Source of the DNA: Streptomyces sp. NBC_00083
GTDB taxonomy: Bacteria > Actinomycetota > Actinomycetes > Streptomycetales > Streptomycetaceae
DNA length: 64,000 bases
Reading direction: 5' to 3'
Assembly (NCBI RefSeq): GCF_026343295.1
Contig: NZ_JAPELY010000002.1
Location: 310,001-374,000 of the forward strand
The notes beneath the pieces are model-generated. The model searched no databases. It was not told the DNA's origin and saw only the letters and a list, made by a program, of their open reading frames with translations. Of the stretch, positions 1 through 64,000 are shown one piece after another. The position numbers were made by a program, and so were the translations under genes. Every line of letters starts with the position of its first letter. The first letter of the stretch is position 1.

Positions 1-460
1 GGCGCTGCACGTAGTAGCGGGCTATCAGGCCGCCCAGGCTGTGCCCCACTATGTCCACCTCGGGGTGGCCGGTGCGGGAGCAGATCTCCTCGACATGGCG
101 GCCGAGCAGCTCTGCGGCGACCCTGATGTCGACGGTCAGCGGCGAGTAGTTGAGCGATTCGAGGTGCCGCCAGCCGTGCCGGGCCAGCGACCGGCGGAGC
201 AGGACGAAGACGGACCGGTTGTCGATGAAGCCGTGCAGCAGGACCACGGGCGGGTGCGACCGGCCGGAGGTGGGCAGCTGCGGTGTGGCGGCGGGATCGG
301 TCACGGGGTGGCGCTCCGGTGTCAGGCCGGACGGATAGAGGAGCAGGTGCCCGGCGAGGACGGCCAGATCGAGCGCGGTGGCCCGGATCAGCGCCGCCGA
401 CAGCCACGCTCGGCGCAGGAACGGCGGCAGGGCGAGGGGTAAGAACGACAAGACCGGCAC
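1..460 (-). CDS. Alpha/beta-hydrolase (lipase/esterase), 3' end cut off by window
   Basis: About 153 codons of a leftward gene are present and the C-terminal part lies outside the window. It starts at a GTG at 460 with a GGGAGG ribosome site eight bases upstream. The N-terminus is hydrophobic and Leu-rich, suggesting a membrane anchor or signal. A VVLLHGF strand-turn with the oxyanion HG pair follows, then the nucleophile elbow GHSLGGL about ten residues before the cut end. These are hallmarks of alpha/beta-hydrolase lipases; the catalytic Asp and His would be in the missing part. Substrate cannot be told. The gene diverges from the B12-binding protein gene at 842. Confidence 0.8.
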   Translation of the reverse strand, partial: MPVLSFLPLALPPFLRRAWLSAALIRATALDLAVLAGHLLLYPSGLTPERHPVTDPAATPQLPTSGRSHPPVVLLHGFIDNRSVFVLLRRSLARHGWRHLESLNYSPLTVDIRVAAELLGRHVEEICSRTGHPEVDIVGHSLGGLIARYYVQR

Positions 461-841
461 GGCGGCGACCTCCCGAATGGCATACGGAAGGCCACTCCGT
501 CCCCCGTATGCCCTCATGGGGCTCCGCCGCTGAAGGGCCGCCGCCGGGGCCGGCCCCGAAAGAGCGAGGGCCGGACCACCGTGCTGCGCGGCTGGCAGCA
601 CGGTGGTGCGGCGCCTTCGTAGCGGCTCCCCTTGCGCCGCGCCCGACCGGATGGGCGGGCTCTGCGGCGGCTGCCGAGGGCCGACTCATGCGGGTACGGT
701 GCAAAACGAACGTGTCCCACGTGTGATTTCCCCCTCCCTCCCCACCGCGAAACGGCGGGGTGCGGGATGCTGTGGATAACGTTCGTTCACTTCCCCGGCT
801 CTTTGGCGCGGGGTGCGCAGGTGGGACATGTGGAGGCAGTG
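461..841. other. Divergent intergenic region, 381 bp
   Basis: No convincing gene lies between the divergent starts at 460 and 842. The stretch holds a strong hairpin at 575-607, described separately, and an AT-richer part around 690-800 that presumably carries the promoter of the B12-binding protein gene. I saw no cobalamin riboswitch core here. Confidence 0.6.
575..607. repeat. Perfect 13-bp inverted repeat (terminator-like hairpin)
   Basis: ACCACCGTGCTGC (575-587) pairs perfectly with 595-607 around a 7-nt loop. It has the strength of a Streptomyces terminator, yet it lies between two divergent genes where no recognised gene ends. It could be a leader structure, an unannotated small RNA end, or a relic. 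Confidence 0.7.
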
Positions 842-1255
842 ATGGGTGTAACTGGTCCGATCCGCGTGGTGGTGGCCAAGCCGGGGCTCGACGGTCACGA
901 TCGCGGGGCCAAGGTCATCGCGCGGGCGCTGCGTGACGCCGGCATGGAGGTCATCTACACCGGGCTGCACCAGACGCCCGAGCAGATCGTGGACACCGCG
1001 ATCCAGGAGGACGCCGACGCGATCGGCCTCTCCATCCTCTCCGGGGCGCACAACACGCTGTTCGCGAAGGTGATCGAGCTGTTGAAGGAGCGGGACGCGG
1101 AGGACATCAAGGTGTTCGGCGGGGGGATCATTCCCGAGGCCGACATTCCTCCGCTGAAGGAACTCGGCGTGGCGGAGATCTTCACGCCCGGGGCGACCAC
1201 GGGGTCCATCGTGACCTGGGTCAACGCGAACGTCCGCCAGCCGACCGACGCCTGA
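842..1255 (+). CDS. icmB: Cobalamin-binding small subunit of acyl-CoA mutase (IcmB-type)
   Basis: The 137-residue protein is a free-standing B12-binding domain of the kind used by two-subunit acyl-CoA mutases such as isobutyryl-CoA mutase. It carries the base-off/His-on motif DGHDRG with axial-ligand His19, then the SILSG and FGGGIIP segments that hold the cobalamin tail. Length and sequence match streptomycete IcmB (about 136 residues) closely. The catalytic TIM-barrel subunit is not adjacent. A mutase large subunit begins at 63424, but whether they partner is unknown. The start at 842 has GGAGG five bases upstream; a GTG at 839 is possible. It would act in branched-chain acyl-CoA and methylmalonyl-CoA precursor supply in the cytoplasm. 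Confidence 0.88.
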
Positions 1256-1264
1256 CCCCCACCC

Positions 1265-1281
1265 CGCCCCTTCCGGGGGCG
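1265..1281 (+). terminator. Short GC hairpin after icmB
   Basis: CGCCCC and its complement pair around a TTCC loop, ten bases past the icmB stop. There is no U-tract, as is usual in Streptomyces. Confidence 0.45.
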
Positions 1282-1299
1282 CCTGCTTCCGCCCGAGGG

Positions 1300-1510
1300 G
1301 CGCCAGCCGCCGGGCACCGGACGGGCTGAGGATGCCGAGGTGGGCCGGGCATCGAGTAGCTGAGGGGCGCGGGGAACTGCGCGAGCAACCCAGCACGGCC
1401 CGCACCCGAAAACCGGGGTCCACGGGGCTCGGCCCCGAGGGGCACCGGACGGGCTGGGGATGCGCATGCGGGCCGGCATCGAGTAGTCAGGGGCACGGGG
1501 AACTGCCCGG
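1300..1510. repeat. Streptomyces-type intergenic repeat units
   Basis: An exact copy of GGGGCGCGGGGAACTGCGC lies at 1364-1382 and a two-mismatch copy at 1490-1508, interleaved with two CCGGACGGGCTG units near 1318 and 1446. The same units recur at 37.7-38.2 kb. The second copy runs into the 3' end of the DUF5691 gene and encodes its last residues and stop codon. Confidence 0.8.
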
Positions 1511-3196
1511 GTGGGCGGCTAGTTCGTCGCGCATCGCCGCGCGCAGCGACAACGTGGCGACGAGGCGCTGGAACGCCTCGGCCCAGTACCCCCCGGCCCC
1601 CGGCGACGCCCCCTCCTCCTCCGGCGGCGTAGCCGTCAGCGCCTCCAGGCGGGGCGACTCCGCAGGATCGAGGCAGCGCTCGGCCAGGCCCATGACCCCG
1701 CTGAAGCTCCACGGGTAGCTGCCCGCGTCCCGGGCGATCTCCAGGGCGTCCACCACGGCCCGCCCCAGCGCCCCGGCCCACGGGACCACACATCCTCCGA
1801 GCAGCTGGAACGCCTCCGACAACCCGTGCGCGGAGATGAACCGGGCCACCCAGTCCGCCCGTTCGTCGGGCGGCAGGACGGACAGGAGCTTGGCCCGCTC
1901 GGCGAGGGAGCCCGTGCCCGCGCCCTCCCCGGGCGGCGCTGACGGCGCGCCGAGCAGCGCCCGGGACCACTCCGCGTTCCCCTGCCGCGCCGCCGCCCGG
2001 CACCACGCCGCGTGCAGCTCCGCGCCCCAGTCGTCGGCCACGGGCAGCGCCACGATCTCGATCGCGGTCCGTCCTCCGAGGCGGCCCGGCCAACCGCCGA
2101 GCGGCGCGCACTCCACCAACTGGCCCAGCCACCAAGACCGTTCGCCCCGCCCGGCCGGGGGCCGGGGGACGATCCCGTCCCGTTGCATGTCCGCGTCGCA
2201 CTCGTGCGGCGCCTCCACCGATATCGCCGCCCCGCCGCCCGTCCGGTCCAGGGACACGCACGACGCCGCGCGCCGCGCCATCCGTCCCGCGAGGGCCGAG
2301 CCGGGCAGCGCCGAGAGGAGTTCCGCAGCCGTCGCCCGCACAGTGCGGCTCCGGTCGGCGAGCGCCGCCTCCAGGAACGGCTCGTCCGCCGGTGAGAGGC
2401 CGCCGCGCAGCGAGTCCAGGAACATCAGCCGGTCCTCGGCCCGCTCCGTCGTCCATGTCCCGGCGAGCAGCGCCCGCCCCGCCTCGGGATCGTGCGCCCG
2501 CACCGCCCCGAGCAGCGCCACCCGCTCCGCGAACAGCCCCTCGTCCCACAGGAGTCGCACCGCTTCGGTGTCCCCGGGGCCGGGCAGCGCCGCACCGCCG
2601 GCCGCGCCTCGCAGCGCGAAGCGCCACTCGGAGTTGAACCGGGCCAGCCACAGCCCGTACGGCCCCGCGAAGGCGAGGGCCTGGGGACGCAGATCCGTAC
2701 GGGCGCGAGCCGCGTCGAGCAGCGCCGGTATCAGCTCCGCGGGCGGTCGCAGCCCCCGCTCGTTCGCCATGGCCAGCCACTGCGGAAGCAGCTCCCCGAG
2801 ATCGGGCGCGGTCCCGCGCCGGCCCCCGGCATGGGCGGGCGCGGACCGGTCGGCGAGGAGCAGCGCCAGGCGACGCCGGGCCGCCGCCGGCACCGCGGGG
2901 CGCCCGTCCGGCGGTGCCGCGCCCGGACGCCCGCCCGCCGCCGCCGGAACCAGCCCCGCCCTGCGCCGTACGGTCAGGGCCGCCGCGGTGTCGAGAAGCC
3001 GCTCCGCGGTGCCGGCCGCCGGGCGCCGCTCGGTGCCGAGGAGCGCCGTGGTCACCAGCTCCTCCCAGGAGCAGGCGCTCGCCCGCAGGTCAGCGTCGCC
3101 CTCGGTGATCGTGGTGGTGCTGGTCATCGGCTCCCTCGTTCCGTCGTGCCTCGTGCGCTCCATGCGTTCCGCCCGGCCGCCGGCCCGTCCCGTCAT
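1487..3196 (-). CDS. DUF5691 family protein of a MoxR/VWA/SWIM module
   Basis: The 569-residue Arg/Ala/Leu-rich protein matches the DUF5691 family, with an N-terminal WEELVTTALLGTERR segment and a long helical body. It has no recognisable catalytic motif; helical repeats are likely from composition, which suggests a scaffold or adaptor. The first ATG (3196) overlaps the stop of the upstream SWIM gene as ATGA with a GGAGG ten bases upstream, so the pair is translationally coupled. An internal ATG at 3127, with a GAGG about six bases upstream, begins at the conserved part and is a credible alternative start. The last seven codons and stop are encoded by an interspersed repeat. Function is unknown; the constant company of MoxR, VWA and SWIM genes points to a shared complex. 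Confidence 0.8.
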   Translation of the reverse strand: MTGRAGGRAERMERTRHDGTREPMTSTTTITEGDADLRASACSWEELVTTALLGTERRPAAGTAERLLDTAAALTVRRRAGLVPAAAGGRPGAAPPDGRPAVPAAARRRLALLLADRSAPAHAGGRRGTAPDLGELLPQWLAMANERGLRPPAELIPALLDAARARTDLRPQALAFAGPYGLWLARFNSEWRFALRGAAGGAALPGPGDTEAVRLLWDEGLFAERVALLGAVRAHDPEAGRALLAGTWTTERAEDRLMFLDSLRGGLSPADEPFLEAALADRSRTVRATAAELLSALPGSALAGRMARRAASCVSLDRTGGGAAISVEAPHECDADMQRDGIVPRPPAGRGERSWWLGQLVECAPLGGWPGRLGGRTAIEIVALPVADDWGAELHAAWCRAAARQGNAEWSRALLGAPSAPPGEGAGTGSLAERAKLLSVLPPDERADWVARFISAHGLSEAFQLLGGCVVPWAGALGRAVVDALEIARDAGSYPWSFSGVMGLAERCLDPAESPRLEALTATPPEEEGASPGAGGYWAEAFQRLVATLSLRAAMRDELAAHPGSSPCP

Positions 3197-4542
3197 GTCA
3201 GCGCCACCTCCTCACCCGCGCCCTCGGCCCAGGCCGCCAGCGGCGCGAAGCCCCGGTGGCCGCACTCGCCGAAGACCGTCACCGGAGCGCCGCCGGACAG
3301 CGCAAGGAGCCGCCACAGGCCCGCGTGGGCGGCGCCGGCCGCGATGACCGGCAACGCCAACCCGCCCTTGGCGTCGGCCAGTTGCCAGGTGTCGCCGCCC
3401 TCGCCCGGCGGGACCGGTATCACCTCGGCCAGCGTCGCCGGGCTCGCTTCGAGCCAGGGGTCGTCCAGGAGCGCCCGCCCGTACCGCTCCACCGCGTCGG
3501 CCGTCGTGCCGCCCGGCGGCGGTCCGCCGGCCGCGACCGGGGCCGCGTACCGCTCGCCGAGGGCCGCCCGCAGTTGGCCGGCGCCCGGGTACGGCGTCAG
3601 GTCGGCGTCGATCGCCAGGCCGACCGGCAGCGCGAGCGCCGGGGCCCGGCCCGCGGCGCCGAAGTCCAGGACCAGCGCCGAGCGGCCCGACTCCCGTCCG
3701 TACAGCCAGATCCGGCGGGTGGTGAGCTTCGCGTCGGCCGTGTCGTACTGGGCGAGGACCTGCCAGGTGTCGCGGATCGCGGGGCCCTGCGGAGCGGTGG
3801 GCGCGCCGACGCGGGTACGTACCGTCGCGGCCAGGGGCTCGGGGAGCGCGGCGCGGCCCAGCCAGGCCCGGTCGAGCAGATGCAGCAGCGCGCACTCCTC
3901 CAGCAGCCGCGTGGGCCACCCCGGACCCGAGCCCGGTATCGCCCCCAACTCCCTCACCCGCGCCGCCAGTCCGGGCGCCTGGGCGTCGACCATGCGGGCC
4001 GCCGTCTCCTCCCACAGGCCGTAGCCGGGCCGTTCCGCCGTCGCGAGGCCGCCGCGCAGCAGATCCGCGAGGCGCTGCTCCAACTCCAGGGCCCCGGAGG
4101 TGATCCGCTCCGCCCGCTTCTCGGCCCGGCGGCGGGCCGCCTCCGGGTCGGCGACGCCGCCCGCGCCCGCCGCGTCAAGGCGCTTGTCCGCCGTTCTCCC
4201 CGCGCGCCCCGCGAGCCACTGCTCCGCCCAGTCGGGCGGCGCCCCGTCCGGCACCGCCCACCCGTCGCCCGACCGGAGCAGCAGCAGCCCCAGCGCGTGC
4301 TTGCACGGGAACTTCCGGCTCGGGCAACTGCACTTGTACGCGGGGCCGCTGGTGTCGACCACCGTCCGGTACGGCGTGCTGCCGCTGCCCTTGCACAGAC
4401 CCCACACCGCCCCCGCTCCGTCGCACCCGTGCTGTGACCACGGCCCGGCGGCGCCGAGCCTGCTTCCCGCCTTGCGTGACGCATCGTCAGGCGCCAGTGC
4501 GAGCACCTGCTCCGCCGTCCAGCGGACCCCCTGCTGAGTCAT
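3193..4542 (-). CDS. SWIM zinc-finger protein (YehQ-like)
   Basis: The 449-residue protein has a SWIM zinc finger, C-x-C-x6-C-x-H, at Cys71, Cys73, Cys80 and His82, near the N-terminus. SWIM fingers bind DNA or protein partners. The remainder (about 140-449) is a mixed domain without known motifs. It is the first gene of the leftward operon and overlaps DUF5691 by ATGA. The ATG at 4542 has no good ribosome site. A promoter of the TTGTCAGTG-N8-TANNNT type sits so close upstream that the message would start at or near the ATG, suggesting leaderless translation. The E. coli counterpart by context is yehQ. Confidence 0.85.
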   Translation of the reverse strand: MTQQGVRWTAEQVLALAPDDASRKAGSRLGAAGPWSQHGCDGAGAVWGLCKGSGSTPYRTVVDTSGPAYKCSCPSRKFPCKHALGLLLLRSGDGWAVPDGAPPDWAEQWLAGRAGRTADKRLDAAGAGGVADPEAARRRAEKRAERITSGALELEQRLADLLRGGLATAERPGYGLWEETAARMVDAQAPGLAARVRELGAIPGSGPGWPTRLLEECALLHLLDRAWLGRAALPEPLAATVRTRVGAPTAPQGPAIRDTWQVLAQYDTADAKLTTRRIWLYGRESGRSALVLDFGAAGRAPALALPVGLAIDADLTPYPGAGQLRAALGERYAAPVAAGGPPPGGTTADAVERYGRALLDDPWLEASPATLAEVIPVPPGEGGDTWQLADAKGGLALPVIAAGAAHAGLWRLLALSGGAPVTVFGECGHRGFAPLAAWAEGAGEEVALT

Positions 4543-4549
4543 GTCCCCG

Positions 4550-4572
4550 AAGGTACGTGCGACCACTGACAA
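4550..4572 (-). promoter_or_regulatory. PafBC/RecA-NDp-type DNA-damage promoter for SWIM-DUF5691 operon
   Basis: On the minus strand TTGTCAGTG (4572-4564) is followed after eight bases by TACCTT (4555-4550). This is a full match to the actinobacterial DNA-damage promoter TTGTCRGTG-N8-TANNNT, first described at Streptomyces recA and later assigned to the PafBC activator in mycobacteria. The predicted start of transcription is at or just before the ATG at 4542. Confidence 0.75.
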
Positions 4573-4620
4573 TTGGCCCTGACCTGCGGCGATTGCCGGT
4601 CCGACGCTGATTGTCAGTGG
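4563..4620. repeat. 11-bp perfect inverted repeat in the divergent promoter region
   Basis: CCACTGACAAT (4563-4573) and ATTGTCAGTGG (4610-4620) are exact complements, 36 bp apart. Each arm contains the upstream element of a damage-type promoter pointing outward, so the repeat is best explained as two back-to-back activator sites rather than a hairpin. Confidence 0.85.
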
Positions 4621-4633
4621 CGTGGTGCACGGT
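4611..4633 (+). promoter_or_regulatory. PafBC/RecA-NDp-type promoter for MoxR-DUF5682-VWA operon
   Basis: TTGTCAGTG (4611-4619), eight bases, then CACGGT (4628-4633). The upstream element is perfect, and the -10 has the required A and final T but C in place of the first T. The extended form TTGTCAGTGGC, as at Streptomyces recA, is present. Predicted leader is about 40 nt, with GGAGGGGGAGCC before the ATG at 4681. Confidence 0.6.
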
Positions 4634-4680
4634 GGTGACACAAGCCGGTCGAACGTCTCGAACGATCTGGAGGGGGAGCC

Positions 4681-5910
4681 ATGACCGTGTCCGAAAACGA
4701 GTGTGCGGCAGCATCCGCAACCGAGCCCGCCCGCGTCGATTCCCGCGCCGACGCCACCGACGCCCATATCGCGCCGCGCGCCGATTCCCGTCTCCCGGCG
4801 CCTTCCGCGGCGCCCGGGGAAGGCGCCGGGCAGGAGGCGCTGCGTCCGCACGCCGAGGACGCCTTCGCGGGCGAACTCGCGGCGCTCGCCGCGGCCGACG
4901 ACCGCCCGCGCCCGGCCCGTTGGCGGCTCTCGCCGTGGGCCGTCGCCACCTATCTGCTCGGCGGCACCCTGCCCGACGGCACCGTGATCACCCCCAAGTA
5001 CGTGGGCCCGCGGCGCATCGTCGAGGTGGCCGTCACCACCCTCGCCACCGACCGCGCGCTGCTCCTGCTCGGCGTGCCCGGCACCGCCAAGACCTGGGTG
5101 TCGGAGCATCTCGCGGCCGCCGTCAGCGGCGACTCGACCCTGCTCGTGCAGGGCACCGCCGGCACCCCGGAGGAGGCGATCCGTTATGGCTGGAACTACG
5201 CCCAGCTGCTCGCCCACGGCCCCAGCCGCGACGCGCTGGTGCCGAGCCCCGTCATGCGGGCCATGGCGCAGGGCATGACCGCACGGGTCGAGGAGCTGAC
5301 CCGCATCCCGGCGGACGTGCAGGACTCACTGATCACGATCCTGTCCGAAAAGACGCTGCCGATCCCGGAGTTGGGCGCGGAGACGCAGGCGGTGCGCGGC
5401 TTCAACCTGATCGCCACCGCCAACGACCGCGACCGCGGCGTCAACGAACTGTCCAGCGCTCTGCGCCGCCGCTTCAACACGGTGGTGCTGCCGCTGCCCG
5501 CGACCGCGGAGGCCGAGGTGGACATCGTGTCGCGCCGCGTCGACCAGCTGGGCCGCTCGCTCGACCTGCCGGCCGTACCCGACGGCATGGCGGAGATCCA
5601 TCGGGTCGTCACCGTCTTCCGGGAGCTGCGCGAGGGCGTGACCACCGACGGCCGCACCAAGCTCAAATCCCCTTCGGGGACGCTCTCCACGGCCGAGGCG
5701 ATCTCCGTCGTGACCGGTGGTCTCGCGCTCGCCGCCCACTTCGGCGACGGGGTCCTCAGGTCCGGCGACGTGGCCGCCGGCATCCTCGGCGCCGTGGTGC
5801 GCGATCCGGCGGCGGACCGCGTCATCTGGCAGGAGTACCTGGAGACCGTGGTCCGCGAGCGGGACGGCTGGAAGGACTTCTACCGCGCCTGCCGTGAGGT
5901 GTCCGTATGA
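4681..5910 (+). CDS. MoxR-type AAA+ ATPase (YehL-like)
   Basis: The 409-residue protein has about 80 disordered Ala/Pro-rich N-terminal residues, then a AAA+ module. Walker A is GVPGTAKT (131-138); the MoxR-type segment EELTRIPADVQDSLI stands in the Walker B/sensor region; sensor 1 is ATANDRD, followed by the Arg finger in SSALRRRF. MoxR ATPases remodel or load partner proteins, typically with a VWA-domain protein encoded nearby, as here. The ATG follows a strong GGAGG site. It overlaps the next gene by ATGA, so MoxR, DUF5682 and VWA are coupled. The matching E. coli gene by order is yehL. Confidence 0.9.
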   Translation: MTVSENECAAASATEPARVDSRADATDAHIAPRADSRLPAPSAAPGEGAGQEALRPHAEDAFAGELAALAAADDRPRPARWRLSPWAVATYLLGGTLPDGTVITPKYVGPRRIVEVAVTTLATDRALLLLGVPGTAKTWVSEHLAAAVSGDSTLLVQGTAGTPEEAIRYGWNYAQLLAHGPSRDALVPSPVMRAMAQGMTARVEELTRIPADVQDSLITILSEKTLPIPELGAETQAVRGFNLIATANDRDRGVNELSSALRRRFNTVVLPLPATAEAEVDIVSRRVDQLGRSLDLPAVPDGMAEIHRVVTVFRELREGVTTDGRTKLKSPSGTLSTAEAISVVTGGLALAAHFGDGVLRSGDVAAGILGAVVRDPAADRVIWQEYLETVVRERDGWKDFYRACREVSV

Positions 5911-8459
5911 CCGCGTCCGCGCCCGGCGCCGCCCCGCCCCGCGCGGCAGGGCCGCTGCTGCTCGGGGTGCGTCACCACGGGCCCGGCTCCGCGCGGGCGG
6001 TGCGCGCCGCGCTGGAGCGCGCACGGCCGCGCGCCGTCCTCGTCGAGGGGCCGCCCGAGGGCGATGCCCTGCTGGCCCTCGCCGCCGACGAGGCCATGCG
6101 CCCGCCGGTCGCGCTGCTCGCCCATGTCGTCGACGATCCGGGCCGGGCCGCGTTCTGGCCGATGGCCGAGTTCTCGCCGGAGTGGGTGGCGATCCGCTGG
6201 GCGCTGGCCAATGACGCCCGGGTCCGCCTCATCGACCTGCCCGCCGCCCACTCGCTCGCGATGGAGCCCGACCCGGCGGACCCGGAAGCGCCCGAGCCCC
6301 CCGAGGACGGCCGGCCGCTCGACCCGCTCGATCCGATCGGCGCGCTCGCCGAGGCCGCCGGCTACGACGACCCGGAGCGCTGGTGGGAGGACGTCGTCGA
6401 GCACCGGGGCGCCGCCGCGGACCCGCGGGCGCCGTTCGCCGCGCTCGGCGAAGCCATGGCCGCGCTGCGCGAGGCGTACGGCGACGGCGGCCACCCGCGC
6501 GACCTGGTCCGCGAGGCGTACATGCGGCAACAACTACGCGCGGCGGTAAAGGAGTTCGGGCCGGGCGAGGTCGCCGTGGTCTGCGGGGCGTGGCACATGC
6601 CGGCGCTCGCCGGGAAGTTCACCGTCGCCGCCGACCGCGCGCTGCTCAAGGGACTGCCCAAGGTCAAGGCCGACCTGACGTGGGTGCCGTGGACCCACCG
6701 CAGGCTCGCCCGGCGCAGCGGCTACGGCGCGGGCATCGACTCGCCGGGGTGGTACGGGCATCTGTTCAGCGCCCCCGACCGGCCGGTGGAGCGCTGGATG
6801 ACCAAGGTGGCGGGGCTGCTCCGCGCGGAGGACCACCAGGTCTCCTCGGCCCATGTCATCGAGGCCGTCCGCCTCGCGGCCACGCTCGCCGCGCTGCGCG
6901 GCCGCCCGCTGCCCGGCCTCGCCGAGACCACGGACGCCGTACGGGCCGTCATGTGCGAGGGGTCCGACGTGCCGCTCGCCCTGATCCAGGACCGCCTCGT
7001 CGTGGGCGATGTGCTCGGCGAGGTGCCCGATGCCGCGCCGGCCGTGCCGCTCCAGCGCGACCTCGTACGGACGCAGCGGACCCTGCGGCTCAAACCGGAG
7101 GCGCTGGAGCGGGAGTTGGAGCTCGACCTGCGCAAGGAGACCGACGCGGCGCGCAGCCGGCTGCTGCACCGGCTGCGGCTGCTCGGCATCGGCTGGGGCG
7201 AGCGGACCGAGGCCCGCTCCACCGGCACCTTCCGGGAGAACTGGCGGCTGCGCTGGGAGCCCGAGCTGTCGGTGCGGGTCGCCGAAGCCGGGGTGTGGGG
7301 CACCACCGTGGAAGCCGCGGCCACCGCAAGGGCGGCGTCGGACGCGGTCGCCACGACCGCCCTCGGCGCCATCGCCACGCTCGCCGAGTGCTGCCTCGCG
7401 GCCGAACTGCCGGACGCGCTGCCGGTGGTGATGCGGGCCCTGGCCGACCGGGCCGCGCTCGACACGGACGTCGCCCACCTCGCACAGGCCCTGCCGGCCC
7501 TCGCCCGCACCCTGCGCTACGGCGATGTGCGCGGCACCCCGGCCGCCGGTCTCGCCGACGTCGCGGCGGGCCTCGCCGACCGGATCTGCGTGGGCCTGCC
7601 GCCCGCCTGCGCCGGCCTCGACGCGGACGGCGCGGCCGAGATGCGGACGCACCTCGACGCCGTCCACGCCTCCATCTGCCTCCTCCCGGACCCGGCCGGG
7701 GGCGGGGCGGGCGGCCTGCGCGACCGCTGGTCCGCGATGCTCGCCCGGCTCGCCGCGCGCGACACGGTGCCCGGCGTCCTCCGCGGCCGCGCGGTGCGGC
7801 TGCTGCTCGACGACGGGCGCGTCGAGAGCGAGGAAGCGGCCCGCTCCATGGGGCTCGCGCTCTCCCCGGGCACGGCGCCGGCCGACGCGGCCGCGTGGAT
7901 CGAGGGGTTCGTCGGCGGGGCCTCGGGCGGCGGCATGCTCCTGGTCCACGACGACCGGCTGCGCGCCCTGGTCGACGGCTGGCTCACCAGCGTGACCCCG
8001 GAGGCGTTCACCGACGTACTGCCGCTGCTGCGCCGCACGTTCGCCGCCTACGAGGCCGGGGTGCGGCGCACCTTGGGGGAGCTGGCGCGGCGCGGCCCCG
8101 CGGTGCGCACCGCGCCCGGTGACGCGGCCGCCCCCGGATTCGGCGCGGGGCTCGACACCGCGCGCGCCGATGCGGTCCTGCCCCTCCTGTCCCTGCTCCT
8201 GGGCCGGGACGGATCGCCCGGATCCGCCCGCCACGACGCGACCCACGCGCCGGCCGCGCCCTGTGCGGCCACCGCCCCCGACCGAACCGGCGCCCTCACC
8301 GATCCCGACGAGCGGAATGGAACCGACGCCCTTGCCGGACCCGACGGCCCTCACGGACCCGACGACCACGATGGCTCCAGCGACCCCGAAGACTCCAGCG
8401 ACCCCGAGGACTCCATCGGCACGGAAGGCTCCAACAACCCTGTGGGGGTGGGCAGATGA
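5907..8459 (+). CDS. DUF5682 family protein (YehM-like; possible TIKI/TraB-like hydrolase)
   Basis: The 850-residue protein sits between the MoxR ATPase and VWA genes with ATGA overlaps at both ends. Its N-terminal 240 residues carry GVRHHGPGS (His23, His24), VEGPPEG (Glu47) and VVCGAWHMPAL (His230). This spacing of a GxxH motif, a Glu and a second GxxH resembles the TIKI/TraB/EreA-like metallohydrolase fold; that link is my inference. The middle is helical. The last 70 residues are low-complexity, rich in Asp, Pro, Ser and Gly with repeated DPEDS units. In E. coli the counterpart by position is yehM. If the motif reading is right, this would be the enzyme of the module. Confidence 0.82.
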   Translation: MTASAPGAAPPRAAGPLLLGVRHHGPGSARAVRAALERARPRAVLVEGPPEGDALLALAADEAMRPPVALLAHVVDDPGRAAFWPMAEFSPEWVAIRWALANDARVRLIDLPAAHSLAMEPDPADPEAPEPPEDGRPLDPLDPIGALAEAAGYDDPERWWEDVVEHRGAAADPRAPFAALGEAMAALREAYGDGGHPRDLVREAYMRQQLRAAVKEFGPGEVAVVCGAWHMPALAGKFTVAADRALLKGLPKVKADLTWVPWTHRRLARRSGYGAGIDSPGWYGHLFSAPDRPVERWMTKVAGLLRAEDHQVSSAHVIEAVRLAATLAALRGRPLPGLAETTDAVRAVMCEGSDVPLALIQDRLVVGDVLGEVPDAAPAVPLQRDLVRTQRTLRLKPEALERELELDLRKETDAARSRLLHRLRLLGIGWGERTEARSTGTFRENWRLRWEPELSVRVAEAGVWGTTVEAAATARAASDAVATTALGAIATLAECCLAAELPDALPVVMRALADRAALDTDVAHLAQALPALARTLRYGDVRGTPAAGLADVAAGLADRICVGLPPACAGLDADGAAEMRTHLDAVHASICLLPDPAGGGAGGLRDRWSAMLARLAARDTVPGVLRGRAVRLLLDDGRVESEEAARSMGLALSPGTAPADAAAWIEGFVGGASGGGMLLVHDDRLRALVDGWLTSVTPEAFTDVLPLLRRTFAAYEAGVRRTLGELARRGPAVRTAPGDAAAPGFGAGLDTARADAVLPLLSLLLGRDGSPGSARHDATHAPAAPCAATAPDRTGALTDPDERNGTDALAGPDGPHGPDDHDGSSDPEDSSDPEDSIGTEGSNNPVGVGR

Positions 8460-9637
8460 CGACCAGCATGCGACCAAGTGACGACGAGCGGCTGCGGCGC
8501 TGGCGGCTCGTGCTCGGCGGCGAGCCGGGCGCCGACGGCACCGGCCACGCCCTCACCGGACGGGACGCCGCGATGGACGGCGCGCTCACCGCCCTCTACG
8601 GCGGCAACAGGAACGGCGCCCAGAACGGCGCCAGGAACACCGCCAAGGACCGGGGCGCCGGGCTCGGGGCGTCCGCGCCGTCCGTCGCGCGCTGGCTCGG
8701 CGACATCCGTACGTACTTCCCGAGCTCCGTCGTGCAGGTCATGCAGCGCGACGCCATCGAGCGGCTCGGCCTCGCCGCGCTGCTCCTCGAACCGGAGATG
8801 CTGGAGGCCGTCGAGGCCGACGTCCACCTCGTGGGCACCCTGCTCTCGCTCAACAAGGCGATGCCCGAGACCACCCGGGAGACCGCGCGCGCCGTGGTGC
8901 GCAAGGTCGTCGACGATCTGGAGAAGCGGCTCGCCACCCGCACCAGGGCCACCCTCACCGGCGCCCTCGACCGCACCGCCAGGATCAGCAGGCCCCGCCA
9001 CCGCGACATCGACTGGGACCGCACGATCCGGGCCAACCTGAAGAACTACCTGCCCGAGCACGGCACGGTCGTGCCCGAGCGGCTCGTCGGATTCGGGCGG
9101 GCGGCGCGGGGCGTGAAGAAGGACGTCGTGCTCTGCATCGACCAGTCCGGGTCGATGGCCGCGTCCGTCGTGTACGCCTCCGTCTTCGGGGCCGTGCTCG
9201 CCTCGATGCGCTCGATCGCGACGCGCCTGGTGGTCTTCGACACCGCCGTCGTCGACCTCACCGACCAGCTCGACGACCCGGTCGACGTCCTGTTCGGCAC
9301 CCAGCTCGGCGGCGGCACCGACATCAACCGGGCCCTCGCGTACTGCCAGTCGCAGATCACCCGCCCCGCCGACACCGTCGTCGTACTGATCAGCGACCTC
9401 TACGAGGGCGGGATACGGGACGAGATGCTGAAGCGGGTCGCCGCGATGAAGGCCGCCGGGGTGCAGTTCGTGGCCCTGCTCGCCCTGTCCGACGAGGGCG
9501 CCCCAGCCTACGACCGCGAGCACGCCGCGGCGCTCGCCGCGCTCGGCGCCCCGGCCTTCGCCTGCACCCCGGACCTCTTCCCCGACGTGATGGCCGCGGC
9601 GATCGAGCGCCGCCCCCTGCCGATACCCGACGCGTGA
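8456..9637 (+). CDS. VWA domain protein with intact MIDAS (YehP-like)
   Basis: The 393-residue protein has a helical N-terminal half and a C-terminal von Willebrand A domain. The metal-ion-dependent adhesion site is complete: DQSGSM at 229-234, GGGTD around 283, and SDLYEGG around 314. Such soluble VWA proteins work with MoxR ATPases as substrate or metal-binding partners. It overlaps DUF5682 by ATGA and ends the rightward operon. The E. coli counterpart by order is yehP. Confidence 0.9.
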   Translation: MTTSMRPSDDERLRRWRLVLGGEPGADGTGHALTGRDAAMDGALTALYGGNRNGAQNGARNTAKDRGAGLGASAPSVARWLGDIRTYFPSSVVQVMQRDAIERLGLAALLLEPEMLEAVEADVHLVGTLLSLNKAMPETTRETARAVVRKVVDDLEKRLATRTRATLTGALDRTARISRPRHRDIDWDRTIRANLKNYLPEHGTVVPERLVGFGRAARGVKKDVVLCIDQSGSMAASVVYASVFGAVLASMRSIATRLVVFDTAVVDLTDQLDDPVDVLFGTQLGGGTDINRALAYCQSQITRPADTVVVLISDLYEGGIRDEMLKRVAAMKAAGVQFVALLALSDEGAPAYDREHAAALAALGAPAFACTPDLFPDVMAAAIERRPLPIPDA

Positions 9638-9675
9638 GGCCGGCCCCGCCCGGACGCGCGCCGAGCAGGTGATCT

Positions 9676-9689
9676 GTGACAGGTATCAC
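9676..9689. promoter_or_regulatory. CRP-like palindrome upstream of sucC
   Basis: GTGACAGGTATCAC is a perfect GTGA-N6-TCAC site, the consensus of CRP/FNR-family regulators, about 180 bp before the sucC start. It lies inside a wider inverted repeat GGTGAT-N11-ATCACC (9669-9691), and a second half-like GTGATCTG follows at 9699. Streptomyces has a Crp homologue that controls development and carbon metabolism; binding here is not shown. Confidence 0.5.
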
Positions 9690-9869
9690 CGCTCAGGTGT
9701 GATCTGCGATTTAGGGAGGCAGGGCCTGCGGAGATAACCTGCGAGACGGACATGCCGCGTACTCGGACACCGTGTACGCCTCCCTCAGTGACAGCGCCGT
9801 CACGTTGCCCTTCGCGGCACGCCCAGCAGACAACGCAACCGCGATACCACTGAAAAGGGACGGACGCGC

Positions 9870-11048
9870 GTGGACCTGTTCGAGTACCAGGCGAGGGACC
9901 TCTTCGCCAAGCACGGTGTACCGGTGCTGGCCGGTGAAGTGATCGACACGCCTGAGGCGGCGCGCGAGGCCACTGAGCGTCTCGGCGGCAAGTCGGTCGT
10001 CAAGGCGCAGGTGAAGGTCGGTGGCCGCGGCAAGGCCGGCGGCGTGAAGCTGGCCGCCGACGCGGACGAGGCCGTCGCCCGCGCCACCGACATCCTCGGC
10101 ATGGACATCAAGGGCCACACGGTCCACAAGGTGATGATCGCCGAGCTGTCTCCGGAGATCGAGGCGGAGTACTACGTCTCGTACCTCCTCGACCGCACCA
10201 ACCGCACCTTCCTCGCCATGGCGTCGGTGCAGGGCGGCATGGACATCGAGGAGGTCGCGGAGAAGACCCCCGAGGCCCTCGCGAAGGTCCCGGTCAACGC
10301 CGTCGACGGCGTCGACATCGAGAAGGCCCGCGAGATCGTGGCCCTGGCGAAGTTCCCGGCCGACGTGGCCGAGGGCGTCGCCGAGGCCATGGTCACCCTG
10401 TGGAAGACCTTCGTCGCCGAGGACGCGCTCCTCGTCGAGGTCAACCCGCTGGTGAAGACCAAGGACGGCCGCATCCTCGCCCTCGACGGCAAGGTGTCGC
10501 TCGACGAGAACGCCGAGTTCCGTCAGCCGGAGCACGAGGCGCTCGAGGACAAGGCCGCGGCCAACCCCCTCGAGGCGGCGGCCAAGGCCAAGAACCTCAA
10601 CTACGTGAAGCTCGACGGCGAGGTCGGCATCATCGGCAACGGCGCGGGTCTCGTCATGAGCACCCTCGACGTCGTCGCGTACGCCGGTGAGAACCACGGC
10701 GGCGTGAAGCCGGCCAACTTCCTCGACATCGGCGGCGGCGCGTCCGCCCAGGTGATGGCGAACGGCCTGGAGATCATCCTCGGCGACGCGGACGTCAAGT
10801 CCGTGTTCGTCAACGTCTTCGGCGGCATCACCGCCTGCGACGAGGTCGCCAACGGCATCATCCAGGCGCTGGCCCTGCTCGCCGAGAAGGGCGAAGAGGT
10901 CACCAAGCCGCTCGTCGTCCGTCTCGACGGCAACAACGCGGAGCTGGGTCGCAAGATCCTCAGCGACGCCAACCACCCGCTCGTGCAGCGCGTGGACACC
11001 ATGGACGGCGCGGCCGACAAGGCCGCCGAGCTCGCGGCTGCGAAGTAA
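9870..11048 (+). CDS. sucC: Succinyl-CoA synthetase (ADP-forming) beta subunit
   Basis: The 392-residue protein is full length for the family. It makes succinate and NTP from succinyl-CoA with SucD in the TCA cycle. The N-terminal ATP-grasp domain starts [19 protein letters not shown] and includes the [14 protein letters not shown] nucleotide-binding loop; the C-terminal CoA-ligase-like domain has [21 protein letters not shown] and NVFGGIT. The start is GTG at 9870 behind AAAAGGGA. sucD follows 22 bp later. The upstream region carries a CRP-like palindrome. Confidence 0.97.
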
Positions 11049-11070
11049 GGGAAGAGGTTAAGACACCACC

Positions 11071-11955
11071 ATGGCTATCTTCCTCACCAAGGACAGCAAG
11101 GTCATCGTCCAGGGCATGACCGGCGCCACGGGCATGAAGCACACCAAGCTCATGCTGGCCGACGGCACCAACATCGTCGGTGGCGTGAACCCGCGCAAGG
11201 CCGGCCAGTCCGTCGACTTCGACGGCACGGACGTCCCGGTCTTCGGCTCCGTCAAGGAAGCGATGGAGAAGACGGGCGCCGACGTCTCCGTCCTCTTCGT
11301 GCCCCCGGCCCACGCCAAGGCCGCCGTCGTCGAGGCCATCGACGCCGAGATCGGTCTCGCCGTCGTCATCACCGAGGGCATCGCGGTCCACGACTCCGCC
11401 GCCTTCTGGGCGTACGCGAACTCCAAGGGCAACAAGACCCGCATCATCGGCCCGAACTGCCCCGGTCTGATCACGCCGGGCCAGTCCAACGCCGGCATCA
11501 TCCCGGGCGACATCACCAAGCCGGGCCGTATCGGCTTGGTGTCGAAGTCCGGCACGCTGACCTACCAGATGATGTACGAGCTGCGTGACATCGGCTTCTC
11601 GTCCGCCGTCGGCATCGGTGGCGACCCGGTCATCGGCACCACGCACATCGACGCGCTCGCCGCGTTCGAGGCCGACCCCGAGACCGACCTGATCGTCATG
11701 ATCGGCGAGATCGGCGGCGACGCCGAGGAGCGTGCGGCCGACTACATCAAGGCCAACGTCACCAAGCCGGTCGTCGGCTACGTCGCGGGCTTCACCGCGC
11801 CCGAGGGCAAGACCATGGGCCACGCCGGCGCCATCGTCTCCGGCTCCTCCGGCACCGCCCAGGCGAAGAAGGAGGCCCTGGAGGCCGCAGGCGTCAAGGT
11901 CGGCAAGACGCCGACCGAGACCGCCAAGCTCGCGCGCGCCATCCTCGGCAGCTGA
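11071..11955 (+). CDS. sucD: Succinyl-CoA synthetase alpha subunit
   Basis: The 294-residue protein has an N-terminal CoA-binding Rossmann domain (VQGMTGATG) and the ligase domain with the phospho-carrier His251 in [10 protein letters not shown]. It pairs with SucC from the gene just upstream, in the same operon. A 13-bp perfect terminator hairpin follows at 12007. Confidence 0.97.
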
Positions 11956-12006
11956 GCACCGCCTGAGCACCGCCGCGCGGAGCCCGGCTCCACGCGTACG
12001 CATGAA

Positions 12007-12037
12007 GGGCCCGCACCCCACCCCGGGGTGCGGGCCC
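12007..12037. terminator. Terminator between convergent sucD and HTH gene
   Basis: GGGCCCGCACCCC (12007-12019) pairs perfectly with 12025-12037 around a 5-nt loop. There is no U-tract. It can serve both sucCD and the leftward HTH gene ending at 12071. Confidence 0.85.
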
Positions 12038-12070
12038 TCGTGCGTGCGGGGCCGCGGACGGACGACCGGG

Positions 12071-13750
12071 TCAGCGGATGTCGAGGACCAGGCGGTGCGG
12101 GCCCCGCGCCGGTTCCCTGCGCAGCTTGTCGCGCAGCTCGATGTCCTCGCCGGTCAGCCGCTGAGGACCGCTGTTGACGGGCACACCCCCGACCCGCTCG
12201 CCCACCGGCACCGGGCGCACGTGGTAGTGCGGGACCGTCACCACGGTGAAGGCCGTCGCGCCCACGATCAGCGTGGTGAAGGCGATCGCGGCCCGGGTCC
12301 AGAAGCGGCGGCGCCGCTCGCCCCCGACCCGTACCGTCCGCGCCTTCGGCAGCGCGGTCAGGGCGGCGGGCCCGGCCTGCGCGAGATCGGTGATGCGGTC
12401 GCGCAGCACCGAGGAGAGGGCCTGCGCGGACGGGGCGCGGCCCGCCGCCGGCACCCGTTCGGCGAGGGCGGCGCGCGCGTTCAGCACCCGGTTCGCGGCG
12501 GCCGGGGTGCTGGCCTGCGTCTCGGCCGCCGTCTCCGGCAGGTCGAGCCCGAGCCCGTCGTAGAGCAGCACCGTGCGGCGGTAGGCGGGCGGCAGGGCGA
12601 GCAGCGCGTCGAGCAGCGCCCGGCGTTCGGGCTCGACGGGCGGCTGGTCGGGGTGTTTGTGGGTGCGCCGGAAGCGGTGCCAGGGCGCCATCGCGTACTC
12701 GTACGCGGCCGTCCGCACCCACCCCACCGGGTCCCGGTCGGTGGCGACCTGGGGCCAGTTCTCCCAGGCCAGGTGGAAGGCGCGCGCCACCGATTCCCGG
12801 GCGAGCCGGGTGCGCCCGGTGAGCAGATACGTCTGCTGGGCCAGCGCGGGCGCGGTGGCCGCGTACAGCGCGTCGAACGCCTCGGCGGGGGTGAGCCCCG
12901 GCTGGTCCACGCCCGAAGGGTCGGCGTGCGCAGCGGGCTCGGGCACGGCGGAATCGGGGGTTCCGGCCGCTGCGGGGGCGGTGCGCGCCTTGGGCGTGGC
13001 GCCGCCGTGCGCTTCGTCGGGCGCATCCGGGCCGGGCGCGCCGCCCGACTCCGGCGGCCGCTCGGGGAGGGTGCGGACGCCGCCCTTGGCCGTCGCACCC
13101 GCACCCGTCAGCGCGGTGGACTTCAGCGCCTCCTTGGCGGGTTCGGGCACGGTGACGGCCGCGGAGGGGGAGGCGGGCCCGGCGGGTGCGGGCGCCGGGT
13201 GGGGCGAGACGGAGGGCTTGGCGGTCCTGCCCCCGGGCCGCGAGGACCTGGGGGCGGCGCCGTCGGCGGCCGGCTTGGGCCGGGTGTTCACCGCGTGCGG
13301 TTTGGCCGGCGGTTTGGCCGGGTTCACCGACTGGGCACGGGCGCCGGTGGAGTGACGGTCGGCCCTGGGCCCACCACCGCCCGCGCCGTCACCGGCCGGG
13401 TCGTCACCGCCCGCGCCGTCACTGCCCGGGGCCACTGGGGCCACCGGTGCCGGCGGTGTCGCCTCCAGCGCCCCGGCCGGTGTCCCGGCCGCCTCCGGCG
13501 CCCCCGTCGGCTGCGGTGACGTTTCTGCCTCGTAGGCGGTGAGCAGCTTCGCGTAACCGGCGAGTCTGCGTCCGCGCGGTGTGGTGCGGCCGGTCTCCCA
13601 GGAGCGGACGGTCGCCCGCGTCACGCCGAGGGCCTTCGCGACCTGCGCTTCACTGAGCGCCTTCGCCTCGCGCAGCCGGCGCCGCTCCTTGGGGGTGGGC
13701 AGGGGGGACATGGGGTCGGTGTCATCGGTACCGGCCGTGCTCTGTGTCAT
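12071..13750 (-). CDS. HTH/sigma-70-like membrane-anchored regulator
   Basis: The 559-residue protein joins three parts. Residues about 20-70 are an XRE-type helix-turn-helix (SEAQVAKALGVTRATVRSWE). A 220-residue disordered Pro/Ala linker follows. Residues about 300-460 resemble a sigma-70/ECF factor, with a region-2-like LTGRTRLARESVARAFHLAW and a region-4-like ALLALPPAYRRTVLLYDGLG. A single membrane span (about 485-505, AIAFTTLIVGATAFTVV) comes next, then a short outer tail. The start at 13750 has GGGAG seven bases upstream. Such fusions are seen in Streptomyces; targets are unknown. The sigma-like part may have lost polymerase binding. Confidence 0.75.
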   Translation of the reverse strand: MTQSTAGTDDTDPMSPLPTPKERRRLREAKALSEAQVAKALGVTRATVRSWETGRTTPRGRRLAGYAKLLTAYEAETSPQPTGAPEAAGTPAGALEATPPAPVAPVAPGSDGAGGDDPAGDGAGGGGPRADRHSTGARAQSVNPAKPPAKPHAVNTRPKPAADGAAPRSSRPGGRTAKPSVSPHPAPAPAGPASPSAAVTVPEPAKEALKSTALTGAGATAKGGVRTLPERPPESGGAPGPDAPDEAHGGATPKARTAPAAAGTPDSAVPEPAAHADPSGVDQPGLTPAEAFDALYAATAPALAQQTYLLTGRTRLARESVARAFHLAWENWPQVATDRDPVGWVRTAAYEYAMAPWHRFRRTHKHPDQPPVEPERRALLDALLALPPAYRRTVLLYDGLGLDLPETAAETQASTPAAANRVLNARAALAERVPAAGRAPSAQALSSVLRDRITDLAQAGPAALTALPKARTVRVGGERRRRFWTRAAIAFTTLIVGATAFTVVTVPHYHVRPVPVGERVGGVPVNSGPQRLTGEDIELRDKLRREPARGPHRLVLDIR

Positions 13751-13905
13751 CAAGGGCTCCCAGGACTCCCCGCGAAGGCCGTGTCGGCGCGTGCACCCGG
13801 GGCGAGGCGGCTCGAGAGGACCCGGGTGAAAAGTACATAACCGTATATTGGGCGACACATCGGGCATTCGCCTATTACGCGTAGAAAGCGCGTGTCGTTG
13901 GGAGC

Positions 13906-15837
13906 ATGGACGGCGTGACCCAAGTGACCGACCGCGGCCTGCCGTTGCTTTCCGTCCAGGCGCGCTCCTCCGTGCTCGCCACCTGCCTGCTGCGCGGCGC
14001 GATCGCGGCGGGGCTCGGGCTCGGCGCCCTTGCCGTGCTCGTGATGGTGCTGTGGATCAGCTCCCCGTACCCGGACAGCGGGCCCGGCGGCGCCCTGCGC
14101 ACCGCGGCCTCGCTCTGGCTGCTCGCCCATGGAACACAGCTGGTCAGACCCGAAACGCTGACCGGAACACCCGCCCCGGTCGGCGTCGTTCCGCTCCTCC
14201 TGATGGCCCTGCCCGGCTGGCTCGCCCACCGCGCCGCGCGCGACGCCCTGATGCCCGACGACGACGGCCAGGACGAGGACGGGGCGTACGGAGCGGAGGA
14301 GCCCGCGCCGCTCCCCTCGGGGTGGCTCGTACTCGCGGCCGTCAGCTGCGGCTACCTCGTGGTCGCGGGCGCCACCGTGCTGTACGCGGCCGCGGGACCG
14401 CTCCCCGCCGTCCCGCTCAGCGCCGCCCTGCACCTGCCGCTCACCGTGGTGCTCGCCACCGCCGCCGGGGTCTGGACCGCGCACGGCCGCCCGCTCGGGC
14501 CGCTGCCCGCCCGGGTCCCGGCCCGGCTGCGCGCCGCCCTCCTGGACTTCCGTACCAGCGCCGCGGCACGCGCGGCCGGAGCCACCGCGGTCACGCTGTT
14601 CGGCGGCGGGGCGCTGCTCGCGGCGGCCGGTCTTGCCTGGCACATCGGGGTGGCCGAGGACGCGTTCCTCCGGCTCGCCGAGGACTGGTCGGGGCGGTTC
14701 GCGGTCCTGCTGCTGGCCCTCGCCCTGGTGCCGAACGCGGCGGTGTGGGGAGCCGCGTACGGGCTCGGGCCGGGGTTCGCCGTGGGCGCGGGCGCGGTGG
14801 CGAGCCCGCTCGGCCTGGCGGGCTCGCCCGCCCTGCCGCACTTCCCGCTGCTCGCGGCCGTACCCGCGGGCGCGCACGGCTCCTGGTGGAACTGGGCGGC
14901 TGCCGCGGTGCCGCTCGCGGCGGGCCTCGTCCTGGCCCGGTTCACCGCGCGCGCGGCCGTCGCCGAGGGGTGGGGGCGTCGGCAGACCGCGCGGATCGCC
15001 CTGCTCGGCGCGGCCCTGTGCGGCTGCGCCCTGGCGGTGCTCGCGGCCCTCGCGGGCGGGCCGCTGGGCAGTGGAGCGCTCGCCGCGCTCGGCCCGGTGT
15101 GGTGGCGCACCGGGGGCGCGGCCCTGCTGTGGACCGCGGTCGTGGGCGCGCCGTGCGCGGTGCTCCTGCGGGGCCTGCGGCTGCGCGCGGCGGCCCCGGA
15201 CGCGGCGGCGGACCCGGAGCCGACGAGGTCGCCGGAGGACACCGGGGCGACCGGGCGGCCCTCCGCGCGGGCCCGGATCGCCGGGGTCTTCAGGTGGCGG
15301 CGGACCGGGCGCGCGAAGACCGCCGACGCGGTGCCGACGCCCGGCGCGTACGGCGGATACGACCCGTTCGATGGCCCGGCCGTGGCCGACGACGGCGACT
15401 TCGAGCCGTACGAGTTCCTGCCGGTCGGCGGGGCCGGGCTGTGGCACGAGGACGGGGCGCGCGAGGCCCGCTGGGCCGCGCTCAAGGAGGCGTCGGGCGG
15501 CCTGATGGCGGACATCCCCGCCGCGGTGGACATCCCCCCGGCCCTGCGTCCCGACGGAGCGGCGGAGGTTCCCCCGCCCGGTGGCGAGCCGGACCTGCGG
15601 CAGGGCCCCGCCCCGGAACCCCACCGGGATCTCGGCCCCACCCCCGAATCGGCATCGGAGCCCGAGCGGGGGCCCGAGCCGCAGCCCGAGCCGAAAAAGC
15701 CGGAACTATGGCGCGACCCGGAGCCGGAGCCGGAACCGGAGCCGGAACCACGGCGAGACCCGGAGCCGGAGTCGGGACCAGGGCCGGGACCAGGGCCGAC
15801 GCCCCACCCGGCCGGCCCGGACACCCCCGCCGGCTAG
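13906..15837 (+). CDS. DUF6350 family polytopic membrane protein (PerM-like)
   Basis: The 643-residue protein has about ten hydrophobic segments over residues 30-430, then a long acidic, proline-rich cytoplasmic tail ending in repeated EP dipeptides (about 590-630). It matches the DUF6350 family, often labelled cell division protein PerM; I see no catalytic motif. The ATG at 13906 has GGGAG only one base upstream, so the GTG at 13915 (ten bases from the same site) may be the real start. It diverges from the HTH/sigma-like gene across 155 bp. Confidence 0.8.
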
Positions 15838-15911
15838 CGGGTGCCCCGAGGCGCGGATCCCGGGCGACCGCAGGCCGGATCCGGCGTCTACTCCGCCACC
15901 GGCCTCGCGGG

Positions 15912-16799
15912 CTACTCCTTCACGCCGAACAGCGGAACGAGCTTCTTCGGCAGGAGGTCGTTGCAGGAGAGCTGGCCCGTCTTGGTCAGGGCGTCGTCCA
16001 CGCAGCTGTAGTAGTCGCGGTACACGATCTGCATCGTGAAGCTCGACGCCACCACCATCAGCGCGAGCGCCGCCGTGACCAGGCCGGTCACCGCCGCCGT
16101 CACCTGCGGCCTGCCCGAAGCGGGCCGGGGCGCCTGCTGGGGCGCGGGCCGGGGCGCCGTCTGAGCCGTCGGCTGCGGCGGGGCGTGCGGCAGGGGCTGG
16201 GCCCCGGCACCGGCGGGCGCGGCCGACGGATCCTGCGGAGCCTTCGGCTTCGCCCGCAGCGAGCTGATCGCCCAGTACAGGCCGAGCGCCCCGAGCAGCA
16301 GCGCGATCTCCGGCATGTCGAACAGGGCGAAGAAGAAGGCCCACATGCCGGAGAGCAGCGCGTACCGGGCGCGGCGCTGGGCCGGGTCGGTGGGGTCCCA
16401 GCGCAGGCCGGGCGTGGGCGGAGGGTTCTGGCCCGGTCCGCCCTCCGGCCGCTCGGGCCGCTGCCCGAACCCGCCCGGGGCGCGGCCGGGCTGCCGGTCG
16501 CTCCACTGGCTGCCCCACGGCGAACCCTGGCCGGGCCCTTGACCGGAGCCCTGACCGGAACCGCCCTCGCCACCCTGACCGCCGTGGCCCCCCTGACCCC
16601 CGTGCACCGGATGGCGCGGCTGCCAGGGCTGGTCGGGCCGGCCCTCGGGCGGCGGGGCGAAGGGGTTGTCGTCGGAAGGGCCCGCTCCGGCGCCGTTCCC
16701 CGTGCCCTGCGGTCCCGAGTCCTCCGGGTCCGTCGAATGAGGGGAGCCGGGGGAGGAGGACTGGCGGGCTGCGAACAGATGGTGGCGTCGGTCCGGCAT
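15912..16799 (-). CDS. Membrane protein with Gly/Pro/Gln-rich N-terminus
   Basis: About 295 residues. The first 130 are low-complexity, rich in Gly, Gln and Pro, as in actinobacterial membrane proteins with disordered cytoplasmic arms. Two hydrophobic segments follow (YALLSGMWAFFFALFDMP and ALLLGALGLYWAISSL), then a Pro-rich linker, a third span (VTAAVTGLVTAALALMVVAS) and an outer C-terminal domain with a CVDDALT...SCNDLLPK cysteine pair. No family with known function was recognised. The start at 16799 lacks a clear ribosome site and is tentative. It converges with DUF6350. Confidence 0.75.
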   Translation of the reverse strand: MPDRRHHLFAARQSSSPGSPHSTDPEDSGPQGTGNGAGAGPSDDNPFAPPPEGRPDQPWQPRHPVHGGQGGHGGQGGEGGSGQGSGQGPGQGSPWGSQWSDRQPGRAPGGFGQRPERPEGGPGQNPPPTPGLRWDPTDPAQRRARYALLSGMWAFFFALFDMPEIALLLGALGLYWAISSLRAKPKAPQDPSAAPAGAGAQPLPHAPPQPTAQTAPRPAPQQAPRPASGRPQVTAAVTGLVTAALALMVVASSFTMQIVYRDYYSCVDDALTKTGQLSCNDLLPKKLVPLFGVKE

Positions 16800-17151
16800 C
16801 TGGTGAACGTCTTCCCCTCGGACCCCCGACCGGCCGGTCGGGCCGGAGGGGTCGCATCTCGCATGTAAGTGAAACAAGTACGTCGTCGGTCAAGTCGAAC
16901 ACGTGGGTGGGGCCGGTCCTGTTCCCGGTCCCGCCCCCGGGAGGGCCGGTCGCGCCCCCCAGGGGGCTGGTCCCGTCTCGCGGCGTCCTCGCAGACGCTA
17001 CCTGCCGGTCCGGCCCCCGTCCCGTGGGGGCCGTGCGGTGTGCCGGTATCGTTGCTGACGGTCGGCGCTTTCGTAGAGTTCCCCGTATCGAGGGGCACGA
17101 TTCGTTCGTACGACCATACAAAGACGTACGACCGCGAGAAAGAGCCCCGCC
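16800..17151. other. Divergent intergenic region upstream of purN, 352 bp
   Basis: No gene is evident. Close to purN there is an 8-bp direct repeat CGTACGAC at 17107-17114 and 17125-17132 (18-bp period, each copy holding a CGTACG palindrome), a possible operator for the purNH operon. I looked for and did not see a ZTP riboswitch core like the one before glyA. Confidence 0.6.
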
Positions 17152-17835
17152 GTGGCCTCCCCGCCCCCCTCCGCGTCCGCCTCTCCTGACGAAATCCCAC
17201 CCGGAAGCACCACCCGCCCCGCCCGGCTCGTGGTGCTGGTCTCCGGATCCGGTACGAATCTGCAGGCCCTGCTGGATGCCATCGCGGCCGATCCGGCCGG
17301 GTACGGCGCCGAGATCGTGGCCGTCGGCGCCGACCGGGACGCCATCGCCGGCCTGGAGCGCGCCGAGCGGGCCGGCATCCCGACCTTCGTGTGCCGGGTC
17401 AAGGACCACGGATCGCGTGCGGAGTGGGACGCGGCGCTGGCCGCCGCCACCGGGGCGTACGCGCCGGACCTGGTCGTCTCGGCCGGGTTCATGAAGATCG
17501 TGGGCAAGGAATTCCTCGCCCGGTTCGGCGGGCGCGTGGTCAACACCCACCCCGCGCTGCTGCCCAGTTTTCCCGGTGCCCACGGCGTACGCGACGCACT
17601 CGCGTACGGCGCGCGGGTGACCGGGTGCACCGTCCACTTCGTCGACGACGGCGTCGACACCGGTCCGATCATCGCCCAGGGCGTGGTCGAGATCCGGGAC
17701 GAGGACGATGAAGCCGCTCTCCATGAGCGGATCAAGGAAGTCGAGCGCACGCTGCTCGTCGATGTCGTGGGGCGTCTGGCCCGTAACGGCTACCGCATTG
17801 AGGGACGAAAGGTTCAGATCGGTGAACTCGGTTAA
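17152..17835 (+). CDS. purN: Phosphoribosylglycinamide formyltransferase
   Basis: The 227-residue protein is the folate-dependent GAR transformylase, third step of purine synthesis. It has [17 protein letters not shown] for phosphate binding, the catalytic Asn/His in [16 protein letters not shown], and the catalytic Asp in [14 protein letters not shown]. About 20 extra Pro/Ser-rich residues precede the conserved part; GTG at 17152 is the assigned start, though a later start is possible. The gene overlaps purH by 14 bp, so the two are one operon. Confidence 0.95.
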
Positions 17836-19396
17836 CACGGACACCGTCAAGCCCATCCGGCGGGCGCTGGTCAGCGTCTACGACAAGACGGGCCTCGAAG
17901 AGCTGGCGCAAGGGCTCCACGCGGCCGGGGTCGAGCTGGTGTCCACCGGGTCGACCGCCGCGAAGATCGCCGCCGCAGGGGTGCCCGTCACCAAGGTCGA
18001 GGAGCTCACCGGGTTCCCCGAGTGCCTCGACGGGCGGGTCAAGACGCTGCACCCCAAGGTGCACGCCGGCATCCTCGCCGACCTGCGCCTGGACGCGCAC
18101 CGGGCGCAGCTCGACGAGCTGGGCGTGCGCCCCTTTGAGCTCGTCGTCGTGAACCTCTACCCGTTCAAGGAGACCGTCGCCTCCGGCGCGAGCCCCGACG
18201 AGTGCGTGGAGCAGATCGACATCGGCGGCCCCTCGATGGTGCGCGCCGCCGCCAAGAACCACCCCTCGGTCGCCGTCGTCACCAGCCCGGCGCGGTACGC
18301 GGCCGTCCTGGACGCCGTCAAGAACGGCGGCTTCGACCTGACCGCGCGCAAGCGGCTGGCCGCAGAAGCGTTCCAGCACACCGCCGCGTACGACGTGGCC
18401 GTCGCGTCCTGGATGACCAACGTGTACGCGCCCGAGGAGGGCGACGCCCCGCTGCCCGAGTTCCTCGGCGCGACCTGGGAGCGCAAGTCGGCGCTGCGTT
18501 ACGGCGAGAACCCGCACCAGGCCGCGGCCCTCTACACCGACGGTCAGCCGGGCGGGCTCGCCAACGCCGAGCAGCTGCACGGCAAGGAGATGTCCTTCAA
18601 CAACTACGTGGACACCGAGGCCGCGCGCCGCGCCGCCTACGACCACGACGAGCCCTGTGTCGCGATCATCAAGCACGCCAACCCGTGCGGCATCGCGGTC
18701 GACGCGGACCTCGCCGCGGCGCACCGCAAGGCCCACGAGTGCGACCCGCTCTCGGCGTTCGGCGGCGTCATCGCCGTCAACCGGCCGGTGACGGTGGCGA
18801 TGGCCGAGCAGGTCGCCGAGATCTTCACCGAGGTCATCGCGGCCCCGGGCTACGAGGACGGCGCGGTCGAGGTGCTCGCCCGCAAGAAGAACATCCGGGT
18901 GCTCAAGGTGGACGGCGCCCCGCACCAGCCCGGCGACCTCAAGGCGGTCTCGGGCGGCGCGGTGCTCCAGCACACCGACGTCTTCCAGGCCGAGGGCGAC
19001 GACCCCGCGAACTGGACGCTGGCGAGCGGCGAGGCGCTGAGCGAGGCCGAGTTGAAGGAACTCGCCTTCGCGTGGATCGCCTGCCGCGCCGTCAAGTCCA
19101 ACGCGATCCTGCTCGCCAAGGACGGCGCGTCGGTCGGCGTCGGCATGGGCCAGGTCAACCGGGTCGACTCCGCGAAGCTCGCGGTGGAGCGGGCCGGCGA
19201 GGAGCGCGCGCGGGGTTCGTACGCCGCGTCCGACGCGTTCTTCCCGTTCCCGGACGGCTTCGAGATCCTGGCCGACGCCGGGGTCAAGGCCGTGGTCCAG
19301 CCCGGCGGTTCGGTCCGCGACGAGCTGGTCGTCGAGGCGGCGAAGAAGGCGGGCGTGACGATGTACTTCACGGGCACGCGGCACTTCTTCCACTGA
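17822..19396 (+). CDS. purH: Bifunctional AICAR transformylase/IMP cyclohydrolase
   Basis: The 524-residue protein catalyses the last two steps to IMP. The N-terminal cyclohydrolase domain begins [17 protein letters not shown] with STGSTA and the [16 protein letters not shown] phosphate loop. The C-terminal transformylase has [10 protein letters not shown] with the catalytic Lys-His, and PGGSVRD near the end. The start is GTG at 17822 inside the end of purN, behind GAAAGG. Both purN and purH use 10-formyl-THF, which FolD (20424) and GlyA (36401) help supply. Confidence 0.97.
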
Positions 19397-19425
19397 GCCG
19401 GAACCCGCGGCCCCGGATACGCGAA

Positions 19426-19457
19426 GGGCCGCGCTCCCCTTGCGAGGAGCGCGGCCC
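19426..19457. terminator. Terminator between convergent purH and RDD genes
   Basis: A 12-bp perfect stem, GGGCCGCGCTCC (19426-19437) with 19446-19457, and an 8-nt loop, 30 bp past purH and 20 bp past the RDD stop; likely bidirectional. Confidence 0.85.
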
Positions 19458-19476
19458 GGCGGCCGTACGGCGGAGG

Positions 19477-20217
19477 TCAGGCCTTCTTGATGACCAGCGT
19501 GCCGGCGGCCCGGTCGTGCCAGCCCTGCAGCTTGCCGGAGTTGTCGAAGAACGGCGAGAGGTAGACCAGGATGGCGCCGATGTAGCACAGGAACGCGCCG
19601 ACGATCGGGATGATGTAGCGGATGAAGCCCGCACCCAGGCCCGGGTTCTGGCCGGTGTTCTCCTTCACGACGCGCAGGCCCAGGGCGAGCTTGCCCAGGG
19701 TCGCGCCGACGAGGGACACCATCAGCCACTCGTAGAGCAGCGTGAAGCCCGCGACGACGGCGAGCCAGGTGAACATCACGGTGATGAGCCCGGCACTGGC
19801 GTTGTTCACGCAGGACGAGTAGTCGCTGGAGTTCGGGTCGCAGTCCTTGGCGACGCCCACGGCGCCGGCGAGGCCGATGGCCATGATGATGCCGACGATG
19901 ATTCCGATCGCGGCACCGTCGATCAGACGCGCGCAGAGGCGGCGGCCCATCGAGGCGACCTCGACGGTGCCGAGCACCGGCACGTTGATGTAGCCGTTGT
20001 TGGCCTGGAGGGTGCCCGGCGCCTGCGGGTAGCCGTAGCCGGGAGCCTGGCCCGGCTGCTGCGGGTAACCGTAGCCCTGCTGCGGCACTCCCTGCGGGGC
20101 CTGCTGGCCCTGCGGGTAGCCGTAGCCGGGCTGGCCCTGCGGCTGGCCGTACTGGCCACCCTGCGGCGGCTGCTGGGGCTGCTGCCCGTAGGGGTTGTTC
20201 GGGTCGCCGAAGCTCAT
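19477..20217 (-). CDS. RDD family membrane protein
   Basis: The 246-residue protein has a Gln/Gly/Tyr/Pro-rich N-terminus (1-75) with PQGQPGYGYPQ-like repeats, then an RDD domain starting near GRRLCARLIDGAAIG, with about four membrane spans including IGIIVGIIMAIGLAG and LITVMFTWLAVVAGFTLLYEW. RDD proteins are membrane proteins of mostly unknown role, some of them ion transporters. The ATG has GGAGGAAA nine bases upstream. It diverges from folD. Confidence 0.88.
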   Translation of the reverse strand: MSFGDPNNPYGQQPQQPPQGGQYGQPQGQPGYGYPQGQQAPQGVPQQGYGYPQQPGQAPGYGYPQAPGTLQANNGYINVPVLGTVEVASMGRRLCARLIDGAAIGIIVGIIMAIGLAGAVGVAKDCDPNSSDYSSCVNNASAGLITVMFTWLAVVAGFTLLYEWLMVSLVGATLGKLALGLRVVKENTGQNPGLGAGFIRYIIPIVGAFLCYIGAILVYLSPFFDNSGKLQGWHDRAAGTLVIKKA

Positions 20218-20350
20218 GGCGGATTTCCTCCGTTGGGTGGTGCGGGGACGACGCGGCCCGAGCGGAGGAATTGCTGTTCTGAGCGGATGCCCCCCCCGAC
20301 ACTGCCCGCGGCACTGCGCGGATCATCGTTCTAAATAAGACATAAGTTTG

Positions 20351-20367
20351 TCCAGCCGAACGCTGGA
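20351..20367. repeat. Small inverted repeat in the RDD-folD promoter region
   Basis: TCCAGC (20351-20356) and GCTGGA (20362-20367) flank CGAAC in an unusually AT-rich stretch 57-73 bp before folD. It may be an operator or a leader hairpin. Confidence 0.4.
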
Positions 20368-20423
20368 TGTGTTGTGCAAGTGCAACTTGGGCGATCAAGC
20401 GTCGCCCTGAAAGAATGGGAAAC

Positions 20424-21281
20424 ATGACCGCCCAGATTCTCGATGGCAAGGCCACCGCCGCAGCGATCAAGTCCGAACTGGCCGTCCGTGTGGCGGCCCT
20501 GAAGGAGCGGGGCATCACCCCCGGTCTGGGGACGGTGCTCGTCGGGGAGGACCCCGGCAGCCAGAAGTACGTCGCGGGCAAGCACCGCGACTGCGCCCAG
20601 GTCGGCATCGCCTCCATCCAGCGCGAGCTGCCCGCGACCGCGACGCAGGACGAGATCGAGGCGGTGGTGCGGGAGCTGAACGACAACCCCGAGTGCACCG
20701 GCTACATCGTCCAGTTGCCGCTGCCCAAGGGCATCGACGAGAACCGCGTCCTGGAGCTCATGGACCCGGCGAAGGACGCGGACGGGCTGCACCCGATGAG
20801 CCTGGGCCGTCTCGTCCTCAACGAGCCGGGCCCGCTGCCCTGCACCCCGTACGGCATCATCCAGCTGCTCCGCAAGCACGGCGTGGAGATCAACGGCGCC
20901 GAGGTCGTCGTGGTCGGACGCGGCGTCACCATCGGCCGCTCCATGCCGCTGCTGCTGACCCGCCGCTCCGAGAACGCGACGGTCACCCAGTGCCACACCG
21001 GCACCCGCGACCTGTCGAAGCACCTGAAGCAGGCCGACATCATCATCGCGGCGGCCGGTGTCCCGCACCTCATCAAGCCCGAGGACGTGAAGCCGGGCGC
21101 GGCCGTGCTCGACGTCGGCGTCAGCCGCGACGAGACCGGGAAGATCGTCGGCGATGTGCACCCCGGCGTCGCCGAGGTCGCGGGCTGGCTCTCGCCCAAC
21201 CCGGGCGGCGTCGGTCCGATGACCCGCGCCCAACTGCTCGTCAACGTCGTCGAAGCGGCCGAGCTCGCCGCGGCGGGCTGA
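20424..21281 (+). CDS. folD: Methylenetetrahydrofolate dehydrogenase/cyclohydrolase
   Basis: The 285-residue protein interconverts methylene-, methenyl- and formyl-THF. It has the catalytic Tyr-x3-Lys in [10 protein letters not shown], the substrate segment [15 protein letters not shown], and the NADP-binding loop [29 protein letters not shown] near the C-terminus is a family signature. The start at 20424 has only a weak GGGA close upstream. A DUF3017 gene follows after 19 bp and is probably co-transcribed. Confidence 0.97.
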
Positions 21282-21300
21282 CACGAAAGGGCCTGACCCC

Positions 21301-21786
21301 ATGGGTGCTGGTAGGAGTCACGAGCCGTCCGGAGACGCGGAGCGTTCCGTGCCCGAGGAGGGCGAACCCGGCGCGCCCGCACGGGCGGGCGGTTCGCGAC
21401 GGCCCCCCTCCGTCACCCGGGACACCGCGCGTCCCGAGGGCGGCGGCCGGGCCGCGGCGGGCGACGCACCCGCGCCCGCCCGCCAGTGGCCGCTGCTCTC
21501 CGTGCTGCTCGCGGTGGGGCTCGGGCTGCTGATGGTGGCGGTCGAGCCGTTCGACAGCGCGTTCCGGATCGGGCTCGTCATCATCGGCGCCGCCCTCATG
21601 ACGGGCGCGGCGCTGCGCTGGACGCTGCCGTCGGTCGGCATGCTCGCCGTCAGGTCCCGCTTCACCGACATCTCCACGTACGGGGTGCTCGGCGTGGCCA
21701 TCGTGCTGCTCGCGCTCATGGCCCAGCCGCGCCCCTGGCTGAACGTGCCGTTCCTGGAGGACGCGGTCCACTTCACCGTGCGCTAG
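21301..21786 (+). CDS. DUF3017 family membrane protein
   Basis: The 161-residue protein has about 60 disordered N-terminal residues, then three hydrophobic segments: WPLLSVLLAVGLGLLMVAV, RIGLVIIGAALMTGAALRW and YGVLGVAIVLLALMA. This is the DUF3017 layout found beside folD in Streptomyces. Function is unknown. A 15-bp terminator stem follows. Confidence 0.85.
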   Translation: MGAGRSHEPSGDAERSVPEEGEPGAPARAGGSRRPPSVTRDTARPEGGGRAAAGDAPAPARQWPLLSVLLAVGLGLLMVAVEPFDSAFRIGLVIIGAALMTGAALRWTLPSVGMLAVRSRFTDISTYGVLGVAIVLLALMAQPRPWLNVPFLEDAVHFTVR

Positions 21787-21802
21787 TCCCCGCCGGAGCG
21801 GC

Positions 21803-21844
21803 GGGCGGCCCGCACTCACCCCCCCGGGCGAGTGCGGGCCGCCC
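21803..21844 (+). terminator. Terminator after DUF3017
   Basis: GGGCGGCCCGCACTC (21803-21817) pairs perfectly with 21830-21844 across a 12-nt C-rich loop, 17 bp past the stop. Confidence 0.85.
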
Positions 21845-21940
21845 CCATGTCGCGCGCCGGTGCGCACCACCCCCGGAGCTGCCATCCTGGACCGGTGCGT
21901 GCCGTGCGCGCCGGGGGATGCGACGACTCTGGGGGAAGCG

Positions 21941-22990
21941 ATGCCTCGCTGGAAGGCGCTGCCGGACGAACTCGACCCGCAGGTACGGGAGTTCGCGAGC
22001 CAGCTCCGCAGGCTGGTGGACCGCAGCGGGCTCAGCGTCGCGGCCATAGCCGATCGCACCGGGTACGGCAGGACGTCGTGGGAGCGGTACCTCGGCGGGC
22101 GCCTCCTCGCGCCCAGGGCGGCCGTCGTCGCGCTCGCCGAGGTGACCGGCACGAACCCCGTCCATCTGGCGACCATGTGGGAGCTGGCCGAGCGGGCCTG
22201 GAGCCGTTCGGAGCAGCGGCACGAGCGCACGGTGGAGGCGATGCGGGCCGACCGGGCGCGCGGCACGGCGCCGGGCGCGTCCGGACCGCCGGAGCCGCCG
22301 CGCGGGGCGCGCGCCGGGACGCCGGGCACGGGGCTCGCCGACCGGCCGCCGCGCGGCGCGGGCGCCGGGCCCGCCGACCGGCCGCCGCAGCAGAGGGGCG
22401 CCGGGCGGGGCCCCGCCCGGCCCGCGCCGAGCCGGGCGCCCGCGGGGCCGGGGCGCCGCCGCCGGATCGTCATGTTCCTGGCCGGGGTCGTCGGCGCGCT
22501 CCTGGTCATCACGTCGGCCGTCCTCCTGACCGACCTCGGCAGGAGCGGCAAGGCGCCCGCGGCGGCGGGCCCGTCGCCGTCGCCGTCGGCGTCCCCGAGC
22601 CGCTCGGCCCCGGTGGCCGTGACGCCCGCCGGCGTGACGTGCGTCGCCGCCTCGTGCGCCGGCCAGGACCCCGAACTGACGCACTGCTCCGACCGGTTGG
22701 TGCGCACCGTGAGCAGCGCCACGATCGGGGCCGCCGTCGTCGAGGTGCGCTACAGCACGACCTGCGGGGCCGCCTGGGCCCGGCTCCGGGGCGTCGCCCC
22801 CGGCGACCGGGTGGAGATCGCCTCCACCGCCGCGGCGCAGGAAGCGGTGGTCGCCGTGGCCCGCCGCGACGTCTACACGAAGATGATCGCCGTCGACGGG
22901 CCCGCCGCGGCCAAGGCGTGCGCCACGCTGAAGAACGGCCGGAGCGGCTGTGCCGCGGGGAAGGCCGCGACGGCCGCCGCCGGCCGATGA
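21941..22990 (+). CDS. XRE helix-turn-helix protein with extracytoplasmic DUF2690-like domain
   Basis: The 349-residue protein has an N-terminal helix-turn-helix (about 15-70, SVAAIADRTGYGRTSWERYL), a long Pro/Gly/Arg-rich linker, one membrane span (IVMFLAGVVGALLVITSAVLL, about 170-190), and an outer domain. The outer part (about 225-335) has paired Cys, CVAASCAGQDPELTHC and TCGAAW, as in DUF2690 proteins. It is therefore probably a membrane-tethered regulator or a sensor with an outer disulphide-bonded domain. ATG at 21941 has GGGGGA five bases upstream. Targets are unknown. Confidence 0.8.
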   Translation: MPRWKALPDELDPQVREFASQLRRLVDRSGLSVAAIADRTGYGRTSWERYLGGRLLAPRAAVVALAEVTGTNPVHLATMWELAERAWSRSEQRHERTVEAMRADRARGTAPGASGPPEPPRGARAGTPGTGLADRPPRGAGAGPADRPPQQRGAGRGPARPAPSRAPAGPGRRRRIVMFLAGVVGALLVITSAVLLTDLGRSGKAPAAAGPSPSPSASPSRSAPVAVTPAGVTCVAASCAGQDPELTHCSDRLVRTVSSATIGAAVVEVRYSTTCGAAWARLRGVAPGDRVEIASTAAAQEAVVAVARRDVYTKMIAVDGPAAAKACATLKNGRSGCAAGKAATAAAGR

Positions 22991-23055
22991 TCGATCAGCG
23001 TGAGCCGTCCCACAGGGCGGCGGGGGTGTAGAACCCCCCGGGTCGGATAGCCTGA

Positions 23056-24165
<1,110 letters not shown>

Positions 24166-24197
24166 GCCCGCCCGCGCGTCGGTTGACGTATCCGTGA

Positions 24198-24228
24198 CGA
24201 AGCCCCGGCAGCCACTGCCGGGGCTTCG
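24198..24228. terminator. Terminator between convergent mdh and the gene at 24249
   Basis: A 14-bp perfect stem, CGAAGCCCCGGCAG (24198-24211) with 24215-24228, and a CCA loop; it likely serves both directions. Confidence 0.9.
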
Positions 24229-24248
24229 CCCGTTCCCGCCCCGCGCCG

Positions 24249-24584
24249 CTACGCGCGCACCGCGTCCCGGGTCAGCTGGACCGCGGCGAGCAGGCTCAGC
24301 TCCGGCTGGGCCGTGCGCAGCGCCTTGACCGCGTGCACCGACTCGTCGTCAGGGCCCGTGTAGCCGACCGCGGCCCGCTGTTCGCGCACCCAGCGCCCGC
24401 GCAGCTCCCGCTCCGGCACGGCCGCCGCCTCCTCGGCCACCCGCAGCGCCACTTCCAGGCCGGGCCGCTCGGCCTCCCCGGCATCCGCCAGTGCCTCCCG
24501 CAGCGCCCGCACGATGTCGTCGGCGTCGCGCACGATCAGGACCGACAGTTCCTTGCGGCCGAATGAGCCGAAAAAGCTCCCCAT
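24249..24584 (-). CDS. Small hypothetical protein, 111 aa
   Basis: The protein begins MGSFFGSFGRKELSVLIVRD and is Ala/Glu/Arg-rich and helical after that, with no membrane span or known motif. The ATG at 24584 has GGGGAG six bases upstream. It diverges from the small HTH gene at 24638 across 53 bp and may be under its control. I do not recognise a family. Confidence 0.65.
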   Translation of the reverse strand: MGSFFGSFGRKELSVLIVRDADDIVRALREALADAGEAERPGLEVALRVAEEAAAVPERELRGRWVREQRAAVGYTGPDDESVHAVKALRTAQPELSLLAAVQLTRDAVRA

Positions 24585-24637
24585 GACGATCTCCCCGCTC
24601 GTTGTGTTCCTGCGCATCAATGTAGTACTTCTTATAC

Positions 24638-24883
24638 ATGAGTGAGCAGGTGCACAACAGGCTGGCGATGGTGCGTGCCGAGCGGAAGGTGTCCCGGCAG
24701 GCCCTCGCCGAGGCGGTGGGGGTCCACTACCAGACCGTCGGCTACATCGAGCGGGGCCAGTACAACCCGAGCCTCGACCTGGCGCTGAAGATCGCGGAGC
24801 ACTTCGGGCTCCCGGTCGAGGCGCTGTTCTCCCTGACACCGTTCCGCCCGCTCACCGACGAGGCCTACGGGAGGCACCAGTGA
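24638..24883 (+). CDS. Small XRE-family transcriptional regulator, 81 aa
   Basis: A single XRE helix-turn-helix fills the protein (NRLAMVRAERKVSRQALAEA, then VHYQTVGYIERGQYNPSLDL), as in compact regulators coded next to a membrane protein. There is no ribosome site before the ATG. A -10-like TAGTAC (24623-24628) with TTGTGT (24602-24607) suggests a leaderless transcript. It overlaps the next gene by GTGA. Confidence 0.85.
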   Translation: MSEQVHNRLAMVRAERKVSRQALAEAVGVHYQTVGYIERGQYNPSLDLALKIAEHFGLPVEALFSLTPFRPLTDEAYGRHQ

Positions 24884-25386
24884 GCGACGCGCCGCTGACG
24901 CGTTACGACCGGTGGATGCACCGGACCATGAACCGGCGCGAGTCGGCCGCGCTGTACGCGACCGCGGCCCGCAGGCGGGTGCTGTTCGGCGCGCACCTCG
25001 CGCTGACCGCCGCGTCCGTGACGGCCTGGCTCGCCGCGGCCGCCGGCGCCTCGACGGCCGCGGTCTGGGTGATGCTCGCCCTGGTGCTGCCGTGGTGCGT
25101 CGCCACCGGCGCCATCAACGCCTCGACCCGCGGCCTGCTCGAACTGCGCCGCCGCGCCCTCGACGAGCGCCAGCGCGCGGAGCGCAGCGAGGTCCTGGCC
25201 CGCGCCCAGCGCATCACCACCGCCCTCCTGCTCGCCACCGCGGTGGCCGTCGGCGCGTACGGGTACGCCGGCCGGGACCTGGCGCCCGTGACGCTCCCGG
25301 TGCTCGTCGGCGCCCTGGTCACGCACTGGCTGATGCCGATGTGGGTGGCGGCCCTGCGCGTCCGGGACGAGCCGGACGACGAGTAG
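24880..25386 (+). CDS. Membrane protein coupled to small HTH regulator
   Basis: The 168-residue protein has four hydrophobic segments in two pairs: VLFGAHLALTAASVTAWLAA, VWVMLALVLPWCVATGAI, TALLLATAVAVGAYGYAG and VTLPVLVGALVTHWLMPMWV. A charged helix separates the pairs (LRRRALDERQRAERSE). The GTG start overlaps the HTH stop. Pairs of a YozG-like HTH with a DUF2178-like membrane protein are widespread; the role is unknown. Confidence 0.8.
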   Translation: MSDAPLTRYDRWMHRTMNRRESAALYATAARRRVLFGAHLALTAASVTAWLAAAAGASTAAVWVMLALVLPWCVATGAINASTRGLLELRRRALDERQRAERSEVLARAQRITTALLLATAVAVGAYGYAGRDLAPVTLPVLVGALVTHWLMPMWVAALRVRDEPDDE

Positions 25387-25416
25387 CGCCGGACGGCGAG
25401 CAGCGGGGGAGCGTGG

Positions 25417-26145
25417 TTACAGCTCGCGCACCTGGCGGGCGATGTCCCGCAGCGCGTGTGTCGCGCGGATGTGGAGACCGGGGCCGAACGTGACGCGCCC
25501 CGCGCCCAGTTCGCCCAGGCGGCGCGGTGTCGGGTCGACGGGCCGGGCCACCATGTTGACCGGGACCGGCACGGCCGCGGCGATCTCCGGGAGGTGCTCC
25601 GGCAGCGCCGCGAACGGATAGACGCCGTCCGCGCCGGCCGCGACATAGGCGCGGGCGCGGGCGATGGTCTCGTCCAGCTCGGGACGGCCGCGCAGATAGG
25701 TGTCGACGCGGGCGTTGATGAAGATCCGGTCGCCCGCCTCGGCCCGTACCTCGGCCAGGTAGTCGGCGTGCCGGGCCGGGTCCTTCAGGGCGCCGTCGGC
25801 GGTGTCCTCCAGGTTGCAGCCGACCGCGCCGGTCTCCAGGAGCCGGTCCACCAGCTCCTTGGCGGCGAGCCCGTAACCGCCCTCGATGTCCGCCGACACC
25901 GGGACCGACACCGACCGGACGATCCGGGCCACCGCGGCGAACATCTCGTCCGCCGGGGCCGACCCGTCCTCGTACCCCAGCGACGCCGAGACCCCCGCGC
26001 TCGGCGTGGCCAGGGCCGGGAAGCCGGCCTCCTCGAAGACGCGGGCGCTGGCCGCGTCCCACGGGCCCGGCAGGATCAGCGGATCGCCGGCGGCGCGTCC
26101 CTGGTGCAGGGCGCGAAAGGTGGCGGCGGGGTTCAGCTGTGCCAT
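25417..26145 (-). CDS. Isocitrate lyase/PEP mutase superfamily protein
   Basis: The 242-residue TIM-barrel protein has LPGPWDAASARVFEEAGFPA, TPSAGVSASLGYEDG, the metal-binding VSADIEGGYG and NLEDTADG, and INARVDTYLRG, all usual for the ICL/PEP-mutase superfamily. The mutase-specific active-site loop is not evident, so a C-C lyase (oxaloacetate- or methylisocitrate-like) is more likely; the substrate is open. It overlaps the upstream AhpD-like gene by 13 bp and is the last gene of a three-gene operon facing a MocR regulator. Confidence 0.85.
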   Translation of the reverse strand: MAQLNPAATFRALHQGRAAGDPLILPGPWDAASARVFEEAGFPALATPSAGVSASLGYEDGSAPADEMFAAVARIVRSVSVPVSADIEGGYGLAAKELVDRLLETGAVGCNLEDTADGALKDPARHADYLAEVRAEAGDRIFINARVDTYLRGRPELDETIARARAYVAAGADGVYPFAALPEHLPEIAAAVPVPVNMVARPVDPTPRRLGELGAGRVTFGPGLHIRATHALRDIARQVREL

Positions 26146-26591
26146 TCCGTCTCTCCAGGTGCTGTGCGGCGGGTCACCATCAGCCGGTTCCAGCTGTTGA
26201 TGACGGTGATCGCCGCGATGAGATGGGCGAGTTGGGCCTCGGTGAAGTGCGCGGCGGCGCTCTCGTACACCGCGTCCGGTACGAAGCCCTCGGTGAGGAC
26301 CGTGACCGCCTCGGTGAGGGCGAGCGCGGCGCGCTCCCGCCCGGTGAAGGCCTCACCGGCCTCCTCCCATGCGGCGAGGAGGCCGAGCCGCTCCTCGGAC
26401 TCGCCGCCCTCGCGCGCGGCGGCCAGGTGCATGTCCAGGCAGAACGCGCAGTGGTTGAGCTGCGAGGCCCGGACCATCACCAGCTCCGCGAGGACCGGGT
26501 CGCCCAGGCCCCGCTTGGCGGCGGCGCCGAGCCCCGCGAGGCTCAGGTACACCTGCTTCGGGATCCGGAACTCCCGTGCCGCGAGGCTCAC
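26133..26591 (-). CDS. Carboxymuconolactone decarboxylase/AhpD-like protein 1
   Basis: The 152-residue protein has the AhpD-type redox motif HCAFCLDMH (CxxC then His) in ASQLNHCAFCLDMHLAAARE. It is a paralogue of the next gene upstream, sharing the FVPDAVYE and LAHLIAAITVINSWNR segments. The GTG start overlaps the stop of that paralogue as GTGA. AhpD-like proteins are thiol peroxidase partners or small oxidoreductases; substrate unknown. Confidence 0.88.
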   Translation of the reverse strand: MSLAAREFRIPKQVYLSLAGLGAAAKRGLGDPVLAELVMVRASQLNHCAFCLDMHLAAAREGGESEERLGLLAAWEEAGEAFTGRERAALALTEAVTVLTEGFVPDAVYESAAAHFTEAQLAHLIAAITVINSWNRLMVTRRTAPGETEWHS

Positions 26592-27085
26592 TTGTACATC
26601 CCGGCGGTGTAGTGGCCCGGGACGCCGCGGGTGGTCACGCCGAAGCGGTTCCAGGCGTTGATGACGGTGATCGCCGCGATGAGGTGGGCCAGCTCGGCCT
26701 CGTCGAACTGCTTGGCGGCCTTCTCGTACGCCTCGTCCGGTACGAAGCCGTCGGTCAGGACGGTGATCGCCTCGGTCAGCTCCAGGGCCGCGAGCTCCTT
26801 CTCGGTGTAGAAGTGCCGGGACTCCTCCCAGGCGCTGAGCTGGATGATCCGCTCCACCGACTCGCCGGCGGCCAGCGCGTCCTTGGTGTGCATGTCCAGG
26901 CAGAGCGCGCAGTGGTTGAGCTGCGAGGCGCGGATCTTGACCAGCTCGGCGATGGTCGGGTCCAGGCCCTGCTCGGCGGCGGCGTTCAGCTTGATCATGG
27001 CCTTGTAGACCTCGGGCGCGGCCTTGGCCCAGGCGAGGCGGGGGGTGTGCTCGGGCGCGTAGTTCGTGTTCTCGTTCGTGGTCAT
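26588..27085 (-). CDS. Carboxymuconolactone decarboxylase/AhpD-like protein 2
   Basis: The 165-residue protein is paralogous to its downstream neighbour, with LNHCALCLDMH as the active-site motif. It is the first gene of the operon, divergent from the MocR regulator with 46 bp between starts. No ribosome site precedes ATG 27085, suggesting a leaderless message. Tandem duplication probably gave the pair. Confidence 0.88.
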   Translation of the reverse strand: MTTNENTNYAPEHTPRLAWAKAAPEVYKAMIKLNAAAEQGLDPTIAELVKIRASQLNHCALCLDMHTKDALAAGESVERIIQLSAWEESRHFYTEKELAALELTEAITVLTDGFVPDEAYEKAAKQFDEAELAHLIAAITVINAWNRFGVTTRGVPGHYTAGMYK

Positions 27086-27131
27086 GGAACGAAGGTACGT
27101 CGCGTGTGGCACACGGGTATGGTCCATTTCC

Positions 27132-28547
27132 ATGGTGAAATCTTGGGCCACTTCCCCGGAGACACTCGGCGTCGACCTGCACATCGACGTGAGCGGCGCG
27201 GGCGGCCTGCGCGCCGGCCTCATGAGCGCCCTGCGCGAGGCCGTCCGCGGCGGACGGCTCGCGCCCGGCGCCCGGCTGCCGTCCTCGCGCACGCTCGCCG
27301 CCGACCTGGGCATCGCCCGCAACACCGTCGCCGACGCCTACGCCGAGCTGGTGGCGGAGGGCTGGCTCACCGCGCGCCAGGGCTCCGGCACACAGGTGGC
27401 CCGGCGCGCCGAGGCCCGCCAGGACCGCGGCCACACCCACCGCCTGCCCACCCGCCGCAAGCCCACGTACAACCTGCTGGCGGGCGCGCCCGACCTGGCC
27501 TCCTTCCCGCGCGCCGAATGGCTCAGGGCGGCCCGCCGGGCCCTGACCGCGGCCCCGCACGAGGCGTTCGGCCTCGGCGATCCGCGCGGCCGTATCGAGC
27601 TGCGCACGGTCCTCGCCGACTACCTGGCCCGCGCGCGCGGCGTGTACGCCTCGCCGGACCGCATCGTCATCTGCTCCGGCTTCGTGCACGGGCTCACGCT
27701 GATGGGCCGGGCGCTGCGGGCGCGGCGGGTGCGGGAGGTGGCGGTCGAGGCGTACGGACTCGACTTCCACTGGAAGCTCCTGACGGAGGCGGGACTGCGC
27801 ACCCCGGCGCTGCCGCTGGACGAACAGGGCACGCGCACGGAGGAGTTGGGGGAGCTGCGTGGTGCGGGGGCGGTGCTGATGACGCCCGCGCACCAGTTCC
27901 CCATCGGGTTTCCGCTGCTGCCCGACCGGCGGGCGGCGGCGGTCGACTGGGCGCGCGCCAGGGGCGGCCTGATCCTGGAGGACGACTACGACGGCGAGTT
28001 CCGCTTCGACCGCCAGCCGGTCGGCGCGCTCCAGGGCCTCGACCCCGAGCACGTCGTCTACCTGGGCACCGCGAGCAAGTCCCTCGCGCCCGGCCTCCGC
28101 CTGGGCTGGATGGTGCTGCCCGAGCACCTGGTGGACGAGGTCGTCGAGGGGAAGGGCCTGGCCGACTGGTCGTGCGGCGTCCTCGACCAGCTCACCCTCG
28201 CCGAGTTCATCTCCTCCGGCGCGTACGACCGCCATGTACGCGGCATGCGCCTGCACTACCGGCGCCGCCGCGACCAGTTGGTGACCGCCCTCGCCGAGCA
28301 GGCCCCCCACCTCCACGTCTCCGGCGTCGCAGCAGGCCTGCACGTCCTCCTCGAACTCCCGCCCGGCACCGAACGCTCCGTGGTCCAGGGCGCCGCCTGG
28401 CAGGGCCTGGCCCTGGAGGGCCTCTCCCGCTACCGCCACCCGTCCACCCCGGGCCCCCGCCGGGACGCCCTGGTCATCGGCTACGGCACACCGTCGGACA
28501 GCGAGTGGACGGGGGCGCTGGACGCGTTGATGCGGGTGCTGCCGTAG
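27132..28547 (+). CDS. MocR/PdxR-type GntR regulator with aminotransferase domain
   Basis: The 471-residue protein has a winged-helix DNA-binding domain (about 20-90, LPSSRTLAADLGIARNTVAD) joined to a fold-type I aminotransferase domain. Its PLP-binding lysine is K316 in GTASKSLAPGLR. MocR proteins sense PLP or amino compounds and usually control a divergent operon; here that is the AhpD-like/PEP-mutase operon starting at 27085. ATG 27132 has no ribosome site, so leaderless translation is likely. The gene ends seven bases from the convergent VOC gene. Confidence 0.9.
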   Translation: MVKSWATSPETLGVDLHIDVSGAGGLRAGLMSALREAVRGGRLAPGARLPSSRTLAADLGIARNTVADAYAELVAEGWLTARQGSGTQVARRAEARQDRGHTHRLPTRRKPTYNLLAGAPDLASFPRAEWLRAARRALTAAPHEAFGLGDPRGRIELRTVLADYLARARGVYASPDRIVICSGFVHGLTLMGRALRARRVREVAVEAYGLDFHWKLLTEAGLRTPALPLDEQGTRTEELGELRGAGAVLMTPAHQFPIGFPLLPDRRAAAVDWARARGGLILEDDYDGEFRFDRQPVGALQGLDPEHVVYLGTASKSLAPGLRLGWMVLPEHLVDEVVEGKGLADWSCGVLDQLTLAEFISSGAYDRHVRGMRLHYRRRRDQLVTALAEQAPHLHVSGVAAGLHVLLELPPGTERSVVQGAAWQGLALEGLSRYRHPSTPGPRRDALVIGYGTPSDSEWTGALDALMRVLP

Positions 28548-28554
28548 GACGGCC

Positions 28555-28923
28555 TCAGGTCGGGGAGTCGCCGCGCAGGACGCAGAACTCGTTGCCCTCC
28601 GGATCCGCGAGGACCGCCCAGCCCGTGCCGTCCGGCTCCCGGCGGTCGGCCACGAGCGTGGCGCCGAGACGCAGGAGCCGCGTGACTTCCTCCTCGCGCG
28701 AGACGTCCGGGCGCAGGCACAGGTGGATCCGGTTCTTGACGGTCTTCGGCTCGGGCACCTCATGGAAGTGGAGCCAGGGGCCTTCCGGGAGCATCACGTC
28801 GATCTCCGGGTCCCCGGGCCGGTCGTCCGGGTGCAGCGGGCAGCCCGTCACCTCGCTCCAGAACCGGCCCAGTTCATAGGCGTCCGCACAGTCCACCGAC
28901 ACGTTCCGCACCACAGAGACCAT
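28555..28923 (-). CDS. VOC/glyoxalase-like domain protein
   Basis: The 122-residue protein is a single vicinal-oxygen-chelate unit pair: NVSVDCADAYELGRFWSEVTG at the start, WLHFHEVPE, then NRIHLCLRPDV and VLADPEGNEFCVLRG. The last segment is typical of the glyoxalase-like domain in actinobacteria. Function unknown; possibly binding or detoxification of a small compound. Confidence 0.87.
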   Translation of the reverse strand: MVSVVRNVSVDCADAYELGRFWSEVTGCPLHPDDRPGDPEIDVMLPEGPWLHFHEVPEPKTVKNRIHLCLRPDVSREEEVTRLLRLGATLVADRREPDGTGWAVLADPEGNEFCVLRGDSPT

Positions 28924-28956
28924 GGGCCCGAGCCTGCCCGAGGGCCGGGCATCCGA

Positions 28957-29856
28957 TCAAGGGCCGGCACCGTCGCCGTGGCGGGCACCCTGCCCCTCGC
29001 GACCCGCTGCCGCCCCCGGCTCCGTCTCCGGGGCCTCGCCGAAGCGGGCCAGGGCGAGGGCGCCCGCCACCGCCACCGCGAAGCCCGCGATCGTCAGCCA
29101 GCCGAGGCCCGCGCGGGTCTGGTCGCCGAGCCAGGCGACGCCCACCACCGCCGGGCCGATGGTCTCGCCGAGCACCATGCCCGCCGTGGCCGTGGTGACC
29201 GAGCCGTGCGACAGGGCGGACGTGAGCAGCAGGAACGCGGCGCCCCCGCCGAGCAGCAGCGCGTACAGCGCCGGGTTGGTCAGGTCGAAGGGGTCGTCGA
29301 TGAGGCGCACCGCCACCTCGACCACGCCGAACCCGCACCCCGCGCCCAGCCCGAGGACCAGGGAGCGGGCCCGCCCCGGCAGCCGGCCGCCGAGCGCCCC
29401 CGCGGCGAGCACCGCCGCCGCGACCCCCAGCAGCCACCAGCGCAGCGAGTCCGGGCCGCCCTCGTCGCCCTCGGCGCCGGACGACAGGGCGAGCATCGCG
29501 AGCCCCGCGCACACCACCCCGACCGCCGCCCACTCCGTGCCGGAGAGCCGCACCTTCAGGACGCGCGCCGCGACCACCGCCGTCACCGCGAGGGACGCCG
29601 CGAGCGCCGCACCCACCGCGTAGATCGGCAGCGAGCGCAGGGCGACGATCTGGAAGACGAAGCCGAGCCCGTCGAGCGCGAGCCCCACGACATAGCGCCA
29701 CTGGCGCACCGCGCGCAGCAGCAGCGCCGCGTCGACGCCGGAGCCGGCCCCCGCCCCCGTACTGGGCTCGGCGGCGCGCGTCGCGGCGGCCTGGAGGACG
29801 GTGGCCGTGCCGAAGCAGACCGAGGAGGCGAGCGCGCAGATCATCCCGAGGAACAC
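28957..29856 (-). CDS. DMT-type integral membrane protein
   Basis: About 299 residues with nine or ten membrane spans (from MICALASSVCFGTATVLQAA to LGWLTIAGFAVAVAGALALA). The layout is that of the drug/metabolite transporter superfamily. A short charged tail follows. The GTG start at 29856 lacks a ribosome site; ATG at 29844 is an alternative. It diverges from the lipoprotein gene at 30025. Substrate unknown. Confidence 0.8.
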   Translation of the reverse strand: MFLGMICALASSVCFGTATVLQAAATRAAEPSTGAGAGSGVDAALLLRAVRQWRYVVGLALDGLGFVFQIVALRSLPIYAVGAALAASLAVTAVVAARVLKVRLSGTEWAAVGVVCAGLAMLALSSGAEGDEGGPDSLRWWLLGVAAAVLAAGALGGRLPGRARSLVLGLGAGCGFGVVEVAVRLIDDPFDLTNPALYALLLGGGAAFLLLTSALSHGSVTTATAGMVLGETIGPAVVGVAWLGDQTRAGLGWLTIAGFAVAVAGALALARFGEAPETEPGAAAGREGQGARHGDGAGP

Positions 29857-30024
29857 AAGGGGACTGTAGCCGCAGGCCCGAACGGCCGGAGAAAGCCCGG
29901 GGGAGGGTCGCCGCAGCCCGGGAACTAGGGTGTGGCCGGAACGCGTCCCACAGCAGAGTTCACGGCAGGGACAGGACAAGCAGGACACGACGGCAACGGC
30001 AGGACGAGCGGGGGAGGCCGGACA

Positions 30025-30300
30025 ATGCGCAGGTTCAGGTCCACGACGGTGGTGCTCGGCGGCATGGGCGTGCTCGCCGCGACGCTCACGGCATGCAGCG
30101 ACGAGCCGGACCGGCGGTGCGTCGACCCGGTCACGTACAAGGAACTCCCGTCGTACCAGTGCAAGAGCGGCGGCACCGGCCAGTACTACTACGGCGGGAA
30201 GAGCCGCAGCGGCAAGGTGTCCGGCGGCTCCTTCGACAAGTCCGGGGTGTCGCGCGGCGGGTTCGGCCACGGCAGCGACGGCGGCAGCAGCGGCGGCTGA
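30025..30300 (+). CDS. Small lipoprotein with YgiB-like C-terminus
   Basis: The 91-residue protein starts MRRFRSTTVVLGGMGVLA and has lipobox LTAC (Cys about 26), so it is a lipoprotein. The mature part has two Cys (RRCVDPVTYKELPSYQC), a Tyr/Gly stretch, and ends SRGGFGHGSDGGSSGG. The RGGFG element near the C-terminus and the position before a YgiC-like gene recall E. coli YgiB (DUF1190). GGGAGG is seven bases before the ATG. The YgiC-like gene begins 58 bp later. Confidence 0.75.
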   Translation: MRRFRSTTVVLGGMGVLAATLTACSDEPDRRCVDPVTYKELPSYQCKSGGTGQYYYGGKSRSGKVSGGSFDKSGVSRGGFGHGSDGGSSGG

Positions 30301-30358
30301 GCGCCCCGGCCCACCGGCCCCGGCCCACCCGCTCGCAGGAACGACGTAGGGCGAACAC

Positions 30359-31546
30359 ATGGAACGCCATCACATACAGCCCCGCCCCGACTGGCAGCGG
30401 ACGGTCGAGGAACAGGGCGTGATCTATCCGCTCACCCGCTACCCCGACGACTCGCTGCGCCCCTACTGGGACGAGAGCGCCTACTACTCCTTCACCCCGG
30501 ACGAGGTCGAGGCGCTGGAGGAGACCGTCGAGGAGCTGCACGCCATGTGCCTCGCCGCGGCGGCGCACATCGTGGAGAAGGGCCGCTTCGCCGACCTCGG
30601 CATCATGGACGGCCGGCTCGCCGACCTCATCGCCGAATCCTGGCGCAGACGGGCCGAACTCCCCTCCCTGTACGGCCGGTTCGACCTGCGGTACGACGGC
30701 ACCGGCCCCGCCAAGATGCTGGAGTACAACGCCGACACCCCGACCTCGCTCGTCGAGGCGGCGAGCGCGCAGTGGTTCTGGATGGAGGACCGCTTCCCCA
30801 GCGCCGACCAGTGGAACTCGCTGCACGAACGCCTCGTCGAGGCCTGGCGGCGACAGGCCCCGCTGCTGCCGCCCGGACCCGTGCACTTCGCCCACTCCGA
30901 CGGCGACGAGCTGGGCGAGGACCTCATGACCGTCGCCTATCTGCGCGAGACCGCCGAGCAGGCGGGCCTCGACACGGAGGCCCTGTCGGTGGAGAGCATC
31001 GGCTGGGACAGCGTCACCGGCCGCTTCGTCGACGAGCGGCTCCGCTTCATCCGCGCCTGCTTCAAGCTGTACCCGTGGGAGTGGCTCGCGTCGGACGCGT
31101 TCGGGCCGCAGGTCCTCGACACCCTCGACAACGGCGGCGGCACGGGGACGACGTGCTGGATCGAGCCGGCCTGGAAGATGCTGCTCTCCAACAAGGCGCT
31201 CCTCGCGATCCTGTGGGAGCTGTACCCCGGCCACCCCCACCTGCTCCCCGCCTACCTGGACGGACCGCGCGACCTCGCCACCGGCCGGGGGTACGTCGCC
31301 AAGCCGCTGCTCGGCCGCGAGGGCGCGGGCGTCACCCTCCACCCGCCGGGCTCACCTCCCGCGCTCACACCCGAAGAGCCCTGCTGCTACCAGGAGTTGG
31401 CCCCGCTGCCCGACTTCGACGGCAACCGGGTGGTCCTCGGGGCGTGGGTCGTGGAGGACGAGGCGGCCGGTCTCGGCATCCGCGAGTCCGCGGGGCTCGT
31501 CACGGACGAGTACGCGAGGTTCCTGCCGCACGTGATCAGGGGCTGA
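30359..31546 (+). CDS. Glutathionylspermidine synthase-family ATP-grasp protein (YgiC-like)
   Basis: The 395-residue protein matches the C-terminal ligase half of glutathionylspermidine synthase: KMLEYNADTPTSLVEA, HFAHSDGDELGED, WIEPAWKMLLSNKALLAILW, and the ATP-grasp loop YVAKPLLGREGAGVTL. It lacks the amidase half and is the stand-alone YgiC/YjfC type, which ligates unknown substrates. Streptomycetes do not make glutathione, so another carboxylate-amine pair is expected. It follows a YgiB-like lipoprotein, the arrangement of E. coli ygiBC. Confidence 0.88.
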   Translation: MERHHIQPRPDWQRTVEEQGVIYPLTRYPDDSLRPYWDESAYYSFTPDEVEALEETVEELHAMCLAAAAHIVEKGRFADLGIMDGRLADLIAESWRRRAELPSLYGRFDLRYDGTGPAKMLEYNADTPTSLVEAASAQWFWMEDRFPSADQWNSLHERLVEAWRRQAPLLPPGPVHFAHSDGDELGEDLMTVAYLRETAEQAGLDTEALSVESIGWDSVTGRFVDERLRFIRACFKLYPWEWLASDAFGPQVLDTLDNGGGTGTTCWIEPAWKMLLSNKALLAILWELYPGHPHLLPAYLDGPRDLATGRGYVAKPLLGREGAGVTLHPPGSPPALTPEEPCCYQELAPLPDFDGNRVVLGAWVVEDEAAGLGIRESAGLVTDEYARFLPHVIRG

Positions 31547-31771
31547 CGGCGGCTGCCGGCCGGGTGTGCCGCGCCTCTCGCGCCGTGCGCCCCCGCGTGC
31601 CCCCTCTGCCCCCGCGTGATGCCCCGCAAAAGGTGGTGGGGAGGGTGTGAACAGGGCGGCGCCAGAGGTGACGCACCGCTACCATGTCCAGCTGGCGGCG
31701 CCCCGGAACACCCCTTCCGCCCAAGCGGGTTGAGGAATGCGGCGTCCGCCCGTCGCCCCGGGGAGCAGGAC

Positions 31772-33535
31772 ATGACGCAGACTCAGGTGCCAGAGCAGGC
31801 GCAACCGCCGGGCGAGCGGCCCGGCGCGCTGCCGCCGGTCCACCCCTCGCTCAGCGAGGCGACGCGTCTGATGGCGGCGGGCACCTACCTCGACCCGGAG
31901 TACCGCGACGCGGTCATCGACGAGCTGTACGTCCACGAGGAGCGGGTCGCCGCGCCCTCGCTGGGCTTCGACGCGGCCCGCGTCCTCGCCCACGCGCTGC
32001 GCGCCCGGACCCTCGAACTCGCCTGGTCCATCGGCATGCTGGCGCTCTGGGCGCTCAGCTCGGTCGTCACCCGCAACGCGATCCTGTTCCTCTTCGTGGT
32101 GCCGTCCCTCTACATCGGAGTCGGCCGCCTCGTCCGCGGCACGGCCCGCACCGCGCCCTGGTACCGCACCGTGCCCGCCTTCCTGCTGCGCTGGTGGGGC
32201 CGCGTGCTGATGACCGTGTTCGCCGTCGCGGTGGTCATCTCCCTCTTCGGCGGCTACGACTCCTCCTCGCAGGACTCCTACACGAGCTACGAGGACCCGT
32301 ACGGCGACGCCTACGCCGGCGCGGGCAACACCGTCCCGCCGCTCGTCGCGGGGCCCGCGCAGCTCGTCGGCGGCACCGCCTTCACCGCGGCGAACGAGGG
32401 GTTCAGCCCCGGCCTCGGCTGGGGCATCCTCGCCTGCTTCGCCGTGCTCGCCCTCTGCGTCCTCCTGCGGCGCCTCCAGCTCGGCCGGATCATGGCGGGC
32501 GAGCTCTCCCCGGACGGCTTCAAGGACTTCGCGGCCGACCCCGCGCAGAACAACGACAACGGCCGGCTCCGGCGGCTCAGCGCCCTGATCCGCGCCGAAC
32601 AGCACGCGCCGCTCGCGGTCTACCGCGCCGACGCGCCCTTCCGCGGCGCGGGCGACGCCCTCGACCCCTGGTCGGTCTCCATCCAGCTGCGGCCCCGCGC
32701 GTCGCTCGGAGAGAAGCGCCCCCTGCCGATCAGCAACGCCGAGGTCCTGCGCATCGTCGAGCCCCTCATCACCCAGCTGCGCGTCCCCGCGCCCGCCGCG
32801 CCGGACCGGGCCACCGCCGTGCGCGACCGGCTGCGCCAGCTGGAGGTGACCGAGTACGTCTTCCTGCCCGTCGACGGGCTGCCCTCGCGCAGCCACGCGC
32901 CGTACCGCGAAGGCGACTTCGAGCAGCATCGCGCCGCCGCCCTGGAGGAGGGCGGCGAGGCGCGCCGGCACTACCTGCGGATCCGGGTCGGCGGCTGGGA
33001 GGAGCACCTCGTCACCACCGTCTTCGTCCGCGTCCACACCCAGGGCGGCATGCTGGTCCTGGAGATCGCGCCGCACGTCCTGGCCCCGCTGCGCGAGGAC
33101 TTCTTCCGCGCCGACCGCACCGCGCACGACTTCGGCTGCCGCACCCCGCTGGGCAAGGCCGGCTGGGCGCTGCGGCGCACCCCGGGCTCGCTCGTGGCCT
33201 CCCTCGTCGTGGTGGTCCGCGCGCTCTGCTCCGGCTGGGTCCGCCTGACCGGCGGGTTCGGGCGGGCGCTGCCCGACGGCCCGGCCCGCTCGGTGCGCGA
33301 GCTGGCCGCGGCGCCCGAGGCCTCGCTGTTCCAGGCGATGGACTGCCGGCGGTATGTGAAGTCCATCGAGGACCGGGTGACCAGCGGGGTGCGCAGCGCG
33401 CTGTACGAAGCCGGCTACGACACCGGGCAGTTCGAGCAGAAGATCGTCAACATCGCCCAGGGCGGCGTCATGATCGAGAACTCCCGAGGGGCGATCAGCG
33501 TCGGCGACCACAACACCGTCAAGAACGAGGGCTGA
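31772..33535 (+). CDS. Multi-span membrane protein with C-terminal RHIM-like motif
   Basis: The 587-residue protein has about five membrane spans in its first 260 residues (LELAWSIGMLALWALSSVV, AILFLFVVPSLYIGVGRLV and others). A cytoplasmic mixed domain follows (about 270-470) with VSIQLRPRASLGEKRPLPIS, then another hydrophobic stretch (SLVASLVVVVRALCSG). The last 25 residues read GVMIENSRGAISVGDHNTVKNEG. GAISVGDHNTV recurs almost unchanged in the next protein and resembles the V/I-x-V/I-G-x-x-N-x-hydrophobic core of RHIM-type amyloid motifs. I recognise no named family. The next gene starts two bases after its stop. Confidence 0.78.
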   Translation: MTQTQVPEQAQPPGERPGALPPVHPSLSEATRLMAAGTYLDPEYRDAVIDELYVHEERVAAPSLGFDAARVLAHALRARTLELAWSIGMLALWALSSVVTRNAILFLFVVPSLYIGVGRLVRGTARTAPWYRTVPAFLLRWWGRVLMTVFAVAVVISLFGGYDSSSQDSYTSYEDPYGDAYAGAGNTVPPLVAGPAQLVGGTAFTAANEGFSPGLGWGILACFAVLALCVLLRRLQLGRIMAGELSPDGFKDFAADPAQNNDNGRLRRLSALIRAEQHAPLAVYRADAPFRGAGDALDPWSVSIQLRPRASLGEKRPLPISNAEVLRIVEPLITQLRVPAPAAPDRATAVRDRLRQLEVTEYVFLPVDGLPSRSHAPYREGDFEQHRAAALEEGGEARRHYLRIRVGGWEEHLVTTVFVRVHTQGGMLVLEIAPHVLAPLREDFFRADRTAHDFGCRTPLGKAGWALRRTPGSLVASLVVVVRALCSGWVRLTGGFGRALPDGPARSVRELAAAPEASLFQAMDCRRYVKSIEDRVTSGVRSALYEAGYDTGQFEQKIVNIAQGGVMIENSRGAISVGDHNTVKNEG

Positions 33536-33536
33536 G

Positions 33537-33950
33537 ATGACCATGCCGGGAGACGACAGCACACAGCGGGACCGGGACGAGGCGCGCCGCGACCGCGCCC
33601 AGCGGTCGGTGCAGATCAGCGGAGTGACCGGATCCGTCTCGGTCGGCGACCACAACACGGTGCACAGCACCTACCACTCGGGCACCGCAGACGACGAGGC
33701 CCACCGTCAACTCCTGGACGCCATCGTCGAGTTCAGGGCCGGGCTCGCCCAGCTCGTGGTCAACGACCGTACCCGCGCCCTGGACACCGAGCTCGCCGGC
33801 GCCGAGGACGAGATCCGCGCCGACGGACGCGCGGCGCCGGGACGCCTGGCCCGGCTCGGTGAACTCCTGGCGGGCGCCACCTCCCTCACGGGCCTGCTCG
33901 CCTCCGGCGAGGCGCTGGTCCAGCGCGTCCACGCCCTGATCGGCGGGTGA
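33537..33950 (+). CDS. Small cytoplasmic protein with N-terminal RHIM-like motif
   Basis: The 137-residue protein has a charged start, then SVQISGVTGSVSVGDHNTV (24-42), sharing SVGDHNTV with the C-terminus of the upstream membrane protein. Residues 50-137 are helical (DEAHRQLLDAIVEFRAGLAQ, then RLARLGELLAGATSLTGLLA). No family recognised. With a one-base gap upstream and seven downstream it is mid-operon. The shared motif suggests the two products interact. Confidence 0.78.
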   Translation: MTMPGDDSTQRDRDEARRDRAQRSVQISGVTGSVSVGDHNTVHSTYHSGTADDEAHRQLLDAIVEFRAGLAQLVVNDRTRALDTELAGAEDEIRADGRAAPGRLARLGELLAGATSLTGLLASGEALVQRVHALIGG

Positions 33951-33957
33951 GGGCGCG

Positions 33958-34920
33958 GTGAGCGGTGGCCAGGGCGAGGTCCGCTGGAACGCGGAGACGC
34001 AGAAGTGGGAGCCGGTGGCGGCCGGACCGTCGGCCCCGCCGGGGGTGCCGGCCGTGCCGCCGGCGCCCCCGGCGCCGCCCTTCGTGCCGCCGGCGCAGGC
34101 CGCCGACGGGCCCCGGCCGGACGGGTACGCGCACCCCGACGGGTACGCGCACCCCGAGGGCGGATATCAGACGGCGGACGGGCACTCGGCGTACCAGCCC
34201 GAGTCCCTGCCGCCCACCGGACCGTCCCGCGGGCGGCGCGTGCCCGTCGCGGTCCTGGTCGCGCTGGTCGTCGTCGCGGTGGCCGGCGCGGGCGGCGGCT
34301 ATCTGCTTGCGCGCGGCGGCCCGCACCACGCCAAGGCCGCACCCGCCTCCTCCGTCTCCGGCGCGCCCTCCGCCACCCCGGACCGCGCCGCCGACGGCAA
34401 GGGAAGCCCCTCACCCACGGCGTCGCCCTCGCCGACCGCGACCGTGCCCGCCGGGTTCCTGCTCACCCAGGACCCCCAGGGGTTCCGGCTCTACGTGCCG
34501 CAGGGCTGGACCCGCGAGGACCAGGGCAGCCACGGCATCTTCTTCAACGCCCCCGACGGCAAGCGCCTGATCCAGGTGTACGCGCTCGGCGCGAGCGGCC
34601 TCACCCCGTACGACGCGCTGAAGCAGACCTCCGGCGAACTCGCGTCCAAGTCCGGCTACCAGGAGATCAGCCTCGCCGACGACGCCACCGTGCCCGGCAT
34701 CTCCGGGCCGGTCGCACGGCTCGTCTACGCCTACGACAACACGGAGCTCGGCCACCGGCGCCAGGTGGCGGACTACGCATTCGTGACGCCCGGCGGACAG
34801 CAGTACGCCGTCCTGTCCGCGGCCCCCGCCGACGCCTGGCCGGAACAGGAGTCCACGCTCAAGACGGCGCTCAGCGTCTTCTGCGCGGGCGCCAACTGCG
34901 GCTCTCCGTCGCCGAGTTGA
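33958..34920 (+). CDS. Single-span membrane protein with outer domain
   Basis: The 320-residue protein has a cytoplasmic Pro-rich arm with a tandem PDGYAH repeat (about 57-70), one span (VPVAVLVALVVVAVAGAGGGYLLA), a Ser/Thr/Pro linker and a 150-residue outer domain (PQGFRLYVPQGWTREDQ to FCAGANC). The outer part resembles the LpqN/PsbP-like fold in its opening pattern; that is a weak call. GTG start at 33958. It is the last gene of a three-gene operon. Confidence 0.75.
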   Translation: MSGGQGEVRWNAETQKWEPVAAGPSAPPGVPAVPPAPPAPPFVPPAQAADGPRPDGYAHPDGYAHPEGGYQTADGHSAYQPESLPPTGPSRGRRVPVAVLVALVVVAVAGAGGGYLLARGGPHHAKAAPASSVSGAPSATPDRAADGKGSPSPTASPSPTATVPAGFLLTQDPQGFRLYVPQGWTREDQGSHGIFFNAPDGKRLIQVYALGASGLTPYDALKQTSGELASKSGYQEISLADDATVPGISGPVARLVYAYDNTELGHRRQVADYAFVTPGGQQYAVLSAAPADAWPEQESTLKTALSVFCAGANCGSPSPS

Positions 34921-34954
34921 CGCCCCGCAGCCGACTGCCGCCGCCGGACGGGCC

Positions 34955-36172
34955 CTAGTGCTCGTCGAGCACGGCGCGCAGCTGGTCGAGCCCCCAGTCC
35001 AGGTCCTCCTTGCTGATGACCAGCGGCGGGGCGATGCGGATGGTCGAGCCGTGGGTGTCCTTGACCAGGACCCCGCGGCCCATCAGCTTCTCCGAGATCT
35101 CGCGCCCGGTGCCGTACGAGGGGTTGATGTCCACGCCCGCCCACAGGCCGCGCCCGCGGACCGCCTCCACCGCGCCGCCGCCGGTCAGCAGCCCCAGCTC
35201 GCGGTGGAGATGGTCGCCCAGCTCGGTGGCCCGCTGCTGGTACTCACCGCCGCGCAGCATCGCGATGACCTCCAGGGCGACCGCGCAGGCCAGCGGGTTG
35301 CCGCCGAACGTCGAGCCGTGCTCGCCCGGCCGGAACACCCCGAGCACCTCCGCCGACGCGGCGACCGCCGACACCGGCACCACGCCGCCGCCCAGCGCCT
35401 TGCCCAGGATGTAGACGTCGGGCACCACGCCCTCGTGCTCGCACGCGAACGTCCTGCCGGTGCGGCCGAGCCCGGACTGGATCTCGTCCGCCATGAACAG
35501 CACGTTCCGCTCGCGCGTCAACTCCCGTACGCCCGCGAGGTATCCGGGCGGCGGAACCAGTACGCCCGCCTCGCCCTGGATCGGCTCGATGAGCACCGCC
35601 ACGGTGGTGTCGGTGACCGCGGCGCGCATCGCGGTGAGGTCGCCGTACGGGACGATCTCGAAGCCCGGCGTGTAGGGGCCGTAGTCCGCGCGGGCCTCCG
35701 GATCGGTGGAGAAGCTGACGATCGTGGTCGTACGGCCGTGGAAGTTGTTCCGGGCGACGACGATCTTCGCCTGCCCGTCCGGTACGCCCTTGACCCGGTA
35801 GCCCCACTTGCGGGCGGTCTTGACGGCGGTCTCCACCGCCTCCGCCCCCGTGTTCATGGGCAGCACCATCTCCTTGCCGCACAACTCGGCGAGCTCCGTA
35901 CAGAATTGGGCGAAGCGGTCGTGGTGGAACGCCCTCGACGTGAGGGTCACGCGCTCCAGCTGGGCCTTGGCGGCGTCGATGAGACGGCGGTTGCCGTGGC
36001 CGAAGTTGAGCGCCGAGTAGCCGGCCAGCATGTCGAGATAGCGCCGGCCCTCGACATCCGTCATCCAGGCGCCCTCGGCGGAGGCGACGACGACGGGCAG
36101 GGGATGGTAGTTGTGCGCACTGTGTGCCTCGGCGGAACGGATGGCGTCTTCGGTCGCTGCGTGGGTCGACAC
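34955..36172 (-). CDS. rocD: Ornithine-oxo-acid aminotransferase
   Basis: The protein of about 405 residues is a class-III PLP aminotransferase. It has SAHNYHPLPVVVASAEGAWM, NTGAEAVETAVKTARKWGY for the cofactor phosphate, EPIQGEAGV, the PLP Asp in FMADEIQSGLGRTG, and the PLP lysine K258 in ILGKALGGG. The opening NYHPLPVV is typical of ornithine aminotransferase, which turns ornithine into glutamate semialdehyde. I chose GTG 36172, which has GGAGA five bases upstream, over ATG 36190, which has none. Confidence 0.92.
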   Translation of the reverse strand: MSTHAATEDAIRSAEAHSAHNYHPLPVVVASAEGAWMTDVEGRRYLDMLAGYSALNFGHGNRRLIDAAKAQLERVTLTSRAFHHDRFAQFCTELAELCGKEMVLPMNTGAEAVETAVKTARKWGYRVKGVPDGQAKIVVARNNFHGRTTTIVSFSTDPEARADYGPYTPGFEIVPYGDLTAMRAAVTDTTVAVLIEPIQGEAGVLVPPPGYLAGVRELTRERNVLFMADEIQSGLGRTGRTFACEHEGVVPDVYILGKALGGGVVPVSAVAASAEVLGVFRPGEHGSTFGGNPLACAVALEVIAMLRGGEYQQRATELGDHLHRELGLLTGGGAVEAVRGRGLWAGVDINPSYGTGREISEKLMGRGVLVKDTHGSTIRIAPPLVISKEDLDWGLDQLRAVLDEH

Positions 36173-36280
36173 GGGTTCTCCGATCGTCATGCGGCATGGG
36201 GCGTCGATGGTGCCCTTTTCTATCGTCGCTCGGATGCTGGACGAAGAAACCTTGCCGTTCGAGGCGGCCGGTAGGGTGTT

Positions 36281-36382
36281 CGGTACGCGCGGCGACTGGC
36301 GAGCGGGGAAGCGACCCCGGGGGAGCCGTGCGCGGCCTGCCGCAGAGGTGCCGCCCGCCTGGGCACCCCGGGAACCCGACCA
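36281..36382 (+). promoter_or_regulatory. ZTP (pfl) riboswitch upstream of glyA
   Basis: The three conserved blocks of the pfl motif are present in order: GCGACTGGCG (36292-36301); GGGGAGCCGTGCGC (36320-36333), whose end pairs with ACGCGCGGC (36285-36293) as P1; and the hairpin GGTGCC...GGCACC (36348-36366) presenting CCGCCTGGGC. The aptamer senses ZTP/ZMP, signals of low 10-formyl-THF. A CCGGG/CCCGG pairing downstream could mask the GGAGG at 36391, implying control of translation; the expression platform is less certain than the aptamer. Confidence 0.85.
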
Positions 36383-36400
36383 CGGACCCCGGAGGACGCC

Positions 36401-37672
36401 ATGAGCCTTCCCCTTTCCCACCCAGCCCTGCTGGCCGCCGACCCCGAGCTGGCCGGCCTGGTCGCCGCCGAGGAGCGGCTCCAGTCCGACACCCTGCGCC
36501 TGATCCCCAGCGAGAACTACGTCTCGACGGCGGTCCTCGAAGCGTCGGGGACGGTGCTCCAGAACAAGTACAGCGAGGGGTACGCGGGCCGCCGCTACTA
36601 CGAGGGCCAGCAGAACATCGACAAGGTCGAGACGCTCGCGGTGGAGCGCGCCAGGGCCCTGTTCGGCGTCGAGCACGCCAATGTCCAGCCGTACTCGGGC
36701 TCGCCCGCCAACTTCGCCGTGTACCTCGCCTTCGCCGAGCCGGGCGACACCGTCATGGGCATGGCGCTGCCCATGGGCGGCCACCTCACGCACGGCTGGG
36801 GCGTCTCGGCGACCGGCAAGTGGTTCCGCGGGGTGCAGTACGGGGTGCGGGCCGACACGGGCCTCATCGACTTCGACGAGGTACGGGAGCTCGCGCTCAA
36901 GGAGCGGCCCAAGCTGATCTTCTGCGGGGGCACCGCGCTGCCCCGCACGATCGACTTCGCCGCGTTCGCGGAGATCGCGAAGGAAGCGGGGGCGGTGCTC
37001 GTCGCGGACATCGCGCACATCGCGGGGCTCGTCGCGGGCGGCGCGCACCCGTCGCCGGCGCCGTACGCGGACGTCATCTCGACGACCACGCACAAGACGC
37101 TGCGGGGGCCGCGGGGCGCGATGCTGATGTCCCGCGAGGAGCATGCGAAAGCCCTCGACAAGGCGGTCTTCCCGGGGCTCCAGGGAGGGCCCCACAACCA
37201 GACCACCGCGGCGATCGCGGTCGCGCTGCACGAGGCGGCGCAGCCGGCGTTCTGCGCGTACGCGCACCAGGTCGTGGCCAATGCGAAGGCCCTCGCGGAC
37301 GCGCTGCTCGACCGGGGGTTCGACCTGGTGTCCGGCGGCACGGACAACCACCTGATCCTGATGGACCTGACGGCGCGCGACGTGTCCGGCAAGATCGCGG
37401 CGAAGGGGCTTGACCGGGCGGGGATCGTCGTCAACTACAACACGGTTCCGTACGACCCCCGCAAGCCGTTCGACCCGTCCGGGATCCGCATCGGTACGCC
37501 GTCCCTGACGTCACGGGGTCTGGTGGTCGAGCACATGCCGCTGGTCGCGGAGTGGATCGACCGGGGTGTCGCGGCGGCCCGGTCCGGTGACGAGGGCGCC
37601 CTGTCGGCCATCCGCTCCGAGGTGACCGACCTCCTCTCCACCCACCCGGCCCCCGGCCTCCCCCTGACCTGA
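36401..37672 (+). CDS. glyA: Serine hydroxymethyltransferase
   Basis: The 423-residue enzyme converts serine and THF to glycine and methylene-THF. It has LIPSENYVS, the GYAGRRYYEGQQNID segment, and the PLP lysine K232 in STTTHKTLRGPRGAM. GGAGG lies five bases before the ATG. A ZTP riboswitch occupies the leader, tying expression to the folate/purine signal that also reflects PurH (17822) activity. A cluster of intergenic repeats follows. Confidence 0.96.
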   Translation: MSLPLSHPALLAADPELAGLVAAEERLQSDTLRLIPSENYVSTAVLEASGTVLQNKYSEGYAGRRYYEGQQNIDKVETLAVERARALFGVEHANVQPYSGSPANFAVYLAFAEPGDTVMGMALPMGGHLTHGWGVSATGKWFRGVQYGVRADTGLIDFDEVRELALKERPKLIFCGGTALPRTIDFAAFAEIAKEAGAVLVADIAHIAGLVAGGAHPSPAPYADVISTTTHKTLRGPRGAMLMSREEHAKALDKAVFPGLQGGPHNQTTAAIAVALHEAAQPAFCAYAHQVVANAKALADALLDRGFDLVSGGTDNHLILMDLTARDVSGKIAAKGLDRAGIVVNYNTVPYDPRKPFDPSGIRIGTPSLTSRGLVVEHMPLVAEWIDRGVAAARSGDEGALSAIRSEVTDLLSTHPAPGLPLT

Positions 37673-38302
37673 CCCCGCCCCACCTGGGACCCCGCCCGGT
37701 TCGTCCTCAATCGCCGGACGGGCTGAAGATGCCGAAGCTGGGCATCCCGCCAAGAGCAGCCCACCCAGGGGCGCGGGGAACTGCGCGAGACGCGAGCACG
37801 GTCCGCAGCCGAAGGCGGGGTTGCCTGGGGCTCCGCCCCAGACCCCGTTCGCGCCTTGAGGGCGCTCGTCCTCAATCGCCGGACGGGCTGAGGTGGCCCG
37901 GGATGGGCATGCTGCCCGGCACCAGTGCCGCCAGGGGCGCGGGGCTGTGACCCGTGCGCGGCTCCGCCGCGGTGGGCGCGACGCAGGGAGCCCTACAGGG
38001 GCGCGGGGAACTGCGCGACCAGCCCCGCACGGTCCGCAGACGAAACCGGGGTCGCTGGGGCTCCGCCCCAGGCCCCGAACGCGCCTGAACGGCGCTCGTC
38101 CTCAAACGCCGGACAGGCTGAGGATGCGCATGCTGCCCGGCATGGAGTAGTCAGGGGCGCGGGGAACTGCGCGGGACGCGGGCACGGTCCGCAGACGGAG
38201 GCCGGGGTTCCTGGGGCTTTGCCCCGGGCCTCGTTCGGTTGTGGGGGCGGTCACAAGTGTGGGGTTTCCGGGTGGGCGCGCCCACCTGAGAGAATGCTGA
38301 GC
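37673..38302. repeat. Cluster of Streptomyces intergenic repeats, 630 bp without a gene
   Basis: Three full copies of GGGGCGCGGGGAACTGCGC lie at 37768-37786, 37998-38016 and 38154-38172, with a partial one at 37934-37944. Each full copy is followed by a unit with a TGGGGCTCCGCCCCA hairpin (37826-37840 and 38056-38070; degenerate near 38212), and the units at 37704, 37871 and 38100 end in CGTCCTC...CCGGACGGGCTGA-like tails. The same family occurs at 1.3-1.5 kb. The hairpins may act as terminators for glyA. No coding gene is visible. Confidence 0.85.
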
Positions 38303-39316
38303 ATGGCCCTGAATCGTCCGCGCGTGCTCTCCGGAATCCAGCCCACCGCAGGCTCGTTCCACCTCGGCAACTACCTCGGCGCGGTCCGCCAGTGGGTGGC
38401 GCTGCAAGAGTCCCACGACGCGTTCTACATGGTCGTGGACCTCCACGCGATCACCGTCCCGCAGGACCCCGCCGAGCTGCGCGCCAACACCCGGCTCGCC
38501 GTGGCGCAGCTGCTCGCCGCCGGGGTCGACCCCGAGCGCTGCACCCTGTTCGTGCAGAGCCACGTGCCCGAGCACGCCCAGCTCGCCTGGATCATGAACT
38601 GCCTGGCCGGTTTCGGCGAGGCCAGCCGGATGACGCAGTTCAAGGACAAGTCGGCCAAGCAGGGCGCCGGCAACGCCACGGTCGGCCTGTTCACGTACCC
38701 GATCCTCCAGGTCGCCGACATCCTGCTGTACCAGGCCAACCAGGTCCCGGTCGGCGAGGACCAGCGCCAGCACATCGAGCTCACCCGGGACCTCGCCGAG
38801 CGGTTCAACGGCCGCTTCGGCGACACGTTCACCGTCCCGGAGCCGTACATCCTCAAGGAGACGGCGAAGATCTACGACCTCCAGGACCCGTCGATCAAGA
38901 TGAGCAAGTCGGCGTCGACGCCGAAGGGCCTCATCAACCTGCTCGACGAGCCGAAGACGACGGCGAAGAAGGTCAAGAGCGCGGTCACCGACACCGACAC
39001 GGTGATCAAGTACGACACCGAGAACAAGCCGGGCGTCTCCAACCTGCTGACCATCTACTCGACGCTCACGGGCCGCACGGTCGCCGAGCTCGAAGCCGAC
39101 TACGAGGGCAAGATGTACGGCGCGCTCAAGACCGACCTCGCCGAGGTCATGGTGGAGTTCGTCACCCCGTTCCGGTCCCGTACGCAGCAGTACCTCGACG
39201 ACCCCGAGACGCTGGACGCGCTGCTCGCCAAGGGCGCGGAGAAGGCCCGCGCGGTCGCCGCCGAGACGCTGGCGACGGCGTACGACAAGGTCGGCATGTT
39301 GCCCGCCAAGCACTGA
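38303..39316 (+). CDS. trpS: Tryptophanyl-tRNA synthetase
   Basis: The 337-residue class-I synthetase has the HIGH-type motif in [13 protein letters not shown] (His20-Asn23) and KMSKS at 199-203. [21 protein letters not shown] and the [19 protein letters not shown] segment are family hallmarks. The start at 38303 has only a weak purine stretch upstream; ATG 38294 is possible. I saw no T-box leader. Streptomyces usually has a second TrpRS elsewhere linked to indolmycin resistance; this one by context is the housekeeping form. Confidence 0.95.
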
Positions 39317-39427
39317 CCGGGTCCGGATCGGGACGGCGTGGCCGGAGCCCGGCCCCGGCCTCTGGTCAGCGGCCGTCCGGCGCGTCACACTGCACACCAT
39401 CGACACCACAGCACGGAGGAGAACGAC

Positions 39428-40006
39428 GTGGGGACCGTAACGCTCGGCGTTTCGATCGCGGTCCCGGAGCCCTACGGCAGCCTGCTCCAGGAGCGGCGCG
39501 CGGGCTTCGGTGACCCCGCCGCGCACGGCATCCCCACGCACGTCACGCTGCTGCCGCCGCACGAGGTCGAGGCGGCGTGCCTGCCGGAGATCGAGGCCCA
39601 CCTGGCCTCGGTCGCGGCGGCGGGCCGCGTCTTCACGATGCGGCTCGGCGGCACGGGCACGTTCCGCCCGCTCTCCCCGGTCGTCTTCGTGCAGGTCGCC
39701 GAGGGGGCCGGCGAGTGCGCGTGGCTCCAGCAGCGGGTGCGCGACGAGGCGGGCCCGCTGGTGCGCGAGCTCCAGTTCCCGTACCACCCCCACGTCACCG
39801 TGGCGCACGGCATCTCCGAGGAGGCGATGGACGTGGCGTACGAGTCCCTCGCCGGCTTCTCGGCGTCCTGGACGTGCGACGGGTTCGCCCTCTACGAGCA
39901 GGGCGCCGACGGGGTGTGGCGCAAGCTGCGCGACTACCCCTTCGGCATCGGGGCGCTCGGCGTCCCCGCGCAGGGCGCCTGCCTGGACCACCCCTCCCTG
40001 CGCTAG
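39428..40006 (+). CDS. 2'-5' RNA ligase-like (2H phosphoesterase) protein
   Basis: The 192-residue protein has the two His-x-Thr motifs of the 2H superfamily: HVTLLPPHE early and HPHVTVAHGI about 85 residues later. It has a single-domain layout, and GTG 39428 lies behind GGAGG. 2H enzymes act on RNA 2',3'-cyclic ends or cyclic nucleotides; this one's substrate is unknown. It follows trpS by 111 bp, an RNA-related neighbour, and converges with dprE2. Confidence 0.87.
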   Translation: MGTVTLGVSIAVPEPYGSLLQERRAGFGDPAAHGIPTHVTLLPPHEVEAACLPEIEAHLASVAAAGRVFTMRLGGTGTFRPLSPVVFVQVAEGAGECAWLQQRVRDEAGPLVRELQFPYHPHVTVAHGISEEAMDVAYESLAGFSASWTCDGFALYEQGADGVWRKLRDYPFGIGALGVPAQGACLDHPSLR

Positions 40007-40016
40007 CTCCGGCCGC

Positions 40017-40772
40017 TCACACCGGCAGCCGGCGGAACACCCCGCGCGGCACGTGCCGCAGCGCGGACATCACCAGCCGCATCGCGCCGGGCACCCACAC
40101 CACCTCGGCCCGTCGCCGCAGCCCCGTCTCGATGGCGAGGGCCACCGCCTCGGGCGTCGTGGCGAGCGGCGCCTCGGTGAGCCCGGCCGTCATCTTCGTA
40201 CGGACGAATCCGGGGCGTACGACCATGACGTGCACCCCGCTGCCGTGCAGCGCGTCGCCGAGGCCCTGGGCGAACACGTCGAGTCCGGCCTTGCTCGATC
40301 CGTAGATGAAGTTGCTGCGCCGGGCGCGCTCGCCGGCCACCGACGACAGCACGACGAGCGAGCCGTGGCCCTGGGCCTGGAGCGCCTTCGCGCAGACGAG
40401 GCCGGCGGAGACCGCGCCGGTGTAGTTGGTCTGCGCGACGCGTACCGCGGCGAGCGGCTCGCCCTCGTCGCGGGACTGGTCGCCGAGCACCCCGAACGCG
40501 AGCAGCACCATGTCGATGTCGCCCTCGGCGAACACCTTGCCGAGGGCGACCTCGTGCGCGGCGGGGTCGAGGGCGTCGAAGGCGACGGTGTGGACGTCCG
40601 CGCCCAGCTCGCGCAGACCGGCCGCCGCCGCGTCGAGGGCGGGCGAGGGGCGGCCCGCGAGCCAGACCGTACGGGTGCGGCGGGCCACCAGGCGGCGGGC
40701 GGTGGCGAGGCCGATCTCGGACGTACCACCGAGCACGAGCAGCGATTGCGGGGTGCCGAACGCGTCCTTCAT
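40017..40772 (-). CDS. dprE2: Decaprenylphospho-beta-D-erythro-pentofuranosid-2-ulose 2-reductase
   Basis: The 251-residue short-chain dehydrogenase has VLGGTSEIGLATA for NAD(P)H binding and the catalytic Tyr-x3-Lys in FIYGSSKAGLDVF, with Ser in VVLSSVAGER. QSLLVLGGTSEIG and the C-terminal membrane-associating WVPGAMRLVMSALRHVPR are typical of DprE2. It reduces the 2-keto intermediate made by DprE1 to decaprenylphosphoryl arabinose. The dprE1 gene lies 46 bp upstream on the same strand. Confidence 0.9.
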   Translation of the reverse strand: MKDAFGTPQSLLVLGGTSEIGLATARRLVARRTRTVWLAGRPSPALDAAAAGLRELGADVHTVAFDALDPAAHEVALGKVFAEGDIDMVLLAFGVLGDQSRDEGEPLAAVRVAQTNYTGAVSAGLVCAKALQAQGHGSLVVLSSVAGERARRSNFIYGSSKAGLDVFAQGLGDALHGSGVHVMVVRPGFVRTKMTAGLTEAPLATTPEAVALAIETGLRRRAEVVWVPGAMRLVMSALRHVPRGVFRRLPV

Positions 40773-40818
40773 CAGGGCTCCTTGAGGCAGAAGGGGAGGG
40801 GCGGGGGAGCGGCGCGGG

Positions 40819-42228
40819 TCACAGGCCCAGGCGGCGGCTCATGTCCGAGGTGAAGACTCCGCGTGGGTCCAACTCGGCGCGCAGCGAACGGAATTGGGGC
40901 AGCATCGGATACATGCGCTCGACCAGCTCCGGGCGCATCCGCGCGTCCTTCGCGAGGTAGACGCGGCCGCCCGCGCCGGCCACCTGCTCGTCCAGCTCGT
41001 CGAGGAGGAGGCCGAGACCCGGCAGCTTGGCGGGGATGTCGAGGGCGAGGGTCCAGCCGGGGAGGGGGAACGACAGCCAGCCGGGGTCGGCCTCGCCGAA
41101 GCGTTTGAGCACGGCGAGGAACGAGGGGCAGCCGTGCCGCGAGATGCGGCGCACGATGGCGCGCAGGGCCTCCTCCTGGCCGTACCCGACGACGAACTGG
41201 TACTGCACGAAGCCGCCGCGCCCGTAGACGCGGTTCCAGTGCGGCACCCCGTCGAGGGGGTGGAAGAAGGTCGAGATGCGCTGGAGTTCGCCCGTGCGGT
41301 GCTTGGGCGCCTTGCGGTACCAGAGCTCGTTGAACGCGGTGACGGAGGCGCGGCCGAGCAGCCCCTCGGGCAGGAAGGACGGCGCGGCCGGCAGCCGGCG
41401 CGGCCGGAAGGCGAGCGGGGTGCGGGCGGCGCGGGGCGGCAGCATGTCGAGCGGGGCGTGTTCGCCGCGGGTCAGCACCGCGCGCCCGGTCGCGCCGCCC
41501 CGTGCGAGCAGGTCGATCCAGGCCACCGAGTAGCGGTAGCGGTGGTCGCCCGATTCGAGCCGCGTCATCAAGTCGTCCAGGTCCACCGCCCGTTCGGTGT
41601 CGACGGCCATCAACGAGGTCTGGACCGGCAGGAGTTGGATCGTGGCGCGCAGGATCACTCCGGTCAGGCCCATGCCGCCGGCCGTCGCGTCGAACAGCTC
41701 GCTGTCCGCGTCGACGGTGCGTACCGTGCCGTCGGCGGTGAGCAGGTCGAGGGAGCGGACATGGCGGGTGAAGGAGCCCGAGACGTGGTGGTTCTTGCCG
41801 TGGATGTCGGCGCCGATCGCCCCGCCGACCGTGACGTAGCGGGTGCCGGGGGTCACCGGGACGAACCAGCCGAGCGGCAGCAGCACCTCCATCAGGCGGT
41901 GCAGGCTGACGCCCGCGTCGCAGACGACCACGCCGGCCTCGACGTCCACGGTGCGGATGCGGTCGAGTCCGGTCATGTCGAGGACCGCGCCGCCCGCGTT
42001 CTGTGCGGCGTCCCCGTACGCCCTGCCGAGCCCGCGGGCGATGGTGCCGCGCGCGCCGCACGCCCGCACGGCGTCCGCCGCCTCCTCGTAGCTGCGGGGG
42101 CGGAACAGCCGGGCCGTGGTGGGGGAGGTGCGGCCCCAGCCGCTCACGGACGTCGGGGCGCCGGCGGGTGCGGGCACGGTGTCGGGCCCGGTGGTGGGCG
42201 CCGTGTCGGGTGTCGTCTCGGCAGACAT
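40819..42228 (-). CDS. dprE1: Decaprenylphosphoryl-beta-D-ribose 2'-oxidase
   Basis: The 469-residue FAD oxidoreductase has the flavin-binding segments RGLGRAYGDAAQN and GTRYVTVGGAIGADIHGKNHH, and the C-terminal YLAKDAR whose Lys matches the catalytic Lys418 of mycobacterial DprE1. At the place of mycobacterial Cys387, the covalent target of benzothiazinones, this protein has Ala395 (GWTLALD against GWNVCVD, from memory). The first 30 residues are Thr/Pro-rich. ATG 42228 has only a weak ribosome site. It diverges from the PAP2-UbiA-GtrA operon. Confidence 0.92.
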   Translation of the reverse strand: MSAETTPDTAPTTGPDTVPAPAGAPTSVSGWGRTSPTTARLFRPRSYEEAADAVRACGARGTIARGLGRAYGDAAQNAGGAVLDMTGLDRIRTVDVEAGVVVCDAGVSLHRLMEVLLPLGWFVPVTPGTRYVTVGGAIGADIHGKNHHVSGSFTRHVRSLDLLTADGTVRTVDADSELFDATAGGMGLTGVILRATIQLLPVQTSLMAVDTERAVDLDDLMTRLESGDHRYRYSVAWIDLLARGGATGRAVLTRGEHAPLDMLPPRAARTPLAFRPRRLPAAPSFLPEGLLGRASVTAFNELWYRKAPKHRTGELQRISTFFHPLDGVPHWNRVYGRGGFVQYQFVVGYGQEEALRAIVRRISRHGCPSFLAVLKRFGEADPGWLSFPLPGWTLALDIPAKLPGLGLLLDELDEQVAGAGGRVYLAKDARMRPELVERMYPMLPQFRSLRAELDPRGVFTSDMSRRLGL

Positions 42229-42310
42229 GAATGTGACCGTATCGCCTAACTCATCCCCTTTGCCCCACTCGCGCCGCTCCCTCGCCCGCGTCGCGCCGGG
42301 CGTGCAGATC

Positions 42311-42342
42311 ATCACTCACCGAAATGGGTGATTACCTGAGTG
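42311..42342. promoter_or_regulatory. Nested inverted repeat in dprE1-PAP2 divergent promoter region
   Basis: CACTCA (42314-42319) and TGAGTG (42337-42342) enclose TCACC-N6-GGTGA (42316-42331). The region between the divergent starts (42229-42426) is the only obvious place to co-regulate both halves of the DPA gene set. The regulator is unknown. Confidence 0.45.
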
Positions 42343-42426
42343 TCAGTCCCATTTGTCCCGTAATACACCCGTGAGGCGCAGGAGAGTCGCCGGTGGCCTG
42401 CGGCCAGTTGGCGGGCCGACGACGTC

Positions 42427-42984
42427 ATGGAAGAGGGGTGGCAGATGCAGAGACCGTCGTGCGCCGACGCCGACGAGCGGCTCCTGGCCGCGCTGCGCGA
42501 CTGCGGCGCGGACCCGCGGGTGGCCGCCGCCGCCCGCACCCTGTCCTGGGCCGGTGAGCACGGCGCGCTCTGGCTCGCGGCCGGGCTCGCGGGCGCCGCA
42601 GTCGACCGGGACCGGCGCGGCCCCTGGCTGCGCGGTACCGCCCTGGTCGCCGCCGCCCACCTCGCCAGCATGGGCGTCAAGCGCCTGGTGCGCCGACCGC
42701 GCCCGTCGCTCGCCGCGGCCGAACCCCTGGTGCGGACCGCGGGGCGGCACTCCTTCCCCAGCTCGCACGCCAGCTCCGCGGCGGCCGCCGCCGTCGCCTA
42801 CGGGGCGCTGCGGCCCGCCGGCGCGCACCTGGTGCCGCCGCTCGCCGCCGCCGTGTGCGTCTCGCGCCTGGTCGCCGGGGTGCACTACCCGAGCGACATC
42901 GCGGCCGGCGCGCTGCTCGGCGGTGTCACCGCGCGGGCGGGCGCGGCCTGGATGCTGGGCGCCCTCGAAGGAGCGCGCCGATGA
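42427..42984 (+). CDS. PAP2-family phosphatase (Rv3807c-like)
   Basis: The 185-residue membrane protein has the PAP2 triad motifs [15 protein letters not shown] and SRLVAGVHYPSD, with membrane segments between. In mycobacteria the homologous gene Rv3807c lies beside ubiA (Rv3806c) and is proposed to remove the phosphate from decaprenylphosphoryl-5-phosphoribose. The same order here supports that role. It overlaps the ubiA-like gene by ATGA. Confidence 0.88.
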   Translation: MEEGWQMQRPSCADADERLLAALRDCGADPRVAAAARTLSWAGEHGALWLAAGLAGAAVDRDRRGPWLRGTALVAAAHLASMGVKRLVRRPRPSLAAAEPLVRTAGRHSFPSSHASSAAAAAVAYGALRPAGAHLVPPLAAAVCVSRLVAGVHYPSDIAAGALLGGVTARAGAAWMLGALEGARR

Positions 42985-43931
42985 CCGAGCCCGGCGTCGT
43001 CCTCCTCGACGACCACGGGGCCGCGGCGGCCCCGGCGCACCGGCGCCTGCTCGCGCTGCCCGGCGCCCTCGTGCGGACCGCGCGGCCCCGGCAGTGGGTC
43101 AAGAACGTGCTCGTGATGGCGGCGCCGGCCGCCGCGGGACGGCTGTCGAGTCCGCACGACATCACCCGACTCGCCCTGGTCTTCTGCCTGTTCACCGCCG
43201 CGGCGTCGGCCGTCTACCTCATCAACGACGCCCGCGACGCCGAGGCCGACCGCGCCCACCCCGACAAGTGCCGCCGCCCGGTCGCCGCCGGGCAGGTGCC
43301 GGTCGCCGCCGCCTACGCGGCCGGCGGGGTCCTCGCGGTGCTCGCTCCGCTGGCCGCCGCGCTGACCTGCAACGCGATGACGGCCACGCTGCTGTCGTCG
43401 TACGTCGTCATGCAGCTCGCCTACTGCGTCAAGCTCAAGCACGTCCTCGTCGTCGACCTGGTCGTGGTCACCACCGGGTTCCTGATGCGGGCGATGACCG
43501 GCGGAGTCGCGCTCGGCATCCCGCTCTCCCGCTGGTTCCTCATCACCGCCGGGTTCGGCGCCCTGTTCATGGTCTCGGCCAAGCGGTACTCCGAGGCGCT
43601 CCGGATGGAGGGCAAGGGCGCCGCCACCCGCGCGCTCCTCGACGCCTACACCACCGGCTATCTGCGCTTCGTGTGGCAGCTCGCCGCGGGCGTCGCCGTG
43701 CTCGCGTACTGCATGTGGGCGCTGGAGGCGGGCGGTGTCGCCAACGGCGCGCTGCTGCCCTGGCGGCAGCTGTCGATGGTGCCCTTCATCGGGGCGATCC
43801 TGCGCTACGCCGTCTTCGCCGACCGGGGCAGCGCCGGCGCCCCCGAGGACGTCGTGCTGCACGACCGCGCCCTCGCCGTCATCGGCCTCGTCTGGGTCGC
43901 CATGTACGCGCTCGCGGTGACCGACCTGTGA
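42981..43931 (+). CDS. Decaprenyl-phosphate phosphoribosyltransferase (UbiA family)
   Basis: The 316-residue protein has eight or nine membrane spans and the UbiA motif NDARDAEADRAHPDKCRRP, very close to the NDxxDxExDRxHPxKxxRP of mycobacterial Rv3806c, which moves phosphoribose from PRPP to decaprenyl phosphate. RPRQWVKNVLV at the start and YCVKLKHVLVVDL are also family-typical. It is coupled by ATGA to the PAP2 gene and by GTGA to gtrA. Confidence 0.92.
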   Translation: MTEPGVVLLDDHGAAAAPAHRRLLALPGALVRTARPRQWVKNVLVMAAPAAAGRLSSPHDITRLALVFCLFTAAASAVYLINDARDAEADRAHPDKCRRPVAAGQVPVAAAYAAGGVLAVLAPLAAALTCNAMTATLLSSYVVMQLAYCVKLKHVLVVDLVVVTTGFLMRAMTGGVALGIPLSRWFLITAGFGALFMVSAKRYSEALRMEGKGAATRALLDAYTTGYLRFVWQLAAGVAVLAYCMWALEAGGVANGALLPWRQLSMVPFIGAILRYAVFADRGSAGAPEDVVLHDRALAVIGLVWVAMYALAVTDL

Positions 43932-44404
43932 GCACCGCCCGCTCCATCGCCCGGTCCGAGGTGGTCGGCTTCGCACTGGCCGGGGTCTGCGCGTACGCCG
44001 TCGACCTCGGCCTCTTCGTGTGGCTGCGCTCGGGCCTCGGCTGGGACCCGGTCGCCGCCAAGTCCCTCTCGTTCGTGGCCGGTTGCACGGTCGCCTACCT
44101 CGGCAACGCCTTCGGCACCTACCGGGGGCGCGGGGCCGGCCGGCGCGAGTACGTCGTCTTCCTCGCCGTGAACCTCGCGGGTGCCCTGGTCCAGCTCCTG
44201 TGCATCGCGGTCACGCACTACGGCCTCGGGTACACGTCGCCGCGCGCCGACACCCTCTCGGGAGCGGTGTTCGGCATGGCCCTCGCGACCTGTTTGCGCT
44301 TCTGGGGAACGAGAACGCTGGTCTTCGGCGGGGGACCGGAAGGATTGCCTCCGCACGGACACGGTCGAGCCGGAGAGGGTAGTCGTACGTCATGGACTGG
44401 CTGA
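43928..44404 (+). CDS. GtrA-family membrane protein (Rv3789-like)
   Basis: The 158-residue protein has four membrane spans (VGFALAGVCAYAVDLGLFVW, LSFVAGCTVAYLGNAFG, FLAVNLAGALVQLLC, GAVFGMALATCLRFW), the GtrA layout. In mycobacteria the GtrA protein Rv3789 lies beside dprE1/dprE2 and has been proposed as a DPA flippase or anchoring partner. The 3' end overlaps the yihY start by 13 bp. Confidence 0.88.
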   Translation: MSTARSIARSEVVGFALAGVCAYAVDLGLFVWLRSGLGWDPVAAKSLSFVAGCTVAYLGNAFGTYRGRGAGRREYVVFLAVNLAGALVQLLCIAVTHYGLGYTSPRADTLSGAVFGMALATCLRFWGTRTLVFGGGPEGLPPHGHGRAGEGSRTSWTG

Positions 44405-45309
44405 AGAAACTTCCCGTTGTGGGGCCCTGGATCGTCCGGCTCATGCGGACCCACGCCTGGCGCTCCTACGAGCGGCTCGACCGCGTCTACTGGTCCAGGC
44501 TGGCCGCCGCCATCACCTTCATCAGCTTCCTCGCGCTGTTCCCGCTGCTCACCGTAGGCGCCGCCGTCGCGGCCGCGCTGCTCTCCGGCGACCAGGTGCA
44601 GAAGTTCCAGCACACCATCGCCGAGCAGGTCCCCGGCATCTCCGACCAGCTCGACCTCCAGTCCCTGATCGACAACGCGGGCACCGTCGGCCTCGTGGCC
44701 GGTGCCCTGCTGCTCTTCACGGGCATCGGCTGGGTCTCCCAGATGCGCGGCTGTCTGCGCGTGGTGTGGGAGGCCGAGGACACCGACGCCGAGGAGAACC
44801 CCGTCCTGCGCAAGCTCAAGGACGGCGGCATCCTGCTGGGCCTCGGCGCCGCGGGGCTCGCCTCCTGGGCCGCGTCCTCCGTCGGCTCCACCGCCGTCGG
44901 CTGGACCGCCGACAAGCTCGGCATCGACCAGGGCGGCGCGGGGGGCGTGTTCCTGCGCGTCGCGGCGATCGCCGTCGCCGTCGTCGCGGACTTCCTGCTC
45001 CTGCTGTACGTCCTGACGCTGCTGCCCGGCGTGAGCCCGCCGCGCCGGAGGCTCTTCGTGGCGGCGCTGGTCTTCGCGATCGGCTTCGAACTCCTGAAGC
45101 TGCTGCTCGGCGGCTACATCAAGGGCGTCGCGGCCAAGAGCATGTACGGGGCCTTCGGGGTGCCCATCGCGCTGCTGCTCTGGATCAACTTCACGGCGAA
45201 GCTGCTCCTGTTCTGCGCGGCGTGGACGGCCACCCCGTCGAAGGAGGACGACCCGGCTCTCGCCGAGGACCCCGGCCCCGGCGCCTCCGGAGCGGTCGCC
45301 ACCGACTGA
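44392..45309 (+). CDS. YihY/BrkB-family inner-membrane protein
   Basis: The 305-residue protein has six membrane spans and the family segments WSRLAAAITFISFLALFPLL, GWVSQMRGCLRVVWEAED, YGAFGVPIALLLWINFTAK. The molecular role of YihY/BrkB proteins is unknown, though some act in lipid transport. ATG 44392 lies inside the end of gtrA, so it is the last gene of the DPA operon. It converges with the carboxypeptidase gene. Confidence 0.9.
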   Translation: MDWLKKLPVVGPWIVRLMRTHAWRSYERLDRVYWSRLAAAITFISFLALFPLLTVGAAVAAALLSGDQVQKFQHTIAEQVPGISDQLDLQSLIDNAGTVGLVAGALLLFTGIGWVSQMRGCLRVVWEAEDTDAEENPVLRKLKDGGILLGLGAAGLASWAASSVGSTAVGWTADKLGIDQGGAGGVFLRVAAIAVAVVADFLLLLYVLTLLPGVSPPRRRLFVAALVFAIGFELLKLLLGGYIKGVAAKSMYGAFGVPIALLLWINFTAKLLLFCAAWTATPSKEDDPALAEDPGPGASGAVATD

Positions 45310-45311
45310 GG

Positions 45312-46628
45312 TCAGCGCCGCCGGAGCGGCCAGCGCCGGTTGATCAGGAAGACCGCGCCGGCCACCAGGGCCAGTGCGCCGCCGGCGATCCCGAGCGCGG
45401 TGCCGGCGCCGCCGCTCTCGCCCTTGGCCGCGGACGCCTGCCCGGGGCGGTTCTTCGCCCCGGCCTGCGCGCTGCCGGCGCTCGCGCCCGTGCTCGTGCC
45501 GGTCTTGGCCGTCGCCGACTTCGGCGGGACCAGGTCACCGACCGGGGTGACCTTCCCGCTGGCCGCGAACCCCCAGTCGAGCAGCCGCGCCGCCTCCTTG
45601 TAGACGGCCTGGCTCTCGCGCGCCTCGGGGTTCATGACGGTGACGAGGAGCACCTTGCCGTTCCGCTCGGCGACCCCGGTGAAGGTGGCACCCGCGTTGG
45701 TGGTGTTGCCGTTCTTGACGCCCGCGATGCCCTTGTACGGGTTGAGCCCGAAGTCGCCGGTGAGCAGCCGGTTGGTGTTCTGGATCTCGAACGTCTCGCG
45801 CTTCTTGTCCTTGTTCTCGGCGCCGGGGAACTTGGCGGTCGCCGTCGCGCAGTACTCGCGGAAGTCCTTGTTCTGCAGCCCCGAGCGGGCGAACAGCGTC
45901 AGGTCGTAGGCGCTGGAGACCTGGCCCGGCATGTCGTAGCCGTCCGGTGAGACGACCCGTGTGTCGAGGGCCTGGAGGTCGTCGGCCTGGGTCTGCATGT
46001 CCTGGACGGTCTTGGCCACGCCGCCGTTCATCGAGGACAGCACGTGCACGGCGTCGTTGCCCGAGCGCAGGAAGACCCCGAGCCACAGGTCGTGCACCGA
46101 GTACGACAGGTTCTCCTTCACGCCGACCAGGCTGCTGCCCGCGCCGAGCCCGGCCAGGTCCTTCGCGACCACCAGGTGCTGCTCGTCCCGGGGGAACTTG
46201 GGCAGCACGGTGTCGGCGAAGAGCATCTTCAGGGTGGACGCGGGGGGCAGCCGCCAGTGCGGATTGTGCGAGGCGAGCACCTTGCCGCTCTCGGCGTCCG
46301 CGACGATCCAGGACCGTCCCGTCACGTCCTTGGGGAGCACGGGCGCACCGGCGCCCAGCCGCACCTGCGTGCCGGCCTCGCCGAGCAGGTCCCCGCCCAC
46401 CTTCGACATGCCGGTGGGCGGCGCGTCATTGCGCTGGCCCGGGGCGCCGGGCGTCGGCGAGGCGGCCGGCTTGTCGTCCCGGGGCGCCGCCGCGGCGGGT
46501 GCCGCCGCGAGCGCGGGCAGCACGGCGGCGGCCACGGCGACGGACAGGGCCAGCCCGGCGGCCCGCTTCGGCGCGCGCGGACGCGACGCGGGGAGGAGGG
46601 GATGCTCGGCGCTCTTGATCACGTTCAC
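45312..46628 (-). CDS. D-alanyl-D-alanine carboxypeptidase (S11, PBP5-like)
   Basis: The 438-residue protein has a signal peptide (GLALSVAVAAAVLPALAAAP), a Pro-rich linker, the S11 active site Ser131-Thr-Leu-Lys134 in PASTLKML, SGNDAV, and KNGNT as the KTG-equivalent triad. A Ser/Gly/Ala linker and a C-terminal membrane anchor with a positive tail (GGALALVAGAVFLINRRW) follow. It trims stem pentapeptides outside the membrane. Several GTG codons (46622, 46628, 46636) could start it, none with a clear ribosome site. Confidence 0.92.
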   Translation of the reverse strand: MNVIKSAEHPLLPASRPRAPKRAAGLALSVAVAAAVLPALAAAPAAAAPRDDKPAASPTPGAPGQRNDAPPTGMSKVGGDLLGEAGTQVRLGAGAPVLPKDVTGRSWIVADAESGKVLASHNPHWRLPPASTLKMLFADTVLPKFPRDEQHLVVAKDLAGLGAGSSLVGVKENLSYSVHDLWLGVFLRSGNDAVHVLSSMNGGVAKTVQDMQTQADDLQALDTRVVSPDGYDMPGQVSSAYDLTLFARSGLQNKDFREYCATATAKFPGAENKDKKRETFEIQNTNRLLTGDFGLNPYKGIAGVKNGNTTNAGATFTGVAERNGKVLLVTVMNPEARESQAVYKEAARLLDWGFAASGKVTPVGDLVPPKSATAKTGTSTGASAGSAQAGAKNRPGQASAAKGESGGAGTALGIAGGALALVAGAVFLINRRWPLRRR

Positions 46629-46746
46629 GGGAGACACGTTCGAGAACGTACAGGCTGCGACCGGCGATCCGATCATCGTACGGATGACCCGCCGGGAGCT
46701 CCCACCCGGCCGGAGGTGTCCGAGGGCGGACGCCGATACTGGAGCC

Positions 46747-47019
46747 ATGAAACTCAGCCGCCCCCTCTCCTGGTTCCTGCTCGTCTTCGGTGCGTGGAGC
46801 TGGGTCATCTGGATCACTTTCGTGAAGAACCTGTGGAAGGACGGCAGCGGGCTCGCCTTCGACGCCGCCGGTGACCCCACCGCGTACTTCTGGGTCCACC
46901 TGCTGCTCGCCATCACGTCGTTTCTCCTGGGGACGGCGGTGGGGGCGATCGGGTTCCGTTCGCTGCGGGTCCTGCGCCGTGAACAGGCGGCTACGGAGGG
47001 TTCCGTCACGCTCGGCTAA
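46747..47019 (+). CDS. SCO4848-family small membrane protein
   Basis: The 90-residue protein has two spans, SWFLLVFGAWSWVIWITFV and FWVHLLLAITSFLLGTAVGA, a short loop with WKDGSGLAF, and a charged tail. This is the protein known as the SCO4848 family in Streptomyces, of unknown function and typically encoded next to the D-Ala-D-Ala carboxypeptidase, as here (divergent). GGAG precedes the ATG. Confidence 0.88.
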   Translation: MKLSRPLSWFLLVFGAWSWVIWITFVKNLWKDGSGLAFDAAGDPTAYFWVHLLLAITSFLLGTAVGAIGFRSLRVLRREQAATEGSVTLG

Positions 47020-47151
47020 CGAGTGGCTGTGAGTGATTGGTTGTCTCTTCCACAATGTGAAGGTCGTGTGATTGGCTGAGCCCCATCACGGGCGCAGCGT
47101 GCCGACTCCGCGCGCCCGGCAAGGGTGGGGCGTTCCGAGGAGAGCACGGCG

Positions 47152-48714
47152 ATGCGGTCGATCCGTATGCGGATGGTGGCAATAGGCGCGGCGGTGGTGG
47201 TCGCCGGCGTAGGGGGTTGGCAGCTGCTGCCGTCCGATCACGAGAAGAAGGACCCCATCGTCGTCGGCACGACCGACGTCATCACGTCGCTCGACCCGGC
47301 GGGCGCCTACGACGCGGGGTCCTGGGCGGTCTACAACAATGTCTACCAGTCGCTGCTCACCTTCCGTGAGGGAAGCTCGACGCCGGTGCCGGACGCCGCC
47401 AAGAGCTGCACCTTCGTCGGGCAGAAGCTCCAGACGTACCAGTGCGAACTCCGCGACGACGTCAGCTTCTCCAGCGGGCACAAGATGACCGCCGAGGACG
47501 TGAAGTTCTCCTTCGACCGCATCTTCAAGATCAAATCGGACCTCGGCCCCGAGCCGCTGTTCTCGATGATCGCCTCGGTGAAGGCCGAGGGGAACACGGT
47601 CACCTTCAACCTGAAGACGAAGGACGCCACCTTCCCCTCGAAGCTCGCCACCGGCGCGGGCTCCATCGTCGACAGCAGCCAGTACCCGGCGGACGGGCTG
47701 CGCAAGGGCGACTCGGTGAGCGGCTCGGGCCCGTACCTGCTCAAGGGGTACACGAAGGACTCCTCGGGGCACCCCGTCAGCGCGAGCCTGGAGCCCAATC
47801 CGCATTACCACGGCGCCGTGACCAAGTCGGGGCTGCCCATCACGGTGCGCTACTTCGCCGAGGCCGACCAGCTCAACGACGCCTGGCAGGCGAAGCAGGT
47901 CGACGTCACCCACCGTGAGATGCCGCCGTCGGTGCTGGCCAAGCTGTCGCCGGGCCCCGATCTGCGCATCACCACCTCGCCCGGCTACGACATCCGCGCG
48001 ATGAACTTCAACCTCAAGTCGCCGAGCCCGGTCTCCAGGGTCAAGGTCCGCGAGGCCGCCGCGGCGCTCATCGACCGCGGAGCGCTCGTCAACGCCGTCT
48101 ACAGCGGCACCGTCGACCCGCTGTACTCGGTGATCCCGCAGGGCTTCACCGGCCACAGCACCGCGTTCTTCGACGCCTACCCGCAGCCCGACGCGGTCAA
48201 GGCGAAGTCGCTCCTGAAGGGCGAACAGCTCCCGGTCCGCTTCGACATGGCGTACCGCAAGCTCGGCGCCAACGGCGCGGAGGCCGAGGAGATCAAGAAG
48301 CAGCTCGAAAAGGACGGCCTGTTCAAGGTCAACCTGATCGCCGAGGCCGACTGGCCGAAGATGCAGCAGAACTACGCCGAGGGCAAGTACGACGCGTACA
48401 CGGCGGGCTGGCTCGCCGACTTCCCCGACCCCGACAACTTCAGCCAGCCGCTCGTCGGCACCGGCAACAGCCTCCACAACAACTACTCCGACAAGACGGC
48501 GGACGAACTCATCCGCCAGACCCAGGAGTACACCGACCGCGGCCGCACCGCCGAGGACTTCAAGGCGCTCCAGGAGAAGGTCGCCGAGGACGTTCCGCTG
48601 ATCCCGCTGTGGCAGGGCAAGAACTACGTGCTCGGCAACAAGGACATCAGCGGCTCGCAGTACCTCTCGGACGGCACGGGCGTATGGCGGCTGTGGGAGC
48701 TGGGCTGGATCTGA
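47152..48714 (+). CDS. Oligopeptide-type ABC substrate-binding protein (orphan)
   Basis: The 520-residue family-5 solute-binding protein opens with a membrane segment (MVAIGAAVVVAGVGGWQLL) and no lipobox Cys, so it is anchored by an uncleaved helix or secreted. Family marks include VVGTTDVITSLDPAGAYD, LRDDVSFSSGHKMTAEDV, SGSGPYLLKGY, ADFPDPDNF and LIPLWQGKNYV. No permease or ATPase genes adjoin it. The start at 47152 has GGAGAG seven bases upstream. Confidence 0.9.
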   Translation: MRSIRMRMVAIGAAVVVAGVGGWQLLPSDHEKKDPIVVGTTDVITSLDPAGAYDAGSWAVYNNVYQSLLTFREGSSTPVPDAAKSCTFVGQKLQTYQCELRDDVSFSSGHKMTAEDVKFSFDRIFKIKSDLGPEPLFSMIASVKAEGNTVTFNLKTKDATFPSKLATGAGSIVDSSQYPADGLRKGDSVSGSGPYLLKGYTKDSSGHPVSASLEPNPHYHGAVTKSGLPITVRYFAEADQLNDAWQAKQVDVTHREMPPSVLAKLSPGPDLRITTSPGYDIRAMNFNLKSPSPVSRVKVREAAAALIDRGALVNAVYSGTVDPLYSVIPQGFTGHSTAFFDAYPQPDAVKAKSLLKGEQLPVRFDMAYRKLGANGAEAEEIKKQLEKDGLFKVNLIAEADWPKMQQNYAEGKYDAYTAGWLADFPDPDNFSQPLVGTGNSLHNNYSDKTADELIRQTQEYTDRGRTAEDFKALQEKVAEDVPLIPLWQGKNYVLGNKDISGSQYLSDGTGVWRLWELGWI

Positions 48715-48904
48715 GCCGCGGGCCGCACGCCGGCCGGGCCGCCGGGGGCGGTGGGGCCGGCCCCGGGCCGCGTCCGGTGGCGTCGGGCCGATGGGGCCCG
48801 TGGGGCCGGAGTGAACCGGTGGGGTTCACCCAAAGGGCTTCTGTCCAAGCCGCCACCGGTTCTGCTCCATTGACCCCGCCCGGACTCGCTGCTTCCGTCG
48901 AGGG

Positions 48905-51118
48905 ATGCGCCTTTCCCGCCGTACGCTCCTGAGCTCGCTCGCCGGATCGGCCCTCGCCCTCGGGGCGGGCACCGGGACCGGACACGCCGCCGGGGCCCGG
49001 GGCCCCGCCGCGCCGGACCCGGCCGCGCGGGCCCTGGCCCGGCTGCTGCCCCGCCACACCGGCCAGGTCACCTTCCGCGCCCCGGCGGACGCGGCCGACC
49101 GCGACCGGGACCGCGATCGCTTCCGCGTCTCGGGCGGCGCCGGCCGCATCCTCGTCGAGGGCACCACCCCGGCCGTCCAACTCACCGGATTCCACTGGTA
49201 CTTGCGGCAGGTGGCCCACGCCCACATCTCCTGGGCCGGCGAGCAGACCGCCCTGCCCGCCACCCTGCCCGCCGTGCCCGCGCCCATCGAGAGGTCGGCC
49301 GGCGTCACCCACCGCTTCGCCTTCAACGACACCAACGACGGCTACACCGGCCCGTACCACGACTGGGCCTACTGGGAGCGCGAACTCGACGTCCTGGCCC
49401 TGCACGGCTACAACGAGGTGCTCGTCTACCTCGGCGCGGACAGCGTCTACCACCGCACCTTCCTCCAGCACGGCTACGACGACGCCGAACTGCGCGCCTG
49501 GCTCCCCGGGCCCGCGCACCAGCCCTGGTGGCTGCTCCAGAACATGTCCGGGTTCGGCGGTCCGCTCAGCCGTCAACTCCTCGACGAGCGCGCCGAGTTG
49601 GCGGTCCGTGTCGTGACCCGGCTGCGCGAACTCGGCATGAGTCCGGTGCTGCCCGGCTACTTCGGCACGGTCCCGCCGGGCTTCACCGACCGCGACCCGG
49701 AGGCCCGTGTGGTGCCGCAGGGCGTCTGGGGCGGCTTCCCCCGGCCCGACTGGCTCGACCCGCGCACCGACTCCTTCGCCCGGGTCGCGCAGACGTTCTA
49801 CGATGTACAGACCGAACTGCTCGGCGCCGCACCGGCCTACAAGATGGACCTGCTGCACGAGGGCGGCACCCCCGGCGACGTGCCGATCGGCGACGCCGCG
49901 CGGGCCGTCGAAACGGCGCTGCGCACGGCGCACCCCGGGGCGCTCTGGACCATCCTGGGCTGGCAGAACAACCCGCACCGCGAGATCGTCGAAGCCGTCG
50001 ACACGACCCGGCTCCTCATCGTCGACGGCCTCTCCGACCGCTTCCCCTCCGTCACCGACCGCGAGAAGAGCTGGGAGGGCACGCCCTACGCCTTCGGCTC
50101 CATCTGGAACTTCGGCGGCCACACCGCGATGGGAGCCAACACCCCCGACTGGGCGTCCCTGTACGAGAAGTGGCGCACCAAGCCCGACAGCGCGCTCGAC
50201 GGGATCGCGCTCATGCCGGAGGGCGCGGACAACAACCCCGCCGCGTTCGCCCTCTTCTCCGACCTGCCCTGGACGGACGGCCCGCTCGATCTCCAGGAGT
50301 GGTTCCGGCAGTGGCCGCGCTACCGGTACGGCGCCGACGACCCGCACGCGGCCCTCGCGTGGGACGTGCTGCGCCGCACCGCGTACGGCACCACGCGCGC
50401 CGACTCCTGGAGCGAGGGCGCGGACGGCCTGTTCGGCGCCCGCCCCGACCTGAACGTCCTGGCGGCCGCATACTTCTCGCCCCACCAACTGCGGTACGAC
50501 GCGGCCGAGTTCGCCAAGGCGCTGCCCGCGCTCCTGGCCGTGGCGCCCGCCCTGCGCACCTCGTCGGCCTACCGCTACGACCTGCTGGACGTGGCCCGCC
50601 AGACCCTCTCCAACCGGTCCCGCCGGCTGCTCCCGGACATCCGCGCCGCCTACACGGCTAAGGACACCCAGCGCTTCGCGAGCCTCACGGGGGAGTGGCT
50701 GCGCGACCTGGACCTCCTGGAACGCGTCGTCGCGACCGACCGGGGCCATCTCCTGGGGCGGTGGCTCGCAGACGCCCGGTCGTGGGGCGCGACGGCCGAG
50801 GAGAAGGGCCGCCTGGAGTACGACGCGCTGACCCTCCTCACGGTGTGGGGGCCCCGCGCGGCGGCCGACGACGGGCATCTGCGGGACTACGCCAACCGCG
50901 AGTGGTCCGGCCTGGTCGGCGGCCTCTACACCCTGCGCTGGCGCACCTTCTTCGACACCCTGACCACGGCCCTCACCACGGGCCGCCCCCCGGCCCCCGT
51001 CGACTGGTACGCCCTGGAGGACACCTGGGTGCGCACCCACCCGCCGTTCGCGACGGAGCCCAGGGGCGACATCGTGAAGGTGGCGGGGGAGGTGAGCCGG
51101 ACCCTCGGCCTCGGCTAA
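48905..51118 (+). CDS. Alpha-N-acetylglucosaminidase (GH89), Tat-exported
   Basis: The 737-residue protein starts MRLSRRTLLSSLAGSALALG, a twin-Arg signal. The GH89 (NAGLU) domain follows: FHWYLRQVAHAHISW, NVLALHGYN-like segment LDVLALHGYNEVLVY, NMSGFGGPLS, YKMDLLHEGG, and GSIWNFGGHTAMGAN, conserved in human NAGLU. It removes terminal alpha-linked GlcNAc outside the cell, with the GH20 enzyme at 58283 a possible functional partner. Its stop overlaps that of the convergent TetR gene. Confidence 0.92.
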   Translation: MRLSRRTLLSSLAGSALALGAGTGTGHAAGARGPAAPDPAARALARLLPRHTGQVTFRAPADAADRDRDRDRFRVSGGAGRILVEGTTPAVQLTGFHWYLRQVAHAHISWAGEQTALPATLPAVPAPIERSAGVTHRFAFNDTNDGYTGPYHDWAYWERELDVLALHGYNEVLVYLGADSVYHRTFLQHGYDDAELRAWLPGPAHQPWWLLQNMSGFGGPLSRQLLDERAELAVRVVTRLRELGMSPVLPGYFGTVPPGFTDRDPEARVVPQGVWGGFPRPDWLDPRTDSFARVAQTFYDVQTELLGAAPAYKMDLLHEGGTPGDVPIGDAARAVETALRTAHPGALWTILGWQNNPHREIVEAVDTTRLLIVDGLSDRFPSVTDREKSWEGTPYAFGSIWNFGGHTAMGANTPDWASLYEKWRTKPDSALDGIALMPEGADNNPAAFALFSDLPWTDGPLDLQEWFRQWPRYRYGADDPHAALAWDVLRRTAYGTTRADSWSEGADGLFGARPDLNVLAAAYFSPHQLRYDAAEFAKALPALLAVAPALRTSSAYRYDLLDVARQTLSNRSRRLLPDIRAAYTAKDTQRFASLTGEWLRDLDLLERVVATDRGHLLGRWLADARSWGATAEEKGRLEYDALTLLTVWGPRAAADDGHLRDYANREWSGLVGGLYTLRWRTFFDTLTTALTTGRPPAPVDWYALEDTWVRTHPPFATEPRGDIVKVAGEVSRTLGLG

Positions 51119-51858
51119 CTCTTCTTGCGGGAGGCCGCGGCCTGCGACATCCCCGGCAGGAAGTCCGTGAACAGCTCGTGCACCTCGTGGACCAGGGGCC
51201 GCAGCACCCGGAACCGGGCGAGCGCGACGCCCCGGGTGGTGAGCTTGGCGCCCCGCGCCGCGAGCCGGTAGCTGCGCTCGCGGCCCTCGGAGCGGTCGAA
51301 CACCCAGTACAGGACGAGCCCCATCTGCGACAGCCACATCAACTCGGGCAGTACGTCGACGAGTTCGGCCGGCACCTTGGTCTTCGTGCCGGCCAGGACC
51401 TCGCGGTGCACGGAGATCGCGGCCTCGCGGGCGTGCTCCGACTCCGTGGAGAACGGGCTGAGCGGGCTGTCCGGATCCGCCGCGTTCTTGAAGAACTGCG
51501 CCGCGAACTCGTGGTACGGCGACGCGATGTCGAGCCAGACCCGCAGCACCCCGGCGAGCCGCGCCTCCAGATCCGTCTCGGTGTCCAGGACCTCCCGCAC
51601 GGCCGCGTGGTGCTGGGCGGCGATCCGGTCGTAGAAGCCCTGGATCAGGTGCTCCTTGCCGGCGAAGTAGTAGTACGCGTTGCCGACCGAGACCCCGGCC
51701 TCCTGGGCGATGGCCCGCATCGTGGTCTTGTCGTACCCCCGCTCCTGGAAGAGCCGCATCGCGGTCTCCAGGATCAGGGTGCGGGTCTGCTCGCCCTTGG
51801 CGGGCCGGGACCCGGCCCCATCCGGGGCCGTCTCTTCGGACACGTTCTCTGCTGGCAC
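51115..51858 (-). CDS. TetR-family transcriptional regulator
   Basis: The 247-residue protein has an N-terminal TetR helix-turn-helix: ILETAMRLFQERGYDKTTMR, AIAQEAGVSVGNAYYYFAGK. The C-terminal ligand domain is helical with YWVFDRSEGRERSYRLAARG and VLRPLVHEVHELFTDFLPG. The start is GTG 51858. The next upstream gene is the kinase, 284 bp away and divergent. Target and ligand unknown. Confidence 0.9.
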   Translation of the reverse strand: MPAENVSEETAPDGAGSRPAKGEQTRTLILETAMRLFQERGYDKTTMRAIAQEAGVSVGNAYYYFAGKEHLIQGFYDRIAAQHHAAVREVLDTETDLEARLAGVLRVWLDIASPYHEFAAQFFKNAADPDSPLSPFSTESEHAREAAISVHREVLAGTKTKVPAELVDVLPELMWLSQMGLVLYWVFDRSEGRERSYRLAARGAKLTTRGVALARFRVLRPLVHEVHELFTDFLPGMSQAAASRKKS

Positions 51859-52057
51859 GCCACGAGCCTAATCGGCCAGGTGGAAGCGCGGAGGCCAGGG
51901 TTCACACCCGCGCGCGGCAGCCCCGTCACGTTCATCACCAGGGAGCACTGGGAGGCGAGGACGCGCAGTCGCCCCGGGTGCATGTGCCGTACGGGTCGCA
52001 CCGGCGGCGCTGCGCCAGGGTGTGCCCAACGGGCCGGACCGCCCCCGGGCGCCGTCG

Positions 52058-52084
52058 ATGACGAGCCGATCCGGCACTCGTCAT
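52058..52084. promoter_or_regulatory. Palindrome upstream of the kinase gene
   Basis: ATGACGAG (52058-52065) and CTCGTCAT (52077-52084) form a perfect 8-bp inverted repeat with an 11-bp centre, 59 bp before the kinase start in the TetR-kinase divergent region. It could be an operator. Confidence 0.4.
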
Positions 52085-52142
52085 GATCTACACCGGCCGC
52101 CCGCTGTAGCGTGACCGTCGGACAGGGGAGGGTGATCCGGCG

Positions 52143-53585
52143 GTGGCGGTGATTCTCGGGGCGGGCCAAGCACTGGCCCAAGGCCGTTATGTCATTGAGG
52201 AGTTGATCGGCGAGGGCGGCATGGCCGCGGTGTACCGGGCCGTGGACACCTCGCTTGGCAGGGTCGTCGCGGTCAAGACGATGAACGCCGCCGTGGCATC
52301 CGTGCCCGGCAACCGCGAGCGGTTCCGCCGCGAGGCCCGGATGATGGCCCGGCTGAGCGAACCCCATGTGGTCGCGGTGCACGACGTGGGGGAGGAGAGC
52401 CTGGCCGGGGCCGTCGTTCCCTTCCTCGTCATGGAGTACGTAAGAGGGCGCGACCTCGGCGCGTATCTTCGGGAACGGCCCGGCGGCCTTCCTCTCGACC
52501 AAGCACTGCGCATCACCGCGGACGTGCTGATGGCACTCGCCGCGAGCCACGCCCAGGGGCTGGTACACCGGGACATCAAACCCGCCAACGTCCTGGTGAC
52601 CGAGCGCGGGTCGGTGAAAGTGACGGACTTCGGCATCGCTCGGGCGCTCTGCCAGGACGGCGCGGGCACGGCTCTCACAGGAACCGGCTTCGTCATCGGC
52701 ACACCGCACTACATGGCGCCCGAGCAGTTCGAGGGGCGCGGAGCCATCGACGAGCGGGCAGACCTGTACGCGGTGGGCGTCATGCTCTTCGAACTGCTCA
52801 CCGGCGCTGTCCCGTTCGACGCGGACACCGGGAACGCGATCGGCTACCAGCACTGCACGATGACACCCCCGACACTCGCCGAGGCGGGCGCCGACGTTCC
52901 CTCCGCGGTCGAGGACATCGTGGCGCGCGCCTTGGCCAAGAGCCGGCAGGACCGGTTCCCCGACGCACCGTCCATGCGGCTGGCGCTGGTGCGGTTGCTG
53001 CCCAAACGCCTTGAGGAGGAGGCGGGAAATCGCCCGACCGTGCTGGACAGCGGTGCAACGGCGGCCGATACCGACCTGCACGCGGCGCGCACGCGGACCG
53101 GGCCCGTGCCCGGGGGTGGGCCCGGCCGCCCGCCCGCACTTCTGGCTCCGCCGGTCCACCCGCCCGTCCCGGCGGGACCGGCATCAGAGCCCGCCCATGT
53201 GCCCGCGCCGCCCCAGTCTCCGCCCACGCTCGCGTACGTCCTGCCGCCGACCGCCCCGTTCGCCGGACCAGCGCCCACGACGCCTCGTGGCCTGCGCGAG
53301 CGTCGGCGTTTGATCGGCCGCTCGTACGCGCTGATCGTGCTGACCCTGCTGCTCGACGTTCTGGTGTACCGCGCGAACATCCCACGGGGCCTGGTCGTGC
53401 TGCCCGCGGTGTCCTCCGCCTGTGGATTCTGGCTGGCGGGCAAGGGCGGTGTGGCATCACTGACCGAATCGCGTCGCGTGGGGTCCGGGCTCCTTCAGGT
53501 GAGCGCCCTGCTGCCGCTGGTGATCCACTCCGCACTCGGACTCGCCGCCCTGGTCGACATCGCTACGGTGCTGTCGGCGCCGTAG
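52143..53585 (+). CDS. Serine/threonine protein kinase with C-terminal membrane segments
   Basis: The 480-residue protein is a complete Hanks-type kinase (16-280): GEGGMAAVYRA loop, AVK lysine, HRDIKPANVL catalytic loop, DFG magnesium loop in VTDFGIARAL, and APE. A Pro-rich linker (300-385) leads to three or four hydrophobic segments (SYALIVLTLLLDVLVY, GLVVLPAVSSACGFWLAG, LLQVSALLPLVIHSALGL), rather than the PASTA outer domain of PknB. It would thus be an integral-membrane kinase without an outer sensor. GTG start, with GGGAGG somewhat distant (about 12 bases). Confidence 0.92.
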   Translation: MAVILGAGQALAQGRYVIEELIGEGGMAAVYRAVDTSLGRVVAVKTMNAAVASVPGNRERFRREARMMARLSEPHVVAVHDVGEESLAGAVVPFLVMEYVRGRDLGAYLRERPGGLPLDQALRITADVLMALAASHAQGLVHRDIKPANVLVTERGSVKVTDFGIARALCQDGAGTALTGTGFVIGTPHYMAPEQFEGRGAIDERADLYAVGVMLFELLTGAVPFDADTGNAIGYQHCTMTPPTLAEAGADVPSAVEDIVARALAKSRQDRFPDAPSMRLALVRLLPKRLEEEAGNRPTVLDSGATAADTDLHAARTRTGPVPGGGPGRPPALLAPPVHPPVPAGPASEPAHVPAPPQSPPTLAYVLPPTAPFAGPAPTTPRGLRERRRLIGRSYALIVLTLLLDVLVYRANIPRGLVVLPAVSSACGFWLAGKGGVASLTESRRVGSGLLQVSALLPLVIHSALGLAALVDIATVLSAP

Positions 53586-53663
53586 GGGGCGTGGACGCGG
53601 TGGGGGGCGTACAGGACGGGCCGGCTCCCCGGAGGGGATCACCGCGCGTTCACCGGTACGGGT

Positions 53664-53707
53664 GAGGGCCCCGCCCCCGGAAGCGAACTTCCAGGTGCGG
53701 GGCCCTC
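53664..53707. terminator. Terminator between convergent kinase and sdhB
   Basis: GAGGGCCCCGC (53664-53674) pairs with 53697-53707; an inner GGAAG/CTTCC stem completes the structure. It lies just past sdhB on the minus strand and can serve both genes. Confidence 0.8.
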
Positions 53708-53729
53708 GCACACGTACGGCCGGGAAGGG

Positions 53730-54506
53730 TCAGAAGCGGCGCGTGATCAGCGCGCGCTTCACTTCCTGGATGGCCTTGGTGACCTCGATGCCACGGGGGC
53801 ACGCGTCGGTGCAGTTGAACGTCGTGCGGCAACGCCACACGCCGTCCTTGTCGTTGAGGATCTCCAGGCGCTGCTCGCCCGCCTCGTCACGGCTGTCGAA
53901 GATGAAGCGGTGCGCGTTCACGATCGCGGCCGGGCCGAAGTACTGGCCGTCGTTCCAGAAGACCGGGCAGGACGACGTGCACGCGGCGCACAGGATGCAC
54001 TTGGTCGTGTCGTCGAAGCGCTCGCGGTCCTCCGGCGACTGCAGACGCTCGCGCGTCGGCTCGTTGCCCTTCGTGATGAGGAAGGGCATCACGTCGCGGT
54101 AGGCCTGGAAGAACGGCTCCATGTCCACCACCAGGTCCTTCTGGACCGTGAGGCCCTTGATGGCCTCGATGGTGATGGGCTTGGCGGGGTTGATGTCCTT
54201 GATCAGGGTCTTGCAGGCGAGGCGGTTCTTGCCGTTGATGCGCATGGCGTCGGAACCGCAGATGCCGTGGGCGCAGGAGCGACGGAAGGTCAGCGACCCG
54301 TCGATCTCCCACTTGATCTTGTGGAGACCGTCGAGCACACGCTCCTTCGGGTCGATCTCCAGCTGGAAGTCCTGCCACTGCGCCTCGTCCGAGACCTCCG
54401 GGTTGAACCGGCGGATCCGGAAGGTGACGGTGATGTACGGCGAGTCGGCGAAGCCGGGCTCCGGCGCTCCGGTGGTGCCGGGCTTGTCCATCGTCGGGGT
54501 TGCCAT
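53730..54506 (-). CDS. sdhB: Succinate dehydrogenase iron-sulfur subunit
   Basis: The 258-residue protein carries the [2Fe-2S] ligands in SCAHGICGSDAMR (Cys78, Cys83, Asp86) and Cys98, and the [4Fe-4S]/[3Fe-4S] clusters in CILCAACTSSCP and CTDACPRGIEV. It passes electrons from SdhA to the membrane subunits. Its ATG overlaps the sdhA stop as TGATG. Last gene of sdhCDAB. Confidence 0.97.
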   Translation of the reverse strand: MATPTMDKPGTTGAPEPGFADSPYITVTFRIRRFNPEVSDEAQWQDFQLEIDPKERVLDGLHKIKWEIDGSLTFRRSCAHGICGSDAMRINGKNRLACKTLIKDINPAKPITIEAIKGLTVQKDLVVDMEPFFQAYRDVMPFLITKGNEPTRERLQSPEDRERFDDTTKCILCAACTSSCPVFWNDGQYFGPAAIVNAHRFIFDSRDEAGEQRLEILNDKDGVWRCRTTFNCTDACPRGIEVTKAIQEVKRALITRRF

Positions 54507-56260
54507 CAGTACTTACGCTCCATCGGCTGGTAGCGGGTCTGGACGACGGGCTTGTAGTCGAGGCGGATCGAGTCCTTGCCGCCGTCCGCGACCTCGCGGT
54601 ACGCCATGGTGTGGCGCATGAAGTTGACGTCGTCGCGGTTGGGGTAGTCCTCGCGGTAGTGACCGCCGCGGGACTCCTTGCGCGCCAGGGCGGAGACGGC
54701 CATGACCTCGGCCAGGTCGAGCAGGTTGCCCAGCTCGATGGCCTCCAGGAGGTCGGTGTTGAACCGCTTGCCCTTGTCCTGGACGGACACGTTCCGGTAG
54801 CGCTCGCGCAGCTCGCCGATCTTCTCGACCGCCGTCTTGATCGTCTGCTCGGTGCGGAAGACCATGACGTTGGCGTCCATGGTCTCCTGCAGCTCCTTGC
54901 GGATGACCGCCACGCGCTCGGTGCCGGTCGCCGACAGCAGGTTCGCGACCTGCGCCTCGACCTGCGCCGCCGGGTTCTCCGGAAGCTCGGTGTACTCGGT
55001 GGTGTGCGCGTACTCGGCCGCGGCGATGCCCGCGCGCTTGCCGAACACGTTGATGTCCAGGAGCGAGTTGGTGCCCAGACGGTTGGCGCCGTGCACGGAG
55101 ACACAGGCGACCTCGCCGGCCGCGTACAGACCCCGCACGACCGTGGTGTTGTCGCTGAGGACCTCACCCTGGACGTTGGTCGGGATGCCGCCCATGGCGT
55201 AGTGCGCGGTGGGCTGGATCGGGATCGGGTCCGTGTACGGCTCGATGCCGAGGTAGGTGCGCGCGAACTCCGTGATGTCCGGGAGCTTGGCGTCGAGCTG
55301 CTCCGGCGGGAGGTGCGTCAGGTCGAGGTAGACGTGGTCGCCCTCGGGACCGCAGCCGCGGCCCTCGCGGATCTCCGTGTAGATGGAGCGCGAGACGACG
55401 TCACGGGACGCGAGGTCCTTCATGACCGGCGCGTACTTCTCCATGAAGCGCTCGCCGTCCTTGTTGCGGAGGATGCCGCCCTCACCGCGGGCGCCCTCCG
55501 TCAGCAGGATGCCCATGCGCCAGATGCCCGTCGGGTGGAACTGGAAGAACTCCATGTCCTCCAGGGGCAGCCCGCGGCGGTAGCACGCGGCCTGGCCGTC
55601 ACCGGTCAGGGTGTGGGCGTTGGACGTCACCTTGAAGAACTTGCCGGTGCCGCCGGAGGCGTAGATGACCGACTTGGCCTGGAAGACGTGGATCTCGCCG
55701 GTGGCCAGCTCGTACGCGACGACGCCCGCGGACTTCTTGACGCCGTCCTCCTCGACCAGGAGCTGATCGAGGACGTAGAACTCGTTGAAGAACTCCACGC
55801 CCTCCTTGATGCAGTTCTGGTAGAGGGTCTGGAGGATCATGTGGCCGGTGCGGTCGCCCGAGTAGCAGGCACGGCGGACCGGGGCCTCGCCGTGGTTGCG
55901 GGAGTGACCGCCGAAGCGGCGCTGGTCGATCTCACCGGCGGGCGTGCGGCCGAACGGCAGGCCCATCTTCTCCAGGTCGAGGACCGCGTCGATGGCCTCC
56001 TTCGCCAGGATCTCGGCGGCGTCCTGGTCGACCAGGTAGTCGCCGCCCTTGATCGTGTCGAAGGTGTGCCACTCCCAGTTGTCCTCCTCCACGTTGGCGA
56101 GCGCGGCAGCCATGCCGCCCTGCGCCGCACCGGTGTGGGAGCGGGTGGGGTAGAGCTTGGTCAGCACGGCGGTGCGGCTGCGCTTGGTCGACTCGATGGC
56201 CGCGCGCATGCCGGCGCCGCCGGCGCCGACGATGACGGTGTCGTACTTGTGGATCTTCAT
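54506..56260 (-). CDS. sdhA: Succinate dehydrogenase flavoprotein subunit
   Basis: The 584-residue protein has VIVGAGGAGMRAAIE for FAD, the covalent flavin His42 in TRSHTGAAQGG, FKVTSNAHTLTGDG, and the catalytic Arg region in HGANRLGTNSLLD. It oxidises succinate to fumarate at the inner face of the membrane. It lies 31 bp after sdhD and is coupled to sdhB. Confidence 0.97.
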   Translation of the reverse strand: MKIHKYDTVIVGAGGAGMRAAIESTKRSRTAVLTKLYPTRSHTGAAQGGMAAALANVEEDNWEWHTFDTIKGGDYLVDQDAAEILAKEAIDAVLDLEKMGLPFGRTPAGEIDQRRFGGHSRNHGEAPVRRACYSGDRTGHMILQTLYQNCIKEGVEFFNEFYVLDQLLVEEDGVKKSAGVVAYELATGEIHVFQAKSVIYASGGTGKFFKVTSNAHTLTGDGQAACYRRGLPLEDMEFFQFHPTGIWRMGILLTEGARGEGGILRNKDGERFMEKYAPVMKDLASRDVVSRSIYTEIREGRGCGPEGDHVYLDLTHLPPEQLDAKLPDITEFARTYLGIEPYTDPIPIQPTAHYAMGGIPTNVQGEVLSDNTTVVRGLYAAGEVACVSVHGANRLGTNSLLDINVFGKRAGIAAAEYAHTTEYTELPENPAAQVEAQVANLLSATGTERVAVIRKELQETMDANVMVFRTEQTIKTAVEKIGELRERYRNVSVQDKGKRFNTDLLEAIELGNLLDLAEVMAVSALARKESRGGHYREDYPNRDDVNFMRHTMAYREVADGGKDSIRLDYKPVVQTRYQPMERKY

Positions 56261-56291
56261 CAGAGAATTCCTCAGTCCCTCAGCCCGTGGC

Positions 56292-56774
56292 CTAGCGGAT
56301 GTTCGGGTCGAAGGTGAAGATCACCAGCGTGCCCAGCAGGACGGTGAACACCGTGGCGGTGTAGAGCAGCATCTTCAGCCAGAAGCGGGTGTTGTCCCGC
56401 TGCGCGTAGTCGTTGACGACGGTGCGCAGGCCGTTGGCGCCGTGCAGCATGGCCAGCCACAGCATGGCCAGGTCCCAGATCTGCCAGAACGGGGACGCCC
56501 AGCGGCCCGCGACGAACGCGAAGCCGACCTTGGAGACGCCGCCGTCGAGGACGAGCTGGATCAGCAGGTGCCCGAGGACCAGGACGACCAGCACGATGCC
56601 GGACAGCCGCATGAACATCCAGCCGTACAGCTCGAAGTTCGTACGGGTGGACTTCGGGGTCTTCTTGGTGCGCCGGCGCGGGGCCTCGATGAGCGGGGCC
56701 GGGTGATCGGTGTCGTACAGGCTCGCGCCCTCGACTTCCCCGATGGCGGCGGCGGAAGAGGTTTCGGCAGACAT
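56292..56774 (-). CDS. sdhD: Succinate dehydrogenase hydrophobic subunit D
   Basis: The 160-residue protein has about 50 cytoplasmic residues, then three spans (LSGIVLVVLVLGHLLIQLVL, WQIWDLAMLWLAMLHGANGL, LLYTATVFTVLLGTLVIF). The His in GHLLIQ and HGANGLRTVVNDY are the expected heme/quinone-site residues. Eight bases separate it from sdhC. Confidence 0.93.
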   Translation of the reverse strand: MSAETSSAAAIGEVEGASLYDTDHPAPLIEAPRRRTKKTPKSTRTNFELYGWMFMRLSGIVLVVLVLGHLLIQLVLDGGVSKVGFAFVAGRWASPFWQIWDLAMLWLAMLHGANGLRTVVNDYAQRDNTRFWLKMLLYTATVFTVLLGTLVIFTFDPNIR

Positions 56775-56782
56775 CTCAGTCC

Positions 56783-57163
56783 TCAGCTCCCGAACAGTTC
56801 ACGGACGGCGTGGCCGAGCACCGGGTAGAGCGCGCCCACCATCAGCACGACCCAGATACCGACGACGGTCCAGAGCATCTGCTTCTGGTAGCGCGGGCCC
56901 TTGGCCCAGAAGTCGACGGCGATGATGCGCAGGCCGTTGAGCGCGTGGAACAGGATCGCGGCGACGAGGCCGTATTCCAGACACGCAACGATGGGCGTCT
57001 TGTAGGTGGCCACGACCTTGTCGTACGCCTCGGGGGAGACACGCACGAGAGCGGTGTCGAGGACGTGGACGAACAGGAAGAAGAAAATGAGGACGCCGGT
57101 GACTCGATGAGCCACCCAGGACCACATTCCTTCCCGGCCGCGGTACAGCGTTCCAGCCGGCAC
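56783..57163 (-). CDS. sdhC: Succinate dehydrogenase cytochrome b556 subunit
   Basis: The 126-residue protein has the SdhC signature RGREGMWSWVAHRVTGVLIF and a second-helix His in FFLFVHVLDTALV, plus FHALNGLRIIAVDFWAKG. I chose GTG 57163, which has GGAGG eight bases upstream and gives the usual length. An upstream start at 57238 would add a Pro/Thr-rich extension. Confidence 0.94.
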   Translation of the reverse strand: MPAGTLYRGREGMWSWVAHRVTGVLIFFFLFVHVLDTALVRVSPEAYDKVVATYKTPIVACLEYGLVAAILFHALNGLRIIAVDFWAKGPRYQKQMLWTVVGIWVVLMVGALYPVLGHAVRELFGS

Positions 57164-57285
57164 GGAAGAACCCTCCGGGAGCGGTGTGAAGGGCCGGCCG
57201 GCTTCAGTGTCGGTCTGACCCGGCCGGGTACGGTCCACCGGCCCCGGTCATCGTAGCGACGAGTTGTCGGTTCCCTCGCGCCGGG

Positions 57286-57314
57286 TCCATAGGTGTGATC
57301 AAACAGGCAATCAA
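57286..57314 (-). promoter_or_regulatory. Candidate vegetative promoter of sdhCDAB
   Basis: On the minus strand TTGATT (57314-57309) and TATGGA (57291-57286) are 17 bp apart. They lie in a tandem 11-bp direct repeat ATCAAACAGGC (57298-57308 and 57310-57320, plus-strand reading), which may bind a regulator. The predicted leader before sdhC is about 115 nt. Confidence 0.5.
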
Positions 57315-57366
57315 ACAGGCTCGTACGGCCTAGAGGACGGGCGGGAGGCCGACCTGCGCGACGGCC

Positions 57367-57996
57367 CTACAGGAAGTGGGGTGCGGCACTCCACGCGTCG
57401 GGTTCGGGGTGGCTCGCCACCAGATGGGCGAGCCGGGCGCGGGCCAGCCGGCGCAGTTCGTCCGCGGCGATCGAGCGCTCCTCGTCCCGCTCGTTGCTCA
57501 TCCGTACGCGGATCCCGGTGAGCACCCGGTCCAGGTGCTCGGCCGGGTCGACGCCGTCGAGGCAGATCACGAAGGCGTGCCGGAAGCTGCTCTCGTACGC
57601 CGCGTGTGCCGCCGCGAGCGCCGTGTGCGCGGCCTGCGGGGCGCTCTCGTGCAGGCCGGGCGAGGACTCGTCGGCCAGCGCCTCGTCGAGATCGGCGGCG
57701 CTCAGGTCGTAGCTCGCCTCGTCGGCCGCGGCGAGAAGGGAGCCCAGGTCGGGGTAGGGGCGGTGGGCGGCGATCCGCAGCGCCCAGCGGCGGCTTGCGC
57801 AGCAGGCGAGCAGGGCGGCCTCGGCCGCGCCGGACGACGCGTGGTTGAACCGGTCGAGTCCGCCGAGGCGCGGCGGGGCAGCCGGAACGGATGTGCCCCG
57901 TACCTGATTCGGTATGGCCGCCCGCCCCTGGGCACGAGGAGTGTGATGGAGTGTCGGCGGTCGCTTCCGGGGGCCGGTGTGGGAATCGCTGGACAG
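57367..57996 (-). CDS. 2-oxo-4-hydroxy-4-carboxy-5-ureidoimidazoline (OHCU) decarboxylase
   Basis: The protein of about 209 residues matches OHCU decarboxylase, third step from urate to allantoin: LDRFNHASSGAAEAALLACC, HRPYPDLGSLLAAADEASYD, YESSFRHAFVICLDG and NERDEERSIAADELRRLARA. The first 35 residues are poorly conserved. No ATG, GTG or TTG precedes the conserved part at a sensible distance. A CTG at 57996 has GAGGAG six bases upstream and is the best start; GTG 58095 has no ribosome site. It lies upstream of and co-directional with sdhC. No other urate genes are nearby. Confidence 0.82.
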   Translation of the reverse strand: MSSDSHTGPRKRPPTLHHTPRAQGRAAIPNQVRGTSVPAAPPRLGGLDRFNHASSGAAEAALLACCASRRWALRIAAHRPYPDLGSLLAAADEASYDLSAADLDEALADESSPGLHESAPQAAHTALAAAHAAYESSFRHAFVICLDGVDPAEHLDRVLTGIRVRMSNERDEERSIAADELRRLARARLAHLVASHPEPDAWSAAPHFL

Positions 57997-58282
57997 CGTG
58001 GGCTCCTCGAAACACCGCGCGGGACGGTGCAGTGCGGGACGGACGGGCTCGGAGCGCGAAAACTGGAGGGGACAGAGAGGTGGGAGTGCCGCCACGCTAT
58101 CGACGTGGAGCGGGAGGCGTCCGAGGGTTGCGCGAAATTTCACCCGGACGTGAGCACCGGGCCACGCGCGGTGGACGGTTTCCCCGGCACTTCGGCGCCA
58201 GGTCGCCGGGTTGCCGGGCCGTCCGGTCGACGGGCGGGGGACCCGGCTTGGCCCTTACCCTTGGGCGACGGGAGGTTTCTGA

Positions 58283-60031
58283 GTGATGTCGCGTTTCAGG
58301 ATGTCACGGGCCCGGACGCCGCGGTCCGGCGACCCGAAGGGGTCGTCCTCGCCGTCGTCCGAGGCGCGCGCCTCCCAGCCGCGCCCGTGGGCCCGGCCCG
58401 CCTGGCTCCACCGGCCGCGCGGCCGGCGTGCCCTGATGCTGAAGGTCGGCCTCGGCTGCCTCGCGGTCCTCGCGCTGATCATCGCGGTCTGGCCGGACGA
58501 CGACACCCACGGCGGCCACGGCGGCCCGGTCGACACCCGGCGCGCCTCCTCGGCGCTGCCGGCCCCCTCGCCGATCTACCCGATCTCGTCACCGCCCCGC
58601 ACGATCCCCTCCGTACGGGAACACCGCGCGGCCCGGGGGCCCGGGTTCCGGCCGGTCGGTTCGACCCGGGTGATCGTGGCCACCGGCAGCGAGAGCCTCG
58701 CCGACGAGGGGAAGCTGTTCGCGCAGGAGCTGGGCGTCGGCTACACCACCGGCGCGAAGCCGGGCGCGGGCGACATCGAGCTGGCGCTGAACCGGCCGCC
58801 CGCCGGGCAGAAGCCCGTGCCCGAGTCGTACACCCTCACCACCACCGACCGCCGGGTGCGGATCACCGGCGACGACGACGCCGGGGTGTTCTACGGCACC
58901 CGCACCCTCAAGCAGGCGCTCAAGGGCGGCGGGGTGATGCCCGAGGGCGTCGTCAAGGACCGCCCCGACAAGCCGCAGCGGGGGCTCAACCTCGACATCG
59001 CGCGCAAGCCGTACAGCGAGACCTGGATCGAGGACCAGCTGCGGCAGATGGCCGACCTGAAGATGAACCAGCTCGGCCTGCACTTCTCCGACGACCAGGC
59101 CTTCCGCATCGAGTCGCAGAGCCACCCCGAGATCGTCTCCCGCGACCACCTCAGCAAGCGCGACGTCCAGCGGATCGTGGCCCTCGCGACCAAGCTGCAC
59201 ATCACGGTGGTCCCCGAGATCGACTCGCCGGGCCACCTCGGCGCGGTGATCGCCGCCCACCCCGACCTCCAGCTGCGCGACAAGGACGGCAAGGCCGTCA
59301 AGGGCGCCATCGACATCGCCAACCCCGACTCGGCGCGCATCGTCGACGACCTGCTGCGCGAGTACGCCGACCTCTTCCCCGGCCAGTACTGGCACCTGGG
59401 CGGCGACGAGTACCAGGCGCTCGTGGTGAAGGCGCCGGCCACCCCCGAATCCGCCTTCCCCGGTCTCGCGGACGCGGCCCGCGCCAAGTACGGCGCCAAG
59501 GGTGACATCAAGGACCTGGCGACGGGCTGGCTCAACGACCGCGAGGAGACGGTCGATTCGGCGAGCGCGGGCCGCACCTTCAAGGCGTGGAACGACGGCT
59601 TCTTCGCCGGCGGCCAGGTCTCGGCCGACCAGGGCCGCGAGGTCGAGTACTGGACGGGCAAGGAGATCGGGGTGCGCCCGCCCGAGGACTACCTCGCCGA
59701 GGGCCGCCCGGTGGTCAACCTCAACGACGAGTACCTGTACTACGTGGTCGGCGAGCCCAACACCTTCAAGTACCCGACGGGCAAGCGGATCTACGAGGAG
59801 TGGACCCCGCTGGTCCTGCGCTCCACCAAGCCGGTGGACGCCAAGTACGCGGGCCAGATCCTCGGCGGCCGGTTCGCCGTCTGGTCGGACATCCCCGGCG
59901 CCCAGACCGAGGAACAGGTGGCCCGCGGCATCCGGATGCCGCTGCGCGCGACGGCCCAGAAGCTGTGGGACACGCGCGCGCCGTCGATGGCGTGGGAAGA
60001 GTTCAAGTCCCTGGCCGACCGGCTGGGCTGA
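58283..60031 (+). CDS. Beta-N-acetylhexosaminidase (GH20), membrane-anchored or secreted
   Basis: The 582-residue protein has a basic N-terminus, a membrane/signal segment (about 52-69, LKVGLGCLAVLALIIAVW), a Ser/Pro linker, a GH20b domain, and the GH20 barrel with RGLNLDIARKPYS, MNQLGLHFSDDQAFRIES, VVPEIDSPGHL and the catalytic Asp375-Glu376 in WHLGGDEY. It removes terminal beta-GlcNAc/GalNAc, e.g. from chitin or wall fragments. The start is GTG 58283 (GGAGG seven bases upstream) or ATG 58286. Confidence 0.93.
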   Translation: MMSRFRMSRARTPRSGDPKGSSSPSSEARASQPRPWARPAWLHRPRGRRALMLKVGLGCLAVLALIIAVWPDDDTHGGHGGPVDTRRASSALPAPSPIYPISSPPRTIPSVREHRAARGPGFRPVGSTRVIVATGSESLADEGKLFAQELGVGYTTGAKPGAGDIELALNRPPAGQKPVPESYTLTTTDRRVRITGDDDAGVFYGTRTLKQALKGGGVMPEGVVKDRPDKPQRGLNLDIARKPYSETWIEDQLRQMADLKMNQLGLHFSDDQAFRIESQSHPEIVSRDHLSKRDVQRIVALATKLHITVVPEIDSPGHLGAVIAAHPDLQLRDKDGKAVKGAIDIANPDSARIVDDLLREYADLFPGQYWHLGGDEYQALVVKAPATPESAFPGLADAARAKYGAKGDIKDLATGWLNDREETVDSASAGRTFKAWNDGFFAGGQVSADQGREVEYWTGKEIGVRPPEDYLAEGRPVVNLNDEYLYYVVGEPNTFKYPTGKRIYEEWTPLVLRSTKPVDAKYAGQILGGRFAVWSDIPGAQTEEQVARGIRMPLRATAQKLWDTRAPSMAWEEFKSLADRLG

Positions 60032-60080
60032 GCGCGGCTCCTGCTCTCCGCGAGCGGCGGAGGGCCCCGCGGGTGCGGAG

Positions 60081-60124
60081 GACGACCGGGGCCGCCACCC
60101 CCCACAGGAGAGGCCCCGGCCGTC
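60081..60124 (+). terminator. Terminator after the GH20 gene
   Basis: A 13-bp stem with one mismatch, 60081-60093 with 60112-60124 (GGCCCCGG core), about 50 bp past the stop. Confidence 0.65.
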
Positions 60125-60288
60125 TTCCGGCGGGGTCGTTGTGGCGACCCCGTACTCCCTTCAGCGCCGAGGGTGCGTTTTCTGTCACACCGCGCTGCGT
60201 CAGGAGATAGTTGCGGGTTGTACAAGGCGTGGACTTATGGGGCGTCAAGGCCGTAGCGTGCAGATTCGCGTACGCGGATGCGACCGTG

Positions 60289-60999
60289 ATGACCAGCGGT
60301 GACATCGAGACAGTCAGTCAAGACAGGGTGCAGGGATTGCTGGGGGACGACGCGGAGCTGACCGCCGCGGTGCTCAGGGCGCAGGACGGGGACGAGGACG
60401 CGTTCCGTGCCGTCTACCGCGCCGTGCACCCGCGCCTGCTCGGCTACATCCGCACGCTGGTCGGCGAACCCGACTCCGAGGACGTCGCCTCCGAGGCCTG
60501 GCTCCAGATCGCCCGCGACCTGGAACGCTTCACGGGCGACGCCGACCGGTTCCGCGGCTGGGCCGCCCGCATCGCCCGCAACCGGGCCCTCGACCACATC
60601 CGGATGCGCGGCCGCAGGCCCGCCGTCGGCGGCGACGAGAGCGAGCTGACCGCGCGCCCCGCCGAGTCGGACACCGCCGACGAGGCGATGGAGGCGCTCG
60701 GCACCGGACGTACGATGGCGCTCATCGCCCAGCTCCCGCAGGACCAGGCCGAGGCCGTGGTGTTGCGCGTGGTGGTCGGCCTCGACGCGAAGAGCGCGGC
60801 GCAGACCCTGGGCAAACGGCCCGGCGCGGTGCGGACCGCCGCGCACCGGGGCCTGAAGCGGCTTGCTGAACTGCTCGGCGCGGAGGGCTCCGCGGAGGAT
60901 GTGGCCCAGGATGCGGAGGAGCTGGGCGCCATGCCGTCGCAGCGCGCGCCGGAACGCGGTGTGACGCAATCGCCCGCCCGGACGCAGAAGGACATGTGA
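60289..60999 (+). CDS. ECF-type sigma-70 family RNA polymerase sigma factor
   Basis: The protein of about 236 residues has region 2 (DAFRAVYRAVHPRLLGYIRT, EDVASEAWLQIARDLERF, FRGWAARIARNRALDHIRMR) and region 4 (IAQLPQDQAEAVVLRVVVGL, DAKSAAQTLGKRPGAVRTAA). A 45-residue tail follows. Start is ATG 60289 or GTG 60286, neither with a strong ribosome site. Its stop and the next ATG overlap as TGATG, so the next protein is probably its anti-sigma or partner. Confidence 0.92.
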   Translation: MTSGDIETVSQDRVQGLLGDDAELTAAVLRAQDGDEDAFRAVYRAVHPRLLGYIRTLVGEPDSEDVASEAWLQIARDLERFTGDADRFRGWAARIARNRALDHIRMRGRRPAVGGDESELTARPAESDTADEAMEALGTGRTMALIAQLPQDQAEAVVLRVVVGLDAKSAAQTLGKRPGAVRTAAHRGLKRLAELLGAEGSAEDVAQDAEELGAMPSQRAPERGVTQSPARTQKDM

Positions 61000-62033
61000 T
61001 GGCTGACGAGCGGCACGAGTGGCTTGACGGGGATGCCGCCGAGCGACTGCTGCGCGGCGAAGGCGTCGAGCCCGGCGACGAGCGGGCCCGCGAAGACGCA
61101 GCCGTCCTCGCGGCCCTGCTGCGTTCCCTCGGCGCCACCGAGCCGGCCACCACCGAACTGCCCGGCGAGGCGGCCGCCCTCGCCGCCTTCCGCAAGGCCC
61201 GCACCGCCGATGCCGCGGACACCGAAGGTCTCGGCCTCGTCAAGGTCGGGCGCGTGGCACGGCAGGCCGACGCCCCCCGGCGCAGACGCTTCGCGCCCGT
61301 GCGCCTCGGACTCGCCGCCGCGCTGGCCTGCTGTGCGCTCGGCGGGGTCGCCGTCGCCGCGGGCACCGGTGTGCTGCCGGGTCCCTTCGCCTTCGACGAG
61401 CAGGACCCCACCCCCGCGTCGACCGTGTCCGCCGACATGACTCCGGGACCCGTCGACACCTCGCCCTCGCACTCGCTGCCGCCCGGCCCCTCCACCGCGA
61501 CCCCCGGCGACCGGCACGGGCAGCCGACCGCGCCCGGCAGCACCGGCGGCGACCCCTCGGCCGCGGCCACCCCGGGCGGGCCGAGCGCGGACACCGGCAC
61601 CGGCCCCGGCCACGGGGACGGGGACGGCACCGAGCAGGGCGGCCCGGCCCCCGGCGCGGGGACCGAGGGCGGCGGCACCCAGCAGTGGCTCGCGAACAGG
61701 GCCGACGACTGCCGCGACTACCGTTCGGGCCGGCTCGACCAGAGCAAGCGCCGCACCCTGGAGTCGGCCGCCCACGGCCCGGCCGCGGTGAAGGCGTTCT
61801 GCGATCTGCTGCTCGACCACAAGGGCGGCAAGGGCGACGGCGCCGACAAGGGCGGCAGGCCCGGCGGAGCGGACGGCGGCGGCGGATCGGGCGGTCCGGG
61901 CGCCCCGGGCAAGGGGAAGGGCGACGTCCCCGGGAAGACCGCCGGCGGCGGGGGCGGCGGCAAGCAGTCCTCGGTGACCAGGCCCGACGGGCTGCTCGGC
62001 CGGCTCAGCCCCGCCGCACCCGCACTCGCCTGA
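60999..62033 (+). CDS. Single-span membrane protein coupled to the sigma factor (putative anti-sigma)
   Basis: The 344-residue protein has an acidic helical N-terminal domain (1-75, WLDGDAAERLLRGEG, DAAVLAALLRSLGA), one membrane span (about 100-122, LGLAAALACCALGGVAVAAG), a 110-residue Pro/Thr/Gly outer linker and a small outer domain (DDCRDYRSGRLDQSKRRTL, VKAFCDLLL) with two Cys. The layout and coupling to the sigma gene argue for an anti-sigma role, but no zinc-binding ASD motif is visible. A 22-bp repeat crosses its stop codon. Confidence 0.78.
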   Translation: MADERHEWLDGDAAERLLRGEGVEPGDERAREDAAVLAALLRSLGATEPATTELPGEAAALAAFRKARTADAADTEGLGLVKVGRVARQADAPRRRRFAPVRLGLAAALACCALGGVAVAAGTGVLPGPFAFDEQDPTPASTVSADMTPGPVDTSPSHSLPPGPSTATPGDRHGQPTAPGSTGGDPSAAATPGGPSADTGTGPGHGDGDGTEQGGPAPGAGTEGGGTQQWLANRADDCRDYRSGRLDQSKRRTLESAAHGPAAVKAFCDLLLDHKGGKGDGADKGGRPGGADGGGGSGGPGAPGKGKGDVPGKTAGGGGGGKQSSVTRPDGLLGRLSPAAPALA

Positions 62034-62065
62034 ACGCCCCGCACGCACTCGCCTGAACGCCCCGC
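62021..62065. repeat. 22-bp tandem direct repeat across a stop codon
   Basis: CGCACTCGCCTGAACGCCCC occurs at 62021 and again at 62044 (22-bp unit, 23-bp period). The first copy encodes the last residues and stop codon of the putative anti-sigma gene; the second is outside it. Confidence 0.85.
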
Positions 62066-62122
62066 CCCGCACCGAACGCTCCCGATCCCTCTGCGGTCGC
62101 GTCCCGAGCGCGCGGAAAAGGG

Positions 62123-62151
62123 CCCGGTCAAAACCGGGAGTAACGTTTTTT
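62123..62151 (+). terminator. Hairpin with T-run after the putative anti-sigma gene
   Basis: CCCGGT-CAAA-ACCGGG (62123-62138), then a T6 run at 62146-62151. It is the only terminator I noted in this window with a clear U-tract, though seven bases separate stem and run. Confidence 0.65.
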
Positions 62152-62241
62152 GAGACGGCGGCGCAGTACTGAGTGAGCCGACTGGTCATCGGCGGCGCAG
62201 ATGAGCCGGGGTTCCCCCCGTACCCACGGCTCCGCGCGAAT

Positions 62242-62280
62242 GGCGCGGGCGGGACACGTTCCCCCGGTCCCGCCCGCGCC
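62242..62280 (-). terminator. Terminator after the L,D-transpeptidase gene
   Basis: GGCGCGGGCGGGAC (62242-62255) pairs perfectly with 62267-62280 across an 11-nt loop, 37 bp past the minus-strand stop. Confidence 0.85.
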
Positions 62281-62316
62281 CCCCTTCTTGGCCGGCCCCG
62301 ACCGGCCCCGGGCGGC

Positions 62317-63219
62317 TCACCAGTAGACGACGACCTTGTCGCCGTTCCGCACCTGGTCGAAGAGCGCCGCGATCTTCGCCTTGTCCCGGACGTTGACGCA
62401 GCCGTGCGAGGCGCCGTTGTAGCCGCGGGCCGCGAAGTCCGACGAGTAGTGCACCGCCTGGCCGCCGCTGAAGAACATCGCGTACGGCATGGCCGTGTGG
62501 TAGATCGTCGAGACGTGGTTGCGGCTCTTCTCGAACACCTTGAAGACGCCCTCGCGGGTCGGCGTGTACTCCGAGCCGAAGCGCACGTCCATCGTCGACT
62601 GGACCTTGCCGTCGACGACCCAGGACAGCGTCCGGCTCGTCTTGCTGATGCACATCGTGCGGCCGGTCATACAGCGCGGGTCGAGCTTGGCGGCCGGCTT
62701 GTTGACGGCCGTGCCCGCCAGCTCCTGCGCCGTCGGTTCGGTGGTCATGGCGAGCAGCCGGTCCCAGGTCACGCTGTCCGTCTTCCCCGTCGCGGGGAGC
62801 CCGCGCTTGCCCTGGAAGCCCTTGACGGCGGCGGTCGTCGCGGCACCGTACGTGCCCGTCGGGGCGGAGTCGAACCAGCCGATCTGGGCGAGCCGGGCCT
62901 GGAGCTCCTTGACCTGGGCGCCCTTGGAGCCGTTCGCCATCAGCACCTTGGGCGCGGGCCCGGCCGACGGCTTGGCGGCGGGCTTGGCGGCGGCGGCCGA
63001 CGCGCTGGGCGCGGCGGCGGGCTTGTCGTCGGTGGAAGCCGCCGCGGAGGGGGAGTGCGAGGAGGACGCGGACGACGACGGGGCCGCGGGCGATCCGGGG
63101 GCGGCCGGACCGTCCGACAGCGGCTTGGCGCCCGGCCCGCAGCCGACGGCGGCCACCGCGACGACGGCGCTCGCGGCGAGGGTCTTGGCTATGACAGTGG
63201 TGCGGTGGTTCTGGCGCAT
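62317..63219 (-). CDS. L,D-transpeptidase lipoprotein with peptidoglycan-binding domain
   Basis: The 300-residue protein has a lipoprotein signal ending AVAAVGC, a 65-residue Ser/Ala/Pro linker, a PG_binding_1 domain (GSKGAQVKELQARLAQIGWF, TTAAVKGFQGKRGLPATG), and a YkuD domain with the catalytic Cys274 in ASHGCVNVRDKAK and the upstream HTAMPYAMFF. It makes 3-3 peptidoglycan cross-links or anchors proteins outside the membrane. AGGGGGG precedes the ATG. It complements the D,D-carboxypeptidase at 45312, whose tetrapeptide product is the L,D-transpeptidase donor. Confidence 0.93.
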   Translation of the reverse strand: MRQNHRTTVIAKTLAASAVVAVAAVGCGPGAKPLSDGPAAPGSPAAPSSSASSSHSPSAAASTDDKPAAAPSASAAAAKPAAKPSAGPAPKVLMANGSKGAQVKELQARLAQIGWFDSAPTGTYGAATTAAVKGFQGKRGLPATGKTDSVTWDRLLAMTTEPTAQELAGTAVNKPAAKLDPRCMTGRTMCISKTSRTLSWVVDGKVQSTMDVRFGSEYTPTREGVFKVFEKSRNHVSTIYHTAMPYAMFFSGGQAVHYSSDFAARGYNGASHGCVNVRDKAKIAALFDQVRNGDKVVVYW

Positions 63220-63423
63220 CGGTCGCCCCCCTGATTCTCTGTGTCCCCAGAGACAGATTCCCGCGCCGAACGGTTGCAAAAGCGGGCGACCGCGTCGCGA
63301 AAGTTGTGAGCAAGCTCCCAGCGTGCGCCTGTCCACCCGTGGCGCCCGCGCCGCTACAGTCCGTCGCGAGGGTGGGTACCAGTGAGTAATAAAGCAGCGG
63401 AACTCCAACGGGAGGCACAGCAC

Positions 63424-64000
63424 ATGACGCGCGAGTCCGAATCCGGTCTGCCTATCGAGCCGGTCTACGGGCCGGACACCCTCGCCGGCTGGGACCCCGC
63501 CGAGAAGCTCGGCGAGCCCGGCGCGTACCCCTTCACGCGCGGCGTCTACCCGTCGATGTACACCGGCCGGCCCTGGACCATGCGGCAGTACGCCGGCTTC
63601 GGCACCGCCGTCGAGTCCAACGCCCGCTACAAGCAGCTCATCGCCAACGGCACCATGGGCCTCTCGGTCGCCTTCGACCTGCCGACCCAGATGGGCCACG
63701 ACTCCGACGCCGCGATCGCCTCCGGCGAGGTCGGCAAGGTGGGCGTCGCCATCGACTCCCTCGACGACATGCGGATCCTGTTCGGCGGCATCCCGCTCGA
63801 CAAGGTCTCCACGTCGATGACGATCAACGCCCCGGCCGCGCTGCTGCTCCTGATGTACCAGCTCGTCGGCGAGGAACAGGGCGTCGCCGCCGACCAGTTG
63901 ACCGGCACGATCCAGAACGACGTGCTGAAGGAGTACATCGCGCGGGGCACCTACATCTTCCCGCCGAAGCCCTCGCTGCGGCTGATCGCCGACATCTTCA
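63424..64000 (+). CDS. Acyl-CoA mutase (methylmalonyl-CoA mutase family) large subunit, 3' end cut off
   Basis: 192 codons of the B12-mutase catalytic barrel are present: [85 protein letters not shown] and [19 protein letters not shown]. The short N-terminus lacks the long leader of classical MutB, as in stand-alone IcmA/MeaA-like subunits. Whether a B12-binding domain is fused at the C-terminus lies outside the window. If not, the IcmB-type protein at 842 is a candidate partner. GGGAGG is eight bases before the ATG. Confidence 0.92.

Follow-up and report, generated by a model that had tools for sequence, protein, structure and literature searches.

The best described relatives of the enzyme considered here are the mycobacterial DprE1 proteins (M. 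tuberculosis Rv3790; M. smegmatis MSMEG_6382), in which benzothiazinones attack a cysteine, Cys387 in M. tuberculosis numbering. The available portions of PMC3206020 and PMC6015584 call this Cys highly conserved among orthologues from various Actinobacteria and attribute the natural benzothiazinone resistance of M. avium and M. aurum to Ala and Ser, respectively. According to the accessible part of PMC4608729, a second DprE1 of Nocardia brasiliensis carries Ser, while S. somaliensis has only DprE1-like proteins of low identity. As far as the accessible text of the open-licence PMC literature goes, no report was found of a Streptomyces DprE1 with Ala or of a single origin of the Cys.

Here we consider a dprE1 gene with Ala at this position from Streptomyces sp. 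NBC_00083. It lies within a stretch of 64,000 nucleotides, which as a whole is called the window below. The analysis turns round the direction assumed for the Cys/Ala change and yields a lead on altered DprE1 copies in the genus.

The gene, its product and its neighbours

The features that bear on the argument are as follows, with positions counted from the first letter of the window:

40017..40772, minus strand: dprE2 (251 aa), immediately downstream of dprE1 and encoding its SDR-type 2-keto reductase partner (NF053786, 380 bits, cut-off 250)
40819..42228, minus strand: dprE1, decaprenylphosphoryl-beta-D-ribose 2-oxidase, 469 aa from the ATG at 42228 (NF053785, the NCBIfam equivalog model for DprE1, 680.1 bits against a cut-off of 500; PDB 4aut; model compared with 4p8m)
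40948..40950, minus strand: codon of Lys427, which aligns to Lys418 of M. tuberculosis DprE1 (position counted from the ATG at 42228)
41044..41046, minus strand: GCC codon of Ala395, at the Cys387 position of M. tuberculosis DprE1 (alignment and position map)
42427..42984, plus strand: PAP2-superfamily phosphatase, 185 aa, divergent from dprE1 (PF01569, 60.8 bits, gathering 27.2; NCBIfam matches below cut-off only)
42981..43931, plus strand: UbiA-family decaprenyl-phosphate phosphoribosyltransferase, i.e., DPPR synthase (NF008978, 413 bits, cut-off 207, for the frame 42855-43931)
43928..44404, plus strand: GtrA-family membrane protein, inferred GTG start (PF04138, 80 bits, gathering 26.1, for 43901-44404)

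The minus strand of 41038-41052 reads TLALD and the plus strand VEGEG, and the residue of interest therefore belongs to the minus-strand gene 40819-42228. An alternative GTG-started frame for dprE1 of 498 aa begins upstream of the ATG; for the DPPR synthase, the ATG at 42981 appears preferable to the GTG at 42855. The match of the product to PDB 4aut cannot be ascribed to chance, given its E-value of 1.3e-124. The window DprE1 is an ordinary member of its family and the observation on its residue 395 is accurate, with its enzyme activity, pathway product and drug insensitivity all being putative. An AlphaFold2 model built on 12 aligned sequences (mean pLDDT 83, pTM 0.84) points to the FAD-binding fold of solved DprE1: its best structural match is 4p8m (Z 45.1, rmsd 2.3 A over 414 residues), and mycobacterial DprE1 entries are the first 31 among the 50 structural matches listed (two titles omit the name), the next among these being alditol oxidase and galactonolactone dehydrogenase (Z ~32).

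In HMMER alignments the segment GWTLALD, which begins at residue 391 of the window protein, stands opposite GWNICVD of PDB chain 21gq (461 residues; in the sequence group of 4kw5, whose title names M. tuberculosis DprE1), with no gap nearby, and opposite GWNVCVD of 4aut (in the sequence group of 4f4q, whose title names M. smegmatis DprE1), the latter being the form that the preliminary description of this DNA had used for its comparison. The position map from M. tuberculosis to the window, with 207 of 442 aligned residues identical, takes C387 to A395 and K418 to K427. The gap-free alignment and the map uphold that description in placing Ala, numbered 395, at the Cys387 position, where a benzothiazinone-susceptible enzyme has Cys, and in regarding the catalytic Lys as retained (Lys427, aligned to Lys418). 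None of these alignments places a Cys of the window protein at the equivalent position. Misalignment of residue 395 is ruled out by the gap-free flanking SFPxPGW and DxP and by the structural match spanning residues 23-469.

Twenty-one of the 29 inspected positions are identical to M. tuberculosis, including (in its numbering) Y60, G117, H132, K134, W230, L317, R325, Q334, Q336, L363, V365, K367, F369, Y415 and K418. Nine of these, chosen as what we take to be known DprE1 pocket positions, were tested as active-site residues, and all nine are kept (Y60, G117, H132, K134, Q334, Q336, K367, Y415, K418); Y60, K134, Q336, Y415 and K418, identical in the window protein, are presumably active-site residues of DprE1. 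The eight differing positions, from M. tuberculosis to the window, are S228V, L275A, Y314F, G321P, N364A, F366L, N385T and C387A. At the four for which conservation was counted (S228V, Y314F, N385T, C387A), the window letter is the commonest one outside family f3, and therefore none of these is specific to the strain; from its identity to M. tuberculosis DprE1 and its motif, f3 is taken as probably the Mycobacteriaceae in the broad GTDB sense. Thus, the window enzyme has in common with mycobacterial DprE1 the predicted fold and the nine pocket residues, including K418, but differs from it in having Ala for Cys387, Thr for Asn385, Phe for Tyr314 and Val for Ser228. Of these differences, Y314F, N385T and S228V could also alter inhibitor binding, that of non-covalent inhibitors included.

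In mycobacteria too, dprE2 presumably adjoins dprE1, as it does in the window. The combination of dprE1-dprE2 with PAP2-UbiA-GtrA is the set expected for making decaprenylphosphoryl-arabinose, and the five parts occur in identical order at four other loci (L031, L032, L034, L103). DprE1, as an FAD-dependent 2'-oxidase, would together with DprE2 turn decaprenylphosphoryl-ribose into decaprenylphosphoryl-arabinose, and the window dprE1 would be encoded beside the other genes needed for this lipid. A second, weaker UbiA-family match in the window genome, at G000:C2:800548-801444, scores 164 bits, below the DPPR synthase cut-off.

The arabinosyltransferase search of the window genome (7.8 Mb, 6 contigs) covered three families, and none of them, Emb C-terminal (PF14896), AftD (PF11847) or AftA_C (PF12249), has a match at E up to 0.001, whereas the control, C. 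glutamicum, matches each. The usual mycobacterial arabinan route is hence not evident, and this, along with the altered active sites in the DprE1 copies of some Streptomyces (see below), could be taken to mean that the gene is a paralogue of DprE1 acting on another substrate, which would render the drug comparison meaningless. That possibility is nevertheless improbable in light of the score far above the DprE1 equivalog cut-off, the retention of nine of nine tested active-site residues, and the adjoining dprE2 and DPPR synthase, both of which exceed their own cut-offs.

Distribution and polarity of the cysteine

A census of the Cys position drew on partly overlapping sets of genomes, with 121 from the window's family, 296 each from the phylum and the class, and 81 from f3 (79 of the 81 with a DprE1 match), along with searches of the window's genus and close relatives. 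It comprises 368 loci, of which 350 are distinct over the last 400 residues, the window's own gene among them. The matches left out were, in the genus search, G014, G052, G053, G099 and pieces in G004 and G076; in the family search, eleven (G169, G188, G145, G139, G200, G177, one each of G138, G141 and G164, and two of G156); G437 in the phylum search; G542 and G686 in the class search; and those of six f3 genomes (G754, G756, G782, G783, G799, G814). Among the loci scored (family, phylum and class searches), 17 counted rows fall below the DprE1 cut-off, none with Cys.

Cys is present in 75 of the 92 distinct f3 sequences, the remainder having Ala (11), Ser (5) or Thr (1). By contrast, it is found in none of the 258 sequences elsewhere, the window copy included (235 Ala, 20 Thr, 3 Ser): the window's family has 159 Ala, 8 Thr and 3 Ser (n=170, with the window copy and with L111, which groups beside f3 and whose source genome has 7% contamination), and the remaining families of the phylum 76 Ala and 12 Thr (n=88). 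The conservation of the Cys across Actinobacteria stated in the available text of PMC3206020 and PMC6015584 is thus not shown by the present sample, in which it is confined to one family. The identity to M. tuberculosis DprE1 is 58-91% in f3, with a median of 76%, versus medians of 47% and 45% in the other groups. Among near relatives of the window, 109 of 110 loci have Ala and one has Ser (window's own included; duplicates kept), ruling out Ala as a peculiarity of the strain. In two genera of the window's family, the members sampled have Thr at the position (L112-L117 and L205; GWTLTLDFPTNT). Within f3, the five Ser rows are divergent second DprE1-like copies with the motif GFMLSLD (L328, L352, L355, L356, L365), which recall the second N. 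brasiliensis copy in the accessible part of PMC4608729.

A FastTree phylogeny of 216 rows (215 of the 350 census rows plus the window) was built with the Cys column removed and rooted on the most distant row, L326. Parsimony requires at least 16 changes at this column, an Ala root costing 16 and every other state 18. The 36 Cys rows on the tree, out of 75 in the census, all fall in a single f3 clade (47 rows, support 100), inside which two branches have gone back from Cys to Ala, one of nine rows (GWNVAMD) and the other of two (GWNIAVD). On this sampled tree the Cys has a single origin, and the nucleophile attacked by benzothiazinones would have arisen within f3. Which branch carried the gain is uncertain, because immediately beneath the Cys clade the reconstructed state is ambiguous (A, C, S or T) and nodes around f3 are partly weak (support 44 and 64). 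The parsimony state is Ala at the root and at each printed node on the window's path.

The preliminary description had spoken of the Cys being replaced by Ala; with Ala at the root and along the window's path, and no Cys in the 258 sequences outside f3, that direction is not supported, and the window lineage probably never had the Cys. These patterns make it very probable that the gene is a normal Streptomyces DprE1 in a lipid-linked arabinose gene set, that Ala is both ancestral in the family and its usual state, which would be why residue 395 is Ala, and that the Cys was gained within f3. One might instead envisage Ala395 as an adaptive self-resistance of the strain, with Streptomyces or their neighbours making nitro compounds that attack DprE1 and an ancestral Cys having been lost. 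The link between Ala at this site and resistance in M. avium, in the available text of PMC3206020, lends this some appeal; but Ala is usual both in the window's family (159/170) and in the other families of the phylum (76/88), and parsimony implies no Cys ancestor on the window's branch, making such an adaptation most improbable.

Altered DprE1 at loci without a DPPR synthase

Altered DprE1 proteins occur in 15 loci of the window's genus (L067, L098 of S. canus, L109 and L369-L380). At all 15, dprE2 and dprE1 lie beside a YihY/BrkB gene with no UbiA match, and at L109 and L369-L380 no PAP2, UbiA or GtrA match was found between dprE1 and YihY/BrkB. Each altered DprE1 has lost two to eight of the nine pocket residues, versus none in the 71 of 71 loci with a UbiA match. 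DprE1 is altered in 15 of the 17 loci without UbiA but with YihY, a figure that overstates the association because L369-L380 were picked for their divergent DprE1. In the 80 loci picked solely by their similarity to the window, UbiA is present in 68, each of which retains the nine residues; three without UbiA are altered (L067, L098, L109), four without UbiA nearby are unaltered (L100 and L102 of Streptacidiphilus, which have another gene order, and L039 and L081), and five have too little flank. No DPPR synthase above cut-off was found in any of the 12 whole genomes of L369-L380; five of these genomes with altered DprE1 have a weaker match, as the window genome does besides its own enzyme.

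On a tree of TrpS, YihY and DprE2 (73 loci), the altered, UbiA-less state changes four times. The changes are focused on the pocket: of 81 deeply conserved positions, those of the nine pocket residues are on average changed in 9.0 of the 15 loci, and the remaining ones in 1.04, with the Tyr415 position changed in 15/15 and Lys134 in 14/15. The FAD-loop glycines are untouched, and the DprE2 beside altered DprE1 keeps its YGSSK motif. Simple NG86 counts on these GC-rich genes, with pairs of dS 1.5 or more dropped and one third of the UbiA-bearing loci used for comparison, give a median pairwise dN/dS for DprE1 of 0.368 at altered loci (105 pairs) versus 0.244 at UbiA-bearing ones (276 pairs); the corresponding values are 0.210 and 0.218 for DprE2, and 0.383 and 0.471 for YihY. 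Taken together, these medians, the intact FAD-loop glycines and the concentration of changes in the pocket argue against a plain decay of the altered dprE1, although any function it retains is conjectural.

A tentative reading, which we hold to be possible though somewhat short of likely, is that the Streptomyces DprE1-DprE2 pair serves a role other than in a mycobacterial-type arabinan, and that in lineages that lost DPPR synthase DprE1 persists with an open reading frame and its FAD loop, either as a pseudoenzyme or as a flavoenzyme acting on a new substrate. The arabinose-lipid gene set together with the lack of Emb C-terminal, AftD and AftA_C matches in the window genome would then imply an unrecognised transferase using the lipid, and the substrate pocket of the altered copies may have been rewritten in parallel after loss of the DPPR synthase block.

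Implications for covalent inhibitors

The window enzyme has the Ala that M. avium DprE1, according to the available text on it, has at the equivalent of position 395. By this analogy, the enzyme can reasonably be predicted to be insensitive to covalent nitro inhibitors: without a thiol at 395, a nitroso inhibitor could not form the semimercaptal adduct, and the enzyme would therefore be inhibited reversibly at most. The histories of such alanines differ, in that the Ala groups of f3 (GWNVAMD, GWNIAVD) came from Cys, while the window branch implies no Cys stage; as a guess, M. avium belongs to one of these two f3 groups. In the accessible part of PMC4608729, the second N. brasiliensis DprE1 is, like the window enzyme, a homologue without the reactive Cys, but it sits beside a Cys-bearing copy, whereas the window genome has a single DprE1 match (searched at E up to 1e-100).

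For the organism, the prediction may not matter. Of the 101 genomes searched in the window's genus, 55 have a strong DprE1 match (E below 1e-100), and the gene therefore looks dispensable at genus level, so that little can be concluded about the organism from an insensitive enzyme; the many genomes of the genus without a strong match agree with the S. somaliensis observation in the accessible part of PMC4608729. The occurrence of Ala or Thr elsewhere in the sampled DprE1 family, along with the two returns to Ala within f3, suggests that the Cys is dispensable for catalysis. Its confinement to one family in the present sample would help explain the narrow action of the covalent DprE1 drugs.
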